Assembly: GCA_903851195.1 (NCBI GenBank)
Contig: CAINNJ010000023.1
Span: 62,001 to 126,000 of the forward strand
Origin: an uncultured Acidobacteriia bacterium
GTDB taxonomy: Bacteria; Acidobacteriota; Terriglobia; Bryobacterales; Bryobacteraceae
Length of the DNA stretch: 64,000 nucleotides
Reading direction: 5' to 3'
Shown here: positions 1 through 64,000 of the stretch, piece by piece
How positions within the stretch are numbered: the first letter of the stretch is position 1
Layout: each line of letters opens with the position of its first letter
Translations under genes and position numbers: made by a program
The notes under the pieces: generated by a model
The model's database searches: none
What the model saw: only the letters and a program-made list of their open reading frames with translations
Told to the model about the DNA's origin: nothing

Positions 1-1724
1 GAGCAGGGAACTGCCCCGTCCCCTTCCTTCACGCAGTAAAAACGGTCCGCCGGAAGGCTGGTCAGGACCTCGGATTGCCCGGAAGGCCACCGGATTTCCA
101 CCCGGTCCGCCTGGCGACGGCTACCGAGGCCGAAGTGGAGCCGGAGGTCGTTCTGCGAAAGATAACTCCCCCCGCTTCTCACTTCGTCGGTCTGTGTGAC
201 ATCGCCGGCCGTGATCTTTATCCGGGCATTCAGCGCCAGTTTGTTGCCCGAGGCGCCGGCGAGTTCGAAGCTGATCCAGTGGTTACGCGCGGCAACCTGA
301 GGACGAAGGATTACCGGCTCGCCTTCCAGGTTTTCAATCACTACCTCCAGCGTGCCGTCATTGAACAGGTCGCCGACAGCCAGGCCGCGTCCCACGCGCG
401 GAACACGCAGCGCCGCGCCCGCCAGGCCGCTTACATCGCGGAACCCGCCGTCGCGCCGGTTCAGGAACAACTGGCTCGGCTCGCGGTAAGAAATCCCGAT
501 CTTCGCCTGATCGACCTGCGGGTACACATGACCGTTGACCAGGATCAGGTCGAGCCAGCCATCGTTGTCAACATCGAAAAAGGCATCTCCCCAGCCCACA
601 TGGTGAATCGTCGGCTGCGCGACGCCGGAAATATTCGAGACATCGGTAAAGCTCAGCCCCCCGTCGTTACGAAAGAGTTGCAGATACTGCTCGCTGAAAT
701 GCGAGATCGCAATCGAGAATCGCCCGGTGTGCAGATAGTCTCCGAGAGCCACTCCCATATTCGCCAGGGCCTTGCCGTTTTCCTCCAGAGCTACGCCCGC
801 CTGGAAACCCATCTCGGTAAAGCGGCCATTTCCGTCGTTTCGGTACAAATAATTGTTCGCGCCGTCATTGGCGACGAAAAGATCGGGTCTGCCGTCGTTG
901 TTGAAGTCCGACCAAACGGCCGTCAGGCCCAACAGATTCGCCGGGCCCGCGACGCCCGCTTTTTGGGAAACGTCGCTGAATGTGCCGTCGCCGTTATTCC
1001 GATACAGGTTGTCGGGCGATCCTTTCAGTCCGGCGGGCCCGCATTGAACTTTAATGGTGTGGTACTCGCAGGTCACCATCGAGCCGAAGGCAGGCAGATC
1101 GTGCAGATCGAATGCGGCATAGTGGGACACGAACAGGTCCTGCCAGCCGTCGCCGTCATAGTCTCCGAAGGTGGCGCCCGTGGCCCAGAGGGTGTCGGCC
1201 CCCAGTCCCGCCTCCTTCGTGACGTCGGTGAAAGTGCCGTCGCCGTTGTTGCGATAGAGCACCACGCCCCCGAAACAGGTCACCAGAAGGTCCGGCCGTC
1301 CGTCGTTGTTGTAATCCCCCGCTGCCGCGCCGTTCGCCCAACAGGGGTACCCGATACCCGCTTTTTCCGTTACGTCGCTGAACGTGCCGTCGTGATTGTT
1401 ATGAAATAGCGCGCTGCGTGCCTTCCTGCCCGCCAGTTGCATATCGACATCCGGCGCGTTCGTGAAGTAGATGTCGGGCCACCCGTCGCGGTCGTAGTCG
1501 ATCAAAGCCACGCCGCCGCTCATCGATTCCACGATGTACTTCTTGTCCGGCGAAGCCAGATGGTTGAAATGGATTTTCGTGGACGCGGTAATATCCGTCA
1601 GTTGGGGAATCGCTGTTGTATCGGGAGCAACCGGCCCCTTCCCCTGTTGGCCCCAAAGACAGAGTCCGAGTATCGTCAGGCCGGCGAGTCCCGCGAAGGC
1701 CGCCCGCGTCGTGTGGACCGGCAT
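1..1724 (-). CDS. FG-GAP repeat protein with C-terminal ASPIC/UnbV-like domain (CRTAC1 type), 3' end outside window
   Basis: A secreted beta-propeller-like protein reads on the minus strand from an ATG at 1724 and runs off the left edge. The N-terminus has a short basic stretch and a hydrophobic segment, consistent with a signal peptide. It is followed by many calcium-binding-type FG-GAP/VCBS repeats with the pattern GDYDGDGWQDLF, SDFNNDGRPDLF and YRNNGDGTF. The visible C-terminal part carries the ASPIC/UnbV-like pattern (NHWISFELAG, then RSGGSYLSQNDLRLHFGLG and VEIRWPSG). Such proteins are common in Solibacter-type Acidobacteriota, usually next to TPR genes. Here the ATG lies one base after the stop of the TPR gene, so the two are probably translationally coupled. 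The molecular function is unknown; a surface or extracellular binding role is an inference. Confidence 0.85.
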   Translation of the reverse strand, partial: MPVHTTRAAFAGLAGLTILGLCLWGQQGKGPVAPDTTAIPQLTDITASTKIHFNHLASPDKKYIVESMSGGVALIDYDRDGWPDIYFTNAPDVDMQLAGRKARSALFHNNHDGTFSDVTEKAGIGYPCWANGAAAGDYNNDGRPDLLVTCFGGVVLYRNNGDGTFTDVTKEAGLGADTLWATGATFGDYDGDGWQDLFVSHYAAFDLHDLPAFGSMVTCEYHTIKVQCGPAGLKGSPDNLYRNNGDGTFSDVSQKAGVAGPANLLGLTAVWSDFNNDGRPDLFVANDGANNYLYRNDGNGRFTEMGFQAGVALEENGKALANMGVALGDYLHTGRFSIAISHFSEQYLQLFRNDGGLSFTDVSNISGVAQPTIHHVGWGDAFFDVDNDGWLDLILVNGHVYPQVDQAKIGISYREPSQLFLNRRDGGFRDVSGLAGAALRVPRVGRGLAVGDLFNDGTLEVVIENLEGEPVILRPQVAARNHWISFELAGASGNKLALNARIKITAGDVTQTDEVRSGGSYLSQNDLRLHFGLGSRRQADRVEIRWPSGQSEVLTSLPADRFYCVKEGDGAVPC

Positions 1725-1725
1725 G

Positions 1726-2919
1726 TCACTTCGGGCCGGACTGGCCCGAAAACCCTTTGAAGACTTTGAACAGCTTGTCTTTCACTTCCTGGTAATGATG
1801 GAATGCTTCGAGCTCGTGTTCGGCATCCACGGTCCGGCCCGCGCGGCGATACAGCGTGCTCAGGCGGAAGTGCGCCGCGATGTTGGTCGGATCGTCCTTC
1901 AGGGCGCTTTCGAGAAGCGAAATGGCGTCGTTCGGACGGTTCAAAGAAATCATGACGATCGCCAGACCGGTTCTTGCATCGGAGTCTTTCGGCTGCAGGG
2001 CAAGAGCCCTCTCGTAGTTCTCCTGCGCCGCCTTGAAATTGCTTTTGGCGACCATGATTTCTCCGAGCTGCCGCCAGGACAACTCGTCATACGGGTTCAG
2101 GCGCACGGCGGCCTGATACTCTTCTTCCGCCCGGGCGTTCAGCGCGGGGTCGGGAGAAGTCCTCAACTGTTCGGCCAGCTCGAAATGCGCGCCGGGGATC
2201 GCCGGATTCAGCCGGATCGCCTCGCGATAGTGCGTTATAGCGCCGGCGTGATCCCCCTGCCGCGCCAGTTCCCCGGCCATGATCATATGCGCCTGCGCGG
2301 AATCGGGCGCGACGGTAACCAGACTCAACAGGCTCTGGTACATCGTCTGGCGGGAAATCTGGTAAGCGGCGAGAAGGATTTGCGGATCCCGCGGCGCCAG
2401 TTCCTCCAGCTTTACAACTACCGAGAGAGCCTTTTCGAATTGCGACGCCGCGGAATGCAGCTCGATCATTTCAAGCCCGACCTCGATGCGGAGTTTCTTC
2501 TCCTCCGGGTTTGATAAGGCGAGATTGGAAAATGCGCGCTCCAGATCGTTTTGCGCCGCCGCCGAATCTCCGGTGCGCTTTTCCGCGATTCCCAGCAGCG
2601 CCCCGACCTTCCAAAGATCCGGCTGCAGTTGCAAAGCGGCGCGCAGGAGGGGAATCGCTTCTGCGTAGTTGCCCTGAAAAAACAGCAGCACACCAAGATT
2701 GGCCTGCGCGTTGAGGTTCTTCGAGTCGAGCGAAATGATTTTGCGCAGCAAAGGAATCGCGAGCTGCGGCTTTTGATCCTGCAGGTACTTCTGCGCCTGC
2801 TGCGCGAGGGCGTCGACGCTGTGCTGTGTATCCTGGGCGTTCAGCGCAATGAAACCAGGCCAGGGCAGGGCGAGAATCAGCACGCAACCCGCTCTTGAGA
2901 CGGAACTTCTCACCTGCAT
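1726..2919 (-). CDS. Secreted tetratricopeptide-repeat protein
   Basis: This protein of about 397 residues is built almost entirely of TPR helices. The typical spacing of small and aromatic residues is visible in ALLGIAEKRTGDSAAAQNDL, HYREAIRLNPAIPGAHFELA, EEYQAAVRLNP, ENYERALALQPKDSDA and LLESALKDDPTNIAAHFRL. The start is placed at 2919 (MQVRSSVSRAG...), not at an in-frame start 48 bases upstream, because it opens a clean signal peptide ending near ALNAQ. TPR arrays mediate protein-protein contacts. The gene ends one base before the ATG of the FG-GAP/ASPIC-UnbV protein, so the two probably work together, the TPR protein perhaps as a periplasmic scaffold. That partnership is inferred from the coupling only. 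Confidence 0.85.
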   Translation of the reverse strand: MQVRSSVSRAGCVLILALPWPGFIALNAQDTQHSVDALAQQAQKYLQDQKPQLAIPLLRKIISLDSKNLNAQANLGVLLFFQGNYAEAIPLLRAALQLQPDLWKVGALLGIAEKRTGDSAAAQNDLERAFSNLALSNPEEKKLRIEVGLEMIELHSAASQFEKALSVVVKLEELAPRDPQILLAAYQISRQTMYQSLLSLVTVAPDSAQAHMIMAGELARQGDHAGAITHYREAIRLNPAIPGAHFELAEQLRTSPDPALNARAEEEYQAAVRLNPYDELSWRQLGEIMVAKSNFKAAQENYERALALQPKDSDARTGLAIVMISLNRPNDAISLLESALKDDPTNIAAHFRLSTLYRRAGRTVDAEHELEAFHHYQEVKDKLFKVFKGFSGQSGPK

Positions 2920-3044
2920 CACATATATCACGCTTCGCGACGCAATCGGCGCCCCAACGCCGCTCAACGGCCGCTGCTGACGAGCCTCGAAACGAATTTG
3001 AATGAACGCGCTTGCATGTGGTGATAGACTCCTTGAGGCGCCTG

Positions 3045-4730
3045 ATGAACTCGAATCAATTGCTCTCTCTGGCTCCGGCTGACATCCTCGTCATCGGAGC
3101 TTACTTTGTGACCGTCCTGGGGATCGGTTTCTATCTGAAACGGTTCACGACGACCGGCGACGACTTCTTCCTTGCCGGGCGGGACATGACGGCCTGGATC
3201 GCCGGGCTGAGCTTCGTATCGGCGAATCTGGGCGCTTTGGAACTGATGGGCTGGGCCGGCGCCGCTTATCAGTACGGAATCCTCGCCACGCACTGGTACT
3301 GGATCGGCGCTATCCCGGCCATGTTGTTTCTCGGCATCGTGATGATGCCGTTCTATTACATCTCGAAAACCCATTCGGTGCCCGGTTACCTGAAGTTGCG
3401 CTTCGGTGAGGCGGCCCGGGCCACGTCGGCCATTTCGTTCGGGCTGATGACGATTCTGATGAGCGGCGTCAACATGTACGCCATGGCGCTGATCATGCAG
3501 GTGATCCTCGGCTGGGACCTTTCCTTCAGCATCTGGGTCTCGTCGCTGACCGTGGGCGTGTACGTGGTCCTGGGCGGTCTGCTCTCGGCTATCTTCAACG
3601 AGGTTTTGCAGTTCGTGCTCATCTGGCTGGGCGCGCTGGTGATCACGATTGTCGGCCTGATTGAGACCGGCGGCTGGTCCGGCATGATGGCGCGGGTTCA
3701 TCAAAACACGCCGGGCGCGGATTATACACACCTTTGGAGCACGCTGGGGCACTTCTCGGACAATCCAATGGGAATTCACTGGACCGGGATCGTGCTGGGC
3801 CTTGGGTTCGTGATTTCATTCGGCTACTGGACCACCGATTTCCTTGTCGTGCAGCGGGTGCTTTCGGCGAAGGATCTCCGGTCGGCGCGCATGGCGCCCG
3901 TCATCGGCGCGGCTTTCAAAATGGCCGTACCCCTGATCGTGATCGTGCCGGGTCTGCTTGCGCTCGCCGTGTTGCCGTTCAAACTGGTGGGGGCGGACGA
4001 GGCGGCGGTGAACCACATGCACAGCTACAACGAAGTGCTGCCGCTGATGCTGGCTCGTTACTGCGGCCCCGGACTGCTGGGGCTGGGAATCACCGCGCTG
4101 GTGGCCGGATTCATGTCCGGCATGGCGGGGAACGTGACCGCGTTCTCCACCGTCTGGACCTACGACATCTACCGCGCCCTGATCCGGAAGAACGCGTCCG
4201 ATGAGCATTACGTGAGCATGGGCCGGTGGTCGACCATCGTTGGCCTGCTGATCAGCATCGGGACCGCGTACCTGGTGATGAGGTCCGCGGGAATCATGGA
4301 TTACGTGCAGGCGCTCTTCAGTTTCTTCATCGCGCCGTTATTCGGCACGGTCGTCCTGGGCATGTTGTGGAAGCGTGCGACGCCCGCGGGCGGCTTCTGG
4401 GGCTTGCTGCTCGGCACCATCGCTTCCATCGGGATGTGGGCCTGGGTTAAGCTCGATCCTTCCGCGCTCCGCTACGTGGCCATGTCGCAGGACGCGAAAG
4501 CGATGGCCGAGGACATGTACCGTGCGCTCTGGTCCTGGATCGTGTGCGTCCTGGTCACGGTAATCGTGAGCTACGCGACGAAGCCGCTCCCGGAATCGCA
4601 ACTGGTTGGTCTGGTATACGGGTGCACGCCGATCCCGTCGGACGGCGATCTCGCGCTTTACCGAAAGCCGCAGTTCTGGGCTGTGCTGGTGGCGATGGGA
4701 CTCGTCATACTCAATATTGTGGTTTGGTAG
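3045..4730 (+). CDS. Sodium:solute symporter (SSS/SGLT family), probable sugar importer
   Basis: This is an inner-membrane transporter of about 561 residues with some 13-14 hydrophobic helices. It shows SSS-family features: FFLAGRDMTAWIAGLSFVSA near the N-terminus, GAAYQYGI, and later GFMSGMAGNVTAFSTVWTYDIYR, the region that normally carries the Na2 site and substrate contacts. The ATG at 3045 is chosen over an upstream in-frame ATG at 3012 because TTGAGG lies just before it. The family couples sodium entry to uptake of sugars, inositol or similar solutes. Downstream are a small membrane protein, a sugar isomerase, a ribulokinase and an epimerase, so the likely cargo is L-arabinose or a related sugar. 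That substrate is inferred from context. Confidence 0.88.
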   Translation: MNSNQLLSLAPADILVIGAYFVTVLGIGFYLKRFTTTGDDFFLAGRDMTAWIAGLSFVSANLGALELMGWAGAAYQYGILATHWYWIGAIPAMLFLGIVMMPFYYISKTHSVPGYLKLRFGEAARATSAISFGLMTILMSGVNMYAMALIMQVILGWDLSFSIWVSSLTVGVYVVLGGLLSAIFNEVLQFVLIWLGALVITIVGLIETGGWSGMMARVHQNTPGADYTHLWSTLGHFSDNPMGIHWTGIVLGLGFVISFGYWTTDFLVVQRVLSAKDLRSARMAPVIGAAFKMAVPLIVIVPGLLALAVLPFKLVGADEAAVNHMHSYNEVLPLMLARYCGPGLLGLGITALVAGFMSGMAGNVTAFSTVWTYDIYRALIRKNASDEHYVSMGRWSTIVGLLISIGTAYLVMRSAGIMDYVQALFSFFIAPLFGTVVLGMLWKRATPAGGFWGLLLGTIASIGMWAWVKLDPSALRYVAMSQDAKAMAEDMYRALWSWIVCVLVTVIVSYATKPLPESQLVGLVYGCTPIPSDGDLALYRKPQFWAVLVAMGLVILNIVVW

Positions 4731-4773
4731 GCGACGGGATTTGGCAGGCGAACGGGGTTTGGCAGGCGAACGG
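4722..4773 (+). repeat. Three tandem copies of a 17-18 bp repeat at the symporter 3' end
   Basis: Three near-identical units follow each other: GTTTGGTAGGCGACGGG (4722-4738), ATTTGGCAGGCGAACGGG (4739-4756) and GTTTGGCAGGCGAACGG (4757-4773). The symporter TAG stop lies inside the first unit, which therefore also encodes the last residues. The units look like recent slippage duplications of the gene end. They lengthen the gap before the next start codon at 4787. Confidence 0.85.
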
Positions 4774-4786
4774 ATGGTAGGACAAA

Positions 4787-5008
4787 ATGCATGAACAAAA
4801 GGGTATGATTTCGATCTGGTTCTTCATCGGCGTGCTTCTGCTGTTTTACGGCGTCGTGATTCTCGGCCAGGGACTCTATGAGCTGAGTTCTCCGCCCGCA
4901 AAGCCGGTGGTGCTTGCGAGCCTGCATATCGGCATCTGGTGGGGAATCCTTCTGCTTGTTCTGGGCGGCGGGTATACGCGTCACTTCTTTCCGGGGAGGA
5001 ATCGTTAG
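4787..5008 (+). CDS. Small two-helix membrane protein between symporter and isomerase
   Basis: I do not recognise this 73-residue protein from its sequence. It has two hydrophobic helices, one around residues 9-27 (ISIWFFIGVLLLFYGVVILG) and one around 44-61 (LHIGIWWGILLLVLGGGY). A short loop containing SSPPAKPV separates them, and the tail is basic. It lies 56 bp after the symporter stop and 3 bp before the isomerase start, so it belongs to the sugar operon. Some SSS transporters have small two-helix companion proteins (for example DUF4212 and DUF997 families), and this could be an analogous subunit. That role is inference from size, topology and position. Confidence 0.7.
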   Translation: MHEQKGMISIWFFIGVLLLFYGVVILGQGLYELSSPPAKPVVLASLHIGIWWGILLLVLGGGYTRHFFPGRNR

Positions 5009-5011
5009 CTC

Positions 5012-6409
5012 ATGGTTTTCGGACTCATTATCGGCAACAGAGGTTTTTTCCCGGATCATCTGGCGGCAACCGGGCGCAGCGACATGATCGCCGCCATCGA
5101 AAGTGCGGGACACACAGTCCTGGCCGTGGATCCCGGTGAAACGAAATTCGGCGCCGTCGAAACCCGTGCCGAGGCGCGGAAATGTGCCGACCTTTTTCTG
5201 AAGAACGCGCGGACAATCGATGGCGTCATAGTCTCGCTGCCGAATTTCGGGGACGAGCGCGCCGTGGCGGAAACCCTTCGCATGGCGGATCTGCACGTGC
5301 CCGTGCTGATCCAGGCGACCCCCGATACCCCATCGAAGATGTCCATTCGCGACCGCCGCGACAGCTTCTGCGGCAAAATGTCGGTTTGCAATAACCTCAC
5401 GCAATACGGCATTCCGTACTCGCTGACAACCCTGCATACGGAAGCTCCCGATTCCGAAACGTTCCGTAAAGACCTCGCCTGGTTCGCGGGGGTCTGCCGG
5501 GTGACGAAAGGGCTGCGGCGTCTCCGGATCGGCGCCATCGGAGCGCGCCCTGCCGCCTTCAATACCGTCCGCTACAGCGAGAAACTGCTCGAAGCGAGCG
5601 GGATCTCGGTCGAGACCGTCGATCTGTTCGAGATCATGGGCCGCATCCAGAGGATGAAGGACGATCATCCCGGCGCGCAGGCGAAGCTCGCGTCGATCCA
5701 ATCCTATGTTTCGACGAACGGGATTCCGGGCGCGGCGTTGCTGAAAATGGCGAAGCTCGGCGCCGTCATCGACGAGTGGATGGCGCAGAACGAAGTCACC
5801 ATCAGCGCGATTCAGTGCTGGACCGCGATGGAAGAGTTCTTCGGCGTGGTTCCCTGCACCGTGATGAGCATGATGAGCGAAAAGCTGCTATCGAGCGCGT
5901 GCGAGGTGGATATCGCGGGCGTGATTGGGATGCATGCACTGGCGCTCGCCTCGGAGACGCCGAGCGCGCTGCTCGACTGGAACAACAACTACGGGGACGA
6001 TCCGGATAAGGCCGTCTGCTTTCACTGCAGCAATCTTCCGAAGCATTTCTTTGCCGAAGTGAGAATGGATTTTCAGGAGATCATCGCGGGCACCGTGGGC
6101 AAGGATAATACTTTCGGAACCTGCGTGGGCCGGGTGAAGAGCGGCCCCATGAGCTTCGCGCGTTTTTCGACCAATGACCGCGCCGGGAAAATCAGCGGAT
6201 ATGTGGGCGAAGGCGAATTTACCAACGATTCGCTGCAGACGTTCGGAGGCGCCGGAGTAGTCCGGATTCCGGAAATGCAGAAACTGCTGCGATATATCTG
6301 CGAGAACGGTTTCGAACATCATGTGGCCGCTAATTTTTCGACAACGGCAGGCATGGTGTATGAAGGGACTACGAAATACCTGAACTGGGATGTTCACTAC
6401 CACCGGTAA
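5012..6409 (+). CDS. L-fucose/L-arabinose isomerase family protein
   Basis: This 465-residue cytoplasmic protein resembles the L-fucose isomerase-like family (COG2407 type) more than canonical AraA. Recognisable stretches are the N-terminal GLIIGNRGFFPDHLAATGR, then DGVIVSLPNFGDERAVAE, IGAIGARPAAFNTVRYSEKL, and AIQCWTAMEEFFGVVPCTVM, followed by EVDIAGVIGMHALALAS. Conserved acidic residues in the last two regions (E in TAMEEF, D in EVDIAG) would hold the catalytic metal. The family interconverts aldoses and ketoses. The ribulokinase and ribulose-5-phosphate epimerase that follow make L-arabinose to L-ribulose the most economical reaction. Fucose or another pentose remains possible, because kinase specificity cannot be read directly. 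Good family match; substrate inferred. Confidence 0.85.
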   Translation: MVFGLIIGNRGFFPDHLAATGRSDMIAAIESAGHTVLAVDPGETKFGAVETRAEARKCADLFLKNARTIDGVIVSLPNFGDERAVAETLRMADLHVPVLIQATPDTPSKMSIRDRRDSFCGKMSVCNNLTQYGIPYSLTTLHTEAPDSETFRKDLAWFAGVCRVTKGLRRLRIGAIGARPAAFNTVRYSEKLLEASGISVETVDLFEIMGRIQRMKDDHPGAQAKLASIQSYVSTNGIPGAALLKMAKLGAVIDEWMAQNEVTISAIQCWTAMEEFFGVVPCTVMSMMSEKLLSSACEVDIAGVIGMHALALASETPSALLDWNNNYGDDPDKAVCFHCSNLPKHFFAEVRMDFQEIIAGTVGKDNTFGTCVGRVKSGPMSFARFSTNDRAGKISGYVGEGEFTNDSLQTFGGAGVVRIPEMQKLLRYICENGFEHHVAANFSTTAGMVYEGTTKYLNWDVHYHR

Positions 6410-6457
6410 GAGGGGTGTTGCGGGGCGAGGCCTGTTGACAAGAGGATCGGTAAGCGT

Positions 6458-8011
6458 ATGAGTGTCGTTGCGGGAGTAGATTTCGGAACGCTGTCGGTGC
6501 GCGTGTCTCTCTTCGACAGTGCCCTTGGACGCCTGAGTTTCGCGGTCGCGGAGTATCCGCTCCGCCGCTTGAAGACCGATCCGGATTACGCGACGCAGAG
6601 CCACGACGACCATATGCGCGCTCTCGTGGCTGCCATGCGCGAGGCTGTTGCGAAGGCAGGCATCTCCGGCCACGCGATTGAGTCGGTCGCTATCGACACC
6701 ACGGGATCGAGCGTGGTTCCCGTGGACGCGCGCATGCAGCCCGTCGACGATTATTACCTCTGGTGCGATCATCGCGCCTGGCAGGAGGCGGATCAGATCA
6801 CGCAGTCCGCGCGCGCGGCCGGTTTGCCGGCGCTGGCGTGGTGTGGCGGCACGTACTCGAGCGAATGGGGCTGGGCCAAACTCCTGCACTGGCTGCGCCA
6901 CAATCCGGAGAAGCGCGCCGCTGCCGCGAGCGCCTTCGAGCATTGCGACATGGTCGCCGCTACGCTGTGCGGCGTCACAGACCCTGCTCTGGCGAAACGC
7001 AGTGTGTGCGCGATGGGCCACAAGTGGATGTGGAACGAAGCGCTGGGAGGCCTGCCGCCCGAGGACTTTCTTACGGGAGTAGATCCGTTACTGAGGGGCT
7101 TCCGCGACAAGCTTGCCGGGGAGTATGCGGCCTCCGACCGGATCGCGGGTTCGCTTTCCACCGAATGGGCTGACCGCATGGGTCTGAAGCCCGGAATTCC
7201 GATCCCCGTGGGAGCGTTCGACGCCCACTGGGACGCTTTGGGCGCGGGCGCCGCGCTGGGCGACGTCGTCAATATTGTCGGCACCTCGACTTGCATCATT
7301 GCGATGAGCGAGGGCGCCGATTTGATCCCGGGCCTGTGTGGCGTCGTCTGCGGATCCGTGGATCCTCGGCTTACCGGGATTGAAGCGGGCATGTCGGCAA
7401 CGGGCGACGTCTTCGATGCCATCGCGCGCAGGGCGGGGACTTCGCCGGCGGCACTCTCGGCGGGTCTCGAGACCTACCGGGCGGGCCAGACGGGGCTGCT
7501 TCGGATGCCGTGGGATAACGGCGACCGGACGATCCTCGTAAATCCTGAAGTCAGCGGCGTTACCCTCGGCTGGAAGTTGACGCATACCGCGCAGGATGAG
7601 CTTTTCGCCGCCGTAGAGGGCGCCGCGTTCCACACCCGCGTCATTCTGGAGCACATGGAACGGCATTCGGTGCCGATTGTTCGGGTGATTAATGGCGGGG
7701 GAATCCCCCAGCGCAATCAGGTTCTGAATCAGGTGTACGCGAATGTGTTGAATAAACCGGTTCTCGTCCCGGCGGCGGACGTGACCAGTCTCGGGTCCGC
7801 CATCTTCGCGTTCCTTGCGGCAGGCGCTTTCGCGAATGTTCAGGAAGCGCAGCGGGCGCTCTGCCCGGATTACCGCATCTTTGAACCCCGCCAGGAGACA
7901 CGCGCTGCTTACGATGAGTTGTTTGCGCATTTCACCGGGCTTTACTTCGAGTTCGGACGAGGCGCGCTGATGCCGGCGCTGCGCCGCATCGCACGGGAGG
8001 CACTGTTATGA
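6458..8011 (+). CDS. araB: Ribulokinase (FGGY carbohydrate kinase)
   Basis: This 517-residue FGGY-family kinase phosphorylates L-ribulose with ATP in the cytoplasm. The first ATPase motif is at the start (VVAGVDFGTLSVRVSLFD) and the phosphate motif AIDTTGSSVVPVD lies near residue 85. Substrate-contacting motifs typical of ribulokinase follow: YLWCDHRAWQEAD, CGGTYSSEWGWAKLLHWLR and PVGAFDAHWDALGAGA, the last containing the catalytic aspartate region. The C-terminal nucleotide-binding part includes GTSTCIIAMSEG and RVINGGGIPQRNQVLNQVYA. The length is slightly below the 560 or so of E. coli AraB. Its stop overlaps the next start as ATGA, coupling it to the epimerase. Ribulokinase is strongly favoured over other FGGY kinases. 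Confidence 0.92.
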   Translation: MSVVAGVDFGTLSVRVSLFDSALGRLSFAVAEYPLRRLKTDPDYATQSHDDHMRALVAAMREAVAKAGISGHAIESVAIDTTGSSVVPVDARMQPVDDYYLWCDHRAWQEADQITQSARAAGLPALAWCGGTYSSEWGWAKLLHWLRHNPEKRAAAASAFEHCDMVAATLCGVTDPALAKRSVCAMGHKWMWNEALGGLPPEDFLTGVDPLLRGFRDKLAGEYAASDRIAGSLSTEWADRMGLKPGIPIPVGAFDAHWDALGAGAALGDVVNIVGTSTCIIAMSEGADLIPGLCGVVCGSVDPRLTGIEAGMSATGDVFDAIARRAGTSPAALSAGLETYRAGQTGLLRMPWDNGDRTILVNPEVSGVTLGWKLTHTAQDELFAAVEGAAFHTRVILEHMERHSVPIVRVINGGGIPQRNQVLNQVYANVLNKPVLVPAADVTSLGSAIFAFLAAGAFANVQEAQRALCPDYRIFEPRQETRAAYDELFAHFTGLYFEFGRGALMPALRRIAREALL

Positions 8012-8703
8012 CTCTGGAGGCACTGCGGGCGGAGGTCCTCGAGGCGAATCTGTCTTTGGTTCGGCACGGTCTTGTAGTCGGGACGTTCGGGAATGCGAGC
8101 GGAATCGACCGCGATCTTGGCTTGGTTGCAATTAAGCCCAGCGGGGTCGATTACAACGCGCTGCAGGCTGGCGATCTGGTGATCACGGACCTCGACGGGC
8201 GGGTCGTGGAGGGCGAGCTTCGGCCGTCTTCCGATCTGGCAACGCACCTCGCTTTGTACAAAGCTTTTCCGGGAATCGGAGGAGTTGCTCACACGCACTC
8301 CAGGCATGCGACTGCCTGGGCACAGGCCCGCAGAGAGATTCCGTGCTTCGGGACGACGCACGCGGACTATTTTCGAGGCGCGATTCCCGTAACCGCCGAC
8401 ATGCAGGACGAAGAGATCGCGACGGATTACGAAAAAAATACCGGTTTGTGCATTGCGCGCCGGTTTGCGCAAATCGATCCGATGACGATGCCCGCGGTTC
8501 TGGTCGCCGGGCATGCTCCATTTACGTGGGGCGGGAGCCCCGCTGATGCCTCGCACAATGCGTTCGTGCTGGAAGAGATTGCGCATCTGGCCTTTATGAC
8601 GATATCGATCGACAGCAGGGCAAATTCGATCACGGATTCGCTGCGGGACAAGCACTTCCTCAGAAAACACGGCTCGACAGCCTATTACGGGCAACCGAAG
8701 TAA
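8008..8703 (+). CDS. araD: L-ribulose-5-phosphate 4-epimerase
   Basis: This 231-residue class II aldolase-fold enzyme converts L-ribulose 5-phosphate to D-xylulose 5-phosphate, feeding the pentose phosphate pathway. The zinc site is visible as H95 and H97 (HTHSRHATAWAQ) plus H169 (LVAGHAPFTWG). Asp76 (RPSSDLATH) and Asp120 (THADYF) occupy the positions of catalytic or binding residues in E. coli AraD. Length and the GTFGNAS phosphate-binding motif fit the family. The ATG overlaps the ribulokinase stop by four bases. With the kinase and isomerase it completes a three-step L-arabinose-type route. Confidence 0.95.
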   Translation: MTLEALRAEVLEANLSLVRHGLVVGTFGNASGIDRDLGLVAIKPSGVDYNALQAGDLVITDLDGRVVEGELRPSSDLATHLALYKAFPGIGGVAHTHSRHATAWAQARREIPCFGTTHADYFRGAIPVTADMQDEEIATDYEKNTGLCIARRFAQIDPMTMPAVLVAGHAPFTWGGSPADASHNAFVLEEIAHLAFMTISIDSRANSITDSLRDKHFLRKHGSTAYYGQPK

Positions 8704-8814
8704 AGAAAGAGCCCGGCAGCATGAACGGCCATATGTTGTTTTCAGTCGGATCTCCCTTCCGGATTCTCACTTGCAACAAATATCGCGCATCCGCCACAAA
8801 TAGCAGAGGAAGTG

Positions 8815-10848
8815 ATGGCAGATACAATTGCCTGGCACGGAAAAACGCTGGCGGAGCATGTCGGACTGCGCGACGACGCCGCTAACAAGGGATACCGTTT
8901 TCTCTCATTGAGCGTTTATGGCGCGACCAATTCGCCCGTGTACGCGGCGGTGATGATCAGGCGACCGGCCGTCGTGGCCCAGCGCGATTTTCCCGCGCTC
9001 ACCGCAGACCAGTTTCAGGCAACGTTCAACGATCAGGCGCAGAAGGGTTACGGGCCGGTCATGATCGCGGCCACGGGTTCCTCTTCAAATCCCTTGTTCG
9101 CCGCCGTGTTTCAGCCGCAGAGCCCCATCGCTCTGACGCGCCATGGTCTCACTTCCGGCGCCGATACCGACACCGGCACCATCCAGGGCATGAATAAGCT
9201 GGCCAGGAAAGACGGCATGATTCTCCATTGCCTGGCCACTTACGGTGACCCCGGCGACCCGCGTTTCGCCGCCGTCTGGCTGACCAATTCCGCGAAGACG
9301 TTTTGGAATAACGATGGTCTGTCGGACACGGCGGCCGGTTATCAGGCCCGCTTCGACGCCCAGACTTCCGCGTGGTGCCGACCCGCCTTCGTCGCGGTGG
9401 ATTCTTCGAACCGCTATATGTCCCTGTTCGTCGCTGACGAGATCGGGCCCTGGGTGGCCCGCCACAATCTCAGCCCCGACGATTATCAGAAGGAATTCAA
9501 CACCTGGACCGCAAAGGGCTTCTTCCCCCTTTGCGTGCAGGCCGGCGGTCCCGACAAGACGTCGGCCCGTTTCGCTGCCCTGTTCGTTCAGAGCGAGACA
9601 ACCGTGGCCAGGCAGTTCCATGCCACCGGTCCCGTTGCCAACGCGGCGATCGACGCAGTCGTGCAGCGGGGTATGGTGAATTCGCCGGTCCGTCACGCGG
9701 CCCTCGCGATCGTTCACAGGAAGCAGTTAGTCTATGCACGGGGCTACACCTTCGCTGAGCCGGACTGGCCCCTGGCTCAGCCTGTAACACACTTCCGCCT
9801 CGCAAGCGATTCGAAGACGATTACTTCTCTCGCCGTCTTTCAGTTGTTGGAAGAAGGCAAACTGCATCTGACCGACAAATTGCAGCAGATTCTGCAACTC
9901 AAAACACCTTCCGGCGGCAATCCCGTGGACGGTAATTTCGGCAATATCACGATTCAGCAACTGCTGGAACATTCGAGCGGCTTGCAGCCGAATGCATTTG
10001 GTAACAGCTACGCCGTCAGGCAGGCGTTCGCCCAGGCGGGCCATCCGGTGAACCTGCCCGTCAGCGCCGCCATGACGGACTCTTTCATCGCCGGTCTCAG
10101 CCTGCTCGCGCCGCCCGGAACGTCGCATTATTACAACAATTGCGGCTATTACCTGCTCGGCAGGGTGGTCGCCAGGCTGCGCGGGCTTTCCACCATCGAT
10201 GCTTATCAGAAGCACCTGTTTGACCCTCTGAAAATTCAACGCGTGCGCCTGAATTCCACCCTGATCGCGAACTCCCCGGACGACGAAGCTCGCTACCAAA
10301 GCCCTGACCTGAGCGTGGGCCCCAGCGTCATGACGCCGGCACAACCGGTCGTTCCCTATGGGTACGGAACCGAAGACTACGCCACTCTCGCCGGCGCCGG
10401 CGGCCTTACCGGTGCCGTTACCGACGTCGCCCGTCTAATCGCCATGATGCTGGACCCGGATACGGCAGCGATGAAGCGGGTCACCGTAACGGACATGCTC
10501 AACAGAGGCGCTGCGTATCTGTCGTTTCTTTCCACTCCGGCCGGGATGGCCCTTCTGGCTGCGGGCAAGGCTCTCGCTAACGATGGTGGTGCGCGTTCCG
10601 GCTACGGTTTCGATGACACAAGCGTTTCCGGCGGCAGCTATTACGCCCAAAAGGGCGGCGAACTCACAAACCTGTGTAACAGCGTGGTGCAGCTGAACGG
10701 CGAGTGGGGTTTCGTCATGTGCTGGGCCAGCCCGCCGGTGGCGGCCCCCGGCTGGTATCCGAACTATCCGGAGGTGATGAGTATCGCCACCGCCGCATCA
10801 TGGAGCCCGGCCGATCTCTTCCCGGCCTTCGGTATGCCGTCTCTCTGA
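8815..10848 (+). CDS. Beta-lactamase-fold serine hydrolase with five N-terminal tandem repeats (polyglycine-hydrolase-like layout)
   Basis: The C-terminal half of this 677-residue protein is a class C beta-lactamase/esterase-type hydrolase. Ser331 and Lys334 lie in LASDSKTITS (SxxK) and Tyr440/Asn442 in HYYNNCGYYLLG (YxN). The N-terminal 290 or so residues contain five degenerate repeats of about 50 residues. Each pairs an amphipathic helix with a strand pair such as KGYRFLSLSVYG...YAAVMI, KGYGPVMIAATG...FAAVF and KGFFPLCVQAGG...FAALFV. This layout resembles bacterial tandem-repeat domains joined to beta-lactamase folds, as in polyglycine hydrolases. The ATG at 8815 is preferred over the adjacent GTG at 8812 because AGAGGA is better spaced. 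No signal peptide is evident, so location is unclear. Substrate unknown. Confidence 0.85.
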   Translation: MADTIAWHGKTLAEHVGLRDDAANKGYRFLSLSVYGATNSPVYAAVMIRRPAVVAQRDFPALTADQFQATFNDQAQKGYGPVMIAATGSSSNPLFAAVFQPQSPIALTRHGLTSGADTDTGTIQGMNKLARKDGMILHCLATYGDPGDPRFAAVWLTNSAKTFWNNDGLSDTAAGYQARFDAQTSAWCRPAFVAVDSSNRYMSLFVADEIGPWVARHNLSPDDYQKEFNTWTAKGFFPLCVQAGGPDKTSARFAALFVQSETTVARQFHATGPVANAAIDAVVQRGMVNSPVRHAALAIVHRKQLVYARGYTFAEPDWPLAQPVTHFRLASDSKTITSLAVFQLLEEGKLHLTDKLQQILQLKTPSGGNPVDGNFGNITIQQLLEHSSGLQPNAFGNSYAVRQAFAQAGHPVNLPVSAAMTDSFIAGLSLLAPPGTSHYYNNCGYYLLGRVVARLRGLSTIDAYQKHLFDPLKIQRVRLNSTLIANSPDDEARYQSPDLSVGPSVMTPAQPVVPYGYGTEDYATLAGAGGLTGAVTDVARLIAMMLDPDTAAMKRVTVTDMLNRGAAYLSFLSTPAGMALLAAGKALANDGGARSGYGFDDTSVSGGSYYAQKGGELTNLCNSVVQLNGEWGFVMCWASPPVAAPGWYPNYPEVMSIATAASWSPADLFPAFGMPSL

Positions 10849-11104
10849 TACTGGAACCGGTGAACATCCGGCTCCGGGCGGAAATCGGGATCAGGGGGAA
10901 ATGCGCGCTGCTCCCCTTCCACACCTGCCAGACATTGCGCATCTGCAGGAACTCGGTACTCACTTGGGTTTACTCGCACCGCCTGACAGGTAGAGATCAG
11001 GAACACGCAATCAAATGGGAAGAACTTCAGAAGTCAAACGAACGGCCAGGGAGAAAACAAGGAAAACTGCCACTGACTGCATGCTCTGTAAGGTGTTGAA
11101 AACA

Positions 11105-11179
11105 TGGTAGCGCTAACGGGAGTCGAACCCGTATTTAAGCCTTGAGAGGGCTCTGTCCTAACCATTAGACGATAGCGCC
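11105..11179 (-). tRNA. tRNA-Glu (anticodon CTC)
   Basis: On the minus strand a 75-base cloverleaf can be drawn. The acceptor arms are GGCGCTA and TAGCGCT, the D arm contains GTCTAATGGTTAGGAC, the anticodon stem-loop is GAGCC-CTCTCAA-GGCTT, and the T arm is ACGGG-TTCGACT-CCCGT. CCA is encoded. Loop position 33 is T and positions 34-36 are CTC, reading GAG (glutamate). The first acceptor pair is G-U. The 5' end is seven bases from the stop of the upstream sigma-factor gene, so the tRNA may be processed from that transcript. Confidence 0.95.
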
Positions 11180-11186
11180 GTGCCGT

Positions 11187-11867
11187 CTACCACCTTACCA
11201 GATTTCCCGTTGCGCGTGAAACCATCAGATTCGACGCCTTGCCCGCCGAGGTGAGCGTCGCCACTCCCATCTGACCACAGTGTCGCTCCAGCCTCTCCTT
11301 CAGCTCCGCCCGCGCCCGCAGCAGGCGGCTCTTCGCCGCTGCCACCGTTATCCCCAATTGCTCGGCTACTTCCGGCATCGGTAACTGATCCACGTCCCGC
11401 AGCATAAAAACCCGCCGAAGCAATGGCGGAATCCGTCGAATCTCACGCCCCAGCACTTCCGCCAGTTCTCTCGACCCCAACAATGACTCGGGCGTCCGCT
11501 CCGGATCCACCAACTCCAGCGTCCCCCGTTCCTCACCGATCAGGACATCGTCGATGTAGAGGAACTTCGCGCGCCGTGCCTTCCGCAACCGCATCAGACA
11601 CTGATTCACCACAATGCGCGTCATCCAGGTGGAGAAACGCGCATCGATATGAAACTGGTCAATGTGTTGCCAGGCCTTCCAATACGCATTCTGTACTTCG
11701 TCCTCAGCCTCTTCCCGATCGTGCAGAATCGATATCGCCAGCTTTAGTGAATTGCGATAGTTCCGGCGAGTCAGTTCGCTGAACGCATCGCGTCGGCCTT
11801 CCTGCGCGAGCCGAACCAGATCCTCGTCCCGCTGATCCTCGAAACCGTAACTCTTTTGCATCGCCAT
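11187..11867 (-). CDS. ECF-type RNA polymerase sigma factor
   Basis: This 226-residue sigma-70 family protein has region 2 at about residues 17-95 (DAFSELTRRNYRNSLKLAIS, then DEVQNAYWKAWQHIDQF and ARFSTWMTRIVVNQCLMRLR). Region 4 lies at about 145-195 (IRRIPPLLRRVFMLRDVDQL, PMPEVAEQLGITVAAAKSRL, LRARAELKERL). Region 3 is absent, as expected for ECF sigmas. GGGAATTTT precedes the ATG as a ribosome-binding site. No anti-sigma gene is adjacent: the divergent neighbour is an XRE-cupin regulator and the downstream neighbour is tRNA-Glu. Its target regulon is unknown. Confidence 0.9.
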   Translation of the reverse strand: MAMQKSYGFEDQRDEDLVRLAQEGRRDAFSELTRRNYRNSLKLAISILHDREEAEDEVQNAYWKAWQHIDQFHIDARFSTWMTRIVVNQCLMRLRKARRAKFLYIDDVLIGEERGTLELVDPERTPESLLGSRELAEVLGREIRRIPPLLRRVFMLRDVDQLPMPEVAEQLGITVAAAKSRLLRARAELKERLERHCGQMGVATLTSAGKASNLMVSRATGNLVRW

Positions 11868-11937
11868 AAAATTCCCGAAATCCTATCGTGTAAGGACCTG
11901 TTCTGAGCATAGCCCCTTCGGAGAGAAGAAGTTTATT

Positions 11938-12615
11938 GTGATTGAAAATGAATTAAGTGGCGAAGCAAGAACCCGCCAAAATTTTACTCCTGCTAACATG
12001 AGTTTGGACATGCAGGAAACAGGCGAGCAGACGATCCAGCGAGTACTGGCCACCTACGACATCGGTCAGAAGCTCCGCCAGTTGCGGCTGCGAAAAAAAA
12101 TTGCCCTTGTGGATCTCGGCCGCCACACGGGTCTCTCCGCCTCTATGCTGTCCCAGCTGGAAACCGGGAAGATGGTTCCTACTCTCCCCACTCTCGCCCG
12201 GATCTCTATGGTTTTCGACGTAGGTCTGGACTGCTTCTTCGACGCCAGGCGCCGCCGCAAGATCTTCACGATCGTCCGAAAGAATGAAAGGTTGCAATTC
12301 CCCGATCGTCCCGACTCGCGATCTCCCAGCTATTTCTTCGAATGTCTCGCTTTCTCTGCTCAGGAAAAAGGCTTGCAGGCGTATCTGGCTGAGTTCCCCT
12401 CTCGCCCCGGCGAAGAAAACCGACCCCACATCCATGAAGGGTCTGAATTCATCTTTGTTACCCGGGGTGAACTGACCATCGAGTGTCAGGGAGAGGACCA
12501 CGTTCTGTCCGAAGGGGACAGCGTTTTCTTTGACTCCTCCGAACCCCATTCGTACAAGGGTGCTTCAGAGACTGGCGCTCAGGCTGTCGTCATTACCACG
12601 CCGCCACGGGCGTGA
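11938..12615 (+). CDS. XRE-family transcriptional regulator with C-terminal cupin domain
   Basis: This protein of about 225 residues has a helix-turn-helix at about 40-100 (DIGQKLRQLRLRKKIALVDL, GRHTGLSASMLSQLETGKMV). A cupin-2 sensor domain follows at about 145-222 (FPSRPGEENRPHIHEGSEFI, then GDSVFFDSSEPHSYKG), including the His-rich metal-binding pattern. Such regulators usually sense a small ligand and control nearby genes. The GTG at 11938 follows GAGAGAAGAAG; a shorter form from the ATG at 11998 is possible. It is divergent from the ECF sigma gene across only 70 bp, so it may regulate that gene. That is inference from position. Confidence 0.85.
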   Translation: MIENELSGEARTRQNFTPANMSLDMQETGEQTIQRVLATYDIGQKLRQLRLRKKIALVDLGRHTGLSASMLSQLETGKMVPTLPTLARISMVFDVGLDCFFDARRRRKIFTIVRKNERLQFPDRPDSRSPSYFFECLAFSAQEKGLQAYLAEFPSRPGEENRPHIHEGSEFIFVTRGELTIECQGEDHVLSEGDSVFFDSSEPHSYKGASETGAQAVVITTPPRA

Positions 12616-12633
12616 ATCGCATCGGTCTTTCCG

Positions 12634-12656
12634 GACCGGGGATGGAAGCCCCGGTC
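12634..12656. terminator. Hairpin between convergent genes
   Basis: GACCGGGG and CCCCGGTC form a perfect 8-bp stem around a 7-base loop, between the ends of the XRE-cupin gene and the convergent barrel-protein gene. No long T tract follows on either strand. It could stop transcription in both directions, but termination strength is uncertain. Confidence 0.5.
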
Positions 12657-14322
12657 AGCGCTGTAGCGAGCGTACCCAGTTCTCGCCAGGGCTCCAGGAA
12701 ATCCCGGTGCTGATTCGGACTTGCGTGTTGAGTTGGGAGTAGCTGGTGACGTCGAATTTTCGGTAATCCACCCGAATCTCCCCGGTGATCCCATGACGGT
12801 ACTCCCGGCTGATCCCCCCACTGACAAATCTGCTGCCAAAGTGAATCCCGGGCACTGCGGACTCAGAGGCCGTTTGCGAAGTCAGAGAATCGCTTCCACC
12901 CATAACGTTGACATGATAATGGCGTTTCACAATCATGCCGACCGTCCCGGAGAAACTCTGCTGCAGCGACGTTTGCACAAGGCCATTTCCGGGAGACACG
13001 CCCCGGGCGTACGAAAAGCTCAGGGTGCGGTTGCGGCCAAGATCCTTTGCAAACTTCGCGGAAAGGTCCGAAGTCAGGCTTCGCCGGTACAAATCGACCA
13101 CACCGGAATGCTGTCCTGTCAGACGCGCAACTTCCGCGGGAATGGCGACAGACGCCAGGCTTTCACTTTCCAGTGCTGTAATGCCGGCCCGCAGTTGTAG
13201 CTGGGTCGTCCGATTCAGCGCGTAAGAGTAGATGCCCCCGATTGTGTGGAGATTAGCAAGGCTCAGACGGTGCGAAAAGGCATAATCGGTGAAAGTGTAG
13301 TACGTTCCTATCGTGGTCTTCCGCGTATAGCGGTAGCTCAAATCCGCTTGCGCCTGGTAGCCGGTAGTGCCGATTTTCGCGTTCCCGAAACCGGTCCGAT
13401 CAACGAAGAAAAGTCCCCCTCCCGCGGTAATCACCATGCGTGAGGATTTGAGCCACTTAATGCTGGCCTGATTCGACCACTGCCGTGTCCCGTAGTTGGT
13501 CAACTGAACGTTCGGGCTCGCTGACAGGCTGATATTGGAAAGCGAACTCGTTCCTACCGCGGGGTCGGACAAACTGTAGTTTTGCGAGATCACGGACCCT
13601 TCACTGGCCGCGCTGAATACCAAACGACGCGAAAACAAGTGCTGGAAACCCATGTTGATGGATTGATTCGTGCCACCGGTGGCACCGCTCTTTGTGTATC
13701 GCGTCAGGGATGCGCGGTAGTCCACCGAGATCAAATCGTGTTTCCAGAGGTAGCGGCCCTCCATTGACCAGTTGGCGACGTAGCCGGAAGACGCAATGGT
13801 GGTTGTCGTCCCGCTGCTTCCATAAGCCGGCAGCCCGGTCTGATAAATTTCACTAAACCCCAGTGTGGGGACCAAATGCACCGACCGAGGGAGTTGCGGC
13901 CTCGAAATCGTGTAACTCCGGCTTAACACCGCCGGGCCGGAATAATTCTGCGCCGACGCCTGATCGTCCTCGGTCAGTACCTGGGGGCCGGTTCCGTTCC
14001 GCGCATTCGCCAGATTGGACTCCGCGACCGAACCCGGCAGCGGCGGCGCCGCCCTTTGAACCGGCGCGCTAGTGTCCGCCGCACCCGCCAGCCCAGCGTC
14101 CTGTCCACGATTTTCGAGCAGCGGATGAGCGGGGTTCAGCGGATCGTGCTTCCGGATCTCCTGTTCACGCTGTTCCGCGGGTGACAGGGGCCGGTCTCCG
14201 GGCGGTACCGGTTTGGCCTGGCTCTGCTGGTCCGGTTGGTCGGGAGTTCCCGGAACCTGTCCCGCCGCCACAGGCAGAAATGCGCAGAGGGAAAGCACGA
14301 CGAGATGGAGAGCGGAACGCAT
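12655..14322 (-). CDS. Probable outer-membrane beta-barrel protein
   Basis: I cannot name a family for this protein of about 555 residues. Starting at 14322 (MRSALHLVVLSLCAFLPVAAG) gives a clear signal peptide. A Pro/Gln-rich, low-complexity stretch (about residues 22-125) follows. From about residue 140 to the end, alternating polar/hydrophobic strands with many aromatic and Ser/Thr residues look like a transmembrane beta-barrel (for example KTTIGTYYTFTDYAFSHRLS and EYRHGITGEIRVDYRKFDV). The protein ends in a strand close to the C-terminus. Many acidobacterial genomes encode comparable uncharacterised barrels. Neighbours do not reveal a role. It could be a porin-like or exopolysaccharide-export barrel. 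Confidence 0.7.
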   Translation of the reverse strand: MRSALHLVVLSLCAFLPVAAGQVPGTPDQPDQQSQAKPVPPGDRPLSPAEQREQEIRKHDPLNPAHPLLENRGQDAGLAGAADTSAPVQRAAPPLPGSVAESNLANARNGTGPQVLTEDDQASAQNYSGPAVLSRSYTISRPQLPRSVHLVPTLGFSEIYQTGLPAYGSSGTTTTIASSGYVANWSMEGRYLWKHDLISVDYRASLTRYTKSGATGGTNQSINMGFQHLFSRRLVFSAASEGSVISQNYSLSDPAVGTSSLSNISLSASPNVQLTNYGTRQWSNQASIKWLKSSRMVITAGGGLFFVDRTGFGNAKIGTTGYQAQADLSYRYTRKTTIGTYYTFTDYAFSHRLSLANLHTIGGIYSYALNRTTQLQLRAGITALESESLASVAIPAEVARLTGQHSGVVDLYRRSLTSDLSAKFAKDLGRNRTLSFSYARGVSPGNGLVQTSLQQSFSGTVGMIVKRHYHVNVMGGSDSLTSQTASESAVPGIHFGSRFVSGGISREYRHGITGEIRVDYRKFDVTSYSQLNTQVRISTGISWSPGENWVRSLQR

Positions 14323-14557
14323 GAAGCTATGTTCACTCTGACGTGCTGCGGGGATGAGTGTCAAGAGGGAGTAGTTCTGAATACCTTTGAGTGCTATGAG
14401 CTTTCACTCAACGCGCCTGACAAATCGAACGGAAAAGCACTCTGGCGCAACATTATTGATGCGCTCGCGCATTCCGCTTGCCGCGGCGAAAACCGGCGCC
14501 CGAAAATTTGGATGCGACGAACTCCGCCCTGCACACGTCATGTCTGTCAGGAGTGCC

Positions 14558-16693
14558 ATGAAATTTACAAGCGCCAGGGCTGCCGCTCGTTCCCGTGGCG
14601 GAAGAATGCCGGATTCGCCCGACCACGCCGTGACGGGCGAAGCCGTCCTCGGCGGTTTCCCGTGGCGCCTCTCCCTGAGACGTGTCTGCGCGTGCTCGCT
14701 TGCAGTAACGCTTTGTATTCCCATTGCGCCCGCGGCGGAACTGCCCGTTCGCACCGTCGTCCTGTACAAACACGGCGTCGGCTTTTTCGGCCGAAGCGGC
14801 CCGCTCGGCCCCGGTGAATCCGCGCGGCTTGATTTCAAGGCGGCGGATATGAACGACGTCCTCAAGTCGCTTACAATCAACGACAACGGGGGCAAAGTGA
14901 CCGCGGTCCGCTACGACTCCAGCATCCCGCTTGAAAAGAAACTCGACGAATTTCCCTTTCATCTCGACGCGGGCCAGCCACTCGGAGCCGTGCTCGACCA
15001 GCTCAAAGGCGCGCGTCTCGAAATGGAGTTTGGGCCGCAAAAGGTGGCCGGGGCAATCGTTTCCGCCCGCCTGATCCCAGGCGATAAGGATCACCCCGAG
15101 CGGGAACAGCTCACGCTCCTGCTCGATTCGGGCGAACTCCGCAACGTGGACCTTTCGGCCGCCACCGCCATTCGTTTCACCGACCCGAAACTGCAGCTCC
15201 AGTTCCGCGACTACCTCGCCGCGCTCACCAGTTCCCGCTCGAAAGATAAACGCAGCGTCTACATCGATTCCACGGATTCGAAATCCCGCGACGTGCAGGC
15301 CAGCTACATCATGCCCATGCCCGCATGGAAGTCGAGTTACCGGCTCCTGTTCGATGCTGCCGGTCCGTCAACCCTGGAAGGCTGGGCAATCGTCGACAAC
15401 ACCACGGGTGAAGATTGGACCAATGTCCATATTTCGCTCATCTCGGGGAAGCCGATCTCGTTCGTGAGCGAGTTGTACGACCCGAAATACATCCGACGGG
15501 CCAGTGCCGAGTTGCCGGAAGACCAGGCCGTCGCCCCGACCATTCACAACGGCGCCGTGGAAGTTGCCGCGGCCCAACCTCTGCTCGCCATGCGTTCTTC
15601 CGCCGGCTTTCAGGATGGACAGGGGGGCGGAGTTGGCGGCGGGACCTTCAAGGTAGCCGGGTTGCCGAGCGCCGCGCCGCCCGCTCCGCGGGGATCCGCC
15701 AGTTCCATCGCGCCTTCCGGCGCCGCCACCGAGATCGCGGACCTGTTTGAATACGCCATTCCGGCTCCCGTAACGGTGAAGAAGAACGAATCCGCCATGT
15801 TGCCCTTCCTGCAGCAGAAAATCACGGCCCGCAAGCTCATTATTTATTCCGACCAGAGCAAACCGAATCCTCTCAGCGCCGCGGAAATCACCAACACCAC
15901 CGGCCGCACCCTCGATGGCGGTCCCATCACTGTTTACGATTCGGGCGCCTACGCCGGCGAAGCCCTCGTCGAAACCATCAAAAGCGCCGACAAGCGGTTC
16001 ATCAGTTACGGGGTCGATCTCGGCACGCGCATCTCCACGGCGCTCAATTCACGCAACGATAATGTCCGCGAACTCCATGCGCACGACGGCATCCTGGTCA
16101 CGCGCACCGCGCTGATCCAGACCAAAAACTACGCGGTCCGAAACGTCGACGCCCGCGCCAAGACGCTGATCATCGAGCATCCCGTGCACTCCGGTTTCAA
16201 ACTGATCGACACCGCCAAACCCGTCGAAACCGCCGCGAACGTCTACCGCTTTGAACTCAAACTCCCGGCCGGCGGTTCTCTCGATTTCCCCGTCACCGAA
16301 GAGAACGTCTACGACCAGCAAACTTCGGTATCCAATCTCACGCCCGATTCGCTTCTGGTATACGTGCGAAATAAATCGATCGGCGATGCCGCCCGTCGCC
16401 AGTTGCAACAAATTGCCGATATCAAAACTCAAATTGTTAGCAATGACACGGAAAAGCGGCGGGTGGAGAGTGATATTCAAACCGTCACCAGAGACGAAGA
16501 ACGAAATCGTCAGAATATCGCCAGCCTTTCCGCGGTCAGCGGGCAGCAGCAGACGGTACAGGATTATGCCCGGAAACTGGCCGATCAGGAGGTTCAGATC
16601 GCGAGACTCCACGATCGCGCGACGCAGATCGACAACCAGACGGCGGCGCTCCGGACACAGCTTGACCAATTGATCGGAAAACTGGAATTCTGA
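14558..16693 (+). CDS. DUF4139-type secreted protein with C-terminal coiled coil
   Basis: This protein of about 711 residues belongs with DUF4139-containing proteins. Shared motifs are TVVLYKHGVGFFGRSG at the mature N-terminus, LDFKAADMNDVLKSLTINDN, ASYIMPMPAWKSSYRLLFD, LEGWAIVDNTTGEDWTNVHI (the DUF4139 core) and LFEYAIPAPVTVKKNESAML. Residues 300-390 form a Gly/Ala-rich linker, and the last 110 or so residues form a long coiled coil. The start at 14558 has a strong AGGAG at the right distance, while several upstream in-frame ATGs do not; the resulting leader is long but has a hydrophobic core (CACSLAVTLCIPIAPAAE). A paralogue lies at 56701-59079. The function of the family is not established. 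Confidence 0.85.
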   Translation: MKFTSARAAARSRGGRMPDSPDHAVTGEAVLGGFPWRLSLRRVCACSLAVTLCIPIAPAAELPVRTVVLYKHGVGFFGRSGPLGPGESARLDFKAADMNDVLKSLTINDNGGKVTAVRYDSSIPLEKKLDEFPFHLDAGQPLGAVLDQLKGARLEMEFGPQKVAGAIVSARLIPGDKDHPEREQLTLLLDSGELRNVDLSAATAIRFTDPKLQLQFRDYLAALTSSRSKDKRSVYIDSTDSKSRDVQASYIMPMPAWKSSYRLLFDAAGPSTLEGWAIVDNTTGEDWTNVHISLISGKPISFVSELYDPKYIRRASAELPEDQAVAPTIHNGAVEVAAAQPLLAMRSSAGFQDGQGGGVGGGTFKVAGLPSAAPPAPRGSASSIAPSGAATEIADLFEYAIPAPVTVKKNESAMLPFLQQKITARKLIIYSDQSKPNPLSAAEITNTTGRTLDGGPITVYDSGAYAGEALVETIKSADKRFISYGVDLGTRISTALNSRNDNVRELHAHDGILVTRTALIQTKNYAVRNVDARAKTLIIEHPVHSGFKLIDTAKPVETAANVYRFELKLPAGGSLDFPVTEENVYDQQTSVSNLTPDSLLVYVRNKSIGDAARRQLQQIADIKTQIVSNDTEKRRVESDIQTVTRDEERNRQNIASLSAVSGQQQTVQDYARKLADQEVQIARLHDRATQIDNQTAALRTQLDQLIGKLEF

Positions 16694-16724
16694 GGAAAAT
16701 CGGGCACACGGTAAGCTAAAGGGA

Positions 16725-18845
16725 GTGCCTCATGACGACGACGCGATCCGGGCCGCCGCCGAGCGAAGCGGAGTTCAGCAGGAATTCTGGGATATATTCG
16801 GGCATCCCCACCGGACATCGCCTGAAACCAACCGGGCTATCTTAACTTCGCTTGGATTCGACTGCTCTTCAGCCGAATCCCTGAAGCTTTCCGAAGCCGC
16901 GCAGGAAGAAAAACAGCGCAACCGGCTTTTGCCGCAGGTTCTGGTTGTCACTTCCGGGGAGTCGGTTCGGTTCTCCGTTGGCCCCTCTGCGACCTCGCTC
17001 GATCTCGAAATCGCCTTCGAAACGGGTGAGATGCAGAATGTGACCGCGACGGTCTCCAATGGAACTGCCGAACTTCCCGCCAACCTGCCGCTCGGCTACC
17101 ACGAAGTCCGCGCGAACGGCTCTGCCATGCGGCTGATCGTGACGCCGCCCTCGGCCAAAGAGATTGGCACCGGCAAACGCGCGGGACTTGGCGTCACCCT
17201 CTATGGCGTTCGCTCCGCCCGCAATTGGGGCTGCGGCGACTTCCGCGACCTCGGCGACCTGATCGACTGGGCCGTGCCGGCGCTGCACGTGGATTTCATC
17301 GCGCTCAACCCCCTGCACGCCATCCACAACCGGACACCCTACAACCAAAGCCCGTATCTGCCCAACAGCATCTTCTACCGCAACTTCCTCTATCTGGACG
17401 TGGAAGCAGTGCCCGGTTACGCAAAGGTGCGTGGCGCCGTCGAAACGCCGTCGTTCCATGCCGAGCTCGAGCGCCTGCGGTCCTCGGAAACCGTGCAGTA
17501 CGAGGCCGTCGCGGCGCTGAAATTGCGCGTTCTCGACCAGATCTTCAGTTCCACGCCGCCCTCCGCCGCCTGCCGGAACTGGATTGCCGCGGAGGGCGAC
17601 CTCCTTCGCCTGTACGCCACCTACTGCGCGCTCGACGCCCACCTGCATGCCGCCGATCCGAACCTCTGGGTCTGGCCTGACTGGCCGGAGCGCTTCCGCG
17701 ACCCCGCCGGTGCCGCCGTTGCGGAATTTGCCCGCGAGCATGAGCGCGAGATCGTGTTCTGCGGCTGGCTGCAGTGGCTGATCGACAGCCAGTTGGCCGC
17801 CGTCCAGTCACGCGCGAAAGCGGCCGGCATGGACATCGGCCTTTATCATGACCTTGCCCTCGCGACCGACCGCTTCGGATCCGACTTGTGGGCGCACCGG
17901 CCCTTCTTCGTCCACGGCGCGCGCGTGGGCTCGCCGCCCGATGACTTCTCGCCGTCCGGCCAGGACTGGTCGTTTCCGCCGCCGAACCAGTTACGCCATC
18001 TCGAAGACGGCTACCGCCTCTTCCGGGAATCCATTCGCAAATCCATGCGTCACGGGGGCGCGCTCCGTATCGACCACGTGATGCGCCTCTTCCGTCTCTA
18101 CTGGATTCCCGAAGGGCAGACCGCGGCGCAGGGCGCCTACGTGCGCGACCGCCCGGCGGACCTGGTGCGCATTCTGGCTCTCGAAAGCGTCCGCAACGAT
18201 TGCGTCATCATCGGGGAAGATCTGGGCACCGTGGAAGACGAGGTTCGTGAAACCCTCGCCCGCTTCGGCATCCTGAGTTACCGCCTGCTGATCTTTGAAC
18301 AGAACGCCGCCGGTTTCAAGCTGCCCGCCGAGTACCCGGCACAGGCGCTGGTCTCCACCTCGACGCATGATCTGCCGACCATCGCCGGTTTCTGGACCGG
18401 CGAGGATATCGCTGCCCGCCTCGCCGCCGGTATTGTCGACGCCGCTGGTTTCCACACACAGAAGCAGGACCGGATCCGCGACAAACAGCGGTTGCTCGAC
18501 GCGCTGTTCCGGGTGAACCTTCTGCCGGAAAACTATGAACGCAACGCGGGACTGATTCCGGTGCTCACTCCGGAACTGCATTCCGCGGTTCTCGGCTTCC
18601 TCGCTTCCACGCCGTCGGCCCTCTGGCTGGTGAATCAGGAGGATATGACGGGCGAGACGCTGCAGCAGAACCTGCCCGGCACAACCGCCGAATATCCCAA
18701 CTGGAGCCGCAAGATGAAGTGGTCGGTTGAAGACCTGCGAACGCTTCCGGAAGCGCGCGATTCCGCCGAACTGGTGCGGGTCCGGGTGGAGCAGAGCGGC
18801 AGGCATACCTTGGCGACCGGCGTGCACCCACCCATGCATGCCTGA
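16725..18845 (+). CDS. malQ: 4-alpha-glucanotransferase
   Basis: This GH77 enzyme of about 706 residues transfers alpha-1,4-glucan segments between malto-oligosaccharides in the cytoplasm. Recognisable blocks are GVTLYGVRSARNWGCGDFRD, FIALNPLHAIHNRTPYNQSP and the catalytic regions GALRIDHVMRLFRLYWIP (nucleophile Asp), CVIIGEDLGTVEDEVRETL (acid/base Glu) and ALVSTSTHDLPTIAGFWTG (third Asp). The length fits E. coli-type MalQ, which has an N-terminal extension. The start appears to be the GTG at 16725 next to AAAGGGA; the spacing is poor, so the exact start is uncertain. The end overlaps the next gene by eight bases. Confidence 0.93.
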   Translation: MPHDDDAIRAAAERSGVQQEFWDIFGHPHRTSPETNRAILTSLGFDCSSAESLKLSEAAQEEKQRNRLLPQVLVVTSGESVRFSVGPSATSLDLEIAFETGEMQNVTATVSNGTAELPANLPLGYHEVRANGSAMRLIVTPPSAKEIGTGKRAGLGVTLYGVRSARNWGCGDFRDLGDLIDWAVPALHVDFIALNPLHAIHNRTPYNQSPYLPNSIFYRNFLYLDVEAVPGYAKVRGAVETPSFHAELERLRSSETVQYEAVAALKLRVLDQIFSSTPPSAACRNWIAAEGDLLRLYATYCALDAHLHAADPNLWVWPDWPERFRDPAGAAVAEFAREHEREIVFCGWLQWLIDSQLAAVQSRAKAAGMDIGLYHDLALATDRFGSDLWAHRPFFVHGARVGSPPDDFSPSGQDWSFPPPNQLRHLEDGYRLFRESIRKSMRHGGALRIDHVMRLFRLYWIPEGQTAAQGAYVRDRPADLVRILALESVRNDCVIIGEDLGTVEDEVRETLARFGILSYRLLIFEQNAAGFKLPAEYPAQALVSTSTHDLPTIAGFWTGEDIAARLAAGIVDAAGFHTQKQDRIRDKQRLLDALFRVNLLPENYERNAGLIPVLTPELHSAVLGFLASTPSALWLVNQEDMTGETLQQNLPGTTAEYPNWSRKMKWSVEDLRTLPEARDSAELVRVRVEQSGRHTLATGVHPPMHA

Positions 18846-19170
18846 AATCCTGAATTCGATTCTCTCCCGCTTTGGCGAAATTGCCAATGCCAGGTCGGTA
18901 TATGGCGAACCGGTCAGCGCGCATGGCCGCACCATCGTTCCGGTGGCGCGCATCCGTTGTGGTTTCGGAGGCGGCAGCGGGCGGAAACAACATGACCACA
19001 ACGCTGAAGGAGAGGGCGGTGGCGGTGGTCTGATGGCCACCCCGGTCGGCGTCTACGAGATCTCGGAAGCCGGAACCCGCTTCCTGCCGCTGCACGACAA
19101 CCGCAAACTGCTTGCCGCTGTGTATCTGGGATTTTGCCTTGGCCTGCTGCTGCGGCGACGTTCCGGCTAG
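18838..19170 (+). CDS. GerW/YtfJ-family protein
   Basis: This 110-residue protein resembles the GerW (YtfJ) family known from spore-forming bacteria but also found widely in non-sporulators. The pattern ILNSILSRFGEIANARSVYG, then AHGRTIVPVARIRCGFGGG followed by a Gly-rich stretch and ATPVGVYEISEAGTRFLPL, matches the family layout. The C-terminus has a hydrophobic segment ending in RRR, so it may be membrane-anchored. Its ATG lies inside the last codons of malQ (8-bp overlap), indicating coupling. Its stop overlaps the stop of the convergent gene in the palindrome CTAG. The function outside spores is unknown. Confidence 0.8.
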   Translation: MPEILNSILSRFGEIANARSVYGEPVSAHGRTIVPVARIRCGFGGGSGRKQHDHNAEGEGGGGGLMATPVGVYEISEAGTRFLPLHDNRKLLAAVYLGFCLGLLLRRRSG

Positions 19171-20324
19171 TACCGGTTTAGTTCGGCAATCAGCGCCGCC
19201 GGACCCTTCTTCGAATAAATATCCGTGAGCCGCTGCTCTTCGGGCGACGGCGCGAGAACGCGCAGGAGCGGCGAAGAACTCAGATCCTCGCGGGAAGGCA
19301 CCCACACCTTACCGTCGGCGAACTCCACCTGGCTGACGAAGCCCGTCATACCGGCGATCTCGACCGGTCTTCCGGTGCGGGAAAACTTCAGTGCCGCATC
19401 CGGCTGTAACTTGCTCCGCTGGCCCGGCGCGATCGTCATGGCGGCGCTCGATCCCGGCACGGATCCGGCGACAAACTCGCGGCCGTCTTTATCCTTCACC
19501 AGCCAGCCAATCTCCACATATCGCACCGGCTTGCCGGACTGATTCCGGACCTCGATCTGCGGGGATCGGGCCTCATTGCCGGCTATTTCGGCAGACCCGG
19601 TAATCGGCTCCACCGGCGAATCCGGCATCTTCAAAAACGCGAACTGCGCCACATGCTCGCCGGCAGGCGCCGCCCCGCCGACCGCGCGCCCCGCCCGGCT
19701 CATCGCCACGTCGAGTTGTGGACGATCCACCTGTTTCGCCATGCTGAGCAGCATCTCTTCGCGCAGCCCCTTCTCGCCGCGCGCCTGCAGCACCCGCTTG
19801 AAGTAGGAGCGGTCGCGCTGCGCCTCGGTCTCCCAGAAAGTCATCGCGCGCTGCGAGTTCAGCTTGTTGGGGCCGAAGAAGCTCAGGTCGTCGAACAGCA
19901 CGCCGTCGAGCTGGACACGCACCAGCGGTCCACCGGCCTGTTGCACCGGACGCACGAGGCGAATATCGACCGGGACCGTGAATTCCTGCGTGGGCGGAAC
20001 GTCGATACACGGCCGTGCCACGGAACCTTTGCCGCCCGGCGCGAACTCCTGCGCCGTGATCAGCAGAACCACCCCGCGTACACGATGAAAACCCGCATTC
20101 CGGAGCGTCAGCGCCATATGCAGGTCCAGCACGGTCGCACCGCCGCGGTTGATGGCGCGCGATTCCCCCATGCTGGTCGAGACCAGCGCGAGAGGCGAAT
20201 CCGGCGGCAGTTCGATCTTCACCGAACTGGCGGGATCGAGCGCCGTCTCCTGAGCGGATACCGGCATTCCAGCCAACAGTGCCAGCCCGGCTGCCAGCAC
20301 CAGTCTATTCCAGGTAAACAACAT
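19167..20324 (-). CDS. Secreted protein of unknown function in sigma/anti-sigma operon
   Basis: I do not recognise this 385-residue protein. It starts with a clear signal peptide (MLFTWNRLVLAAGLALLAGM, cleavage near VSAQ) and appears mostly beta-rich. VVLLITAQEFAPGGKGS and a second region SPQIEVRNQSGKPVRYVEIG look like immunoglobulin-type strands. Two Ig-like domains flank a helical middle (about residues 150-225). It begins 20 bases before the end of the anti-sigma gene, so the three genes form one transcript. A link to envelope sensing or to an effector of the ECF regulon is plausible but unproven. Confidence 0.75.
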   Translation of the reverse strand: MLFTWNRLVLAAGLALLAGMPVSAQETALDPASSVKIELPPDSPLALVSTSMGESRAINRGGATVLDLHMALTLRNAGFHRVRGVVLLITAQEFAPGGKGSVARPCIDVPPTQEFTVPVDIRLVRPVQQAGGPLVRVQLDGVLFDDLSFFGPNKLNSQRAMTFWETEAQRDRSYFKRVLQARGEKGLREEMLLSMAKQVDRPQLDVAMSRAGRAVGGAAPAGEHVAQFAFLKMPDSPVEPITGSAEIAGNEARSPQIEVRNQSGKPVRYVEIGWLVKDKDGREFVAGSVPGSSAAMTIAPGQRSKLQPDAALKFSRTGRPVEIAGMTGFVSQVEFADGKVWVPSREDLSSSPLLRVLAPSPEEQRLTDIYSKKGPAALIAELNRY

Positions 20325-20871
20325 TAAAGGTCACTGCTCCGCTATCGACATAGCTCGCCCGGATCTCGCCCCGGGCACTCACCGTCTGGTCCGTGACGGT
20401 GCCGTGATGGTTCATCAGCGTCAGGCTGCTGCCGCCAGTCCGGAGTTCCAGCCCCGAACCGGTCGACTCCAGCACCGGCTTCCCCGCAATCTGTTGCGAT
20501 ATCTGATGAGTCACCTGCCGGGCGTGCTGCGGCGCGCGCATCAGAAAGCCCGCTCCCAGCAGGACAACCAGACTCGCGAACGCCACCGCGATCTTCGGAT
20601 TCCAAAGACTTTCCCGCGGCGCCCGCCGGACGCACTCTCCCGCTTCAAGACCCAAATGGATATTCGCGGTCATTTCGGCCGCCAGCTGATCCCAGTTCAG
20701 ATCGTCCATCGGCACGCCCGCGATATCTTCCCGCAGGATGGCGAACTCCGTCATCCGGTCGAGGCACGCCGGGCACCGCCGCAGATGGCGGTCGAGGAAG
20801 AAGCGCGACACCGGACTGCAATCGCCGCCGGCCATCAGGGCCAGTTCGGTTTCCGTTAAATGTCTCGTCAT
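20305..20871 (-). CDS. Anti-sigma factor, zinc-finger type, membrane-anchored
   Basis: This 188-residue protein has the order of an anti-sigma factor. The N-terminal cytoplasmic domain contains HLRRCPACLDRM near residue 30 (H..CxxC of ZAS domains). A single transmembrane helix is at about 95-112 (IAVAFASLVVLLGAGFLM), followed by a periplasmic tail of about 75 residues. The gene overlaps the ECF sigma stop by four bases (ATGA) and would hold that sigma factor at the membrane until a signal arrives. The periplasmic part has no recognisable sensor domain. Confidence 0.87.
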   Translation of the reverse strand: MTRHLTETELALMAGGDCSPVSRFFLDRHLRRCPACLDRMTEFAILREDIAGVPMDDLNWDQLAAEMTANIHLGLEAGECVRRAPRESLWNPKIAVAFASLVVLLGAGFLMRAPQHARQVTHQISQQIAGKPVLESTGSGLELRTGGSSLTLMNHHGTVTDQTVSARGEIRASYVDSGAVTFNVVYLE

Positions 20872-21485
20872 CGTTTCCTCCTTTCCGCGAATTTTTTGAG
20901 TTTAATCCGTGCGTTCGCGATATGCGAGCGCACGGTGGCTTTGGAGCAATCGAGGCGCCGCGCCACTTCTTCGGCCGGCAGATCTTCCACGTCCCGCAGC
21001 ACCAAAGCCGAGCGCTCCCGCGGCGTCAACCGATCGAGGCCAGCCGACAGCCATTCCCGCTGCTCGGAACGCAGCGCCGTCGCTTCCGGAGTCTCCATGT
21101 GGCTTTCCGGAGCTTCCGTCATCTCGCAGAAGGTGACCCGGTTGTGCCGGCGCAGAAAATCGAGCGCCGTATTCGTCGCGATACGGGAGAGCCAGTGGGC
21201 CGCCTTCTCCGCGTCTTTCAGCTGATCCTGCCGCTGCAGAGCTTTAATGAAAGCTTCCTGTGTAAGGTCCTGCGCGTCGTGGATGTTGCCTACCAGACGG
21301 TAGATTTGCCGGAAGATCCGGCGCATATTTTCGGCGACAAACTGTTCCTGCGCCTCCGCCGACACACCACCGGTTTCGGGCAGAATGGCAAACTGCCCCG
21401 CGGAAGGATCCGGTTTTCCCCGCTCGGGCGAGCCCGGAGGAGGGTAGTTCACGATAATCGTCTCCAGCGGCGCCAGAATCTGCAT
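20868..21485 (-). CDS. ECF-type RNA polymerase sigma factor
   Basis: This 205-residue sigma factor has region 2 at about 50-115 (FVAENMRRIFRQIYRLVGN, DAQDLTQEAFIKALQRQ, WLSRIATNTALDFLRRHNR). Region 4 is at about 148-200 (LDRLTPRERSALVLRDVEDL, PAEEVARRLDCSKATVRSHI). A Pro-rich N-terminal extension of about 40 residues precedes region 2. The downstream gene is its likely anti-sigma factor, overlapping by ATGA. The divergent thiolase gene begins about 55 bp away, so autoregulation could also touch that promoter. Confidence 0.92.
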   Translation of the reverse strand: MQILAPLETIIVNYPPPGSPERGKPDPSAGQFAILPETGGVSAEAQEQFVAENMRRIFRQIYRLVGNIHDAQDLTQEAFIKALQRQDQLKDAEKAAHWLSRIATNTALDFLRRHNRVTFCEMTEAPESHMETPEATALRSEQREWLSAGLDRLTPRERSALVLRDVEDLPAEEVARRLDCSKATVRSHIANARIKLKKFAERRKR

Positions 21486-21540
21486 CCCTGAACAGATGAC
21501 GTCAACTCTTCGTCAGGCGTGCAAAGGATTCCTGCGCGTT

Positions 21541-22734
21541 ATGCTCAGTATAGATCCGACGGAAATGGGATATTCGCTCGAAGTTGCAGTCGTGGGGGCG
21601 GGCAAGACGCCGTTCGGTGCCTTCGCCGACAAAGACCTGCGCGCGCTCGCGGTAGAGGCCGGCGAAAAAGCGCTGGCCGACTCCAAATGCGGGCCGGACG
21701 CAATCCAGGCGTTTTATCTGGGCAATTTCGCCGGGCCGGAGTTCACTGGCCAGAATCATCTCGCTCCTTATATATCCACCGCGCTCGGGATGCCCGGCAT
21801 TCCCTCCACACGCTTTGAAGCCGCCTGCGCCTCGGGCGGCAGCGCTCTTTTCCATGCTTTTCAGGCGGTTGCCAGCGGAATTTACGAAGCCGTCATGGTG
21901 CTGGGCGTGGAGAAGATGACCTGCCAGACCACGGCCCGCGTGACGGAAATCCTCTCCGGAGCGGGGGATTCGCGCGGAGAGGTTCATGTCGGATCGACTT
22001 TCCCTTCCCTTTTCGGGATGATCGCCCGCCGACATATGCACGATTTCGGGACCACTCGTGAGCACCTCTCCGCGGTCGCCGTCAAAAATCATGAAAACGG
22101 CGCTCTCAACCCGGACGCGCAGATGCGGAAAGTGATCACGCTGGAGCAGGCGATGAAAGCCCGGCCAATCGCGGACCCGCTCAACCTGTACGACTGCTCG
22201 CTCATCAGCGACGGCGCCGCGGCGGTGATTCTCTGTCCCGCCGACCGCGCCCGGCGCTTCACCGACAAACCGGTCAGCATCCTGGGCATTGCCCAGGCTT
22301 CCGATTACGTGGCGCTCGAGCAAAAAGCCGACATCACCACCTTCCCCGCGGTCCAACTCGCGGCCCGCAAGGCTTACGCGATGGCTGGCCTCGGTCCGGA
22401 AGAAATCCAGTTCGCGGAACTGCACGACTGCTTCACCATCGCCGAGATCGTCGCCATGGAAGATCTGGGCTTCGTTCGGCGGGGCGGCGGCGGCTTCTTC
22501 ACGGCCGAAGGCGGCACGCGCCGCGACGGAGCCATGCCCATCAACGCGAGCGGCGGCCTAAAATCGAAAGGCCACCCGGTCGGAGCCACCGGCATCGCGC
22601 AGATTTGTGACGTGGTGCAGCAACTGCGCGGCCAGGCGGGCGAGCGCCAGCTCAAACGCAATGCCGTGGGACTCGCGCAGAATCTGGGCGGCAGCGGAGC
22701 CTCCTGCGTAGTCACCATTCTGGGTCAGGAATAA
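21541..22734 (+). CDS. Thiolase family protein (acetyl-CoA acetyltransferase, SCP2-type)
   Basis: This protein of about 397 residues has the thiolase fold. The nucleophilic cysteine is in RFEAACASGGSALFHAF, the family histidine in QFAELHDCFTIAEIV, and the C-terminal catalytic loop in NASGGLKSKGHPVGATGIAQ. The HDCF form places it with SCP2/archaeal-type thiolases, which catalyse acyl-CoA condensation or cleavage. The start is uncertain: 21541 has AAGGA upstream at a long distance, while 21565 (MGYSLEVAVVGAG) gives the more usual N-terminus. The next gene encodes a small OB-fold protein, a classic partner of this thiolase group. Confidence 0.88.
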   Translation: MLSIDPTEMGYSLEVAVVGAGKTPFGAFADKDLRALAVEAGEKALADSKCGPDAIQAFYLGNFAGPEFTGQNHLAPYISTALGMPGIPSTRFEAACASGGSALFHAFQAVASGIYEAVMVLGVEKMTCQTTARVTEILSGAGDSRGEVHVGSTFPSLFGMIARRHMHDFGTTREHLSAVAVKNHENGALNPDAQMRKVITLEQAMKARPIADPLNLYDCSLISDGAAAVILCPADRARRFTDKPVSILGIAQASDYVALEQKADITTFPAVQLAARKAYAMAGLGPEEIQFAELHDCFTIAEIVAMEDLGFVRRGGGGFFTAEGGTRRDGAMPINASGGLKSKGHPVGATGIAQICDVVQQLRGQAGERQLKRNAVGLAQNLGGSGASCVVTILGQE

Positions 22735-22736
22735 CT

Positions 22737-22955
22737 GTGCGCACAGGAATCGTTTATACCGAGACCGTGGTCTACGCCGCGCCCGAGCGCTTCGCCGCCG
22801 ACGCGCCTTACCAGGTCGTCATCGTGGATCTTTCGGAAGGCGGCCGTGTCACCGCGCGCGTCCGGGGCGATCGCGTCGCTATCGGTGATAAAGTGAGCGA
22901 AGCCGAAAATCAATCCGAAAACGACGGCGGCATTCCTTTTTTCCAAAAACTATGA
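22737..22955 (+). CDS. Small OB-fold protein (DUF35 C-terminal type), thiolase partner
   Basis: This 72-residue protein starts with GTG two bases after the thiolase stop, and its end overlaps the aminotransferase start by four bases. The sequence (GIVYTETVVYAAPERFAADA, then YQVVIVDLSEGGRVTARVRG) matches the OB-fold half of DUF35 proteins. Full-length DUF35 proteins also have an N-terminal rubredoxin-like zinc ribbon, which is missing here. In archaea, DUF35 proteins bridge thiolase and HMG-CoA synthase and bind CoA. Here a simple accessory role for the neighbouring thiolase is inferred. Confidence 0.8.
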   Translation: MRTGIVYTETVVYAAPERFAADAPYQVVIVDLSEGGRVTARVRGDRVAIGDKVSEAENQSENDGGIPFFQKL

Positions 22956-24121
22956 AACTTGCAGACAGGATGTCCCGGCTCCTCGTCGAGTCGGCCTTTG
23001 ACGTACTTTCGCGCGCCCGCGCCATGGAGGCCCAGGGCCGCGACATTATTCATCTGGAGATCGGCGAGCCCGATTTCGAGACGCCTTCGCACGTGATCGC
23101 GGCGGGCAAGAAAGCTCTCGACGACGGGTTCACGCACTACGGGCCAACCCCGGGCCTGCCCCAGGTGCGCGCCGCCATCGCCGACTATGTCTCGCGGACC
23201 CGCGGCATTTCCGTGACGCAGAAAAACGTCATTGTGACACCCGGCGGCAAACCGGTCATGTTCCTGCCGATGCTGGCCCTGCTGGAACCCGGCGACGAAG
23301 TCATTTACCCGAATCCCGGCTTCCCGATCTATGAGTCGATGATCCGGTTCCTCGGCGCCACGCCCGTGCCGATTCCGCTTGTCGAGGAGCGCGGCTTCTC
23401 TTTCGATCTCGACGTCTTCCGGGCCAGCCTGTCGGACAAAACGAAGATGGTGGTGCTCAACTCGCCCCAGAATCCGACCGGCGGCATCATCCCCGCGACC
23501 GACATTAAGGCCATTGCCGACCTGGTGCGCGACCGCGACCTGATCGTGCTTTCCGACGAGATTTACTCGCGCATCTACTACACCGAGGACGAGCCGGTCT
23601 CCATCACGACCTTCCCCGGCATGCTGGAGAAAACCATCATTCTGGACGGCTTCTCGAAAACCTACGCGATGACCGGCTGGCGTCTTGGCTACGGCGTAAT
23701 GCCGGAGTTCCTGGTCGAAGCCTGCGGCAAGCTGATGGTCAACTCCACCTCCTGCACCGCGACGTTCACGCAGTTGGCCGGCATGGCCGCTCTGCAGGGT
23801 CCGCAGGACGATGTGGACATCATGAAGGCCGAATTCCGCCGCCGCCGCGACGCGTTCTGCGCCGGACTCAACAACATTCCGGGCTGGCGCTGCGAGATTC
23901 CCGGGGGCGCGTTCTACGCCTTCGCGAACATCAAGGCGACGGGCCTGAGTTCCAAAGATGTTGCCGACGCGCTGCTCAATGAAGCCGGTGTGGCCTGCCT
24001 CGACGGAGCGGGCTTCGGCGAGTTTGGTCAGGGCTTCATCCGCTTCAGCTACGCCAACTCCTACGAGAACCTCATGAAGGCCGTGCAACGCATCCAGGGC
24101 TGGGCTGCAAAGCAGGCTTAA
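22952..24121 (+). CDS. Pyridoxal-phosphate aminotransferase, class I/II
   Basis: This 389-residue fold-type I aminotransferase is in the aspartate/alanine aminotransferase group. Motifs include IIHLEIGEPDFETPSHV, THYGPTPGLPQVRAAIADYV, LNSPQNPTGGI (substrate carboxylate region), VLSDEIYSRIYY (Asp and Tyr at the cofactor) and DGFSKTYAMTGWRLGYG (the Lys that forms the PLP Schiff base). The C-terminal Arg region is GFIRFSYANSYENL. It overlaps the OB-fold gene by four bases. The amino donor and acceptor cannot be read from sequence. Confidence 0.92.
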   Translation: MKLADRMSRLLVESAFDVLSRARAMEAQGRDIIHLEIGEPDFETPSHVIAAGKKALDDGFTHYGPTPGLPQVRAAIADYVSRTRGISVTQKNVIVTPGGKPVMFLPMLALLEPGDEVIYPNPGFPIYESMIRFLGATPVPIPLVEERGFSFDLDVFRASLSDKTKMVVLNSPQNPTGGIIPATDIKAIADLVRDRDLIVLSDEIYSRIYYTEDEPVSITTFPGMLEKTIILDGFSKTYAMTGWRLGYGVMPEFLVEACGKLMVNSTSCTATFTQLAGMAALQGPQDDVDIMKAEFRRRRDAFCAGLNNIPGWRCEIPGGAFYAFANIKATGLSSKDVADALLNEAGVACLDGAGFGEFGQGFIRFSYANSYENLMKAVQRIQGWAAKQA

Positions 24122-24129
24122 GTAACACC

Positions 24130-24154
24130 GGGGCTGCCCTTACCGGGTGGCCCC
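24130..24154 (+). terminator. Possible intrinsic terminator after aminotransferase
   Basis: GGGGCTGCCC and GGGTGGCCCC can pair over ten positions (two of them G-U) around a TTACC loop, nine bases after the aminotransferase stop. No T tract follows, so termination is only probable. Confidence 0.4.
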
Positions 24155-24305
24155 CTCCCTGAGATAGTTCCCGCACAGAAGCCCGTCCATTCTCTCTGTC
24201 TTTGTGCAGGGAGTGTCTTCACCGATGTTTTTATCGGTGCTATTCCTCTCGACTGATCCTTCTTCTCCGCTGCAAGCTGAACTTCAGGCGGAGAAGAAGG
24301 TTCGA

Positions 24306-26756
24306 ATGCGACGGGATTTCATATTCTTACTACGTGGTTTGGTTGGGCTGGTGCTTTGTATGGAGGCTTCTGCCCAGGGAGTGCCGCAAATCAGCGGTCT
24401 GGTGAATACCGCTACGGGACGCAGCGCTTCCAGTGTGCCGGTGGCAGCCCGCGGTTCGCAGGTCAGCATACTGGGCGCGAATCTCGCCGCGGTCACGCTC
24501 TCGGCTCCCGTGCCTCCGCTTTCCAATTCGCTCGGTGGCACCCAGGTATTTGTCGGGGGTATTGCGGCGCCGATTCTGATGGTTTCGCCGGGACAAGTCG
24601 ATGTGCAGGTTCCCTTCGAATTGCCGGATTCGCTGTCGTTCGATGTCGTGGTGCGCACGGCGGCCGGGGATAGCGCGCCGCTGAACACCGTCCTCCTGGC
24701 GCAGGATCCGGGCATCTTCAGCGTCTCCAGGCAGGGTGCGGCCGTGAGTTCCTCCAATCCGATCTTATCCGGGGACGCGATCACGATCTACGCCACGGGC
24801 CTCGGTGCCGTGATGCCGTTCGTTCCCTCCGGTCAGGCCGCGCCCGCATCGCCGCTGGCCGTAACGGCGATCCCCGCCGTGGTCAAAGTCGCGGGGCAGA
24901 TCGCGCAGATCACGTTTGCCGGACTCGCCCCGCAGCAGGCGGGGGTCTACCAGATTAATGCGATAGCGCCTATGCTCGCTGCCGGGTCCGCCACGGACGT
25001 GACTCTGGAGGCCGGTGTGGTGCCGGGTCTGACCGGGCCACCGGGACCCGCCGGCCCTGCCGGACCGGCGGGGGCCATGGGGCCAGCCGGAGCAACGGGG
25101 CCGGCAGGCGCCACGGGTCCGCAGGGACCGCCGGGAACGCAAGGCGCTTCCGGCGCGGCGGGTCCCGCAGGACCGCAAGGACCTCCCGGACCAGCTGGGC
25201 CATCAGGGCCGGCCGGACCCCAGGGGCCTTCCGGATTCGGATTTCCCGGTCCGCAAGGCGCTCAGGGGCCCGCCGGATCGCCCGGTCTGATCTGGCGCGG
25301 CGCGTGGCAGGCAGGAACGACCTACGCCGCGAACGACGCCGTGAGTTTCAACGGCGCCAGTTACATCAGCGCGCGGTCGGGAAACGCCGGTCAGCAGCCG
25401 AATTTAACCATAGGAGCCTCCTGGAACCTGCTCGCCCAGGCAGGCGCAACGGGCGCTCCAGGGTCCGCCGGTCTCAACTGGCGAGGTGTCTGGGTCGCCG
25501 GTACAGTTTACGGCCTCAACGATGCCGTACAGTTCGACGGAGCGAGCTATGTCAGCATCCAGCGCGATAACGCGGGACAACCGCCGGACATCACGCTTGG
25601 CGCCGCATGGAATCTGGTGGCGCGACAGGGCGCAACCGGTCCGGCCGGGCCGGTGGGTCCGCAGGGTCCCGCCGGGCTCACCGGCGCAACAGGTCCCACA
25701 GGCCCGCCGGGGCCTTCTGGGCCTACGGGTCCCAGCGGTGTTACCGGCCCCGCCGGCCCGACGGGACTGGGTTTCACCTGGCGTGGTATCTGGCTTCCCG
25801 GTACCACGTATGACCTGAACGACACCATCTTTTTCAATGGCTCGGCTTACGTCAGTACCCGCGCCGGAAATACGGGAAATCTGCCTGGCGGCAGTCCCGT
25901 TTTCTGGAGCCTGCTTGCCGCGCAGGGTGCCACTGGAGCTACGGGCGCCGTGGGCCCGACCGGCATACAGGGACCGATCGGATTGACGGGTCCGGCGGGA
26001 CCTGCCGGCCCGGTTGGACCGACTGGCGCGACCGGTCCGATCGGCCCGCAGGGAGTTCCGGGCCCAACCGGTCCTGTTGGTCCCGTCGGCATCAACATCG
26101 CCAATCCGGTTATCTGGTTCTACTCCAACACGTACCGGGCGGGCGATGTGGTCAACTACAACGGTTCCGCCTGGCTGTCTCTCGTCGGTAATAACTTCGG
26201 CCTCACCCCCGGGGATGACGACCGAATCTGGGCCTTGCTCGGCAAAGCCGGACCTGCCGGCCCCGCCGGTGCAACCGGGCCCGCTGGTGCAACCGGACCC
26301 GCTGGCCCCCAAGGTCCTGCCGGACCACAGGGACCCGCCGGCACTACCGGCGCGAACGGCGCGGGCGGTCAGCTCTGGATCTCCTCGAACCCCTCGCCCC
26401 CAGGCTTAACCGGCTGGTATTACCCTCCGGGATCCTCGCAGGATGCCTCGGCGGGCGGCAACGTGGATGCCTCGGTGTACGCCAATGAGTCGGAAACGAT
26501 CTTCGGGGCTTGTACGCTCGATGCGATGCAGGTGAAAAACTTCCTGTACAACCCCGTCACCGCGATCACCGTTCAGCTTTTCCGGAATGGCATCGCGCAG
26601 CCGTCGTTCCAGTGCTCGACCAGTGCTGCCGCCGGAGCGGCCTGTATCGTCGCCGGACAGGCCGTTGCGGTCGTCCCCGGCGACACCATCGCACTGAAAG
26701 TTTCCGGCGCGGGCGGAAAAGGGGGGTACGTTTTCTCCGCGCTGCACTGCCGTTAA
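24306..26756 (+). CDS. Collagen-like mosaic surface protein with TIGR03437-like N-terminal domain and four WRG-type modules
   Basis: This is a secreted protein of about 816 residues, starting at 24306 after GGAGAAGAAGG. A signal peptide is followed by a 'Solibacter' TIGR03437-like region to about residue 240 ([24 protein letters not shown]-like [33 protein letters not shown]). Collagen-like Gly-X-Y blocks at about 241-326, 442-490, 541-595 and 649-688 alternate with four modules of about 52 residues (about 327, 389, 491 and 596). The first three have WRGxW..GTxYxxNDxxxFxGxxYxS, and the fourth is degenerate. These modules resemble small carbohydrate-binding domains of the chitin-binding type 3 / CBM5-12 style. 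A globular tail (689-816) with several Cys could nucleate trimers. A surface adhesin role is inferred. Confidence 0.85.
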
Positions 26757-27316
26757 CGCGCGAACACTTTCCAGAAATACCCGACCACCTGCTCCGGAAA
26801 ATCCGGAGGCATGTTCTTTTCGTCAATCATCCGGCGATGAACAATCGGCCCGATCAGGAGATCCATGGCGAATTCCGGATCCACATCGTCGCGCAGGCCG
26901 CCGGATACGGACGCCTGTTCCAGTAACCGCTGCACCATTTCGCGGCGTGGCTGAAAAGCGAAATCCTGCAGGGCACGTCCGAATGCCGGATTGCTCATCG
27001 CGTAGCTGATGACGTGCGGCCAGATTTTTGCCAGTTCCTGCGATTTCGCTTTGTAAGCAAGGTGCCGCAAGAGTGCCGTCAGATCGGCCCGCGCATCGCC
27101 GGAATTAAACTCCGGGTACTTCTCGGAGAGGCGGCGGATCACATCGAGCAGCAGCGCATCCTTGTTGCTCCAGTGCTTGTAAACCGTCGCCTTGCTGACC
27201 CCCGACGCGGCCGCGATGGCATCCATCGTGGCGCCCTCCAGGCCGCGTTCGGCAATCAGATCATAGGCTGCCTGGAGCACCTTCTCGTGTGCGTCTTTGC
27301 TGGGCGTTCTTGCCAA
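26753..27316 (-). CDS. TetR-family transcriptional regulator
   Basis: This protein of about 187 residues has the TetR N-terminal DNA-binding domain: [20 protein letters not shown], then [20 protein letters not shown] and [16 protein letters not shown] helical ligand domain follows, with [19 protein letters not shown] near the end. No in-frame ATG precedes the HTH, so the TTG at 27316, 17 bp after the permease stop, is the best start. It lies last in the ABC exporter operon and probably represses it through the inverted repeat at 28875-28894. Its stop overlaps the stop of the convergent collagen-like gene. Confidence 0.87.
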
Positions 27317-27333
27317 GTTACCAGGAAACCGAT

Positions 27334-28077
27334 CTACAGCTGAATTCTGGAGAACGAGCGCGCGCCCCACACCATGAACATTGTACTCAGTCCGGTGAGC
27401 ACGGCGAGATCCACGCCCACGCCGAAGTGCGACGTCCCGATCAGCACGCTGCGCAATCCGTCCACGCCGTAGGAGAGCGGGTCGATCGCCGCCAGTATCG
27501 CCATGGGCAGCGGCAGATTCGCGAGGGGAAACAGCGCACCAGAGAGGAAGAAGATCGGCATCACCAGAAAGTTCATCACCATCTGGAAGCCCTGCATGTC
27601 GGTCAGGATGCAGGCGATCGCGGTGCCCAGAGCGGTGAACAGAATCGCCATCATCACCATGAACAACAGAGCCGCGGGCAGGGAAGCGATCGACGGACGG
27701 AAACCCGCCACCACGCAGATCACCGCGACGATGATGCCCTGAATCACAGCGACAGTCGCGCCTCCCAGCGTGCGCCCCAGCATGAGGAGCAGGCGGGGCA
27801 CCGGCGCCACCAGCATCTCTTTTAAAAAGCCGAACTGCCGGTCGAAGAGTAGCTCGATTCCGCTGAAAATCGAGGTGAACAGGATTGTCATGCCGATCAT
27901 TCCCGGCGCCAGAAACTGGATGTAGCTGCCCTGGCCCGCCTTCTGAAAAACCGGACCGAAACCGAAACCGAGTCCGAGCAGATAGAGCAGCGGCTGTCCC
28001 AGCGAAGCGACGATGCGCGCCCGGGATCGCACGTAGCGTTTGAGTTGGCGCAGCCATAGCATGTAAATCGTCGTCAT
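27334..28077 (-). CDS. ABC-2 type transporter permease
   Basis: This integral membrane protein of about 247 residues has six hydrophobic segments and a cytoplasmic N-terminus (MTTIYMLWLRQLKRYVRSRA). The C-terminal region SYGVDGLRSVLIG (preceded by AAIDPL) matches the ABC-2 permease signature seen in daunorubicin-resistance-type exporters (DrrB). Starting at 28077 makes an ATGA overlap with the ATPase gene. With that ATPase it should form a drug or lipid exporter; the substrate is unknown. Confidence 0.9.
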   Translation of the reverse strand: MTTIYMLWLRQLKRYVRSRARIVASLGQPLLYLLGLGFGFGPVFQKAGQGSYIQFLAPGMIGMTILFTSIFSGIELLFDRQFGFLKEMLVAPVPRLLLMLGRTLGGATVAVIQGIIVAVICVVAGFRPSIASLPAALLFMVMMAILFTALGTAIACILTDMQGFQMVMNFLVMPIFFLSGALFPLANLPLPMAILAAIDPLSYGVDGLRSVLIGTSHFGVGVDLAVLTGLSTMFMVWGARSFSRIQL

Positions 28078-28865
28078 CGGCCTTTCCTCCACATTTTTGC
28101 CATATTGCGCAGGCTGGCCGAAGCGTCCGCGCTCTCTTCGCGGATCGACGAACCGGTCAGCGAGAGAAAAGCCTGCTCCAGAGTCTCGGCGCCGGTTTGC
28201 TGCTTGAGTTCCGCGGATGTGCCCTGGGCCACGATGCGGCCGTGATCGATGATGGCAATCCGCTGCGCCACGCGGTCGGCTTCTTCCATATAATGGGTGG
28301 TCAGGAAGACCGTGACCTTCTCTTCTTCATTCAGTTTCCGGACATGCGTCCAGAGCTGATTGCGGGTCTGGGGATCGAGGCCGAGCGTCGGTTCGTCGAG
28401 GAAGATAATTTTCGGGGTGTGCAGCAGGCTGCGGGCGATCTCCAGCCTTCGGCGCATGCCGCCGGAGAACTGCTTTACCGGATGGTCGCGCCGGTCCTTC
28501 AGTTCGAACAGACCCAGCAGCATTTCCGTGCGCTCATTGCGAAGCTTGCGCGGCATGCCGTAAAGGGCGCCGTGCAGATCCATGTTTTCGAAGGCTGTCA
28601 GTTCGTCGTCGAGGCTTGGATCCTGGAAGACGATGCCGAAGCGTTTGCGAGCTTCATTCTGATTTGTCGAAGGGTCAATTCCGTCGATCGTGACCGTGCC
28701 GCTGGATGGCCGCAACAGCGTCGTGAGCATTTTGATGGTGGTCGTTTTGCCCGCGCCGTTGGGTCCCAGAAATGCGAAGATCTCGCCGCGTTCCACGTGG
28801 AACGAGATATCGTTCACAGCCTTGATCTCACCGTAGGTTTTGACCAGGTTTTCTACCCGAATCAT
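28074..28865 (-). CDS. ABC transporter ATP-binding protein (DrrA type)
   Basis: This 263-residue ATPase shows Walker A (GPNGAGKTTTIKML), Q-loop (FGIVFQDPSLDDELTA), signature (KQFSGGMRRRLEIARSLL), Walker B (KIIFLDEPTLGLDPQTR) and switch His (FLTTHYMEEADRV). The C-terminal extension beyond residue 220 is typical of DrrA-like exporters. The ATG at 28865 has no Shine-Dalgarno sequence and sits where transcription from the promoter at 28873-28902 should begin, so the mRNA may be leaderless. The operon continues with the permease and a TetR regulator. Confidence 0.93.
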   Translation of the reverse strand: MIRVENLVKTYGEIKAVNDISFHVERGEIFAFLGPNGAGKTTTIKMLTTLLRPSSGTVTIDGIDPSTNQNEARKRFGIVFQDPSLDDELTAFENMDLHGALYGMPRKLRNERTEMLLGLFELKDRRDHPVKQFSGGMRRRLEIARSLLHTPKIIFLDEPTLGLDPQTRNQLWTHVRKLNEEEKVTVFLTTHYMEEADRVAQRIAIIDHGRIVAQGTSAELKQQTGAETLEQAFLSLTGSSIREESADASASLRNMAKMWRKGR

Positions 28866-28872
28866 ACAGTGA

Positions 28873-28902
28873 ATACTAAACGGTTCAGTTTAGTTATGTC
28901 AA
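28873..28902 (-). promoter_or_regulatory. Sigma-70-type promoter of the ABC exporter operon
   Basis: On the minus strand TTGACA (28902-28897) and TAGTAT (28878-28873) are separated by 18 bases. The expected transcription start, about seven bases after the -10 box, falls at or next to the ATG at 28865. This is the best-formed promoter I found in the window. The operator at 28875-28894 occupies its spacer and most of the -10 box. Confidence 0.75.
28875..28894. promoter_or_regulatory. Inverted-repeat operator, probable TetR-family binding site
   Basis: ACTAAAC and GTTTAGT form a perfect 7-bp inverted repeat with a 6-base centre (GGTTCA). The site overlaps the spacer and -10 box of the promoter for the ABC-exporter/TetR operon, so a bound protein would block RNA polymerase. 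The operon's own TetR regulator is the natural ligand. Confidence 0.75.
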
Positions 28903-28924
28903 GACGCCGGGTTCAAGCGTGAAT

Positions 28925-29149
28925 TCAGGAGATCCGGCCGCGCCGTCCGGCCCAGCGCAAATAGCGCAGCAGTTCCGCCCGGTGTTTCCAGGTGAACTCG
29001 CAAAACGCCGTACGGTCGATAGAGGCGGCATCGAGTCCCGACCAGGTCTCGATGCGCCATTTTAAATAAGGGCTGTCCCAGGGATGCAAACGGTATCCCG
29101 CCGAAAGTTTCCAGGCGACCCGCAGGGCACCGGCCGTAGCTCCGAACAC
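28925..29149 (-). CDS. Small conserved-looking protein downstream of VWFA genes
   Basis: This 74-residue protein starts with GTG three bases after the preceding VWFA-type stop. It has no known motif but reads like a folded domain, rich in aromatic and charged residues (AGYRLHPWDSPYLKWRIETW, FTWKHRAELLRYLRWAGRRG). No signal peptide is seen. The tight spacing behind two secreted VWFA proteins supports it being a real gene. Function unknown. Confidence 0.6.
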   Translation of the reverse strand: MFGATAGALRVAWKLSAGYRLHPWDSPYLKWRIETWSGLDAASIDRTAFCEFTWKHRAELLRYLRWAGRRGRIS

Positions 29150-29152
29150 GGC

Positions 29153-30175
29153 CTAAAAACCGCTCTTTGCCCCGCCCCGATCCTTCGTGGCGTAATAGCC
29201 CATACGGGTACGGGCGACTGCGGTTCCGGAACTTTTTACCGAAACCTTGATGGGCCGGAACGATCCATCGAGAGCCTGGTTCGTGGGCGTGTAGGTGATG
29301 GTGTACTGATTCCGAATGTCGTGAGCCACTTCGTGAGCGATCTGCTCCACCTGTGTCACATCTTTCGGATAGAAAGCGAGACCGCCGGTGCTGTCCACCA
29401 GCAGCGCGAGCGCGCGCTTTGCCTTGCTGGCTTCCTTCTTTTCTTCTTCCGTCAGCAGTCCGATCGCGTAGATCAGCACATCGTTCTGCTGCGCTTCCCG
29501 CACCAAAGCCTCCAGGCCGACGATGCTCGCATTGTCGTTGCCGTCGGTGACCACCAGAATCACCTTTTTATCCCGCTTCGCCTTCTTCTTGAGGTGATCG
29601 ATGGACATTCGGATCGCATCCCGCATGGCTGTGCCGCCGCGCGAATCGATTTTGGCGAGTCCCTGCTCCAGCATCTTGATATCGCTGGTGAAGTCGGCGT
29701 CCAGATACGCTTCATCGTTGAAATTCACGACGAATGCCTCGTCCTGCGGGTTGGAATCCCGCACCAGCGTCAAAGCCGACTGTTCCACCGCCTGGCGCTT
29801 CTCCCGCATGCTGCCGGAATTATCGATGATCAGGCCCAGGGAAACCGGCACGTCTTCGTGCTTGAAGTCTTTGATCTGCTGCAGCACGCCGTTCTCGAAA
29901 ACCGAAAAGGCGCTGCGGGTCAGATTCGTGACCAGGTGACCGGATTTATCGGTGACCGTCACATTCAGCGGCACGAGGCGCGTCTCGGAGGTAAAGACCG
30001 CGTCGTCCGCCTCCGGTTTCGCCTGGCCCTCCGGTTTCGCCTGACTTTGTGGCGGAGGCGGCGGAGGCGGAACCTGCACCGGCTGAATCTGCGTAAAGAC
30101 AACGACCGGGGCCAGCATCGCTGCCGCCCCGGCCAAAAACGTCGATCTCGTAAGTAAACTACTGCGTCGGCGCAT
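29153..30175 (-). CDS. VWFA-related domain secreted protein (acidobacterial type)
   Basis: This protein of about 340 residues starts at 30175 with an Arg-rich signal peptide (MRRRSSLLTRSTFLAGAAAM). A polyproline stretch and a short PEGQAKPEA repeat follow. The domain then opens with SETRLVPLNVTVTDKSGHLV, and the MIDAS metal site is DNSGSM in VSLGLIIDNSGSMREKR; Thr and Asp ligands are in GGTAMRDAI and VTDGNDNAS. The C-terminus ends in IRNQYTITYTPTNQALDGSF and a GYYA motif. This order matches the TIGR03436 acidobacterial VWFA family. It overlaps the upstream paralogue by 17 bases. Confidence 0.88.
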   Translation of the reverse strand: MRRRSSLLTRSTFLAGAAAMLAPVVVFTQIQPVQVPPPPPPPQSQAKPEGQAKPEADDAVFTSETRLVPLNVTVTDKSGHLVTNLTRSAFSVFENGVLQQIKDFKHEDVPVSLGLIIDNSGSMREKRQAVEQSALTLVRDSNPQDEAFVVNFNDEAYLDADFTSDIKMLEQGLAKIDSRGGTAMRDAIRMSIDHLKKKAKRDKKVILVVTDGNDNASIVGLEALVREAQQNDVLIYAIGLLTEEEKKEASKAKRALALLVDSTGGLAFYPKDVTQVEQIAHEVAHDIRNQYTITYTPTNQALDGSFRPIKVSVKSSGTAVARTRMGYYATKDRGGAKSGF

Positions 30176-31178
30176 AATAGCCGGTTCTCCAGAAGGGATG
30201 AAGCTGTGGCAGGCCGCGCGGCTGGATAATTTTGACCACAACCTTACGATATTTCCCGTCGCGCGTCGCGTTCGTCGGGCTATATCCAAGAACGTACTGA
30301 TTGCGCAGTTCGATACCGATTTTCGCCGCCACGTCGGGCAATTCGTTCAGGTTCTCGACAATAAAATGACGGCCGCCGGTAGGTTCCGAAATATCCGTCA
30401 GAAGCCCCGGCCCGGAAAGTTCCTCCGGCGTGCGTCCGCGGGACGAGATCGACTCGTAAATTCCAATCGCGTAAATCTGGACGTCGGCTTCTTTCACAAA
30501 ACTCTTTAATTCGGATTCCGTATACCGGCTGCTGTTGTCGCCTCCGTCGGAGATGACCACCAACGCCTTACGCGGATTGTGTGCCTTCTTCATTGTACGA
30601 AGCGCCAGCAGTACACCATCCAGAAGGGCGGTCCGGCCCTTCGATTGAGTGAACGTCAGACGGTTCTGGATCTCTTCCAGATTGTGCGTGAACGGCGTGA
30701 CCAGTTCCGGACGGTCGTTGAACTCGACCAGAAACGCTTCGTCCTCCGGATTCGCGGTCTTAAAGAATTCGGCGACCGACTGCCGGGATTTCTCCAGTTT
30801 CGATCCCATACTGCCGCTGGTGTCGAAAACGATCCCGATGGAGAGCGGAGCATCTTCGCTGCCAAACGAAACAATCTTCTGTTTCACCTTGTCTTCGAAG
30901 ATGTCGAAAACCTCCTGATCGAGACCGGTCACGAACCGGTTCAGCGGGTCGGTCACGGTTACCGGAATCAGGACAAGATTGGTGTCGATGCGAATATTCG
31001 CTTTGGGTTGCGGTATCGAAGGCGCATCGCCCGCTTTGGCGCGGGGGATAATATTGACGTTAGCGCTAACGCCCGGGTCCTGCGCGGACAGACCTGCGGC
31101 CATGAAGACCGCACAGACGAACGGCCCGGCGCAAAGACAGGACACACTTTTCAGGACATTGGCACTGCGGGATGGCAT
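30159..31178 (-). CDS. VWFA-related domain secreted protein (acidobacterial type)
   Basis: This paralogue of the following gene, about 339 residues long, starts at 31178 after AAGGGAAG. A signal peptide ending near LSAQ precedes IRIDTNLVLIPVTVTDPLNR and a VWFA domain with the MIDAS sequence DTSGSM (IGIVFDTSGSMGSKLEKS), GRTALLDG and VISDGGDNSS. The end RNQYVLGYSPTNATRDGKYR matches the TIGR03436 pattern. Its promoter region is shared with the divergent kdsB gene. The ligand is unknown; a role in extracellular binding is inferred. Confidence 0.88.
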   Translation of the reverse strand: MPSRSANVLKSVSCLCAGPFVCAVFMAAGLSAQDPGVSANVNIIPRAKAGDAPSIPQPKANIRIDTNLVLIPVTVTDPLNRFVTGLDQEVFDIFEDKVKQKIVSFGSEDAPLSIGIVFDTSGSMGSKLEKSRQSVAEFFKTANPEDEAFLVEFNDRPELVTPFTHNLEEIQNRLTFTQSKGRTALLDGVLLALRTMKKAHNPRKALVVISDGGDNSSRYTESELKSFVKEADVQIYAIGIYESISSRGRTPEELSGPGLLTDISEPTGGRHFIVENLNELPDVAAKIGIELRNQYVLGYSPTNATRDGKYRKVVVKIIQPRGLPQLHPFWRTGYYAPTQ

Positions 31179-31219
31179 CTGGTGCTTCCCTTTCTGCCTG
31201 GAGTCTAGCACAAGCCGCT

Positions 31220-31997
31220 ATGGTAAGATCGCGTGTGCACCGTAACATTCTGGCGGTAATTCCAGCCCGGTACGCATCCTCCCGTTTCCCCGGAAAAGCG
31301 CTGGCCCGACTCGACTCCCGCACCATGCTGGAACACGTCTATGAACGGGTTTCCATGGCCCGGTATCTGGGCTCCGTCATCATTGCGACGGACGACCACA
31401 GAATCTACCAGGAAGCCCGCCGTTTCGGCGCCCGCGTGCAGATGACGCGCGACGATCACGTTTCGGGCACGGATCGGGTGGCGGAAGTCGCCTCGGCCTT
31501 TGAAAATGCCGAACTCGTGGTCAACGTGCAGGGTGACGAACCCCTGATCGATCCGGCCGCTATCGACGCCGCTGTTCTTCCCCTGCTCGAGGAACCCGCC
31601 ATTCCAATGGGTACTCTGAAGAAACGAATCGAGGACCCGCGGGAAATCACCGACCCGAATGTCGTCAAAGTGGTGACGGACCGGTTTCAGAATGCGATTT
31701 ATTTTTCACGCTCCACCATTCCTTATATGCGGGACGGCGGCGCGGTGACTCACTACAAACACATTGGCCTCTACGTCTACAAGAGGGACTTCCTGCTGCG
31801 GTATTCGGGATTCAGCGTGGGCCCCCTCGAACAGGCCGAAAAACTGGAGCAATTGAGAGCGTTGGAAAACGGATTTAAGATACGCGTCGTGGAAACCGAT
31901 TATGAATCGCTGGGCGTGGACACGCCGGCGGACCTGGAGCGGGTCGAATCGCTCTTCCGGGCGGGCCGAAATGCCGTCACGAAAGAAATGATTCAGA

Positions 31998-32005
<8 letters not shown>
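31220..32005 (+). CDS. kdsB: 3-deoxy-manno-octulosonate cytidylyltransferase (CMP-Kdo synthetase)
   Basis: This protein of about 261 residues activates Kdo with CTP for lipopolysaccharide assembly. Motifs are [63 protein letters not shown], and late [30 protein letters not shown] and DTPADLERV. The start is ambiguous between ATG 31220 and GTG 31235; the latter gives the usual short N-terminus. It overlaps pyrG by eight bases, so the gene that makes its CTP substrate is on the same transcript. Confidence 0.95.
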
Positions 32006-33646
<1,641 letters not shown>

Positions 33647-33650
<4 letters not shown>

Positions 33651-34465
33651 GCCTCGCGTTCTCCGCTTTCCGCGACCCCGCCCGGCTGGTGCTGATGGCC
33701 GGTCCGTGTGTCATCGAAAGTGAAGAACACGTGCACCGGATGGCAGCGGCGATTTCCGAAGTCGCCACGGCTGAAGGTTTCACCTACATCTTCAAGGCTT
33801 CGTTCGATAAGGCTAACCGGACGAGCATGAACGGGTATCGCGGACCGGGGTTGCGCGAGGGAATCCGGATTCTGGGCGGTCTCCGCGAATTGGGTTTCCC
33901 CATCGTGACTGATATCCACGAGCCGTCCCACGCGGCGCCTGCGGCGGAAGTCGCGGACGTCCTGCAGATTCCGGCGTTCCTCTGCCGCCAGACGGATCTT
34001 CTTTTGGAAGCGGGCCGTACAGGCCGTATCGTGAATATCAAGAAGGGCCAGTTTGTGGCGCCCGCCGACATTCACCATGCCGCGGACAAGGTAGCCTCCA
34101 CCGGGAATGCGCAGGTGGTTCTCACCGAACGGGGCTCTTCCTTCGGCTACAACAATCTTGTGGTGGACATGCGCGGTCTCCGGATCATGGCCGACGCCGG
34201 CTGGCCGGTCGTGTTCGACGCGACACACAGCGTACAATTGCCTTCGGCGGGTGGCAGCGCTTCGTCCGGACAGCCGCAATTTATCGAGCCACTGGCGTCG
34301 GCCGCAATCGCCGTAGGCGTTGCCGGAATCTTTGTGGAAGTGCACGACCACCCCGAGAAAGCGCTGTCGGACGGTCCGAATGCCCTTCGCCTCAGCCTGC
34401 TGCCGCGGTTTTTGCGCAGAATGAGGTTGTTGCAGGAAGCGCGGCTCGCGGCCGATTCGTTCTGA
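33647..34465 (+). CDS. kdsA: 3-deoxy-8-phosphooctulonate synthase
   Basis: This 272-residue enzyme condenses arabinose 5-phosphate with phosphoenolpyruvate to make Kdo 8-phosphate. Signature blocks are [120 protein letters not shown] and [18 protein letters not shown]. The ATG overlaps the pyrG stop. A Cys at LMAGPCVIE is the position that holds metal in metal-dependent forms. Confidence 0.97.
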
Positions 34466-34509
34466 ACGCCTCGCGCCGGCCCGACGTCATAAACTGACAG
34501 AGGGTATAC

Positions 34510-35034
34510 ATGTTTCCTGACCTGAACCGCCGCCTGCGACTGTCCACGCGTTCCCGACGCGCCGGCTTCTCCCTGATAGAGCTTCTGATCGTCATCGCGA
34601 TCATCTTGATTATCTTGGCTGTCGCACTGCCGAAGCTGACCAAGGCGCGCACGTACGCCCAGGAAATGGCGGCGGTGAAGGCGATTACCACCATCCATAC
34701 GGCCGAGACCCAGTACTACTCACAATACGGGCAATACGCCACCTCTCTGACTCAACTCGGACCACCAACCAGCGGGGCGGCCGGGCCGAACGGCGCCGAA
34801 CTGATCGACCGCGACCTCGCGACCGGCGAGAAAGGCGGCTTCAAGTTTGTCCTGCAGCCCAGCCAAACGGGCTACTCGCTGGCTGCGACGCCGGTGCAGT
34901 ACGGGACGTCGGGCACGCACACCTATTTCTCCGACCAGAGCATGTCGATCCACGCCCACGCGGGCCAGGAACCGGCAACCGTCAACGATCCTCTGATGGG
35001 CGAGACCCAGCAGCAACAGCAGCAATCCAAATAA
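34510..35034 (+). CDS. Type IV pilin/pseudopilin-like protein
   Basis: This 174-residue protein carries the prepilin peptidase motif. Cleavage is expected between Gly19 and Phe20 in RRAGFSLIELLIVI, and Glu24 is the fifth mature residue. The N-terminal hydrophobic helix is followed by the aromatic pattern TAETQYYSQYGQYATSL and a GFKFVLQPSQTGYSLAATPV strand region, as in pseudopilins of the type II system. The C-terminus ends in a run of Gln. No other secretion genes are nearby, so it is an isolated minor pilin or pseudopilin. Confidence 0.85.
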   Translation: MFPDLNRRLRLSTRSRRAGFSLIELLIVIAIILIILAVALPKLTKARTYAQEMAAVKAITTIHTAETQYYSQYGQYATSLTQLGPPTSGAAGPNGAELIDRDLATGEKGGFKFVLQPSQTGYSLAATPVQYGTSGTHTYFSDQSMSIHAHAGQEPATVNDPLMGETQQQQQQSK

Positions 35035-35039
35035 CGGCA

Positions 35040-35225
35040 ATGATTCCCCGGCCTCTGAATCTGGAGCAACTGGTCCGCTGCCTCGAACGGCAGTTCGGGC
35101 CGGTGTCCCTGTTCCCGGATGAGGGATTCACAAAGCTTCGGGTTGACGGCGTAGCGCTGACCTTTCTCGACGCAGAGCGGCTGTGCCTCGGGGAAACGAC
35201 CCTTGACGCATTGAAGGGCAAATGA
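35040..35225 (+). CDS. Short unknown protein between pseudopilin and membrane protein
   Basis: This 61-residue protein starts five bases after the pseudopilin stop and overlaps the next gene by four bases (ATGA), which supports it as a real operon member. It has a plausible compact fold (NLEQLVRCLERQFGPVSLF, KLRVDGVALTFLDAERLCLG) with no transmembrane segment or known motif. Function not recognised. Confidence 0.6.
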   Translation: MIPRPLNLEQLVRCLERQFGPVSLFPDEGFTKLRVDGVALTFLDAERLCLGETTLDALKGK

Positions 35226-36268
35226 GTACGGCGAGTCCCGCAAGACTACGGAATTCGCAGTTGACGTTTCTCGCGCTTGGGCTTCTGGCGAATGTTCTGG
35301 CTTCGGTTGCGGTTCACCGAGCGGCGGGGGCGGAGCGTTATCGCCTGGTTGCTTTCGGTGCCGCCCTGGACATGACGGTGACGGTCACCGCTCTTTATTA
35401 TTGGCTGATCGTGCGGCCCGGATTGCGCCGGAAAAGCAGCCTCGTGTTCGTGGCTCTGATGTGTCTGACGCGGGCGGCCTTCGCGCTTCCGGACGTGATT
35501 CCGGGCAGGGCACTGATTGGCGCGGGCGCGGAGATTGCGCTCGTGGCGGCTCTGGCGATCAGCTTCCGTCGGGCGCGCCGATTGAGCGCTGACCGGCCCG
35601 ATACGGATCCGGTAGAGCGGATCAGGGCTGTACTCTCCGGAATTGTTCCGTTTCGTACAGCCGAACGTGCTCTGGCGGGCGAGTTTTCGATCCTTTACTA
35701 CCTGTTCGCCTGGCGCGCCAAGCCGCACGTTCCCGCTGGTTCACGGCCGTTTACGCTTCACAAACAGAGCGGGGTCAACGATCTGTTTCTGATGGTGGGC
35801 TTGCTATCACTCCTTGAAGTCGGACCCGTCCATCTGGTGATTGCGCGCTGGAGCGTGACCGGCGCGTGGATCCTCACCGGGCTCAGCCTCTACGGGATGC
35901 TGTGGGCGGTTGCGCTGTCACGTTCCTTCGCTATGCGGCCCACGCTGGTCAGCGATCGGGGAATTCTGCTGCGCTTTGGCCTGCTGTTTTCGCTGTGGGT
36001 GCCCGTCGAAAGCATTCGGTCCATTTCGGCGACTCCGGTTCCCGGCGCAGTTCCGGTTCCACGTAACACCTCCGGAAACCTCTTTATCGAGTTCACGGAA
36101 CCGCTCGAAGCCGAAAAGATGCTCGGCTTTACCACGAGGATTTCTGCCGTCGCGATCCGTGCCGATGACGCGCAGTCTTTCCGGGACACTCTCCTCGAGT
36201 TGATGCCGGAGAATACCTCCAGACCTTTGAAATCATATTGTCAAACAGCGGTTGTTGAGCAAGAATGA
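35222..36268 (+). CDS. Integral membrane protein of unknown function
   Basis: This 348-residue protein has about seven hydrophobic helices (for example FLALGLLANVLASVAVH, ALIGAGAEIALVAALAISF, AWILTGLSLYGMLWAVAL, and FGLLFSLWVPV near residue 255). A soluble C-terminal domain of about 85 residues follows, with NLFIEFTEPLEAEKMLG resembling a PH-like strand set. No family name is recognised. The ATG overlaps the short upstream gene. The context with a pseudopilin gives no firm function. Confidence 0.75.
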   Translation: MSTASPARLRNSQLTFLALGLLANVLASVAVHRAAGAERYRLVAFGAALDMTVTVTALYYWLIVRPGLRRKSSLVFVALMCLTRAAFALPDVIPGRALIGAGAEIALVAALAISFRRARRLSADRPDTDPVERIRAVLSGIVPFRTAERALAGEFSILYYLFAWRAKPHVPAGSRPFTLHKQSGVNDLFLMVGLLSLLEVGPVHLVIARWSVTGAWILTGLSLYGMLWAVALSRSFAMRPTLVSDRGILLRFGLLFSLWVPVESIRSISATPVPGAVPVPRNTSGNLFIEFTEPLEAEKMLGFTTRISAVAIRADDAQSFRDTLLELMPENTSRPLKSYCQTAVVEQE

Positions 36269-36338
36269 CAGCAGGGCCACGCGCACACAAACTAACCGTT
36301 GGCCTCGAAATTGCCAAATAGCAGGTAGGAGTACTGAA

Positions 36339-36584
36339 ATGACACATTCCTCTCTTCCCGCGACCGTGGTGAGTGCTCAGAAGATGCCTCACGCACAGAA
36401 AGACGACATTCTGGCCTACGCCCGCGAAATCTTTGGAGACCCTCAAAAGACTCATTCGTGGCTGACGACACCGAATCCAGTATTCAGAGGCATGCGGCCC
36501 AAGGATCTGATTGCGATCGGCGATTCGATAGATCTTTCCGATGTCTGCGATGAGTTAGGACGTATCGATCACGGCGTTTTCTGA
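36339..36584 (+). CDS. Xre/MbcA/ParS-type antitoxin, toxin-binding domain only
   Basis: This 81-residue protein starts at 36339 after TAGGAG. Its second half matches the MbcA/ParS toxin-binding domain (DUF2384): PNPVFRGMRPKDLIAIGDSI followed by DLSDVCDELGRIDHGVF. Most relatives have about 140 residues with an N-terminal helix-turn-helix. Here that part is very short, so DNA binding may be weak or supplied by dimers. The RES toxin gene follows after 6 bp. Autoregulation is likely for the family but no operator was identified. Confidence 0.85.
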   Translation: MTHSSLPATVVSAQKMPHAQKDDILAYAREIFGDPQKTHSWLTTPNPVFRGMRPKDLIAIGDSIDLSDVCDELGRIDHGVF

Positions 36585-36590
36585 CGACGA

Positions 36591-37064
36591 ATGAACGTTT
36601 ACCGAATCTCGCGACTTCGGTGGATTGACCGACGCGAGGGGTCCGGTGTACCGGGCCGTTGGAACTATCGCTACTCGAAAGTGCTGTATACCTCGTCCTC
36701 CATTTCTCTGGCCCTGCTTGAAATTTTGGTACATATCCAGCCCGACCAGATTCCGGACGACTACCATTGGATAAAAGGTGAGATTCCCGACCAACTTCCT
36801 ATTGATACTGTCGGCGGACTCCCCGAAGATACCGCTGGCTACGGCACCATGTGGGTGAATTCGGCCAGACGTGCGATCCTCGCCGTGCCCTCGGTCATCG
36901 TTCCGGAGAAGAACTACCTGCTCAATCCGGCGCACGAAGATTTCCGAAGCATTCGCTGGCTGGCTCCGCAGAAGCTGGTGATCGATCCTCGGCTCACCGG
37001 AATCAAACCATCTCTGACCCTCGCCGCACCTTTGCCCGAGACGTCCGCCGTGCAAGGTGCCTGA
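36591..37064 (+). CDS. RES-domain toxin
   Basis: This 157-residue toxin has the RES fold, whose known members degrade NAD+ and halt growth. Conserved features are YRIS at the N-terminus, the GVPGRWNYRYSKVLYTSSSI block, Glu44 in LALLEILVHIQP and Ser101 in AILAVPSVIVPEKNYLLNP. The C-terminal IRWLAPQKLVIDPRL is also typical. The antitoxin gene lies immediately upstream. All key residues appear present, so the toxin is probably functional. Confidence 0.88.
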   Translation: MNVYRISRLRWIDRREGSGVPGRWNYRYSKVLYTSSSISLALLEILVHIQPDQIPDDYHWIKGEIPDQLPIDTVGGLPEDTAGYGTMWVNSARRAILAVPSVIVPEKNYLLNPAHEDFRSIRWLAPQKLVIDPRLTGIKPSLTLAAPLPETSAVQGA

Positions 37065-37074
37065 CCGAGCCCTT

Positions 37075-37713
37075 TCACCGGTACCGGATATCGATCACCT
37101 GGCGCGATAACAGCGGCGGCACATCGACCGTGAACGTGCCCGCAGTGCCGGCCAACGCCTCCCGCACCATACCGGAAAACTCGTCGGTCGTGAAGGCCCG
37201 CCGGATCGACTGCCGTCCATCCGCCGCCGCCTCCTTCCCGATAAGGGGACAAAGAAACACGGAGAACAGGGCCAGTGGCAGGGGATGCCGGATCAAATCC
37301 AGAATCAGCAGTCGGCGGCACGAACGCCCCACATTGCGGATCAGTGCGATATTCTGCTCCGGCGTCAGGTGGTGCGCCATGAGCGACGAAATCGCCACAT
37401 CGGCCTCCGGCAGGAGCGCCGTCGTCGCGTCGGCCGCAATTACCGGAACATCGTTTTGAAAACCCGGCTTCAAATCGACGCCGATGACCTCAACCCCCAT
37501 GCGACGCCGCAGGTAGCTGAGCAGATCGCCACCGCCGCACCCAACGTCGAGCACCCGCCGAACCGGTGCGCCGCCCGACTTAACAAACCGCTCCAGGGTG
37601 GGAAAACTTCCGAGCAGGAAATGCACCCGGGCCAGATCGCGATGAAATCTGTCGAGGATGGGACCGTTAATCTCGTCCGAATCCATCAATTCGGGCAGCA
37701 GGGATCTCGTCAA
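37075..37713 (-). CDS. SAM-dependent methyltransferase, class I
   Basis: This 212-residue protein has a Rossmann-type methyltransferase core. Motif I is VRRVLDVGCGGGDLLSYLRR, motif II VIGVDLKPGF, and motif IV VAISSLMAHHLTPEQN. The C-terminal half has a hydrophobic LPLALFSVFLCPLIG patch that may contact membrane or lipid substrate. The methylated substrate cannot be deduced. It ends 10 bp from the RES toxin gene on the opposite strand. Confidence 0.82.
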   Translation of the reverse strand: MTRSLLPELMDSDEINGPILDRFHRDLARVHFLLGSFPTLERFVKSGGAPVRRVLDVGCGGGDLLSYLRRRMGVEVIGVDLKPGFQNDVPVIAADATTALLPEADVAISSLMAHHLTPEQNIALIRNVGRSCRRLLILDLIRHPLPLALFSVFLCPLIGKEAAADGRQSIRRAFTTDEFSGMVREALAGTAGTFTVDVPPLLSRQVIDIRYR

Positions 37714-37749
37714 AGCGTCGTCGCGTCCATCCGCTTCGATTGTCGCGCA

Positions 37750-39096
37750 CTATTTGCCTCTTGTGAGGCCCAGTGCACGAATCCTTTTGTGGAGATTTGT
37801 TCGTTCCATGCCCAGCGCCCGGGCGGCGCTCGATACGTTCCACCTCGATTCCTCCAGCGCGCGCAGCACGTGCTCCCGCTCAGCCGATTCCCGCGCTTCC
37901 TGGACGCTCGATCTCGCACCGGTATCCTTCTGCAGTTTCAATTCGAGCGGGATCGCGCCTGCATTCAGCACGTCCCCATGGGAAAGAATCGCCATGCGCT
38001 CCACCACATTCCGCAGTTCCCGCGCATTGCCCGGCCAGGAATACTCCGTGAACGCTTCCCAAACCTCCTCATCGAAACTCTTCCTCCGAAAACCGTTGCG
38101 CGTGCAAAAATCTTCGAGGAAGTAATTCGCCATCGGCAAAACATCCTGGGGCCGCTCGCGCAGCGCGGGCACGCGAATTGGCACCACGCTGACCCGGTAA
38201 TACAGATCTTCACGGAACTTGCCCTGCGCCACCATCGCAGCCAGATCGCGGTTGGTCGCGGAGATCACCCGGACGACCACCCGGATCGTCTGTTCGCCGC
38301 CCACCCGGTGGAACTCGCCTTCCTGCAGGACACGCAGCAGCTTGGCCTGGGAATTTGAATGCAGATCGCCAATCTCATCGAGGAAAAGCGTGCCGTGGTC
38401 GGCCATCTCGAATTTGCCGCGGCGCATGGCGGTGGCTCCGGTAAACGAGCCCTTCTCGTGCCCGAACAACTCGCTCTCAATCAGTTCGCCGGGAATCGCC
38501 GCGCAGTTCACTTTGACGAACGGGCCTCCGGAAAACGGACTGCAGCCGTGGATATGCGCCGCCAGCAGTTCCTTGCCGGTGCCGGACTCCCCGATCAGCA
38601 GCACGCGCGCATCCGACCGCGCCGCCATGCTCGCCTGTTCCACCGCCCGCTCGAACGCCGGGCTTGAGCCGATCATCTTCGAACCGGGCCCCACCGCGTC
38701 CCGCAGCCGCTTGTTTTCCTGCTTGAGCTTGCCCTGCTCCAGCGCGTTCTTCACGGCCACCATCACGCGGTCGCGGCCCAGCGGCTTCTCCAGAAAGTCG
38801 AAGGCCCCGGCACGCGTCGCCTCCACGGCGTCGGAAATCGTGGCATGCCCGGAAATCATGATCACGGGCGCCGGTATCTCCGCCGCCTGCAGTTCGCGCA
38901 GCAGGTCGATGCCGTTGGCGTCGGGCAGCCGGACATCCAGCAGGAACAGATCCATACGCGCCCGTTCCGGCATGGCCCGCATCTCCGCGCCGCTGCGGAC
39001 CGCGTTCACCTGGTACCCTTCCCGCTCCAGTATCATGCGCAGGGAACGCCCGATGTTCTCTTCGTCGTCCACCACCAGAATCCGTCGGCTGATCAT
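37750..39096 (-). CDS. Sigma-54-dependent response regulator (NtrC/NtrX type)
   Basis: This protein of about 448 residues has three domains. The receiver (1-120) has phospho-acceptor Asp54 in DLFLLDVRLPDANG. The AAA+ ATPase (about 140-375) has Walker A GESGTGKE, the sigma-54 contact loop GSFTGA (GAFTGA variant) and GTLFLDEIGDLHSNSQAKLL. A Fis-type helix-turn-helix lies at the C-terminus (RWNVSSAARALGMERTNLHK). The start at 39096 has GGAAAG upstream and removes an N-terminal extension from longer readings. It lies four bases after the sensor kinase stop, so they form a two-component pair. Confidence 0.93.
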   Translation of the reverse strand: MISRRILVVDDEENIGRSLRMILEREGYQVNAVRSGAEMRAMPERARMDLFLLDVRLPDANGIDLLRELQAAEIPAPVIMISGHATISDAVEATRAGAFDFLEKPLGRDRVMVAVKNALEQGKLKQENKRLRDAVGPGSKMIGSSPAFERAVEQASMAARSDARVLLIGESGTGKELLAAHIHGCSPFSGGPFVKVNCAAIPGELIESELFGHEKGSFTGATAMRRGKFEMADHGTLFLDEIGDLHSNSQAKLLRVLQEGEFHRVGGEQTIRVVVRVISATNRDLAAMVAQGKFREDLYYRVSVVPIRVPALRERPQDVLPMANYFLEDFCTRNGFRRKSFDEEVWEAFTEYSWPGNARELRNVVERMAILSHGDVLNAGAIPLELKLQKDTGARSSVQEARESAEREHVLRALEESRWNVSSAARALGMERTNLHKRIRALGLTRGK

Positions 39097-39100
39097 TTGC

Positions 39101-40471
39101 TTACTTTCCGGCCGGCAACAACACGCGGAACCCGGCCCCGCCCAACTCACCCGCAATCAGCAGGATGTCGCCCCCGGACAACAGTGCGCTCTTACGGGCA
39201 ATGGAAAGTCCCAGTCCCATGCCGCGCTTCTTGAAAGAAATCGTCGGCTGAAAGAGTGACTTGCGCGCCAGTTCGCTTAGCCCCGGCCCCGAATCGTGAA
39301 CCTCGATCGCGATCCGATCCTCGAACGGACTCACCCGTGCCAGAATCTGCCCGCCCTCGCCCGCCGCTTCCGCCGCGTTCTCCAGCAGATTGACCAGAAT
39401 ACTTTTCACCAGATCCTGGTCCGCCATCGCGCTCAGGCTGTGTCCGGCGGCTTCCACCGCGTACCGCACTTCCGGATGCGCGGTTTTCAGGAACGCAATC
39501 CGCTCTTCCACAAGCGCCTGCACATCCAGCAGTTCCGGGCACACCGGTGGCTCGGACGAAAATTCCGAAAAGGCCCGAATACGGCGCTCCAGACTCTCGA
39601 TCTCATCCACCACGATGTCCGCAGCCTGGCCCAGGAATGCCTTCCGACCCTCCGGAGAGCCCTCGTCATGCCGTGCCACCATCTCTTCCACCGTAAGCCG
39701 GATCGGCGTGAGCGAATTCTTCACCTCGTGCGCCATCTTGCGCGCCAGCACCTGCCAGCTCGCCAGCTGCGTCAGGTAGACCAACCGGTCGCGGTTCTGT
39801 TCCAGTTCTGCTGCCGTGCGATTGAACGCATCCGTCGCGAGTCCGATTTCATCCGTTCGATCGTTTGGCACCCGGATCCGGAAATTGCCGCCCGCCAGAT
39901 CTTTCAGCGCGCCGGTCAGGTTTACGATCGGCCGGCTGAACCGTGTCGCGACGAACCAGACCAGGCCCAGTGCCACCAGCCAGATTCCTGTCGCGAGCAG
40001 GCTCCAGGCCACGAAGAATCCGCGCCGAAAGTCTCGCGATGCCGTCTGGTGCGCCCGCCCGATCTCGTCGGCAAGATCCTGCATCCGCACCGCGAGGGGC
40101 CGCTCCCAAACGTCCACCCCTTTCGCGGTGCGGCGCATATACTGCAGCTCGGTACCCCGCTCGCCGGTGCGTACAAAACGCTCGGCCTCTCCGCTTTCAC
40201 GAAACTCCTGGACAACCTGCGGCACGGTCTCGCCCGCGTAATGCTTCGGCGTCGCGTGGCCCGCTACCGCATCGTCCTTGAGCTGCTCCTGAGCGAGTTT
40301 GTAATACTCCCGGCCGGTATTTTGCAGGGAACGCGAAAGGCTGGAAAGCTGGTCGACCGGCCGCAGCCGCAGGCTCTGTTCCAGAAGAATGTTGGTCAGC
40401 CAGAGCGTCGCTCCCAGCGGCAGCAGCGTCGCCGCCACGAATACCAGGGCGAGACGAGTCCGGAGACTCAC
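39101..40471 (-). CDS. Sensor histidine kinase (NtrY-like)
   Basis: This kinase of about 456 residues starts with GTG at 40471, overlapping the upstream stop as GTGA. TM1 (about 7-28) and TM2 (about 150-175, FFVAWSLLATGIWLVALGLV) flank a periplasmic domain of about 115 residues. A HAMP linker (RFSRPIVNLTGALKDLAGGN) is followed by the dimerisation helix with phospho-His in KMAHEVKNSLTPIRL. The ATPase domain has KSILVNLLENAAEAAG (N box), VHDSGPGL (G1) and KRGMGLGLSIARKSALLSGG (G2). It should phosphorylate the adjacent sigma-54 activator. Confidence 0.93.
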   Translation of the reverse strand: MSLRTRLALVFVAATLLPLGATLWLTNILLEQSLRLRPVDQLSSLSRSLQNTGREYYKLAQEQLKDDAVAGHATPKHYAGETVPQVVQEFRESGEAERFVRTGERGTELQYMRRTAKGVDVWERPLAVRMQDLADEIGRAHQTASRDFRRGFFVAWSLLATGIWLVALGLVWFVATRFSRPIVNLTGALKDLAGGNFRIRVPNDRTDEIGLATDAFNRTAAELEQNRDRLVYLTQLASWQVLARKMAHEVKNSLTPIRLTVEEMVARHDEGSPEGRKAFLGQAADIVVDEIESLERRIRAFSEFSSEPPVCPELLDVQALVEERIAFLKTAHPEVRYAVEAAGHSLSAMADQDLVKSILVNLLENAAEAAGEGGQILARVSPFEDRIAIEVHDSGPGLSELARKSLFQPTISFKKRGMGLGLSIARKSALLSGGDILLIAGELGGAGFRVLLPAGK

Positions 40472-41100
40472 CCGTATCTCGCTTTCTTCAGTTCGGCCAC
40501 CGTGAAAGGCCCGGCGTTCAGCAGCCAGCGCTGCTGGTTGCCCTTCACCGGGCGGCTGAAAATTTCGATGAGCCGCGTAATGTTGATACCCGGTTCGCCG
40601 ATCACACCGATCTGATCCCGCGGATCGTCGGCCCGCAGATCCAGCTGGACGTAAAACGGCTTGTCCGGATGCATCAGCGCCTGCTCGACCGCCAGGTTGT
40701 CCAGACACCACGTTTCGGCCGCCTGAGCGGACAAATGGGAAATTGAACGCTGCGAGCCGGGCCGGTCGCCGAACCGCGTCACCGAGAAGTGCTCATCCCA
40801 GATGTCGTAACTGAGCGCAAACCGCGCCGCCGACCGCGCGTCCGCCACCACCGCATTCGGCTGGGAGGTAATGGTCAGCTGTCCGATAAAGGCTATCGAC
40901 ACCCCGTCCTTCAGTCTCTCAAGAGCCTTACCGTTGAGGAAGCCCAGCCGCGGAGCGGAGATATGGATGTAGTCGCCGTCGAGGTGCACAAGCAGTTTCG
41001 GGGCGATCGTCACCGCGCGCGCCGTCACCAGCAGGGCGCAACCCGCCGCCCCGGCTCCGAGCGCCGCCACCAGTGACCTGCGGGTGAGACGTTTACTCAA
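40468..41100 (-). CDS. DUF4390-like exported protein
   Basis: This 210-residue protein has an Arg-rich leader (MSKRLTRRSLVAALGAGAAG) with Cys21, which could mark a Tat signal or a lipoprotein. The mature part is beta-rich (LLVHLDGDYIHISAPRLGFL, GVSIAFIGQLTITSQPNAVV, FALSYDIWDEHFSVTRFGD) and resembles DUF4390 proteins, which are often encoded beside NtrY-like kinases. It overlaps the barrel gene upstream and the kinase gene downstream, each by four bases. A role in signalling to the kinase is a reasonable inference. Confidence 0.75.
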   Translation of the reverse strand: MSKRLTRRSLVAALGAGAAGCALLVTARAVTIAPKLLVHLDGDYIHISAPRLGFLNGKALERLKDGVSIAFIGQLTITSQPNAVVADARSAARFALSYDIWDEHFSVTRFGDRPGSQRSISHLSAQAAETWCLDNLAVEQALMHPDKPFYVQLDLRADDPRDQIGVIGEPGINITRLIEIFSRPVKGNQQRWLLNAGPFTVAELKKARYG

Positions 41101-42422
41101 TAGTTCATCCCTGCCATAAAGACGGGTGAAACACGTCCTTCGACGACCGGAAATGCCATGGTGAGAACAAATATTCCCTGGCGGTAGCCGATTCCCAGGG
41201 AATGCCGCACGCCGCCCGTGCCTTTGTCCCGGTTCCAGAGCGCACCGGAATCGTAGAATACCTCTCCCACACCATCGCCGAATTGATAGCCATAGCTGAG
41301 GGAATTGTGTGCCACCCGGGTGCCGCCCAGCGGGTTGATCGCGTACCGGTCCCAGCCTCTCAGCGTGGAACTGCTGCCCAGCACGAAACGTTCGAAGAAG
41401 GGCGCATCGCCGGAGATGTTTCCCCCCATGAAGTCATCCGACGCCAGTTGCTTCCCGTACTTCACCTGATAACGGAACGAGATCGTCTGCCGTGTATAAG
41501 AGTAGTCGGAACCCAGGCTTCGTGTTCCCAGACGCAGGCTGTACTTGCCATCGAGAGTCTGCTGCACGGTGCCCTCCACCGAATGAGCGAAATGGGCATC
41601 CGCGGTCAGCGCGTTCGCCGAACGCTGGCTGGCGCCGGACGTTTCCGGCTTCATTTGGGCAAAGTTGGCGCCGAGGGACAGCGTCAGCGATTTTGCTGCC
41701 ACGAAGGTGAATCCCGGCGAGACACCGCGGCGGGTGCGGTAAAGTTCCAGTCCGGACTCCGCGCCTCCGGCCGCCATCGCCCGCTGCGTGGAATTGCTCC
41801 ACTGTTCGTGAAAATCTTCGAACCCGATCCCGAACCGCACCTTGTCGCTGAAAACTTTGGCGTCCTCATACCGCGCCACAATGCCAGTGTATCGTTCGGT
41901 GAGGTCGTCGCCGTTGCTTACCGCGCCCAGCGTGAACGTGTTCGGGCCGGCATGTGTCGAAGCCTGCACCTCACCCGTAAAGCCTTGTTTGGAGTGATAG
42001 AGAAACTTCGGCACCGAAACTTCGAAGGCAATATCCCGCTTCACGACTTCGAAATTCACGCGAATCTGATCGGGCTGGCTCCCCCGGGACAGATGTTCGT
42101 TCACGGCGCGAAGGTGCAATTCCTTACGAAGCTCCGCTGCCATGTCACCGATCGCCGTCATGTCGCACCGGGCGCCGACCATGGCGATCAGCCGGTGCCG
42201 CAGTCCGGCCGGCAGTTTCGCCCGTTCCACCTGGACGCCTGAAATGGATACGCTTTCGATGGTGTAGCGCTGGTTGACGTTCGCTTCCGAAGCGGCGCGA
42301 AGCAAGGCCTGTCCGGCGAACGCCGGGCCGGAAAGAGCGGAGCCGGTCAGGAGAAGTAATGCCGGGAACGAAGTGAGACGCGCGGCGAACATTGCACACC
42401 AGGTTGCACGCCGTGTTCCCAT
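41097..42422 (-). CDS. Omp85/BamA-family outer-membrane barrel protein
   Basis: This protein of about 441 residues has a signal peptide (FPALLLLTGSALSGPAFAGQ), one POTRA-like region (YTIESVSISGVQVERAKLPA to about residue 135) and a C-terminal barrel. The barrel has the Omp85 lid-lock motif region SSTLRGWDRYAINPLGGTR and ends with PVVEGRVSPVFMAGMNY. It is far shorter than BamA (usually five POTRA domains), closer to single-POTRA members. The start is uncertain between 42422 and 42392. It is the first gene of the operon with the DUF4390-like protein and the two-component pair. Confidence 0.85.
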   Translation of the reverse strand: MGTRRATWCAMFAARLTSFPALLLLTGSALSGPAFAGQALLRAASEANVNQRYTIESVSISGVQVERAKLPAGLRHRLIAMVGARCDMTAIGDMAAELRKELHLRAVNEHLSRGSQPDQIRVNFEVVKRDIAFEVSVPKFLYHSKQGFTGEVQASTHAGPNTFTLGAVSNGDDLTERYTGIVARYEDAKVFSDKVRFGIGFEDFHEQWSNSTQRAMAAGGAESGLELYRTRRGVSPGFTFVAAKSLTLSLGANFAQMKPETSGASQRSANALTADAHFAHSVEGTVQQTLDGKYSLRLGTRSLGSDYSYTRQTISFRYQVKYGKQLASDDFMGGNISGDAPFFERFVLGSSSTLRGWDRYAINPLGGTRVAHNSLSYGYQFGDGVGEVFYDSGALWNRDKGTGGVRHSLGIGYRQGIFVLTMAFPVVEGRVSPVFMAGMNY

Positions 42423-42524
42423 AAGTAAGCGGTTGAAAACAAATAACAAAACTACAGTGGCCTGTGTGGTGTGCCGAACACAGGTGTGATGGACAACAGC
42501 CCTGCTGAGATCGTGCTCAGTTCA

Positions 42525-42929
42525 CTAAAGGACTTTCGCCAGTTCAGCGGCGAAAGCGCTTTTCGGTTCCTGATCACGCTTTTTACCGCCGCGCCGATCA
42601 GTACGATTGCGTTGTTGTTCCGGCCGTGCACCCGCACCAGCCGCACTCGGCGGACCCGTCCTCGGCGTCACGGCACCCTTGGTAGGCTGCGCGGGATTGG
42701 CACGAAGGACTTTGTCCTCGAGCGGAGCTCGGTCGAAACGCCGGATAATGGCCTGCATTTCGTCCGCTGTGGGGGCTTCCACGAACGCGAAGCCCTTCGA
42801 CTCCTGCGTTTCGTGATTCCGGATGACCTTAACAGAATCCGCGACAAGGTCCTCAGCAGCGAGCCATTGTTTAATGTCGTCAGCCGCGACCCAAGTGGGC
42901 AAATTGCCCAGAAAGACGGTAAAGCTCAT
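42525..42929 (-). CDS. RNA-binding protein with RRM domain
   Basis: This 134-residue protein has an N-terminal RRM fold. RNP2 is in FTVFLGNLPTWVAADDIKQW and RNP1 is KGFAFVEA (residues 45-52). The C-terminal half is Arg/Lys/Pro-rich and probably disordered (TPRTGPPSAAGAGARPEQQR, then TDRRGGKKRD), which would strengthen RNA binding. Bacterial single-RRM proteins of this type occur in cyanobacteria and several other phyla, often as stress- or cold-linked RNA chaperones. The start is the ATG at 42929. Confidence 0.9.
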   Translation of the reverse strand: MSFTVFLGNLPTWVAADDIKQWLAAEDLVADSVKVIRNHETQESKGFAFVEAPTADEMQAIIRRFDRAPLEDKVLRANPAQPTKGAVTPRTGPPSAAGAGARPEQQRNRTDRRGGKKRDQEPKSAFAAELAKVL

Positions 42930-43163
42930 TCAGTTGCTTAAATTACTCCGTGGATTGGTTTTTGGTGGTGTTCAAGAGGAGGGGGGTCCGATCTCTCGCC
43001 TACCTGATACTAACAGACCGTTTCGCGCCGTGCAATGTTACCCTGCACAGGTCGCGTTGCAACTATTTTGATGGAATCGCCGCGAATTTCGATTCGCGGA
43101 TGTCGCAGCCAAACCGCGTCCCGCGCGCGCCGCGTATACGAACTGGCCGGAAAAGAGCGCCAG

Positions 43164-43640
43164 CTACATTTTGTAGCGGCCGAGATCCTCGTCCCCGAGG
43201 TTCTCCAGATAACGTTTCAGCTCGGCGTTCGTGTTCACCTTGTCGGAAACCGTTGTCGCATTCTTTGCCGATTTCAGCACCGAATCGTCCACGTAAATCG
43301 GGCAATCCAGCCGCAGGGCAAGCGCCAGGGCATCGCTCGGGCGTGAATCCACGGAAATCAGTTCCCCGGCCCGCTCCACCCAGATCACCGCGAAAAACGT
43401 GTCTTCCTTCAGTTCGTTGACCACCACTTTGCGGATACCCGCATCGAGGCCCACCAGGAGAGTCTTGATCAGGTCATGCGTCATCGGCCGGGGAGTGGAA
43501 ACCTTCTCAATCTCCAGCGCGATCGCATTCGCTTCGTAAATCCCTACCCAGATCGGCAGAACGCTGCTGCTGCCCACATCTTTCAGGATGACGATCGGCA
43601 TGCTGGTAACAGGGTCCATCATCAACCCGCGGATCTTCAT
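43164..43640 (-). CDS. DUF151/bifunctional nuclease-family protein
   Basis: This protein of about 158 residues has the DUF151 domain: KIRGLMMDPVTSMPIVILKD, LPIWVGIYEANAIALEIEKV, RPMTHDLIKTLLVGLDAGIR and ISVDSRPSDALALALRLDCP, a characteristic run. Relatives have been described as bifunctional nucleases, but catalytic activity here is not shown. ATG 43640 follows GGAAG at good spacing, while ATG 43652 lacks a ribosome site; the longer form is possible. It lies shortly after the miaB stop, in the same direction. Confidence 0.9.
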   Translation of the reverse strand: MKIRGLMMDPVTSMPIVILKDVGSSSVLPIWVGIYEANAIALEIEKVSTPRPMTHDLIKTLLVGLDAGIRKVVVNELKEDTFFAVIWVERAGELISVDSRPSDALALALRLDCPIYVDDSVLKSAKNATTVSDKVNTNAELKRYLENLGDEDLGRYKM

Positions 43641-43659
43641 CTCGACTTCCATGCTGTTA

Positions 43660-44997
43660 TTACAGCACAGAAGCGAAATCCGCCTGATTGACGCTTTCCC
43701 CCACCAAAGAGTTGGGGCCGGCGCGCGTCACCCGCGCCGGAACGTAGTGTCCGAGCAGCGCTTCATCGTCCCGCCCGCTGAAGTTCAGAGTCTGATTGTG
43801 CTCCGTCCGGCCGATCCACTGGCCCAGCGTCGCGTGCCGTCCCTCCACGTGCACTTCTTCCACCGCGCCCACGCGTTCGGAGTTCCGCCGGATCTGAATC
43901 GCCCGCTGCCGCTCGTTCAGAATCATGATGCGCCGGGTTTTCTCTTCTTCGGGGATGTGGTCGCCCAAGCCCAGCGCGGACGTGTTGGGCCGCGGCGAGT
44001 ACTTGAACGCGAACAGGGAGTCGTACTGCACCTCTTCGAGCAGCTCCAGCGTGTCTTCGAAGTCCCGCTCGGTCTCGCCCGGAAAGCCCACAATAATGTC
44101 CGTGGTGATTGAAATCGGCCTCCGCGCCCTCTTCATCCAGGAGATCCGCTCCATATACTGCTCGCGGGTGTAGAGCCTTTGCATACCCTTCAGCACGCTG
44201 GTGGAGCCGGACTGCACCGGCAAATGCACATGGCTGCAGAGGTTCCTGTTCGACTCGATGGCGTCGATGATCGGCCGTACGAAATCGCGCGGGTGGGAGG
44301 TCATGAAACGCACGCGGCGGATACCGGGGATGCTTCCCACGCGGTCCAGCAATGTCGCGAAGTCCCACCCGGCGGGCGATGGATCCCGGTAGCTGTTCAC
44401 GTTCTGGCCTAACAGCTGAATTTCCGTGCGCCCGGAATCCGCCAATCGCGTCGCTTCTTCCATCACGCTGGCGCTGGTGCGGCTGCGCTCCGGCCCGCGG
44501 GTAAACGGCACCACGCAGTACGAGCACTTCTTGTCGCAGCCTTCAATGATCGTCAGATAAGCGCGGTGCGGATTGTCCCGGCGTGTAAAGGGCGTATCGA
44601 AAGCTTCGCTGTTATCGAGACTCAGCCCGGTGACGCGCTTATTCCCCGCTTCCAGTTGCACCAGCATTTCCGGCAGGCGTGTATAGCTGGCCGATCCCGC
44701 CACCAGATTCACGTGCGGCGCGCGGTCGAAGATCTTCTCGCCCTCTTGCTGCGCCACGCAGCCGATCACCGCGAAAATTTTGTCCTTCCCGGCCGACTTC
44801 TTAAAATGCTGCAGCCGGTTGAAAACCTTCTGCTCCGCCTTGTCCCGAATGCTGCAGGTGTTATAGAAAACGTACCCCGCTTCCTCCGGCGTCTCCACCT
44901 GGTTATAGCCTTGCTGAAGCAGCGTGCCGGCCACCTTTTCGGAGTCGTGTGCGTTCATCTGGCAGCCGAAGGTTTCGATGTAAAAGGTCTTTTCCAC
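43660..44997 (-). CDS. miaB: tRNA-2-methylthio-N6-dimethylallyladenosine synthase
   Basis: This 445-residue methylthiotransferase modifies A37 of tRNAs that read codons starting with U. The N-terminal UPF0004 domain is clear (FYIETFGCQMNAHDSEKVAG, VFYNTCSIRDKAEQKV, FAVIGCVAQQEGEKI). The radical-SAM cluster motif is CDKKCSYCVVPFTRGPERSR (CxxxCxxC), followed by LLGQNVNSYRDP and HLPVQSGSTSVLKGMQRLYT. A C-terminal TRAM domain closes it. All six expected cysteines are present. DUF151 follows in the same operon. Confidence 0.96.
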   Translation of the reverse strand: MEKTFYIETFGCQMNAHDSEKVAGTLLQQGYNQVETPEEAGYVFYNTCSIRDKAEQKVFNRLQHFKKSAGKDKIFAVIGCVAQQEGEKIFDRAPHVNLVAGSASYTRLPEMLVQLEAGNKRVTGLSLDNSEAFDTPFTRRDNPHRAYLTIIEGCDKKCSYCVVPFTRGPERSRTSASVMEEATRLADSGRTEIQLLGQNVNSYRDPSPAGWDFATLLDRVGSIPGIRRVRFMTSHPRDFVRPIIDAIESNRNLCSHVHLPVQSGSTSVLKGMQRLYTREQYMERISWMKRARRPISITTDIIVGFPGETERDFEDTLELLEEVQYDSLFAFKYSPRPNTSALGLGDHIPEEEKTRRIMILNERQRAIQIRRNSERVGAVEEVHVEGRHATLGQWIGRTEHNQTLNFSGRDDEALLGHYVPARVTRAGPNSLVGESVNQADFASVL

Positions 44998-45096
44998 GGG
45001 GTTTGATCTTTTTCCATTGTATGCGGGATTGGCCGAACCTTCCGCTGGGGGACGCGGCGAATCGCGAGCGCGACGGCAACGCTACACTCAGTGCAC

Positions 45097-46545
45097 ATGC
45101 CACGTATGGCCATCGCGGGCGCCACCGGCTACATCGGCGGACGCCTCGCCCCTCGCCTTCTGGAAGCCGGTTATCCGATCCGCTGCCTCGTGCGCTCCGC
45201 CCGCAAACTCGAAGGCCGTGACTGGACGTCCGACCCTCGCGTCGAAATCCGCCAGGCCGATCTCGCCGACGCCGCCGCCCTCACCCGCGAACTCACCGGC
45301 TGCGATGCCGCCTTCTACCTCGTCCACTCCATGATGTCGGCGGACGCCGAATACGCCCGCCACGATCTTCTGCTTGCTCAGACCTTCGCCACGGCCGCGC
45401 GTGACGCCGGCGTGGCCCGCATCATCTATCTGGGCGGCCTGGGCGAAACCGGCGAGGGACTCAGCGAGCACCTCTCTTCCCGCCGCGAAGTGGAAACGGC
45501 ACTGGCCTCCACCGGCGTTCCCGTCACGGTTCTCCGGGCCGCCATGATCATCGGTTCCGGCTCGGCCTCGTTTGAGATTCTTCGCTATCTGGTGCACCGT
45601 CTGCCCGTCATGATCACGCCCCGCTGGGTCGCCACCCGTTGCCAGCCCATCGCCGTGGACAACGTGCTTACTTACCTCACCGGCGTGCTCGCAACGCCCG
45701 AAACCACCGGGGGCACCTTCGACATCGGCGGCAGTAAGATTCTTCCTTACAGCGACATCATCCGCATTATGGCGGCGGAACTCGGCTTGCCCCGCCGCTG
45801 GATCATTCCCGTGCCCGTCCTCTCGCCGCGGCTCAGTTCCTGGTGGATTCACCTGGTGACGCCGCTCAGCAGCAAGATCGCCCGTCCGCTCGCCGAAGGA
45901 CTCAAAAACGAGGTAATCTGCCGCGAAAACCGCATAACCTTGCTGATTCCGCAGGATCTGCTCGACGTGCGGCAGGCCATTCACTCCGCCATCAGCCAGG
46001 TCAAATCGCAACTGGTGGAAACCAACTGGTCGATGGCCGGACCCCTGCCGGGCGACCCCGACTGGTCCGGCGGCACGGTCTTTCGCGATTCCCGCGAGAT
46101 CGCCATTCATGCCCCGGCGTCCGCGGCCTTCCGCGCCGTCTGCCGCGTCGGAGGCTCGAATGGCTGGTACGCGGCCTGGCTCTGGGCGATTCGCGGGTGG
46201 CTCGACCGGATGGCGGGTGGCCCCGGTCTGCGTCGCGGCCGCCGCCATCCCGACTTCCTGCGCTACGGCGACGCGCTCGATTTCTGGCGCGTGGTCGGTC
46301 TCGAAACCGATCGGTCGCTCACGCTCCGCGCCGAAATGAAACTGCCCGGCGAGGCGTTGCTGGAATTTCACATTGAACCGGATGGCGCGGGGCAGTGCAC
46401 TCTCCGGCAGACCGCTCTGTTCGAACCGCGCGGCCTTTTTGGACTTCTTTATTGGTATGGCGTTCTGCCCTTCCACGGCATTGTTTTCCGCGGCATGCTT
46501 GCCGGGATTCGGCGGGATGCCGAGCGGCTCGCGGCCAACAGCTAA
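45097..46545 (+). CDS. NAD(P)-binding SDR-like protein with C-terminal DUF2867-like domain
   Basis: This protein of about 482 residues has two parts. The N-terminal atypical SDR domain has the dinucleotide motif AIAGATGYIGGRLAPRLLEA and RIIYLGGLGETGEGLSEHLS. The C-terminal 170 or so residues look like the DUF2867 / SRPBCC-like domain (SREIAIHAPASAAFRAVCRV, then FWRVVGLETDRSLTLRAEMK and GLLYWYGVLPFHGIVFRGML). The fusion is common in bacteria, but its substrate is unknown. ATG 45097 is chosen over GTG 45091. The stop overlaps the convergent gene by four bases (CTAA). Confidence 0.85.
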   Translation: MPRMAIAGATGYIGGRLAPRLLEAGYPIRCLVRSARKLEGRDWTSDPRVEIRQADLADAAALTRELTGCDAAFYLVHSMMSADAEYARHDLLLAQTFATAARDAGVARIIYLGGLGETGEGLSEHLSSRREVETALASTGVPVTVLRAAMIIGSGSASFEILRYLVHRLPVMITPRWVATRCQPIAVDNVLTYLTGVLATPETTGGTFDIGGSKILPYSDIIRIMAAELGLPRRWIIPVPVLSPRLSSWWIHLVTPLSSKIARPLAEGLKNEVICRENRITLLIPQDLLDVRQAIHSAISQVKSQLVETNWSMAGPLPGDPDWSGGTVFRDSREIAIHAPASAAFRAVCRVGGSNGWYAAWLWAIRGWLDRMAGGPGLRRGRRHPDFLRYGDALDFWRVVGLETDRSLTLRAEMKLPGEALLEFHIEPDGAGQCTLRQTALFEPRGLFGLLYWYGVLPFHGIVFRGMLAGIRRDAERLAANS

Positions 46546-47390
46546 GCCAACGGCGTGGCTGGACGCAGCGCGAGCGGCGTCGAGTCTGTCACCAGTGTCA
46601 GCCAGTCTTCGAGTTGGCCCTCGCTGCCGTAAGTCAACTGGTGCATCGCCTGATGCACAAATCCCTTCAGCAGTGGACGATGATACCCGCCCCGAATTCC
46701 CGGCGGCGACGGCACCCGCTCCATGCGCGCCAGAGGCCGCAGCATTTCGAAAACCTGTCCTGGAGACGCACCCCCGCGCAGCACCGTCAGAATCTTCTCC
46801 GCCAGGGCGCGCTCCTGGGGTACTTCTTCGGTCAGTCCCGCAATCATTCCCCACTCATCCGGACCTGCGTAAGATCCGTCCTCGAAAATCACAATATCCA
46901 GTTGCAATTCCGTCGGGGATAGCGGCGCGCCGTTGCCGCGTGAGCCGGAGGAACCGCCCAGGAACCCTCCGCCGCTGGGGACCTCCTCCGGACTCAGGAC
47001 GTCGCGATTATCGCCGTACATGCCCCGTTCCGTCAGCAAACGTTTCGAGCCCGGCAGGATCAGAGACTCCTGGCCTCGCACCACGCCGGTGCGGCCGCTC
47101 AGCACGTCGAACTGCGTGCCGGAACCCAGGTTGCTGAACCGCGAGGTCGGTGCGTGTCCTTCTCCGTCCGTAAAGCGCCACAGGAAACTCAGCGTGACGA
47201 TCGTCTTCCCGCTCCGGTTCAGCAGCACCGCCGCGGTCGGAATCTCTTCCGGCGGACAGTTCCCGAATCGCCGGGGTCTCGAGAGAATATCCGCAACCAA
47301 ATCCACGAACTCCGGTTGGTCCGGCGTCACGAGGGGCAAGCCGTAGTCCGCCAGATCGTGGTACGCGATTTGCATTTTCACAGCGGCCAT
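46542..47390 (-). CDS. Unknown cytoplasmic protein
   Basis: I do not recognise this 282-residue protein. It lacks a signal peptide and membrane helices. The first half is beta-rich (AAVLLNRSGKTIVTLSFLWR, GVVRGQESLILPGSKRLLTE) and includes a Gly/Ser-rich linker near residue 145. The second half is helical (ERALAEKILTVLRGGASPGQ). It lies 30 bp after the NUDIX stop on the same strand, possibly co-transcribed. GGGAAG directly abuts the ATG at 47390; an in-frame ATG at 47375 is an alternative. It could be lineage-restricted. Confidence 0.65.
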   Translation of the reverse strand: MAAVKMQIAYHDLADYGLPLVTPDQPEFVDLVADILSRPRRFGNCPPEEIPTAAVLLNRSGKTIVTLSFLWRFTDGEGHAPTSRFSNLGSGTQFDVLSGRTGVVRGQESLILPGSKRLLTERGMYGDNRDVLSPEEVPSGGGFLGGSSGSRGNGAPLSPTELQLDIVIFEDGSYAGPDEWGMIAGLTEEVPQERALAEKILTVLRGGASPGQVFEMLRPLARMERVPSPPGIRGGYHRPLLKGFVHQAMHQLTYGSEGQLEDWLTLVTDSTPLALRPATPLA

Positions 47391-47420
47391 CTTCCCATGA
47401 ATGCGCCGGGTCAGAGCCCC

Positions 47421-47804
47421 TCACCAAAGTGGGAACTGTGCGATAAAAGGCGCGTCGCCTTCCAGGAAATCGTAATCCCCAAGGCGGTCGCGCGTTTCCC
47501 AGACCACCGTCTCGAAAATGCGATTCTCCATCTCGCCGGTCCAGGCATGCACCCGCAAAAACACCAGCAAAATCGGGTTCTTTCCCGGATACGCGAACTC
47601 GTATCGCATGATCTCCGAAGCCCCCGCTGCTTCGATTCCCAGTTCCTCGCGCAATTCACGAATCAGCGCGGCCTCCGGCGTCTCTCCCGCTTCCAGTTTT
47701 CCTCCCGGAAACTCCCACTTGAGCCCGTGCGGCTGATCGGCCCGCCGCCGGCAGATCAGAATACGGTTGTCGCGCTCCAGAATCCCCGCCGCTACCTGTG
47801 TCAT
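47421..47804 (-). CDS. NUDIX hydrolase (MutT-like)
   Basis: This 127-residue protein carries a full NUDIX box, GGKLEAGETPEAALIRELRE continuing ELGIEA, matching Gx5Ex7REUxEExGU. The N-terminus VAAGILERDNRILICRRRAD and the Trp-rich KWEFPGGKLE resemble MutT-type 8-oxo-dGTP hydrolases. The start at 47804 is fixed by homology, as upstream extensions do not fit. The start of the divergent IscU-like gene is only 16 bp away, and neither gene has a Shine-Dalgarno site. The exact nucleotide substrate is unproven. Confidence 0.9.
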   Translation of the reverse strand: MTQVAAGILERDNRILICRRRADQPHGLKWEFPGGKLEAGETPEAALIRELREELGIEAAGASEIMRYEFAYPGKNPILLVFLRVHAWTGEMENRIFETVVWETRDRLGDYDFLEGDAPFIAQFPLW

Positions 47805-47820
47805 TAGAATCAGACTACAC

Positions 47821-48177
47821 ATGAGTCCACAGTTGCTTGAGCACTTCCGGAATCCGCGCAATGTGGGAGAGTTGCCGGCGCCCGCCATCACCGTGGAAGT
47901 CTCGAATCCGGTTTGCGGCGACATCCTCCGGCTCTCAGCCCTGATCGCCGAGGGCTGCGTCCTGGAGACTGCCTATAAAGTTCGCGGTTGCACGGCGTCC
48001 ATCGCGGCGGGTTCGGCGCTGACGGAACTCATCGCGGGCAGGAATCGCGATGCTCTCGCGGCCGTGACGAAAGAAGACATCGAGGCCGCTGTCGGCGGCC
48101 TGTCGAATGAATCGAAACACGCCGCCGCCTTATGCCTCGACGCCGTCCGGGCGCTGCTAAAAGCCGTAAAGTTCTGA
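47821..48177 (+). CDS. IscU/NifU-N-like iron-sulfur scaffold protein
   Basis: This 118-residue protein resembles the IscU/NifU N-terminal scaffold. EHFRNPRNVGELPAPAITVE and SNPVCGDILRLSALIAEG match, with Cys32, Asp34, Cys57 (VRGCTASIAAGSAL) and Cys105 (AAALCLDAVRALL) as likely cluster ligands. Relatives usually have His before the third Cys; here it is Leu, with His100 nearby. No cysteine desulfurase or chaperone gene is adjacent. The ATG at 47821 has no Shine-Dalgarno sequence. The scaffold function is probable but should not be taken as proven. Confidence 0.85.
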   Translation: MSPQLLEHFRNPRNVGELPAPAITVEVSNPVCGDILRLSALIAEGCVLETAYKVRGCTASIAAGSALTELIAGRNRDALAAVTKEDIEAAVGGLSNESKHAAALCLDAVRALLKAVKF

Positions 48178-48224
48178 ATCGCACATCGGTTGCCGGACTG
48201 CTCCTTTGAAGGCCGAGGTGCAAT

Positions 48225-48707
48225 ATGGCAAACGACACGAATGAAATTCGCTCCACGTTGAACAATTTAATCGAAACTCTGAAAGACAGCGAGCAGGGTT
48301 TCCGCGATTCCGCCGAGAAATTACAGAGTTCGGCAATTCGCAGCCAGTTTCAGAGCTACTCATCCCAACGGGCGCGTTTCGCCAGTGAATTGCAAAAACA
48401 TGTCAGCCAGATCGGCGGCACGCCGGAAACCAGTGGCTCCACCGCCGGCGCCATTCATCGCGGCTGGATTGGCCTGAAAGCCGCTATCACCGGAAACGAC
48501 GACCACGCCATTCTGGAAGAAGCGGAACGCGGCGAGGACTCGGCCGTGAAGAATTATCGCGAGTCCATCGCGAAAGATCTGCCGAGCGATATTAAAGCGG
48601 TAATTGAAGAACAATATCGCGATGTATTGGCCGCGCACAACCAGGTGAAGGCTCTTCGCGACGGCGTCGCTACCTCCACCGGCAGCAGCACCCCGCGAAC
48701 CTATTAA
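48225..48707 (+). CDS. PA2169-family four-helix-bundle protein (DUF2383)
   Basis: This 160-residue all-helical protein matches the PA2169/DUF2383 family. NLIETLKDSEQGFRDSAEKL, then FQSYSSQRARFASELQKHVS, GSTAGAIHRGWIGLKAAITG and HAILEEAERGEDSAVKNYRE form ferritin-like helices. It lacks a signal peptide, and its acidic/His residues could bind metal. Family members are linked with stress responses but have no fixed enzyme activity. It has its own RBS and is followed by a strong hairpin. Confidence 0.9.
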   Translation: MANDTNEIRSTLNNLIETLKDSEQGFRDSAEKLQSSAIRSQFQSYSSQRARFASELQKHVSQIGGTPETSGSTAGAIHRGWIGLKAAITGNDDHAILEEAERGEDSAVKNYRESIAKDLPSDIKAVIEEQYRDVLAAHNQVKALRDGVATSTGSSTPRTY

Positions 48708-48718
48708 CCCTGCAAACG

Positions 48719-48754
48719 GGCGCGGCGGCGGGACATGGAGCCCGTCGCCGCGCC
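48719..48754. terminator. Strong GC hairpin between convergent genes
   Basis: GGCGCGGCGGCGGG and CCCGTCGCCGCGCC pair over 14 positions (one G-U) around an 8-base loop. It lies between the end of the four-helix-bundle gene and the end of the convergent regulatory-domain gene. A short T-rich stretch (ATTTCGATCTATTTC) follows on the plus strand. It probably terminates in both directions. Confidence 0.75.
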
Positions 48755-48762
48755 ATTTCGAT

Positions 48763-49728
48763 CTATTTCTTCATGTGCGGCGGATCGACGTTGTTTTCGT
48801 TGCACGGGTATTCCCGGACGTCCTGTTCAGGAGCCAGAATGGACAATCGCTTCACGGTCCATGAGCCCTTCAAAACTCCCGGATCTTCCATCGTCGTCTC
48901 CAGTTCCAGATGTCCCAGATCGGGCCGCCGGTAGCGCTCCACCACGTGCAATTGTTCCGTATAACGGTGTCCGCCAGGATCCAGCCAGCCTTTTCCGTTG
49001 AAGCCGACGCGGTCCACCACCAGCGTGTCTTTTTCCCAGTGCCCCACCGAATGCCCCCACCACGTGGGATCTTCCCCCTTTGGATGCGCGCGGCCGTCCA
49101 GATAGATCTGCCGGTACGCCGGGTCTTCATCGTCGTAGAGAACGATCATCAGCTTTGGCGTGTGCACCAGCTTGATGTAGGGCGTGGGCCAAAGGACGGC
49201 ATGCGGCAGGCAGTAAGTAGCCGGGGTCAGCTCTCCGTTCGGCGCGCCGGCCGGCAGAAATGCCGCCAGACCGGGATCGGTCGTGTTCGGCCAGCTCCAA
49301 ACCCCGGAAAGATCCGGCTTGCCGTCCGCCAGACGCGGAGTCGGCCCCTTCGGCGCCACGCGGCGGATACTGGAAAGCGCCGCTTCGTGCCCCTCGCCCG
49401 GCGTCCCGCCCATCACAACGTAATTGAGCTTGAAATCGAGGCGCGTGTCGCCTGCCACCGCGAAGCCCTTCTTCTCTCCCGGCGCCAGATACCGGATGGA
49501 ACTCACCGTCACGTCATACGATCCGGCTGGCAGCTTGGCGATAGAGTACTCTCCCGTGGAAGACGTCGTCGCGCTGCTGGCGACCCCGGACTGCGCATTG
49601 CGCGCCTCCACGATGGCGAGCGGCACGGGGAGCCCGTCCGGCGCGGTAATCACCCCCTTCAAACCGCCTGTACCCTGAGCCCAGATACCGGTCGCCGCGA
49701 AGATGAGGAAGAGTAGAACGCGATTCAT
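48763..49728 (-). CDS. Secreted protein with carboxypeptidase-regulatory-like N-terminal domain
   Basis: This protein of about 321 residues has a signal peptide (MNRVLLFLIFAATGIWAQ). A carboxypeptidase-regulatory-like beta-sandwich follows (residues 20-105: GLKGVITAPDGLPVPLAIVE, then SSTGEYSIAKLPAGSYDVTV). The remaining 210 residues form a domain with KPDLSGVWSWPN and WWGHSVGHWEKDTLVVDRVG, a pattern common in acidobacterial secreted proteins but without an assigned function. ATG 49728 is taken over the adjacent TTG. It is divergent from the TonB receptor, which has a similar first domain. Confidence 0.8.
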   Translation of the reverse strand: MNRVLLFLIFAATGIWAQGTGGLKGVITAPDGLPVPLAIVEARNAQSGVASSATTSSTGEYSIAKLPAGSYDVTVSSIRYLAPGEKKGFAVAGDTRLDFKLNYVVMGGTPGEGHEAALSSIRRVAPKGPTPRLADGKPDLSGVWSWPNTTDPGLAAFLPAGAPNGELTPATYCLPHAVLWPTPYIKLVHTPKLMIVLYDDEDPAYRQIYLDGRAHPKGEDPTWWGHSVGHWEKDTLVVDRVGFNGKGWLDPGGHRYTEQLHVVERYRRPDLGHLELETTMEDPGVLKGSWTVKRLSILAPEQDVREYPCNENNVDPPHMKK

Positions 49729-49932
49729 CAAGCCCCAATTATAGTGTGCAATCCAGGCGGCGGAGGGCGCCGGCGCTGGCCTTTGCGTGCCGCCCAGGTG
49801 GCCCGCACCGAATCTCTGCCTCCCTTTTCTTATCGTTCACCACAAAAAATTCGATCTGATTCCCCATTTACTTGACAGCTCCGGTCCTCTACACTCGTTT
49901 TCATCTGTCTATTTCCAGGGGGAACTTCTAAC

Positions 49933-52900
49933 GTGAAAAAAGTACTGGCAGTACTGTTTTTGTGCGCGGCCGCTGCCTTTCCGCAGGGCGCGACCAGCCC
50001 GATGAGCGGCACGGTCTCCGATCCGCAGGGCGCTCTGATCCCCGCCGCGGATATCAGCGTTTCCAATCCGGCAACCGGTCAGCTCTTCAAAACCGCTTCG
50101 AGCGAAAAAGGCGAGTGGTCGCTGCCCGCTCTGCCGCCCGCGGCGTACAAGGTTTCCGTCTCCAAAACCGGCTTCAAGACCGCCACCATTGACAATGTCG
50201 TGATGAACGCCGGCGTGCCCGGCACCGTCAATGTGAAGCTCGAAATCGGCCAGACCAGCGAAAGTGTGGTCGTCGAGGCCGGGCAGGAAATTCTGCAGAC
50301 GGAATCCGCCACGCTGTCGAGCACCGTGCAGGCCCGTCAGGTCGCCGAGATTCCCTTCGCCACCCGCAACGCCGTCGAACTCATGGTGACCCAGCCCGGC
50401 GTCTCCACGCCCACCAACCCGCGCAGTTCCTCGATCAACGGCCTGCCGAAGGGCGCGCTCAACGTCACCATCGACGGCATGAACACGCAGGACAGCCTGC
50501 TCAAGAGCAGCGACGGCTTCTTCAGCTACATCTATACGCCCATCGACGCGGTGGAAGAGATCACGCTCAGCACCTCCGCCACCGACGCTCTGGGCGGCGG
50601 CGAAGGCGCGGCCAACATCCGCTTCACCACCCGCTCCGGCACCAACGCCTTCCACGGCGGCGTCTTCTGGCAGAACCGCAACACCTATTTCGACGCCAAC
50701 TACTACTTCAACAACATCAACGGCCAAGCCCGCGACATCATCAACCTGAACCAGTTCGGCGGTCACATCGGCGGTCCGGTGAAGAAGAACAAGCTCTTCT
50801 TCTTTGCGAACTTCGAAACCTACAAACTGCCGAGCACCTACAACTTCACCCGTCAGGTGCTGACGCCGGACGCCATTTCCGGCAACTTCAGTTACAAAGG
50901 CACCGACAACGTGGTGCACAAGGTGAACCTCTATAACGTGGCCGCGCTCGCGAATCAGTCGCTCGCCTCCAGCATCCGGCCGTTCGCCACCACGCCGGAT
51001 CCCATCATCGCCGCCACTCTGGGCCAGATCAACACGCTCACCTCAACCGGCAACCTGAAGCCCCGCACCGCGACCAACAACGACTACGTTCGGAACGATT
51101 ACAACTACCAGCCGCACAGTCTGGATCGCCGCTACTTTTCGAACAATAAGCTCGACTACAACATCAATTCGAAAAACGTCTTCTCGCTGACGTATAACTA
51201 CGACAGCTACTTTTCGGCGCCCGACGGACTCAACAGCGTGGTGCCGATCTACGACGGCACCGGCACCGTCCTCGGCAGCACCGTCAATGCCGGACAGCGC
51301 AGCGTTCGCTTCGTCGGCATCATCGCTCTGCGCTCGGCGATTAAGCCCACCCTGACGAATGAGTTCCACGGCGGTCTCGATGGCGGTACGGTGCTGTTCC
51401 GCGACACCATCAACCAGGGTCTCTTCTCCACCTGGAAGGGCTACAATCCGAACTTCGGCAGTTCCTACATCGCCGGCGTCACGTCCGTCTCCACGCCGCA
51501 ACGCCGCAACTCGCCCACTAAGTCTTTTACGGATAACGTCTCCTGGTCGCACGGCTCTCATTCAGTGAGCTTCGGCGGCAACTTCAGCCAGGTGAATCTC
51601 TTCCAGTCCACTCCTGGCACGGTCAACAGCATCATCCCGGGCATTACGTTCGGCGTCTCTTCCCTGGATCCCGCGTTCAATGGCGCCACCGATATGTTCA
51701 CGGCCGCCAACTTCCCGGGCCTCTCCAGCACGGACCGCACGAACGCCCAAAACCTCTACGCCATCCTGACCGGCCGCATCTCGTCGATCTCGCAGGGCGT
51801 CAGCCTCGGCGCGGACGGCAAGTATGCCTTCACCCCCGCCGTGGATCGCGACCGCATCCGCGATTACGGTCTGTTCGCGCAGGACGCATGGCGCGTCCGG
51901 CCGGATCTGACTCTGACCCTCGGTCTCCGTTACGAGAAGCAGGAACCGTTTGAAAATCTCAGCCGCACGTACTCCGTGGTCGGCTATGCGGGTCTCTGGG
52001 GCACTTCCGGCATCGGGAACCTCTTTAAGCCCGGCGCGTCGGGCGGCGTGGCTCCCACTTATACGAAAATCGGCGGCTCAGCCGGTTATGCCATCCCCGG
52101 CCGTGCTCTGCCTTCCATCGGCGCCGCGTGGCAGCTTCCCGAAGGCTCCGGTCTGCTCAAGTGGCTCACCGGCAGCCGGAAAGGCTCTTCGGTTCTCCGC
52201 GCCGGATACGGCATGAATATCGTCCGCGAGGGCTCCAACGTCTGGACCAGCATCCTCGCCTCCAACCAGGGCCTCAACCTCGACGACTCCGTGGATCCCG
52301 CCAACTTCCCGGCCAACTTCGGCCCGGCCGGCGGTGCCTGGTTCCGCGATTCCAGCCTGCCGTCGCGCCCTTATCCCTCCGCCCCCAACTACCCGCTCAC
52401 CCCGGCCGTCACCAACAGCCTGAACGATTTCGATCCGAAGCTGAAGCTCGGTTACGTGCAGAGCTGGAACATCGGCTTCCAGCGCTCTCTGGGTGAGAAC
52501 ACTGTCGTCGAAGCCCGCTTTACCGGCAACCACGGCACCAGCCTGTGGCGCCAATACAACCTCAACGAAGTCAACATCGTGGAAAACGGCTTCCTGAACG
52601 ACTTCAATATCGCCGCCAACAATCTCGCGATTGCCAATGGCACCACCGTGCAGGGCCTGTACTCGCTGCCTTCGCTGAAGAGCACGAATTACGGCAACGC
52701 GGGCCTGCCCGGTCAGCAGAACCTCAGTTTCATCAGTTCCGCCATCGGCAACAGCACCGACACCACGACGGCAAACAACCTGAAGTACGGCCAGGCGGGT
52801 TCGCTGGCCAACTCCATCGCCACCAACGCCACCCGAATGGCGAACCTGCAGAAGGCCAACCCGGCCGTGCCGGCTAATTTCTTCCAGGTGAATCCGGCGG

Positions 52901-53796
52901 TCTCGTCCGGCGGTTCTTTCCTCGTCGATAACAGCGGCGCTTCTTACTTCAGCTCCGGCCAGCTTGAACTGCGCCGCCGCCTCAGCAAGGGCTTCCTGAT
53001 GCAGGGCAGCTATGTGTGGGCGAAGTCGCTCACCAATGGCGCAACAGCCAGCGCGACCGATAGTTCCCAGCCCACCACGCTGCGCAACGGCCGCATCGAT
53101 CGTCTGCCTTCCGGCTTCGACATTCGCCACGCTCTGAAGGTCAACGGCATCTGGGATCTCCCCTTCGGCCCCGGCCGCCACTTCCTCGGCTCCGTCAGTA
53201 ATCCCATCGCGAAGAAGGCCATGGAAGGCTGGCAGCTGGCGGGCAATGTCCGTATCCAGACCGGCACGCCGCTCTTCCTCACGCCGCCCACCGGCAGCGC
53301 CGGCTTCGGGACGTTCAATCAATACAGCGACGGCGTCGTTTACCACAACATGACGCAGAGCGAACTGCAGTCTCTGGTCGGGAACTATAAGACCACGGAC
53401 TCGACCGGCAAGGGGCAGGTCACCTTTCTCCCGCAGAGCATCATCGACAACACCAAAGCGGCCTTCGCGCAGGGCGGCCTCACCCCGGCCAACCTCGATC
53501 CCAACGCGAAGTACATCGGACCCGCCGCGCCGGGCACGGTTGGCTACAAGTCGTATATTTACCTGCCGGTCTGGCGCTTCTTCAACTTCAGTCTGATCAA
53601 GACGACGAAGATCACCGAACGGGTGAATCTGGAATTCCGCGGACAGGTGCTGAACGCGTTTAACCTGACCAACTTCCAGCCCAACAACGGGATCGGCAGC
53701 GCCTTCGGTCAGACCACCGCTGCCTATCGCGATACGTCCGGCACGGTGGATCCGGGCGGGCGAATTCTGGAGTGGGTCTTCCGCCTGAATTTCTAG
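49933..53796 (+). CDS. TonB-dependent receptor with N-terminal carboxypeptidase-regulatory domain (Oar-like)
   Basis: This 1287-residue outer-membrane receptor starts with GTG after AGGGGGAA. After the signal peptide comes a regulatory domain (about 22-110: GTVSDPQGALIPAADISVSN, YKVSVSKTGFKTATIDNVVM), then VSVVVEAGQ-type strands. A plug follows (about 125-240: FATRNAVELMVTQPGVSTPT, VDAVEEITLSTSATDALGGG), then a very long barrel with NTYFDANYYFNNINGQAR and a C-terminal GGRILEWVFRLNF. This is the large Acidobacteriota/Oar-type receptor class. The substrate is unknown; a carbohydrate or peptide polymer is possible. A terminator follows directly. Confidence 0.92.
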   Translation: MKKVLAVLFLCAAAAFPQGATSPMSGTVSDPQGALIPAADISVSNPATGQLFKTASSEKGEWSLPALPPAAYKVSVSKTGFKTATIDNVVMNAGVPGTVNVKLEIGQTSESVVVEAGQEILQTESATLSSTVQARQVAEIPFATRNAVELMVTQPGVSTPTNPRSSSINGLPKGALNVTIDGMNTQDSLLKSSDGFFSYIYTPIDAVEEITLSTSATDALGGGEGAANIRFTTRSGTNAFHGGVFWQNRNTYFDANYYFNNINGQARDIINLNQFGGHIGGPVKKNKLFFFANFETYKLPSTYNFTRQVLTPDAISGNFSYKGTDNVVHKVNLYNVAALANQSLASSIRPFATTPDPIIAATLGQINTLTSTGNLKPRTATNNDYVRNDYNYQPHSLDRRYFSNNKLDYNINSKNVFSLTYNYDSYFSAPDGLNSVVPIYDGTGTVLGSTVNAGQRSVRFVGIIALRSAIKPTLTNEFHGGLDGGTVLFRDTINQGLFSTWKGYNPNFGSSYIAGVTSVSTPQRRNSPTKSFTDNVSWSHGSHSVSFGGNFSQVNLFQSTPGTVNSIIPGITFGVSSLDPAFNGATDMFTAANFPGLSSTDRTNAQNLYAILTGRISSISQGVSLGADGKYAFTPAVDRDRIRDYGLFAQDAWRVRPDLTLTLGLRYEKQEPFENLSRTYSVVGYAGLWGTSGIGNLFKPGASGGVAPTYTKIGGSAGYAIPGRALPSIGAAWQLPEGSGLLKWLTGSRKGSSVLRAGYGMNIVREGSNVWTSILASNQGLNLDDSVDPANFPANFGPAGGAWFRDSSLPSRPYPSAPNYPLTPAVTNSLNDFDPKLKLGYVQSWNIGFQRSLGENTVVEARFTGNHGTSLWRQYNLNEVNIVENGFLNDFNIAANNLAIANGTTVQGLYSLPSLKSTNYGNAGLPGQQNLSFISSAIGNSTDTTTANNLKYGQAGSLANSIATNATRMANLQKANPAVPANFFQVNPAVSSGGSFLVDNSGASYFSSGQLELRRRLSKGFLMQGSYVWAKSLTNGATASATDSSQPTTLRNGRIDRLPSGFDIRHALKVNGIWDLPFGPGRHFLGSVSNPIAKKAMEGWQLAGNVRIQTGTPLFLTPPTGSAGFGTFNQYSDGVVYHNMTQSELQSLVGNYKTTDSTGKGQVTFLPQSIIDNTKAAFAQGGLTPANLDPNAKYIGPAAPGTVGYKSYIYLPVWRFFNFSLIKTTKITERVNLEFRGQVLNAFNLTNFQPNNGIGSAFGQTTAAYRDTSGTVDPGGRILEWVFRLNF

Positions 53797-53808
53797 GGCG
53801 ATTCAATG

Positions 53809-53841
53809 GCGCAGGCCGGGCTCAAAAGGCCCGGCCTGCGC
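53809..53841 (+). terminator. Intrinsic terminator of the TonB receptor gene
   Basis: A perfect 13-bp stem (GCGCAGGCCGGGC / GCCCGGCCTGCGC) closes a 7-base loop beginning 13 bases after the receptor stop. TTT and a further T-rich stretch follow. This is the clearest intrinsic terminator in the window. Confidence 0.88.
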
Positions 53842-53914
53842 TTTGCCGGTTTCCGCCTGACTCTTTAACACGCCATGTAATCCGGTGCGAATGTGGGGGA
53901 GATTGTTAATCTGC

Positions 53915-53935
53915 GCGCCGGTTGTTAACCGGCGC
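53915..53935. repeat. Perfect 9-bp inverted repeat
   Basis: GCGCCGGTT and AACCGGCGC flank a 3-base centre between the receptor terminator and the damaged antitoxin gene. It could be a terminator for the minus-strand gene or a protein-binding site. No T tract follows. Confidence 0.5.
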
Positions 53936-54015
53936 CGGCTGGTTTCCGACCCGCCGCTGGAAGACATCCTGCACCCCATCGAGAGCCATCAACGAATCAA
54001 AGGTTCGCAGCGCTA

Positions 54016-54240
54016 CTATACGTGGGGATTGTTCCGGAGCCTGTTCACGTAATCTAATCCATCGACGATGTCCCCGCGATCTCTCCACATCCCGTAGAAC
54101 GGAAGGTTCCTGATCGAAGGCCTCGTCCCCCGCGGCTTCCCGATCTGCCGGAATCGGTACCTCGACCATGTTCCTTCTCTTATCTTCACAATCTCAAGCG
54201 GCCTGAAGACACCGTTCTCGTATTTCGTTGGGATCGTCAT
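54016..54240 (-). pseudogene. AF2212/DUF104-type antitoxin gene with probable compensating frameshifts
   Basis: The open frame encodes 74 residues. Its beginning (TIPTKYENGVFRPLEIVKIR followed by EGT) and end (FYGMWRDRGDIVDGLDYVNR) match AF2212-like antitoxins, which pair with VapC/PIN toxins. The middle does not. In the frame read there it is WSRYRFRQIGKPRGTRP, but the alternative frame reads MVEVPIPADREAAGDEAFDQ, the beta-strand and acidic stretch expected after EGT. One base lost near 54165 and one gained about 70 bases later would explain this. No PIN toxin follows. The gene is probably decaying or encodes an altered protein. Confidence 0.6.
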
Positions 54241-54408
54241 AATCGGGACTCCTGTGACCCCTCATTATGACAAGTCGAAGGGATAGGGTACAGCATCGTG
54301 CGGGTGGCGATTCCAGCCGTTCCGAACGCCGACTCCCGCCAACATCGCCGCGGGCCTTTCCGGATACTTCCCTCCGGAACTGCGACCCTGTATGATGGCC
54401 TCGCCCGT

Positions 54409-55911
54409 ATGAATCCAACCCGCCGAACATTCCTCCAGACCACCGCCGCGGCAACCCTCTCCGCCTCCGCCGCACACACCCAAACCCGCCCCCGCCGCCC
54501 CAACGTCCTGTTCATCATCGCCGATGAATGGCGCGCGCAGGCCACCAGCTACAACGCGGATCCGAACGTCCGCACCCCCGTCCTCGACCGCCTCGCCGCG
54601 CAAAGCATCGGCTTCGACACCGCCGTCTCCGGTCTCCCGGTCTGCTGCCCCTTCCGCGCCAGTCTGGTCACCGGCCAATACCCGTTGACCAACGGCGTCT
54701 TCATCAACGACGTGCCTCTGCAGCCCAACGGCCCCACCCTCGGCGAAACCTTCACCCGCGCCGGCTACCGCACCGGCTGGATCGGAAAATGGCATCTCTA
54801 CGGCAGCCCCGGCGGAAAAAACGAGCGCCGTCTCGACTACATCCCGCCCGAAAAACGCTTCGGCTTCGACTACTGGAAAGCCTGCGAGTGCACCCACGAA
54901 TACAACCAATCGCTCTACTACGAAGGCAATGACCGGACGCCCAAATACTGGCCCGGCTACGACGCCTTCGCCCAGTCCGACGACGCCTGCGCCTTCATCG
55001 AAAAACAGGCCAAATCGAGCGACCCGTTCTGCCTCGTCCTCTCCCTCGGCCCGCCCCACTTCCCCCTGAATACCGCGCCGGAAAAATACCGGGCTCTTTA
55101 CAAAGACGCCCCCATCCGTCTCCGCGACAACGTCCCGCCCGACCGCCGCGACGAAGCCATCGAAGGACTCCGCGGCTACTACGCCCATATGGCCGCGCTC
55201 GACGACTGTTTCGGCCGCCTGCTCGCCACACTCGACCGCGCCGGCATTGCCGAAGACACCATCGTCGTCTTCACGTCCGACCACGGCGACATGATGCTCT
55301 CCCAGGGCCTCACCACCAAACTGCACCCGTGGGACGAATCCATCCGCGTGCCGTTCCTCGTGCGTTACCCGCGCAAACTCGGCGTCAAAGGCCGCCGACT
55401 CCGCACGCCCCTCAACTCCCCCGACATCTTCCCCACGCTCCTCGGCCTCGCCGGCCTCCCCATTCCGGACTCCGTCGAAGGCGCGGACCACTCTGCCCTC
55501 ATGACCGGCCGGCCCGAGGCCTCCGCCGACCGCGGCACACTGCTCACCCTCGCCATCCCGATCACCGAAGCCCGCCGCTATGGCTTCGCCGAGTACCGCG
55601 GTCTGCGCACCACCCGCTATACGTACGTCCGTTCCATCAAAGGCCCCTGGCTGCTCTACGACAACCAGACGGACCCGTATCAGATGCGCAATCTGCTCGG
55701 AAAGCCGGAAGCCCGGCAGCTACAGTCCCGCCTCGACCGCGACCTCAACGCCGAACTGAAACGCCGCAAAGACGACTTCCTCCCCGCTGCTTCGTATATC
55801 CGCCGCGCAAATGTCTCTCACTATCAGGAAGTAAACGCGAAAATCGGCCGCCACCCCAGCCCATGGGGCGATTGGGACTCCACGCTTTCCCCATCGGGCA
55901 CTCCGTTTTAG
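54409..55911 (+). CDS. Sulfatase, Tat-exported
   Basis: This sulfatase of about 500 residues starts with a twin-arginine signal (MNPTRRTFLQTTAAATLSAS). The mature protein opens with RRPNVLFIIADEWRAQ; the usual DD metal pair is D39-E40 here. The active-site motif is VCCPFRASLVTGQYP, in which Cys79 (C-x-P-x-R) would be oxidised to formylglycine. TGWIGKWHLYG and TSDHGDMMLSQ are also standard. The C-terminus has DPYQMRNLLG. It should hydrolyse sulfate esters of polysaccharides in the periplasm. No formylglycine-generating enzyme gene is adjacent. Confidence 0.9.
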   Translation: MNPTRRTFLQTTAAATLSASAAHTQTRPRRPNVLFIIADEWRAQATSYNADPNVRTPVLDRLAAQSIGFDTAVSGLPVCCPFRASLVTGQYPLTNGVFINDVPLQPNGPTLGETFTRAGYRTGWIGKWHLYGSPGGKNERRLDYIPPEKRFGFDYWKACECTHEYNQSLYYEGNDRTPKYWPGYDAFAQSDDACAFIEKQAKSSDPFCLVLSLGPPHFPLNTAPEKYRALYKDAPIRLRDNVPPDRRDEAIEGLRGYYAHMAALDDCFGRLLATLDRAGIAEDTIVVFTSDHGDMMLSQGLTTKLHPWDESIRVPFLVRYPRKLGVKGRRLRTPLNSPDIFPTLLGLAGLPIPDSVEGADHSALMTGRPEASADRGTLLTLAIPITEARRYGFAEYRGLRTTRYTYVRSIKGPWLLYDNQTDPYQMRNLLGKPEARQLQSRLDRDLNAELKRRKDDFLPAASYIRRANVSHYQEVNAKIGRHPSPWGDWDSTLSPSGTPF

Positions 55912-56006
55912 GAACTCAGAGCAAAGGAAGCTTCGCGGTACCTGCCGTTGTGCGGGGCCTTCAGGGAATGCGCAGGAGCGGATCTGACATCGCTTGGGGA
56001 CCTGTT

Positions 56007-56375
56007 CTATACGTGCGCGGGTCGCTTTCGCGCTCGCGGCTTTGGATCGTCCTCGATAATGCCCGAAAGTAACACAGGTTCGCGGTCGGGGAACTCTGCG
56101 ATCAGCGACAAATTGCCGCCCATAGCCTCCACATATTCCCGCAGGGTCGAGATCAGGAGGTCGCTGCGCTTCTCCAGTTTCGAAACACCTTCCTGGCCGA
56201 TGTTCAGTGACTTGGCAATCTTCTGCTGCGTGAGACGGCGAGCGTGGCGAAGTTGCTGGAGCGTCATTTCCTCGGCAATTAGCCGGGCCGCGCGCGCCTC
56301 CACTTTTTTCCGTTGGCCGGGGCTCAATGCGTTGATAATCTCGTTCCCGTTCCGGGACACGCAGGGCCTAGGCAC
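56007..56375 (-). CDS. XRE-like helix-turn-helix protein, orphan antitoxin-like
   Basis: This 122-residue protein starts at GTG (56375). It has a helical N-terminal region (GQRKKVEARAARLIAEEMTL) and then an XRE helix-turn-helix at about 42-85 (LRHARRLTQQKIAKSLNIGQ, EGVSKLEKRSDLLIS). A short tail follows (REYVEAMGGNLSLIAEFPD). This layout is common among HigA-like antitoxins. No toxin gene is found next to it, so it is an orphan or a stand-alone regulator. A start five codons later (GTG 56360) is possible. Confidence 0.8.
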   Translation of the reverse strand: MPRPCVSRNGNEIINALSPGQRKKVEARAARLIAEEMTLQQLRHARRLTQQKIAKSLNIGQEGVSKLEKRSDLLISTLREYVEAMGGNLSLIAEFPDREPVLLSGIIEDDPKPRARKRPAHV

Positions 56376-56700
56376 TCAAATGCATTGTTAAGGAGTGCAA
56401 GCTTTTGCCCGCTTGAATCCCCTGGAAATCGATTCAGGCGAGCCGTCTCCCGAGGAAAGTGACGGCAGCGGAACGAGAACAATGACCGAAGCCCTGCCCG
56501 ATGCACAATCTGCTCCGGAAGCCGGACACCCGCACTCCCTCCCCAACCACGACGCCAATCTGAAGCGTCGCAAAGGAAATTACCGCGCCGCTTTTAGCCG
56601 TCACCCGAGCCACGGAGCGAATGACACTCCACGCTCCACCAATACCCCTGTATTTTTGCCCCCGTTTGTATGACAATAACCTCACCAAAGGTGGGGTGCT
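56376..56700. other. Intergenic region upstream of the second DUF4139 gene
   Basis: About 325 bp lie between the divergent orphan HTH gene and the DUF4139 gene. A plus-strand frame from 56395 to 56673 is open but of low complexity (many Pro, His, Ser and Thr) without recognisable features, so I do not call it a gene. No repeat, tRNA or strong promoter is evident. The last 20 bases hold a hairpin covering the ribosome site. Confidence 0.5.
56680..56696 (+). promoter_or_regulatory. Hairpin whose 3' arm is the Shine-Dalgarno of the DUF4139 gene
   Basis: CCTCACC-AAA-GGTGGGG folds as a 7-bp stem (one G-U) ending four bases before the ATG at 56701. The GGTGGGG arm is the only ribosome-binding candidate, so folding would hide it. 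This could make translation sensitive to temperature or to a bound factor. Confidence 0.5.
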
Positions 56701-59079
56701 ATGTCGCATGTTCTTAGAACCGTATCCGCAGTTTTTCTCCTCGCGGGCGCCGTATCCGCGCAAATGCCCATAAAACGCGTCGTTTTATACAAAAACGGCG
56801 TCGGCTATTTCGAACACTTAGGTTCCGTCCGGGGAAGTCAGGAAGTCACTATCTCTTTTACCTCCGGCCAGCTCAACGACGTTCTGAAATCCTTAACCGT
56901 CCTCGACCTCAACGGCGGGCATATTTCGGGCGTAGCCTACGGTTCCTCCGCGCCGGTCGATCGCCAGTTGGGCGACCTGCACCTTCCCATCGGCGAAAAG
57001 GCCACCCTCACCGAATTCCTCGCCGCTCTGCGCGGGGCAAGACTCGAAGTCCGCAACGGCGCCAATGTCGTCACCGGACGCCTGCTGAGCGTCGAACGCA
57101 AAACCCGCATGGGCAGCGGCGCAACCCTCGAAGTCGACTACCTCTCACTCATCACGGACACCGGCGAAGTCAAAACAACCGAAGTCACGCCCGCCTTCTC
57201 GGTCCGTCTGCTCGAACGCGGTCTCACCGGCAAAGTCGACCGTTTTCTCGACCTGCTCGCCTCCGGTCGCGACGCCGACGTGCGCCGCATGGTCGTTTCC
57301 ACCGAAGGCTCCGGCGACCGCAACATCTTCGTCAGCTACATCAGCGAAGTGCCCGTCTGGAAGGCCACCTATCGCCTTGTGCTCAACTCCAAAGGCGCGT
57401 CGGCGCCGCTGCTGCAGGGCTGGGCGATTGTCGATAATACCGTCGGGCAGGACTGGGAAAAGGTCCAGCTCTCGTTAGTCGCGGGCGCGCCGCAATCTTT
57501 CATTCAAAACCTCTCACAGCCCTACTATTCCCGCCGTCCCGTCGTCCCCATGTCGCAAAGCGCCAACGCCTCGCCGCAAACCTACGAGGCCACGCTCACG
57601 CCCGGCGGCGCGCGACTCACCGGCACCGTTCGCGATCCCGCGCGCGGGGTTGTTGCGGGAGTGCGGCTGCAGGTTTGGGACGCGGGCGGCAACGTCGTCG
57701 CCGAAGGCCGCACCAACCAGGCCGGCGCTTACGACATCGCCGTGCCCGCCGGAACCTACCGGCTCGAATTTCAGTCCCCCGGCTTTCGCAATACCGCATT
57801 CGCCGGCGTGGTCGCTTCCCTGGACCAGGTCACCCGGCAAGATGCCGTCCTCAGCGTCGGTTCGGTCAGTGAGTCGGTCGAGGTCACCGCATCGGCCCCA
57901 AACCTCAGCACCGAATCCGCAAGTCTGGCTTCAGGCGGACGGTCCCTCGGCAGCGGCGCAGCGCTCGGCGGCAGCGGCGGAATGGCCAAACGTGCAGTGG
58001 GGTTCCCTCCCCCTCCTCCCCCCTCGCAAAGCGTGGACGCCGCCCGCGCCCAGGCCCAGTCCGCCGCTTCCGCGCAGGAACTCGGCGATCTCTTCGAGTA
58101 CAAGCTCAAAGAGCCGGTGACCATTCTGAAGAACCGCTCCGCCCTCGTCCCCATCGTGCAGTCGCCCATCGCCGCCGAGAAGGTCTCCATCTGGAATGAG
58201 CAAGCAGGTCTGCCTCGCCCGCAACGCGCCCTCTGGCTCACCAACACCACGGGCCTGACGCTCGACGGCGGCAGTTTCAGCGTGCTCGAAGAAGAAACCT
58301 TCGCCGGCGAAGGCCTTTTCGATCCCATTCGCCCCGACGAAAAGCGCCTCGTCTCCTACGCCACCGACCTCGCCCTCAACGTGAACGCCCGCCAGACCAG
58401 CGAACCCCAGCGCGTGTCCCGCGTCGGCATCAGCCACGGCGTTCTCACCCAGCAAAGCGAAATCCGGGATCGCAAAACCTACACCTTCCGGAACGAAGAC
58501 ACCACGGGACGCACCGTCATCGTGGAACACCCCGTGCGTGCCGGTTACGAACTCCGCGGCGACGCCCGGCCTGCCGAATCCACGTCGGGCCCGGTCGAAA
58601 CCACCTCGGGATGGATGCGCTTCCGTGTCAAAGTGGAACCGAAACAGACCGCTTCCCTCGTGGTGGATGAGGCTCGCCCCCTGCAAACCACCTACGCTCT
58701 CACCAGCCTTTCCGCCGATCAGGTCGCGCTCTTCGTCCGCCAGCGGTCCATCGACGGCGCCATTGAGGCCGCACTCCGCAGGATCCTCGAACAGAAGTCC
58801 GTCATTGACGATCTGGAAACCAGAAAGACCAGCCAGGAGGGCGAGACCACCAAAATCTTCGACGACCAGCAGCGCCTCCGCGAGAACATGAAGGCCCTGA
58901 AGGGAAGTGCCGAGGAGAAAGTGCTTCTCCAGCGCTACACAAAGCAGCTAAGCGATCAGGAAGATCGTCTGGAAGCGCTCGAAAAGCTCTCCGCCCAACT
59001 CGAAGCGCAACACGACGCCGCGCAGGCTGCGTTGGATCGTGCCATTCAGGAACTGACGCTCGACGTCCGACTCCCCTGA
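56701..59079 (+). CDS. DUF4139-type secreted protein with inserted carboxypeptidase-regulatory domain
   Basis: This 792-residue paralogue of the protein at 14558-16693 starts with MSHVLRTVSAVFLLAGAVSA (signal peptide) and KRVVLYKNGVGYFEHLG. Shared blocks include GQLNDVLKSLTVLDLNGGHI, FVSYISEVPVWKATYRLVLN, LQGWAIVDNTVGQDWEKVQL and LFEYKLKEPVTILKNRSALV, plus the final coiled coil. Between about residues 302 and 395 a carboxypeptidase-regulatory-like domain is inserted (ARLTGTVRDPARGVVAGVRL to VGSVSESVEVTASAPNLS), of the kind found on TonB receptors. A Gly/Pro-rich linker follows. Function unknown; the insertion suggests envelope protein contacts. Confidence 0.88.
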   Translation: MSHVLRTVSAVFLLAGAVSAQMPIKRVVLYKNGVGYFEHLGSVRGSQEVTISFTSGQLNDVLKSLTVLDLNGGHISGVAYGSSAPVDRQLGDLHLPIGEKATLTEFLAALRGARLEVRNGANVVTGRLLSVERKTRMGSGATLEVDYLSLITDTGEVKTTEVTPAFSVRLLERGLTGKVDRFLDLLASGRDADVRRMVVSTEGSGDRNIFVSYISEVPVWKATYRLVLNSKGASAPLLQGWAIVDNTVGQDWEKVQLSLVAGAPQSFIQNLSQPYYSRRPVVPMSQSANASPQTYEATLTPGGARLTGTVRDPARGVVAGVRLQVWDAGGNVVAEGRTNQAGAYDIAVPAGTYRLEFQSPGFRNTAFAGVVASLDQVTRQDAVLSVGSVSESVEVTASAPNLSTESASLASGGRSLGSGAALGGSGGMAKRAVGFPPPPPPSQSVDAARAQAQSAASAQELGDLFEYKLKEPVTILKNRSALVPIVQSPIAAEKVSIWNEQAGLPRPQRALWLTNTTGLTLDGGSFSVLEEETFAGEGLFDPIRPDEKRLVSYATDLALNVNARQTSEPQRVSRVGISHGVLTQQSEIRDRKTYTFRNEDTTGRTVIVEHPVRAGYELRGDARPAESTSGPVETTSGWMRFRVKVEPKQTASLVVDEARPLQTTYALTSLSADQVALFVRQRSIDGAIEAALRRILEQKSVIDDLETRKTSQEGETTKIFDDQQRLRENMKALKGSAEEKVLLQRYTKQLSDQEDRLEALEKLSAQLEAQHDAAQAALDRAIQELTLDVRLP

Positions 59080-59182
59080 CGCGCACCAAAATTCACCCTC
59101 CCGTACAAAATTTCGGTGATATGCAGTACCGGTGCGTTCCGGGCACTGGAAACTTTACATTGCAAATCTGCACAAATAGAGT

Positions 59183-59485
59183 ATGACGATCACCGATGAA
59201 GAATTTCTCCACCTGGTCGGCGTTTCTGACGATATGAAGCCGGAACCCGCGCCTGCACGCGCCGGTTCCACGCAGTGTAACTGCGGCATGAGCGAGCTGC
59301 ACGCCATCGAGCGCGACCGCCTGCGCCAGCAAATCGACCGCCTGATGGACACGACGGCGCGCCTTGAAGCGGCCAATGCCCAGACCCAGGCGCACTGCAG
59401 GTCACACGTGCGACGCTGGGCGCGCGTTGCATGGGCGGGTTGGTTACTGGCGGCTCTGCTCGAGTACGCCAGGCATTCCGCATAG
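59183..59485 (+). CDS. Small protein with Cys pair, coiled coil and C-terminal membrane helix
   Basis: I do not recognise this 100-residue protein. It has a CNC pair at about 32-34, a charged helical stretch (AIERDRLRQQIDRLMDTTAR, LEAANAQTQAH) and a C-terminal hydrophobic segment (VAWAGWLLAALLEY). It could be a tail-anchored membrane protein with a cytoplasmic coiled coil. Its ATG at 59183 has no strong ribosome site. It is downstream of the DUF4139 gene by about 100 bp and may be co-transcribed. Confidence 0.6.
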   Translation: MTITDEEFLHLVGVSDDMKPEPAPARAGSTQCNCGMSELHAIERDRLRQQIDRLMDTTARLEAANAQTQAHCRSHVRRWARVAWAGWLLAALLEYARHSA

Positions 59486-59586
59486 CCCGGTTTCACCACG
59501 GTTGCGGCCGAATCCCGTAGTCATCGGTCAGAACGGGTGAATGGGGAAGAACCGCCGATAGGCGGCTGTCGCGGGCTGGCTCTTGC

Positions 59587-60825
59587 TTAGTTCCCCAACT
59601 CCCGGTTCAACATATCCAAAGCCATCTGCGCCGCGAACGCCCGCACCCGCGGCCGGTCGCTCGACGGCCAGATCCGGTGATAGCTCCCCAGAAACTCCGG
59701 ACCCGCGATCCCGATGAACACCGACCCCACCGGCGCCTCGTCCCCGTCCGCCGTCGGCCCCGCATTTCCCGTGATCGACACCGCCCACGTCACGCCCGCG
59801 CGTTCCCGAGCCCCCGCCGCCATCGCCTCGGCGACCTCTTTGCTCACCGCTCCGTGAGCCGCAAGCAGCGCCTCCGGAACTCCCACGCACTCCGTCTTCA
59901 TCCGCCGCGTGTAGGTAATAAACCCGCCGACGAAATACTCCGAACTCCCCGGCACGCTCGTAATCCGCTCCGCCAGTCCGCCGCCCGTCGCGCTCTCCGC
60001 CACCGCCAGCGTCGCCCCCGTCGCTTTCAGTTTCCGCCCGATAATCACTTCCAGCGGATCGCTGTTCCGCGAATAGATCCGTTCCCCCAGCGCCGCGTCG
60101 ATCTGGTCCCCCACCTCCGCCAGCAGCGCCTCCGCCTCGGACTCGCTCGTGCACCGGGCCCGTAAGTGAACCTGCAGATCGCCGTTGTGCGCCAGTACGG
60201 TCGTGGCCGGGTTCTCGTACTTCTTGTAAATCGGCGCGATCGTCTGGTCCAGATCCGATTCCGACATCCCCGAAATCCGGAACACTTTCGTCCGGATGGC
60301 CAGCGGCGGCACCATCGCTCGCAGCCGCGGCATGCACTCGCGCGTGAACATCAACTTCAGCTCATGCGGCGGCCCCGGCAGCATCATCACCGTGCAGTCC
60401 TCGCCCGCAATCCACTGCCCCGGCGCCGTGCCCCGGTCGTTCGACAGAATCTCCGCGCCCTCGATCACCATCGCCTGGCGCTTGTTGATCTCCGGCATCA
60501 CCCGCTTCATCCGCCGGAAACGCTCTTCGATCCCCTCGCTAATCTCCGCGTTGAAAATCAGCGGCCGGCCGAGCGCGGCCGCCAGCGCGTCGCGCGTCAG
60601 ATCGTCTTCGGTCGGTCCCAGCCCGCCCGAAATCAGCAGGAACTGCGACGCGCCCATCGCCAGCCGCATCGCTGTGGCCAGCCGGTCCCGGTCGTCCCCG
60701 ACCACATGCTTCGCCACCACTTCCACGCCGATCTGATTCAGCTGATCGGTCAAAAACAGCGAATTTGTGTCGACGCGGTCAGGCGTCAGCATCTCCGAAC
60801 CTACGGCCAGAATCTCAGCGTTCAT
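59587..60825 (-). CDS. cinA: CinA-family protein (nicotinamide-nucleotide amidase)
   Basis: This protein of about 412 residues combines an N-terminal MoCF/CinA domain (MNAEILAVGSEMLTPDRVDT, LLISGGLGPTEDDLTRDALA, MMLPGPPHELKLMF) with a C-terminal PncC deamidase (LAVAESATGGGLAERITSVP, GGFITYTRRMKTECVGVPEA, WAVSITGNAGPTADGDE, PVGSVFIGI). The first domain resembles ADP-ribose pyrophosphatase forms, and the second deamidates NMN in the pyridine-nucleotide cycle. ATG 60825 is chosen because it opens the family consensus. It is last in the operon that runs from rimO. Confidence 0.95.
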   Translation of the reverse strand: MNAEILAVGSEMLTPDRVDTNSLFLTDQLNQIGVEVVAKHVVGDDRDRLATAMRLAMGASQFLLISGGLGPTEDDLTRDALAAALGRPLIFNAEISEGIEERFRRMKRVMPEINKRQAMVIEGAEILSNDRGTAPGQWIAGEDCTVMMLPGPPHELKLMFTRECMPRLRAMVPPLAIRTKVFRISGMSESDLDQTIAPIYKKYENPATTVLAHNGDLQVHLRARCTSESEAEALLAEVGDQIDAALGERIYSRNSDPLEVIIGRKLKATGATLAVAESATGGGLAERITSVPGSSEYFVGGFITYTRRMKTECVGVPEALLAAHGAVSKEVAEAMAAGARERAGVTWAVSITGNAGPTADGDEAPVGSVFIGIAGPEFLGSYHRIWPSSDRPRVRAFAAQMALDMLNRELGN

Positions 60826-60863
60826 GTCTTTGGATTGGATAGAAGTGACCGGCTTAAAGCGCA

Positions 60864-61922
60864 TTAAAAAGGCTGGTAGCCCCGAATTCCCATATCCACC
60901 CGGTAAATCGCGTTCGTGGTGGCCACTATCATTGCGCGGGACGGCGAAAACGCCAGGCCCACGATGCCCGGCCCGGAAAGCACGTGGTCGATGGTCCGGT
61001 CCGGCTGAATCCGCACCACGCCCTTACGGCCCATGTAGCTCGCCGCGGCATACAGATTTCCGGCCTCGTCGAACGCCAGCCCCTGCGGACGGCCCAACCC
61101 GCGATAGAACACTTCCACGTCGCCGTTGTCGGCCACCCGCTGGATGCTGTCGTAGCTCGATGTCGTCGGCCCCGACACATACAGATGCTGGTCCGGCCCC
61201 CACGCCAGGTGATACGCCGCGATCGAGGGTTCCAGCGTCGCATATACGTAAATCTGGCGGTTCGGCGCAATCTTGAAAATCGTCCCGGATCGGTCGCCCA
61301 CGTAAAGATTGTGTTCCTCGTCGAAGCAGATCCCCGTCGCCACGCCCATGCCTTCCACGAACACCGACATGTTTCCGGTCGGCGTCACCTGGTAAACCAT
61401 GCCGTCGAAGCGGCTCGAAATGTAAATCAGCCCGTCGTGCCCGATCGCAATCGCCGTCGCGTTCATCATGTCGTTGATGAAAGGCCGCATGTTGAAGTTC
61501 AGGTCGATCCGGTACACCGCCACCGGCACCTTCTGCCCGCGCGACCCGCTGAACGTGCTGTACACGTTGCCGACGCTGTCCACCGCCGGGCTCGCCACCG
61601 GATGCAGGTTTTCCGCGATCGGGATCCCGATGTCGCAACTCCAGATCTCGCTCGCTTTATCCCCTTCACCCACAATCAGTTCGCCAGCTGAAGCGCCTTC
61701 CGGCACTTTCACGATCACCAGCGAATCCGACCCGATCACCACCTGCGCCTGCACGTCCCCGATCATCACGTGCGGCCGCTCCACGTCCTGCCCCTCGGCA
61801 TACTTCCGCATGCCCTCCGCCAACCCCTTACCGCGGATGTAGAGTTCGCCCCCGGTGATTGCAGCCTCGGGCTGCACCTGACTGATTCGCGGTCTGCCGT
61901 TCTGATCTTTGCGGATTGCCAT
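60864..61922 (-). CDS. IPT/TIG-plus-NHL-repeat propeller protein
   Basis: This 352-residue protein has an N-terminal IPT/TIG-like beta domain (residues 12-85: RISQVQPEAAITGGELYIRG, DSLVIVKVPEGASAGELIVG). A six-bladed NHL/SMP-30-type propeller follows (for example ATGICFDEEHNLYVGDRSGT, RPQGLAFDEAGNLYAAASYM, GIVGLAFSPSRAMIVATTNA). No signal peptide is visible, which is unusual for such repeats. It lies between pgpA and cinA on the same strand. Binding or lactonase activity cannot be told from the sequence. Confidence 0.8.
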   Translation of the reverse strand: MAIRKDQNGRPRISQVQPEAAITGGELYIRGKGLAEGMRKYAEGQDVERPHVMIGDVQAQVVIGSDSLVIVKVPEGASAGELIVGEGDKASEIWSCDIGIPIAENLHPVASPAVDSVGNVYSTFSGSRGQKVPVAVYRIDLNFNMRPFINDMMNATAIAIGHDGLIYISSRFDGMVYQVTPTGNMSVFVEGMGVATGICFDEEHNLYVGDRSGTIFKIAPNRQIYVYATLEPSIAAYHLAWGPDQHLYVSGPTTSSYDSIQRVADNGDVEVFYRGLGRPQGLAFDEAGNLYAAASYMGRKGVVRIQPDRTIDHVLSGPGIVGLAFSPSRAMIVATTNAIYRVDMGIRGYQPF

Positions 61923-61929
61923 TATCTTT

Positions 61930-61966
61930 CTTGATTACCTGAACACACGCTTGATTACCTGAACAC
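61930..61966. repeat. Two direct 17-bp repeats between pgpA and the propeller gene
   Basis: CTTGATTACCTGAACAC occurs at 61930-61946 and again at 61950-61966, a 20-bp period with a 3-base spacer. It fills the gap after the pgpA stop and before the propeller start. It may be a slippage duplication or a regulator site. Confidence 0.85.
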
Positions 61967-61967
61967 G

Positions 61968-62459
61968 TCAATACAGATTGAACCACCCCAGCCCGAATAA
62001 GACAACCGCGCCGTACACGCCGGCCATCATATCGTCCAGCACGATTCCCGCCCCGCCCGGAATTCGCTCCAGCGAACGCACGGGCTGCGGCTTCAGAATA
62101 TCGAAAATACGGAACAGGACCAGCCCGATCAGCAGCGAGCGCCAGTTCAGTCTCGTCGCGCCCCCCAGCGTCAGCCATTGCCCCAGCACCTCATCCACCA
62201 CCACGATCTGCGGATCTTTCCGGCCGGACTCTCTCGCCACCACGTCCGCCGCCCAGATTGCCGGAGCCAGAGCCGCCACCGACAGCACTGCAAATCCCAA
62301 CGGCGTCAGTCCCGCAATCATCAGAGGCCACGCAATCAGAATCGCCGCGACCGATCCCGCCGTGCCAGGGCCTTTCGGAAAGTAACCCGCCCCGAAAAAC
62401 GTCCCCAGCGCCCAGGCCGCCCGCGTCCGTCCGGCCTTACTCACCGTCGTCTTCTTCAC
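61968..62459 (-). CDS. pgpA: Phosphatidylglycerophosphatase A
   Basis: This 163-residue membrane enzyme dephosphorylates phosphatidylglycerophosphate. The PgpA signature is clear: GTFFGAGYFPKGPGTAGSVA, VVVDEVLGQWLTL, LFRIFDILKPQPVRSLERIP and GGAGIVLDDMMAGVYGAVV. Four hydrophobic helices are visible. The start overlaps the end of the YacG-like gene by 23 bases, so the two are coupled. Confidence 0.95.
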   Translation of the reverse strand: MKKTTVSKAGRTRAAWALGTFFGAGYFPKGPGTAGSVAAILIAWPLMIAGLTPLGFAVLSVAALAPAIWAADVVARESGRKDPQIVVVDEVLGQWLTLGGATRLNWRSLLIGLVLFRIFDILKPQPVRSLERIPGGAGIVLDDMMAGVYGAVVLFGLGWFNLY

Positions 62460-62604
62460 CCTCCATCGGCTGATGGATCGGTGTTGAAATCACGTACTTG
62501 CCGGACGCCCAGTTCCCCAGGTCGATCGTTCGGCATCGTTCGCTGCAAAAGGGCGCTTCCGGATCCGTGAGCCGGACAGATTTATGGCAGATCGGGCACT
62601 TCAT
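62437..62604 (-). CDS. yacG: YacG-type zinc-binding DNA gyrase inhibitor homologue
   Basis: This 55-residue protein has the YacG zinc site Cys3, Cys6, Cys20, Cys24 (CPICHKSVRL, then FCSERCRTIDLGNWASGKY). In E. coli YacG binds GyrB and blocks DNA binding. The acidic tail EGEEDDGE is typical. It lies 13 bp after the rimO stop and overlaps pgpA by 23 bases. Confidence 0.93.
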   Translation of the reverse strand: MKCPICHKSVRLTDPEAPFCSERCRTIDLGNWASGKYVISTPIHQPMEGEEDDGE

Positions 62605-62617
62605 CAGGCAAATACCA

Positions 62618-64000
62618 TCAAAGAATTTGGATGAGTTGCGGCGGCGCGGGATTCGAAAGAGGCACTGCGGTACCGTTCCACGGCGTTCCGGTTTCCGGCA
62701 GCAATGTCCCGATGATGTCGTAATCGTGCGTTTCCGTGATCCGTAGCTTGCGCATCTGCCCCGGCTGCGGCGCCGCGCCCTCCACGTCATTCACCAGCAC
62801 CACGCCGTCGATTTCCGGCGCCTGCGTCGACATGCGCGCCTGCCACAGCAGATCGGTGTCGGGCGAGAGCCCTTCCACAAGAACATCCGCTTCGGAACCC
62901 ACCAGCAGCCGGTTCTTCGCCCGCGAAATCTTCCGCTGAATCGCCATCAGCCGCTGTTTACGGTTGTGGATCGTGCGCCCGCCGACCTTGCCATCCAGTT
63001 CATGGCTGCGGCTGGTGTCTTCGTCGGAATAGGAAAACACGCCCAGCCGGTCCAGTTTCGCCGCCTCCACGAACTGGCAAAGCGTCTCGAAATCGGCCTC
63101 GGTCTCGCCCGGAAAGCCCGCGATGAAGCTGCTTCGGATCGCCACGCCCGGAATCGTCGCCCGGATTCGCTCCAGCAGCTTCAGGAAAATATCGCCGCTC
63201 GCGCCGCGCTTCATGCGCTTCAGCACGTTCGCGCTCGCATGCTGCAGCGGCATGTCGATGTATTTCACCAGCGCCGCATGTTCCGCCAGCGTATCGAGCA
63301 GTTTCTGCGTCACCTTATTCGGATACGCATACAGGAACCGCACCCACTTCGGCTGCGGCGTCTCGATCTGCGCCAGTCGCGCCAGCAACTGCGCCAGCCC
63401 GTCTTTCAGCCCCAGATCTTCCCCGTAACACGTGGTGTCCTGCCCAATCAGGTTGATCTCGCGAACGCCCTGGCTGAACAGCCTCGTCGCTTCCGACACC
63501 ACCGATTCAAACCGCCGGCTGCGAAACTTGCCCCGGTACTGCGGAATTACGCAGAACGTGCACGGGTGATCGCAGCCCTCCGCGATCTTGATGTACGCGA
63601 AATGGCGAGGGGTCGCCAAAACCCGCGGCGTCAGTTCGTTATAAAGGTAAAGCCCCGGCTCCGCCGCGTCCGGCTCCATCCCTTCGCACGCCGCCACCAC
63701 TTTATCCAGTTCATTGGTGCCGATCAGCGCGTCCACTTCCGGCATGTCTTTCTGGATATCGCCGCGATAGCGCTCTACCAGACAGCCCGCCACGATCAGC
63801 TTCTTCGCGCGGCCAACCCGTTTGTATTCCGCCATTTCCAGAATCGTGTCGATCGATTCTTTCTTGGCCGGGTCGATGAAACTGCACGTGTTGACCACCA
63901 GCACTTCCGCCTGGTCCGGATGTGTGGTGAGCTCGTGACCGCGGGCCGTCAACTGGCCCATCATGACTTCACTGTCGACGAGATTTTTGGGGCAGCCGAG
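62618..64000 (-). CDS. rimO: Ribosomal protein S12 methylthiotransferase, 5' end outside window
   Basis: At least 460 residues of RimO are encoded on the minus strand; the start lies beyond the right edge. The first visible residues, LGCPKNLVDSEVMMGQL, are the N-terminal UPF0004 domain. Then come VLVVNTCSFIDPAKKESIDT, LIVAGCLVERYRGDIQKDM and the radical-SAM motif CDHPCTFCVIPQYRGKFRSR (CxxxCxxC), NLIGQDTTCYGEDLGL, and YIDMPLQHASANVLKRMKRG, with a C-terminal TRAM domain. It methylthiolates Asp88 of ribosomal protein S12. It is the paralogue of MiaB at 43660-44997. Confidence 0.96.
   Translation of the reverse strand, partial: LGCPKNLVDSEVMMGQLTARGHELTTHPDQAEVLVVNTCSFIDPAKKESIDTILEMAEYKRVGRAKKLIVAGCLVERYRGDIQKDMPEVDALIGTNELDKVVAACEGMEPDAAEPGLYLYNELTPRVLATPRHFAYIKIAEGCDHPCTFCVIPQYRGKFRSRRFESVVSEATRLFSQGVREINLIGQDTTCYGEDLGLKDGLAQLLARLAQIETPQPKWVRFLYAYPNKVTQKLLDTLAEHAALVKYIDMPLQHASANVLKRMKRGASGDIFLKLLERIRATIPGVAIRSSFIAGFPGETEADFETLCQFVEAAKLDRLGVFSYSDEDTSRSHELDGKVGGRTIHNRKQRLMAIQRKISRAKNRLLVGSEADVLVEGLSPDTDLLWQARMSTQAPEIDGVVLVNDVEGAAPQPGQMRKLRITETHDYDIIGTLLPETGTPWNGTAVPLSNPAPPQLIQIL

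Follow-up and report, generated by a model that had tools for sequence, protein, structure and literature searches.

The gene described here lies in the window, the whole 64,000-nucleotide stretch of DNA that was analysed. Its open reading frame is intact on the plus strand, running from an ATG at 24306 to a stop codon at 26754–26756, and encodes 816 amino acids. An initial annotation had described Gly-X-Y runs alternating with four modules between a TIGR03437-like head and a Cys-containing tail. This layout is real: the modules are about 50 residues long, the head scores far above the TIGR03437 cut-off and the tail contains four Cys residues. The features are the following:

24290..24300, +, purine-/AG-rich stretch GGAGAAGAAGG, likely ribosome-binding site (by eye)
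24306..26756, +, entire gene, 816 amino acids and stop codon (open reading frame)
24306..24374, +, signal-peptide-like N-terminus, cleavage guessed at ASA/QG (by eye)
24423..25022, +, TIGR03437 head, residues 40–239 (141.7 bits against a cut-off of 29.05)
25026..25292, +, collagen block 1, 24 and 5 triplets with a break of 2 residues (Gly-X-Y count, Pfam)
25293..25442, +, module 1 (WRGAW...), residues 330–379, CBM5/12 fold (30.5 bits; AlphaFold2 pLDDT 96.3)
25443..25478, +, collagen block 2, 4 triplets (Gly-X-Y count)
25479..25628, +, module 2 (WRGVW...), residues 392–441 (21.8 bits; viral-only profile 1.2e-17)
25629..25772, +, collagen block 3, 16 triplets (Gly-X-Y count)
25773..25925, +, module 3 (FTWRGIW...), residues 490–540 (18.4 bits; viral-only profile 3.5e-21)
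25926..26096, +, collagen block 4, 19 triplets (Gly-X-Y count)
26097..26240, +, module 4, divergent, without WRG, residues 598–645 (23.4 bits; viral-only profile 5.7e-8)
26241..26375, +, collagen block 5, 15 triplets (Gly-X-Y count)
26376..26753, +, four-Cys tail, residues 691–816, predicted C1q/TNF-like jelly roll (pLDDT 86.3; Foldseek; leave-one-out profile 55 bits)

No sigma-70-like promoter was found at the gene. A single terminator-like stem (26792–26808) compares with 2.3 expected by chance, and we therefore claim no terminator. A lipoprotein anchor was considered and rejected by eye, Cys18 of the signal region being preceded by LVL without a lipobox. The head includes an IPT/TIG match (PF01833, 21.0 bits with a cut-off of 20.9), and most of the 38 places that the whole protein matches in its own genome are matched over this head. 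This 'Solibacter' domain, its many genomic matches and the initial annotation point to Acidobacteriota as the phylum. The family name of TIGR03437 says C-terminal, whereas the domain is N-terminal in the window protein, as it is (by eye) in the TIGR03437-like heads of three relatives, L117, L119 and L120. TIGR03437 is named in no paper that we found in the open-licence PMC literature.

Six Gly-X-Y runs of at least four triplets (24, 5, 4, 16, 19 and 15) add up to 83 triplets, and a further match of three triplets falls within the tail. Shuffling the protein 2000 times produced no run longer than 8 triplets, and the Pfam Collagen model matches the whole protein with an E-value of 4.4e-33. Only one of the 249 collagen residues is charged; Pro occupies 48 of the 83 X positions, and Ala or Thr 44 of the 83 Y positions.

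The eight neighbours scanned with Pfam encode a sigma factor, a thiolase, an aminotransferase, a TetR regulator, two ABC transporter parts and two VWA proteins, with no phage structural gene among them. Two tandem VWA-domain proteins are encoded on the minus strand at 29153–31211. The flanking aminotransferase is present in 16 of 19 genomes of the same genus, own genome included; its 15 other stretches, several of which end soon after the aminotransferase, contain no match to the window protein at 1e-10. In the three same-genus genomes where both flanks are visible (L160, L161 and L164) the gene is absent every time; it is an accessory gene. Since two of these genomes carry other accessory genes at the same site (L161 at 4242–5642, transposase-like by eye, and L164 at 3997–8640), this insertion site may be a small hot spot.

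The modules and the chitin-binding tryptophan

The window modules belong to CBM5/12 by profile and by a confidently predicted fold. Pfam CBM_5_12 (PF02839) matches the whole protein with 58.1 bits (E 8.6e-16), and module by module the scores are 30.5, 21.8, 18.4 and 23.4 bits, so that module 1 alone exceeds the cut-off of 26.2. Apart from these four modules the profile has no match in the genome at E-values up to 0.1, and it is matched by 50 of 60 members of the module family. The pattern WRGxW..GT.Y..ND...F.G, which had been recognized from the start, holds in modules 1–3, while module 4 diverges (ANPVIW..SNTY..GD..NYNG). At the DNA level modules 1–3 share 58–60% identity with one another and 38–44% with module 4. 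Shuffled non-collagen parts of the protein (n = 1000) reached at most 12.1 bits with a module profile to which the window modules had themselves contributed.

AlphaFold2, given module 1 and 59 relatives, produced a model with a pLDDT of 96.3. Foldseek returned 80 matches to this model in the PDB at E-values up to 10, none of them at or below 0.001, and the best E-value was 0.023 with a probability of 1.00. Among the best solved matches is All3316 from a contractile injection system of Anabaena (7b5h). The tail fibre of cyanophage A-1(L) (8kec) matches with a TMq of 0.74 and an rmsd of 1.8, and the chitinase CBMs 2d49, 1e15, 1ed7 and 4hmc with a TMq of 0.63–0.69 and weak E-values. Fibres/baseplate of Agrobacterium phages 7-7-1 and Milano are also among the matches. 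Predicted viral proteins gave 33 matches with E-values of 0.001 or less (TMq 0.76–0.91); 12 of these carry names of tail or collagen proteins, and most of the others have no informative name. The carbohydrate-binding fold originally suspected is thus borne out, the modules matching CBM5/12 both in sequence family and in predicted structure.

The title of a 2013 study by Hara, cited in PMC8449059, names Trp687 and Gln679 as chitin-binding in ChiA1. If the first residue of 1ED7 is residue 655, as we assume, Gln679 and Trp687 fall on positions 25 and 33 of the sequence as printed, which are indeed Gln and Trp. In our alignment the Trp687 column is occupied by Q, Q, N and L in modules 1 to 4. We also assembled 167 non-redundant modules, drawn from 61 fetched proteins and from window module 1; the column contains W in one of the 156 modules with a residue there, and W, Y or F in three. 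As a control, the ChiA1 domain was used as a query against 396 genomes of the phylum, which yielded 10 places in 8 genomes. One of these is a module that lies within collagen and has no such Trp. The other 9 are ordinary CBM12-like domains and the Trp is kept in 8 of them, although this control is biased to Trp retention because five of the eight are near-identical orthologues and the query itself has the Trp. A measure less dependent on alignment is the number of aromatics between the two conserved aromatics, which is 0, 0, 1 and 1 in modules 1 to 4. Across the family this stretch contains a W in 8 of 144 cases and any aromatic in 62 of 144, and a W is found in 8 of 9 canonical CBM stretches (those of 1ED7 and 4ILV and the seven distinct ones that the nine control domains contain once two repeats are removed).

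Y340 and W373 of module 1, with their equivalents, are invariant across the four modules and align with the Tyr and the final Trp of 1ED7. According to the available portion of PMC8449059, CBMs of the CBM5/12 type bind chitin via exposed aromatics and have two further aromatics in the core; by our own mapping of the sequences, Y340 and W373 are taken for this core pair. The modules thus retain the CBM5/12 fold but no longer have the Trp platform known for it. The sugar-binding role first proposed for the beads is not supported as far as the known CBM mode is concerned, the chitin-linked ChiA1 Trp being missing from all four modules. A conserved polar loop takes the place of the former Trp site (N in 45 of 91 bacterial modules) and position 330 is aromatic in 142 of the 167 modules; judged on sequence, either this loop or the WRG aromatic could be a candidate for a new ligand site.

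The C-terminal tail

The tail, with its Cys residues at 736, 770, 780 and 815, was modelled as a single chain (pLDDT 86.3) and met C1q/TNF-like jelly rolls in Foldseek. There were 178 matches with E-values of 0.001 or less, led by EDA-A1 (1.6e-6) and including C1q-like 3, cerebellin, collagen X NC1 and the F-BclA tip. The match is loose, since TMq is only 0.35–0.51 (rmsd 4.3–9.3) among the best 50 of the list, which also hold beta-glucosidase, ExsFA and a phage fibre. A Pfam scan of 15 tails at E-values up to 1 detected no C1q or TNF model, leaving the tail without a Pfam family, and a sequence search of solved structures with the tail gave nothing significant (best E 0.98, a TNF ligand). The window tail obtains 55 bits with a profile built from the tails of 14 relatives, itself left out, and none of 2000 shuffles exceeded 11.2. 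C1q and TNF proteins are trimers, and several are found at the ends of collagen rods. Given a tail predicted to have this trimer fold, which often follows collagen, the window protein is likely a trimeric beaded rod. The rod, the beads and the trimer-type tail of the initial annotation hold up in this respect.

Among 61 near genomes, ten, the own genome included, have a match to the tail profile, and four of these ten contributed tails to it. In six of the ten no module was matched, so that tails of this kind occur also without beads. The same genome encodes a second, probably secreted collagen-like protein in a frame of 980 residues (L125; G000:C32:99000-107500). It has a CBM96-like head (by eye), ~187 Gly-X-Y triplets and one interruption of the form ATVxVGT...FNFTIPLG, and it contains no CBM-fold beads. 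Its tail is related to that of the window protein with 29.5 bits (bias 14.1); the profile alone links the two, BLASTP of one tail against the other being not significant (E 0.074 and 16). L125, together with the six near-relative genomes that possess the tail and no modules, indicates that a rod of this kind can do without beads.

Relatives in bacteria and phages

The build of the window protein is not unique. The module pair occurs in 8 of 61 genomes of the own and near groups, own included, and the module is detected at an E-value of 1e-6 in 43 of 396 genomes of the phylum (own included), corresponding to 14 of 211 genera, with 29 of the 43 in one family. We fetched 30 module regions from 27 genomes, i.e. 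20 of the 42 others from the phylum search and all 7 others from the near groups; they contain 32 reading frames, some cut by contig ends, with 123 modules. All 32 have Gly-X-Y runs, which flank 112 of the 123 modules on both sides, and the number of beads per frame varies from 1 to 14. The 14 beads of L099 (G262:C7:1000-11000) lie in a single open frame of 2029 residues. The search for module and collagen together, suggested at the outset, thus shows that the combination recurs in other genomes. A contig profile scan with a two-row query gave 3 loci from 201 candidate stretches. A protein from a Phycisphaerales MAG has the same build as the window protein with 6 beads, one from an Acidobacteriaceae MAG combines beads with collagen, and a Cytophagales protein has one bead without collagen. 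Among the matches listed, no paper in open-licence PMC was found to describe the bead and collagen build; PMC12220804 names collagen fibres of polinton-like viruses, and CBM5/12 beads are not named in its available portion.

The ends of these relatives vary. One tested head is CBM96 (E 3.3e-19) and many look similar by eye; L119, one of the three with a TIGR03437-like head, matches TIG, and three other tested heads had no Pfam match at 0.01. The tails comprise, by eye, Cys jelly rolls, propeller-like repeats and S74-like ends. A second type of collagen interruption of ~37 residues, resembling ATVxVGTxTTGAAGxxAxVTNSGTxxAAVLNFTIPQG, was found by regular expression in 18 copies in 10 of the 32 relatives (L097, L099, L105, L107, L108, L110, L111, L112, L114 and L119). 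It differs from the module by eye and may be another collagen joint; a second kind of interruption in such rods would be expected if interruptions are joints.

The occurrence of the same bead type in phage fibres goes beyond the initial account. Searched singly, modules 1–3 match phrog_5073 (E 4.2e-8, 2.1e-6 and 1.4e-5), and the best phage family for module 4 is phrog_26622 (E 1.5e-4). The module pair matches 50 of 50,697 phage records, all at less than 60% identity. We examined 25 viral loci with 29 reading frames and 115 modules: 17 frames contain collagen, 12 of the 29 bead-bearing proteins have no Gly-X-Y run, and 49 of the 115 modules are flanked by Gly-X-Y on both sides while 66 are not. 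The bead is hence not tied to collagen. All four window modules are detected, with E-values from 3.5e-21 to 5.7e-8 (database size 1000), by a profile for which viral modules alone (76) were used; the viral loci behind it had been found with a query that contained window modules.

All3316, which we take to be Cis13, is present as 18 chains in 7b5h. The tail-fibre-like Cis13 forms trimers, as described in the accessible part of PMC8894136. A 27-residue stretch of A-1(L) gp33, residues 139–165, matches the module in sequence (E 0.0041). In the text available from PMC10966104, gp33 is a trimeric short tail fibre whose 'joint' domain (111–215) binds baseplate wedges, and the match is located in this domain and not in the cell-wall-binding domain.

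A putative secreted fibre and its alternatives

We consider it somewhat probable that the protein is secreted and forms a homotrimeric fibre, with beads that serve chiefly as joints or knobs and might also have a novel ligand. The gene product would be exported and assemble into a rod, the C1q/TNF-like tail gathering three chains, starting the triple helix and setting its register. The four CBM5/12-fold beads would then interrupt the collagen helix almost without a linker on either side, a configuration that should place three beads side by side around the axis at each break. There they could act as trimeric joints or knobs that make the rod stiffer, set its spacing or close it off, apparently like the related modules of phage tail fibres, and any ligand would not be chitin bound in the known way. 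The TIGR03437 head at the opposite end might serve as an anchor or binder, and we infer for the whole fibre a function in surface attachment or in a matrix. The placement in the A-1(L) joint domain, the Cis13 trimers and the second type of interruption favour a joint or knob. On the other hand, the solved fibres number no more than one or two, and a structural placement would be compatible with binding. Also weighing against the proposal are the weak Foldseek E-values of the module among solved structures, the loose match of the tail, the viral beads outside collagen, the rods that do without beads and the polar loop as a candidate ligand site.

Each of the closest known systems shares part of this build. 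Collagen-bearing phage tail fibres (phrog_5073, 'Collagen triple helix repeat' proteins of uncultured Caudovirales) have the same bead subfamily, often between Gly-X-Y runs, but they are virion parts with other ends, where a signal peptide or a TIGR03437 head is not expected. CBM5/CBM12 domains (ChiA1 1ED7, CjCBM5) have in common with the window modules the fold and the conserved Tyr and Trp, presumably the core pair; they are carried by an enzyme, whereas the window modules sit inside collagen, have lost the known chitin-binding Trp and have added WRG-type N-terminal and W.LLA C-terminal edges. BclA/F-BclA and C1q-type collagens likewise combine a collagen rod with a C-terminal C1q/TNF-like domain. 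In comparison, the window rod is poor in charge and broken by CBM-fold beads, and its tail is a sequence family of its own, with four Cys and without Pfam C1q. The EHEC prophage proteins EPclA-D also join collagen to non-collagen modules: in the available text of PMC3368898 the two collagen domains of EPclB are split by a Pf2 repeat and EPclA trimers are demonstrated by experiment, but the modules named are PfN, Pf2, PfC and a coiled coil, not CBM5/12. The eBAP3 fibres of an eCIS have collagen-like shafts, binding domains and a 'TNFR-like' domain; they differ by beta-propeller lectins and as injection-system parts, with CBM5/12 beads not named in the accessible part of PMC12923769. Scl/SclB and Lcl adhesins, finally, resemble the window protein by a long Gly-X-Y domain in a surface protein, although it stays below their NCBIfam equivalog cut-offs (102.4 against 325, 92.5 against 500 and 78.5 against 400).

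As a more tentative and rather doubtful proposal, bacteria and phages might share a kit for interrupted collagen, in which a chitin-binding fold serves as a trimeric joint that restarts the helix in register and heads and tails are swapped freely. The window protein would be a secreted bacterial product of this kit, and the fold an unrecognised structural element of non-animal collagens, not a sugar binder.

A multivalent lectin rod is an alternative that we judge rather unlikely, in which the beads would bind a glycan other than chitin (in exopolysaccharide, in a fungal or plant wall or in the cell's own envelope) at a site other than the CBM5/12 aromatic platform, such as the conserved NxGNTP-type loop or the added W/Y/F at 330. 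The homology to CBM5/12, the relatives with as many as 14 beads in one protein, the CBM96 head of one of them, and the polar loop and common aromatic at 330 would all suit such a rod. However, the known platform residues are lost and residue 330 may instead belong to the core or to an interface. In addition, the distal CBM of A-1(L) gp80, possibly of another type, showed no host-cell binding in the part of PMC10966104 at hand.

We regard as improbable a domesticated phage tail fibre or the gene of an unrecognised prophage. Bead and collagen do occur together in many phage fibres, W at position 330 is commoner in viral (41 of 76) than in bacterial modules (12 of 91) and the gene is an accessory insertion, but a signal-peptide-like start and a TIGR03437 head speak against this reading, and the relatives have other heads with signal-like starts. 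The eight non-phage neighbours disfavour an intact phage gene in particular. Low-complexity Gly-X-Y coding with chance module similarity and no folded fibre is hardly credible: GC-rich repeats can expand, and the collagen runs have a GC content of 0.73–0.79 (window, 0.61), but modules that have diverged to 38–60% DNA identity keep their pattern and are confidently modelled, the module is spread over many genomes and the tail is conserved, all of which already contradicts this reading.

If the beads of the proposed secreted fibre are joints, carbohydrate-binding labels of the Pfam type on phage and bacterial fibres would mislead. The window protein and its relatives would then illustrate a way in which bacteria construct long collagens with interruptions, and the module would be a compact bead, open to testing, with which triple helices could be joined. 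For the Acidobacteriota, the family probably represents surface or matrix fibres with exchangeable heads.
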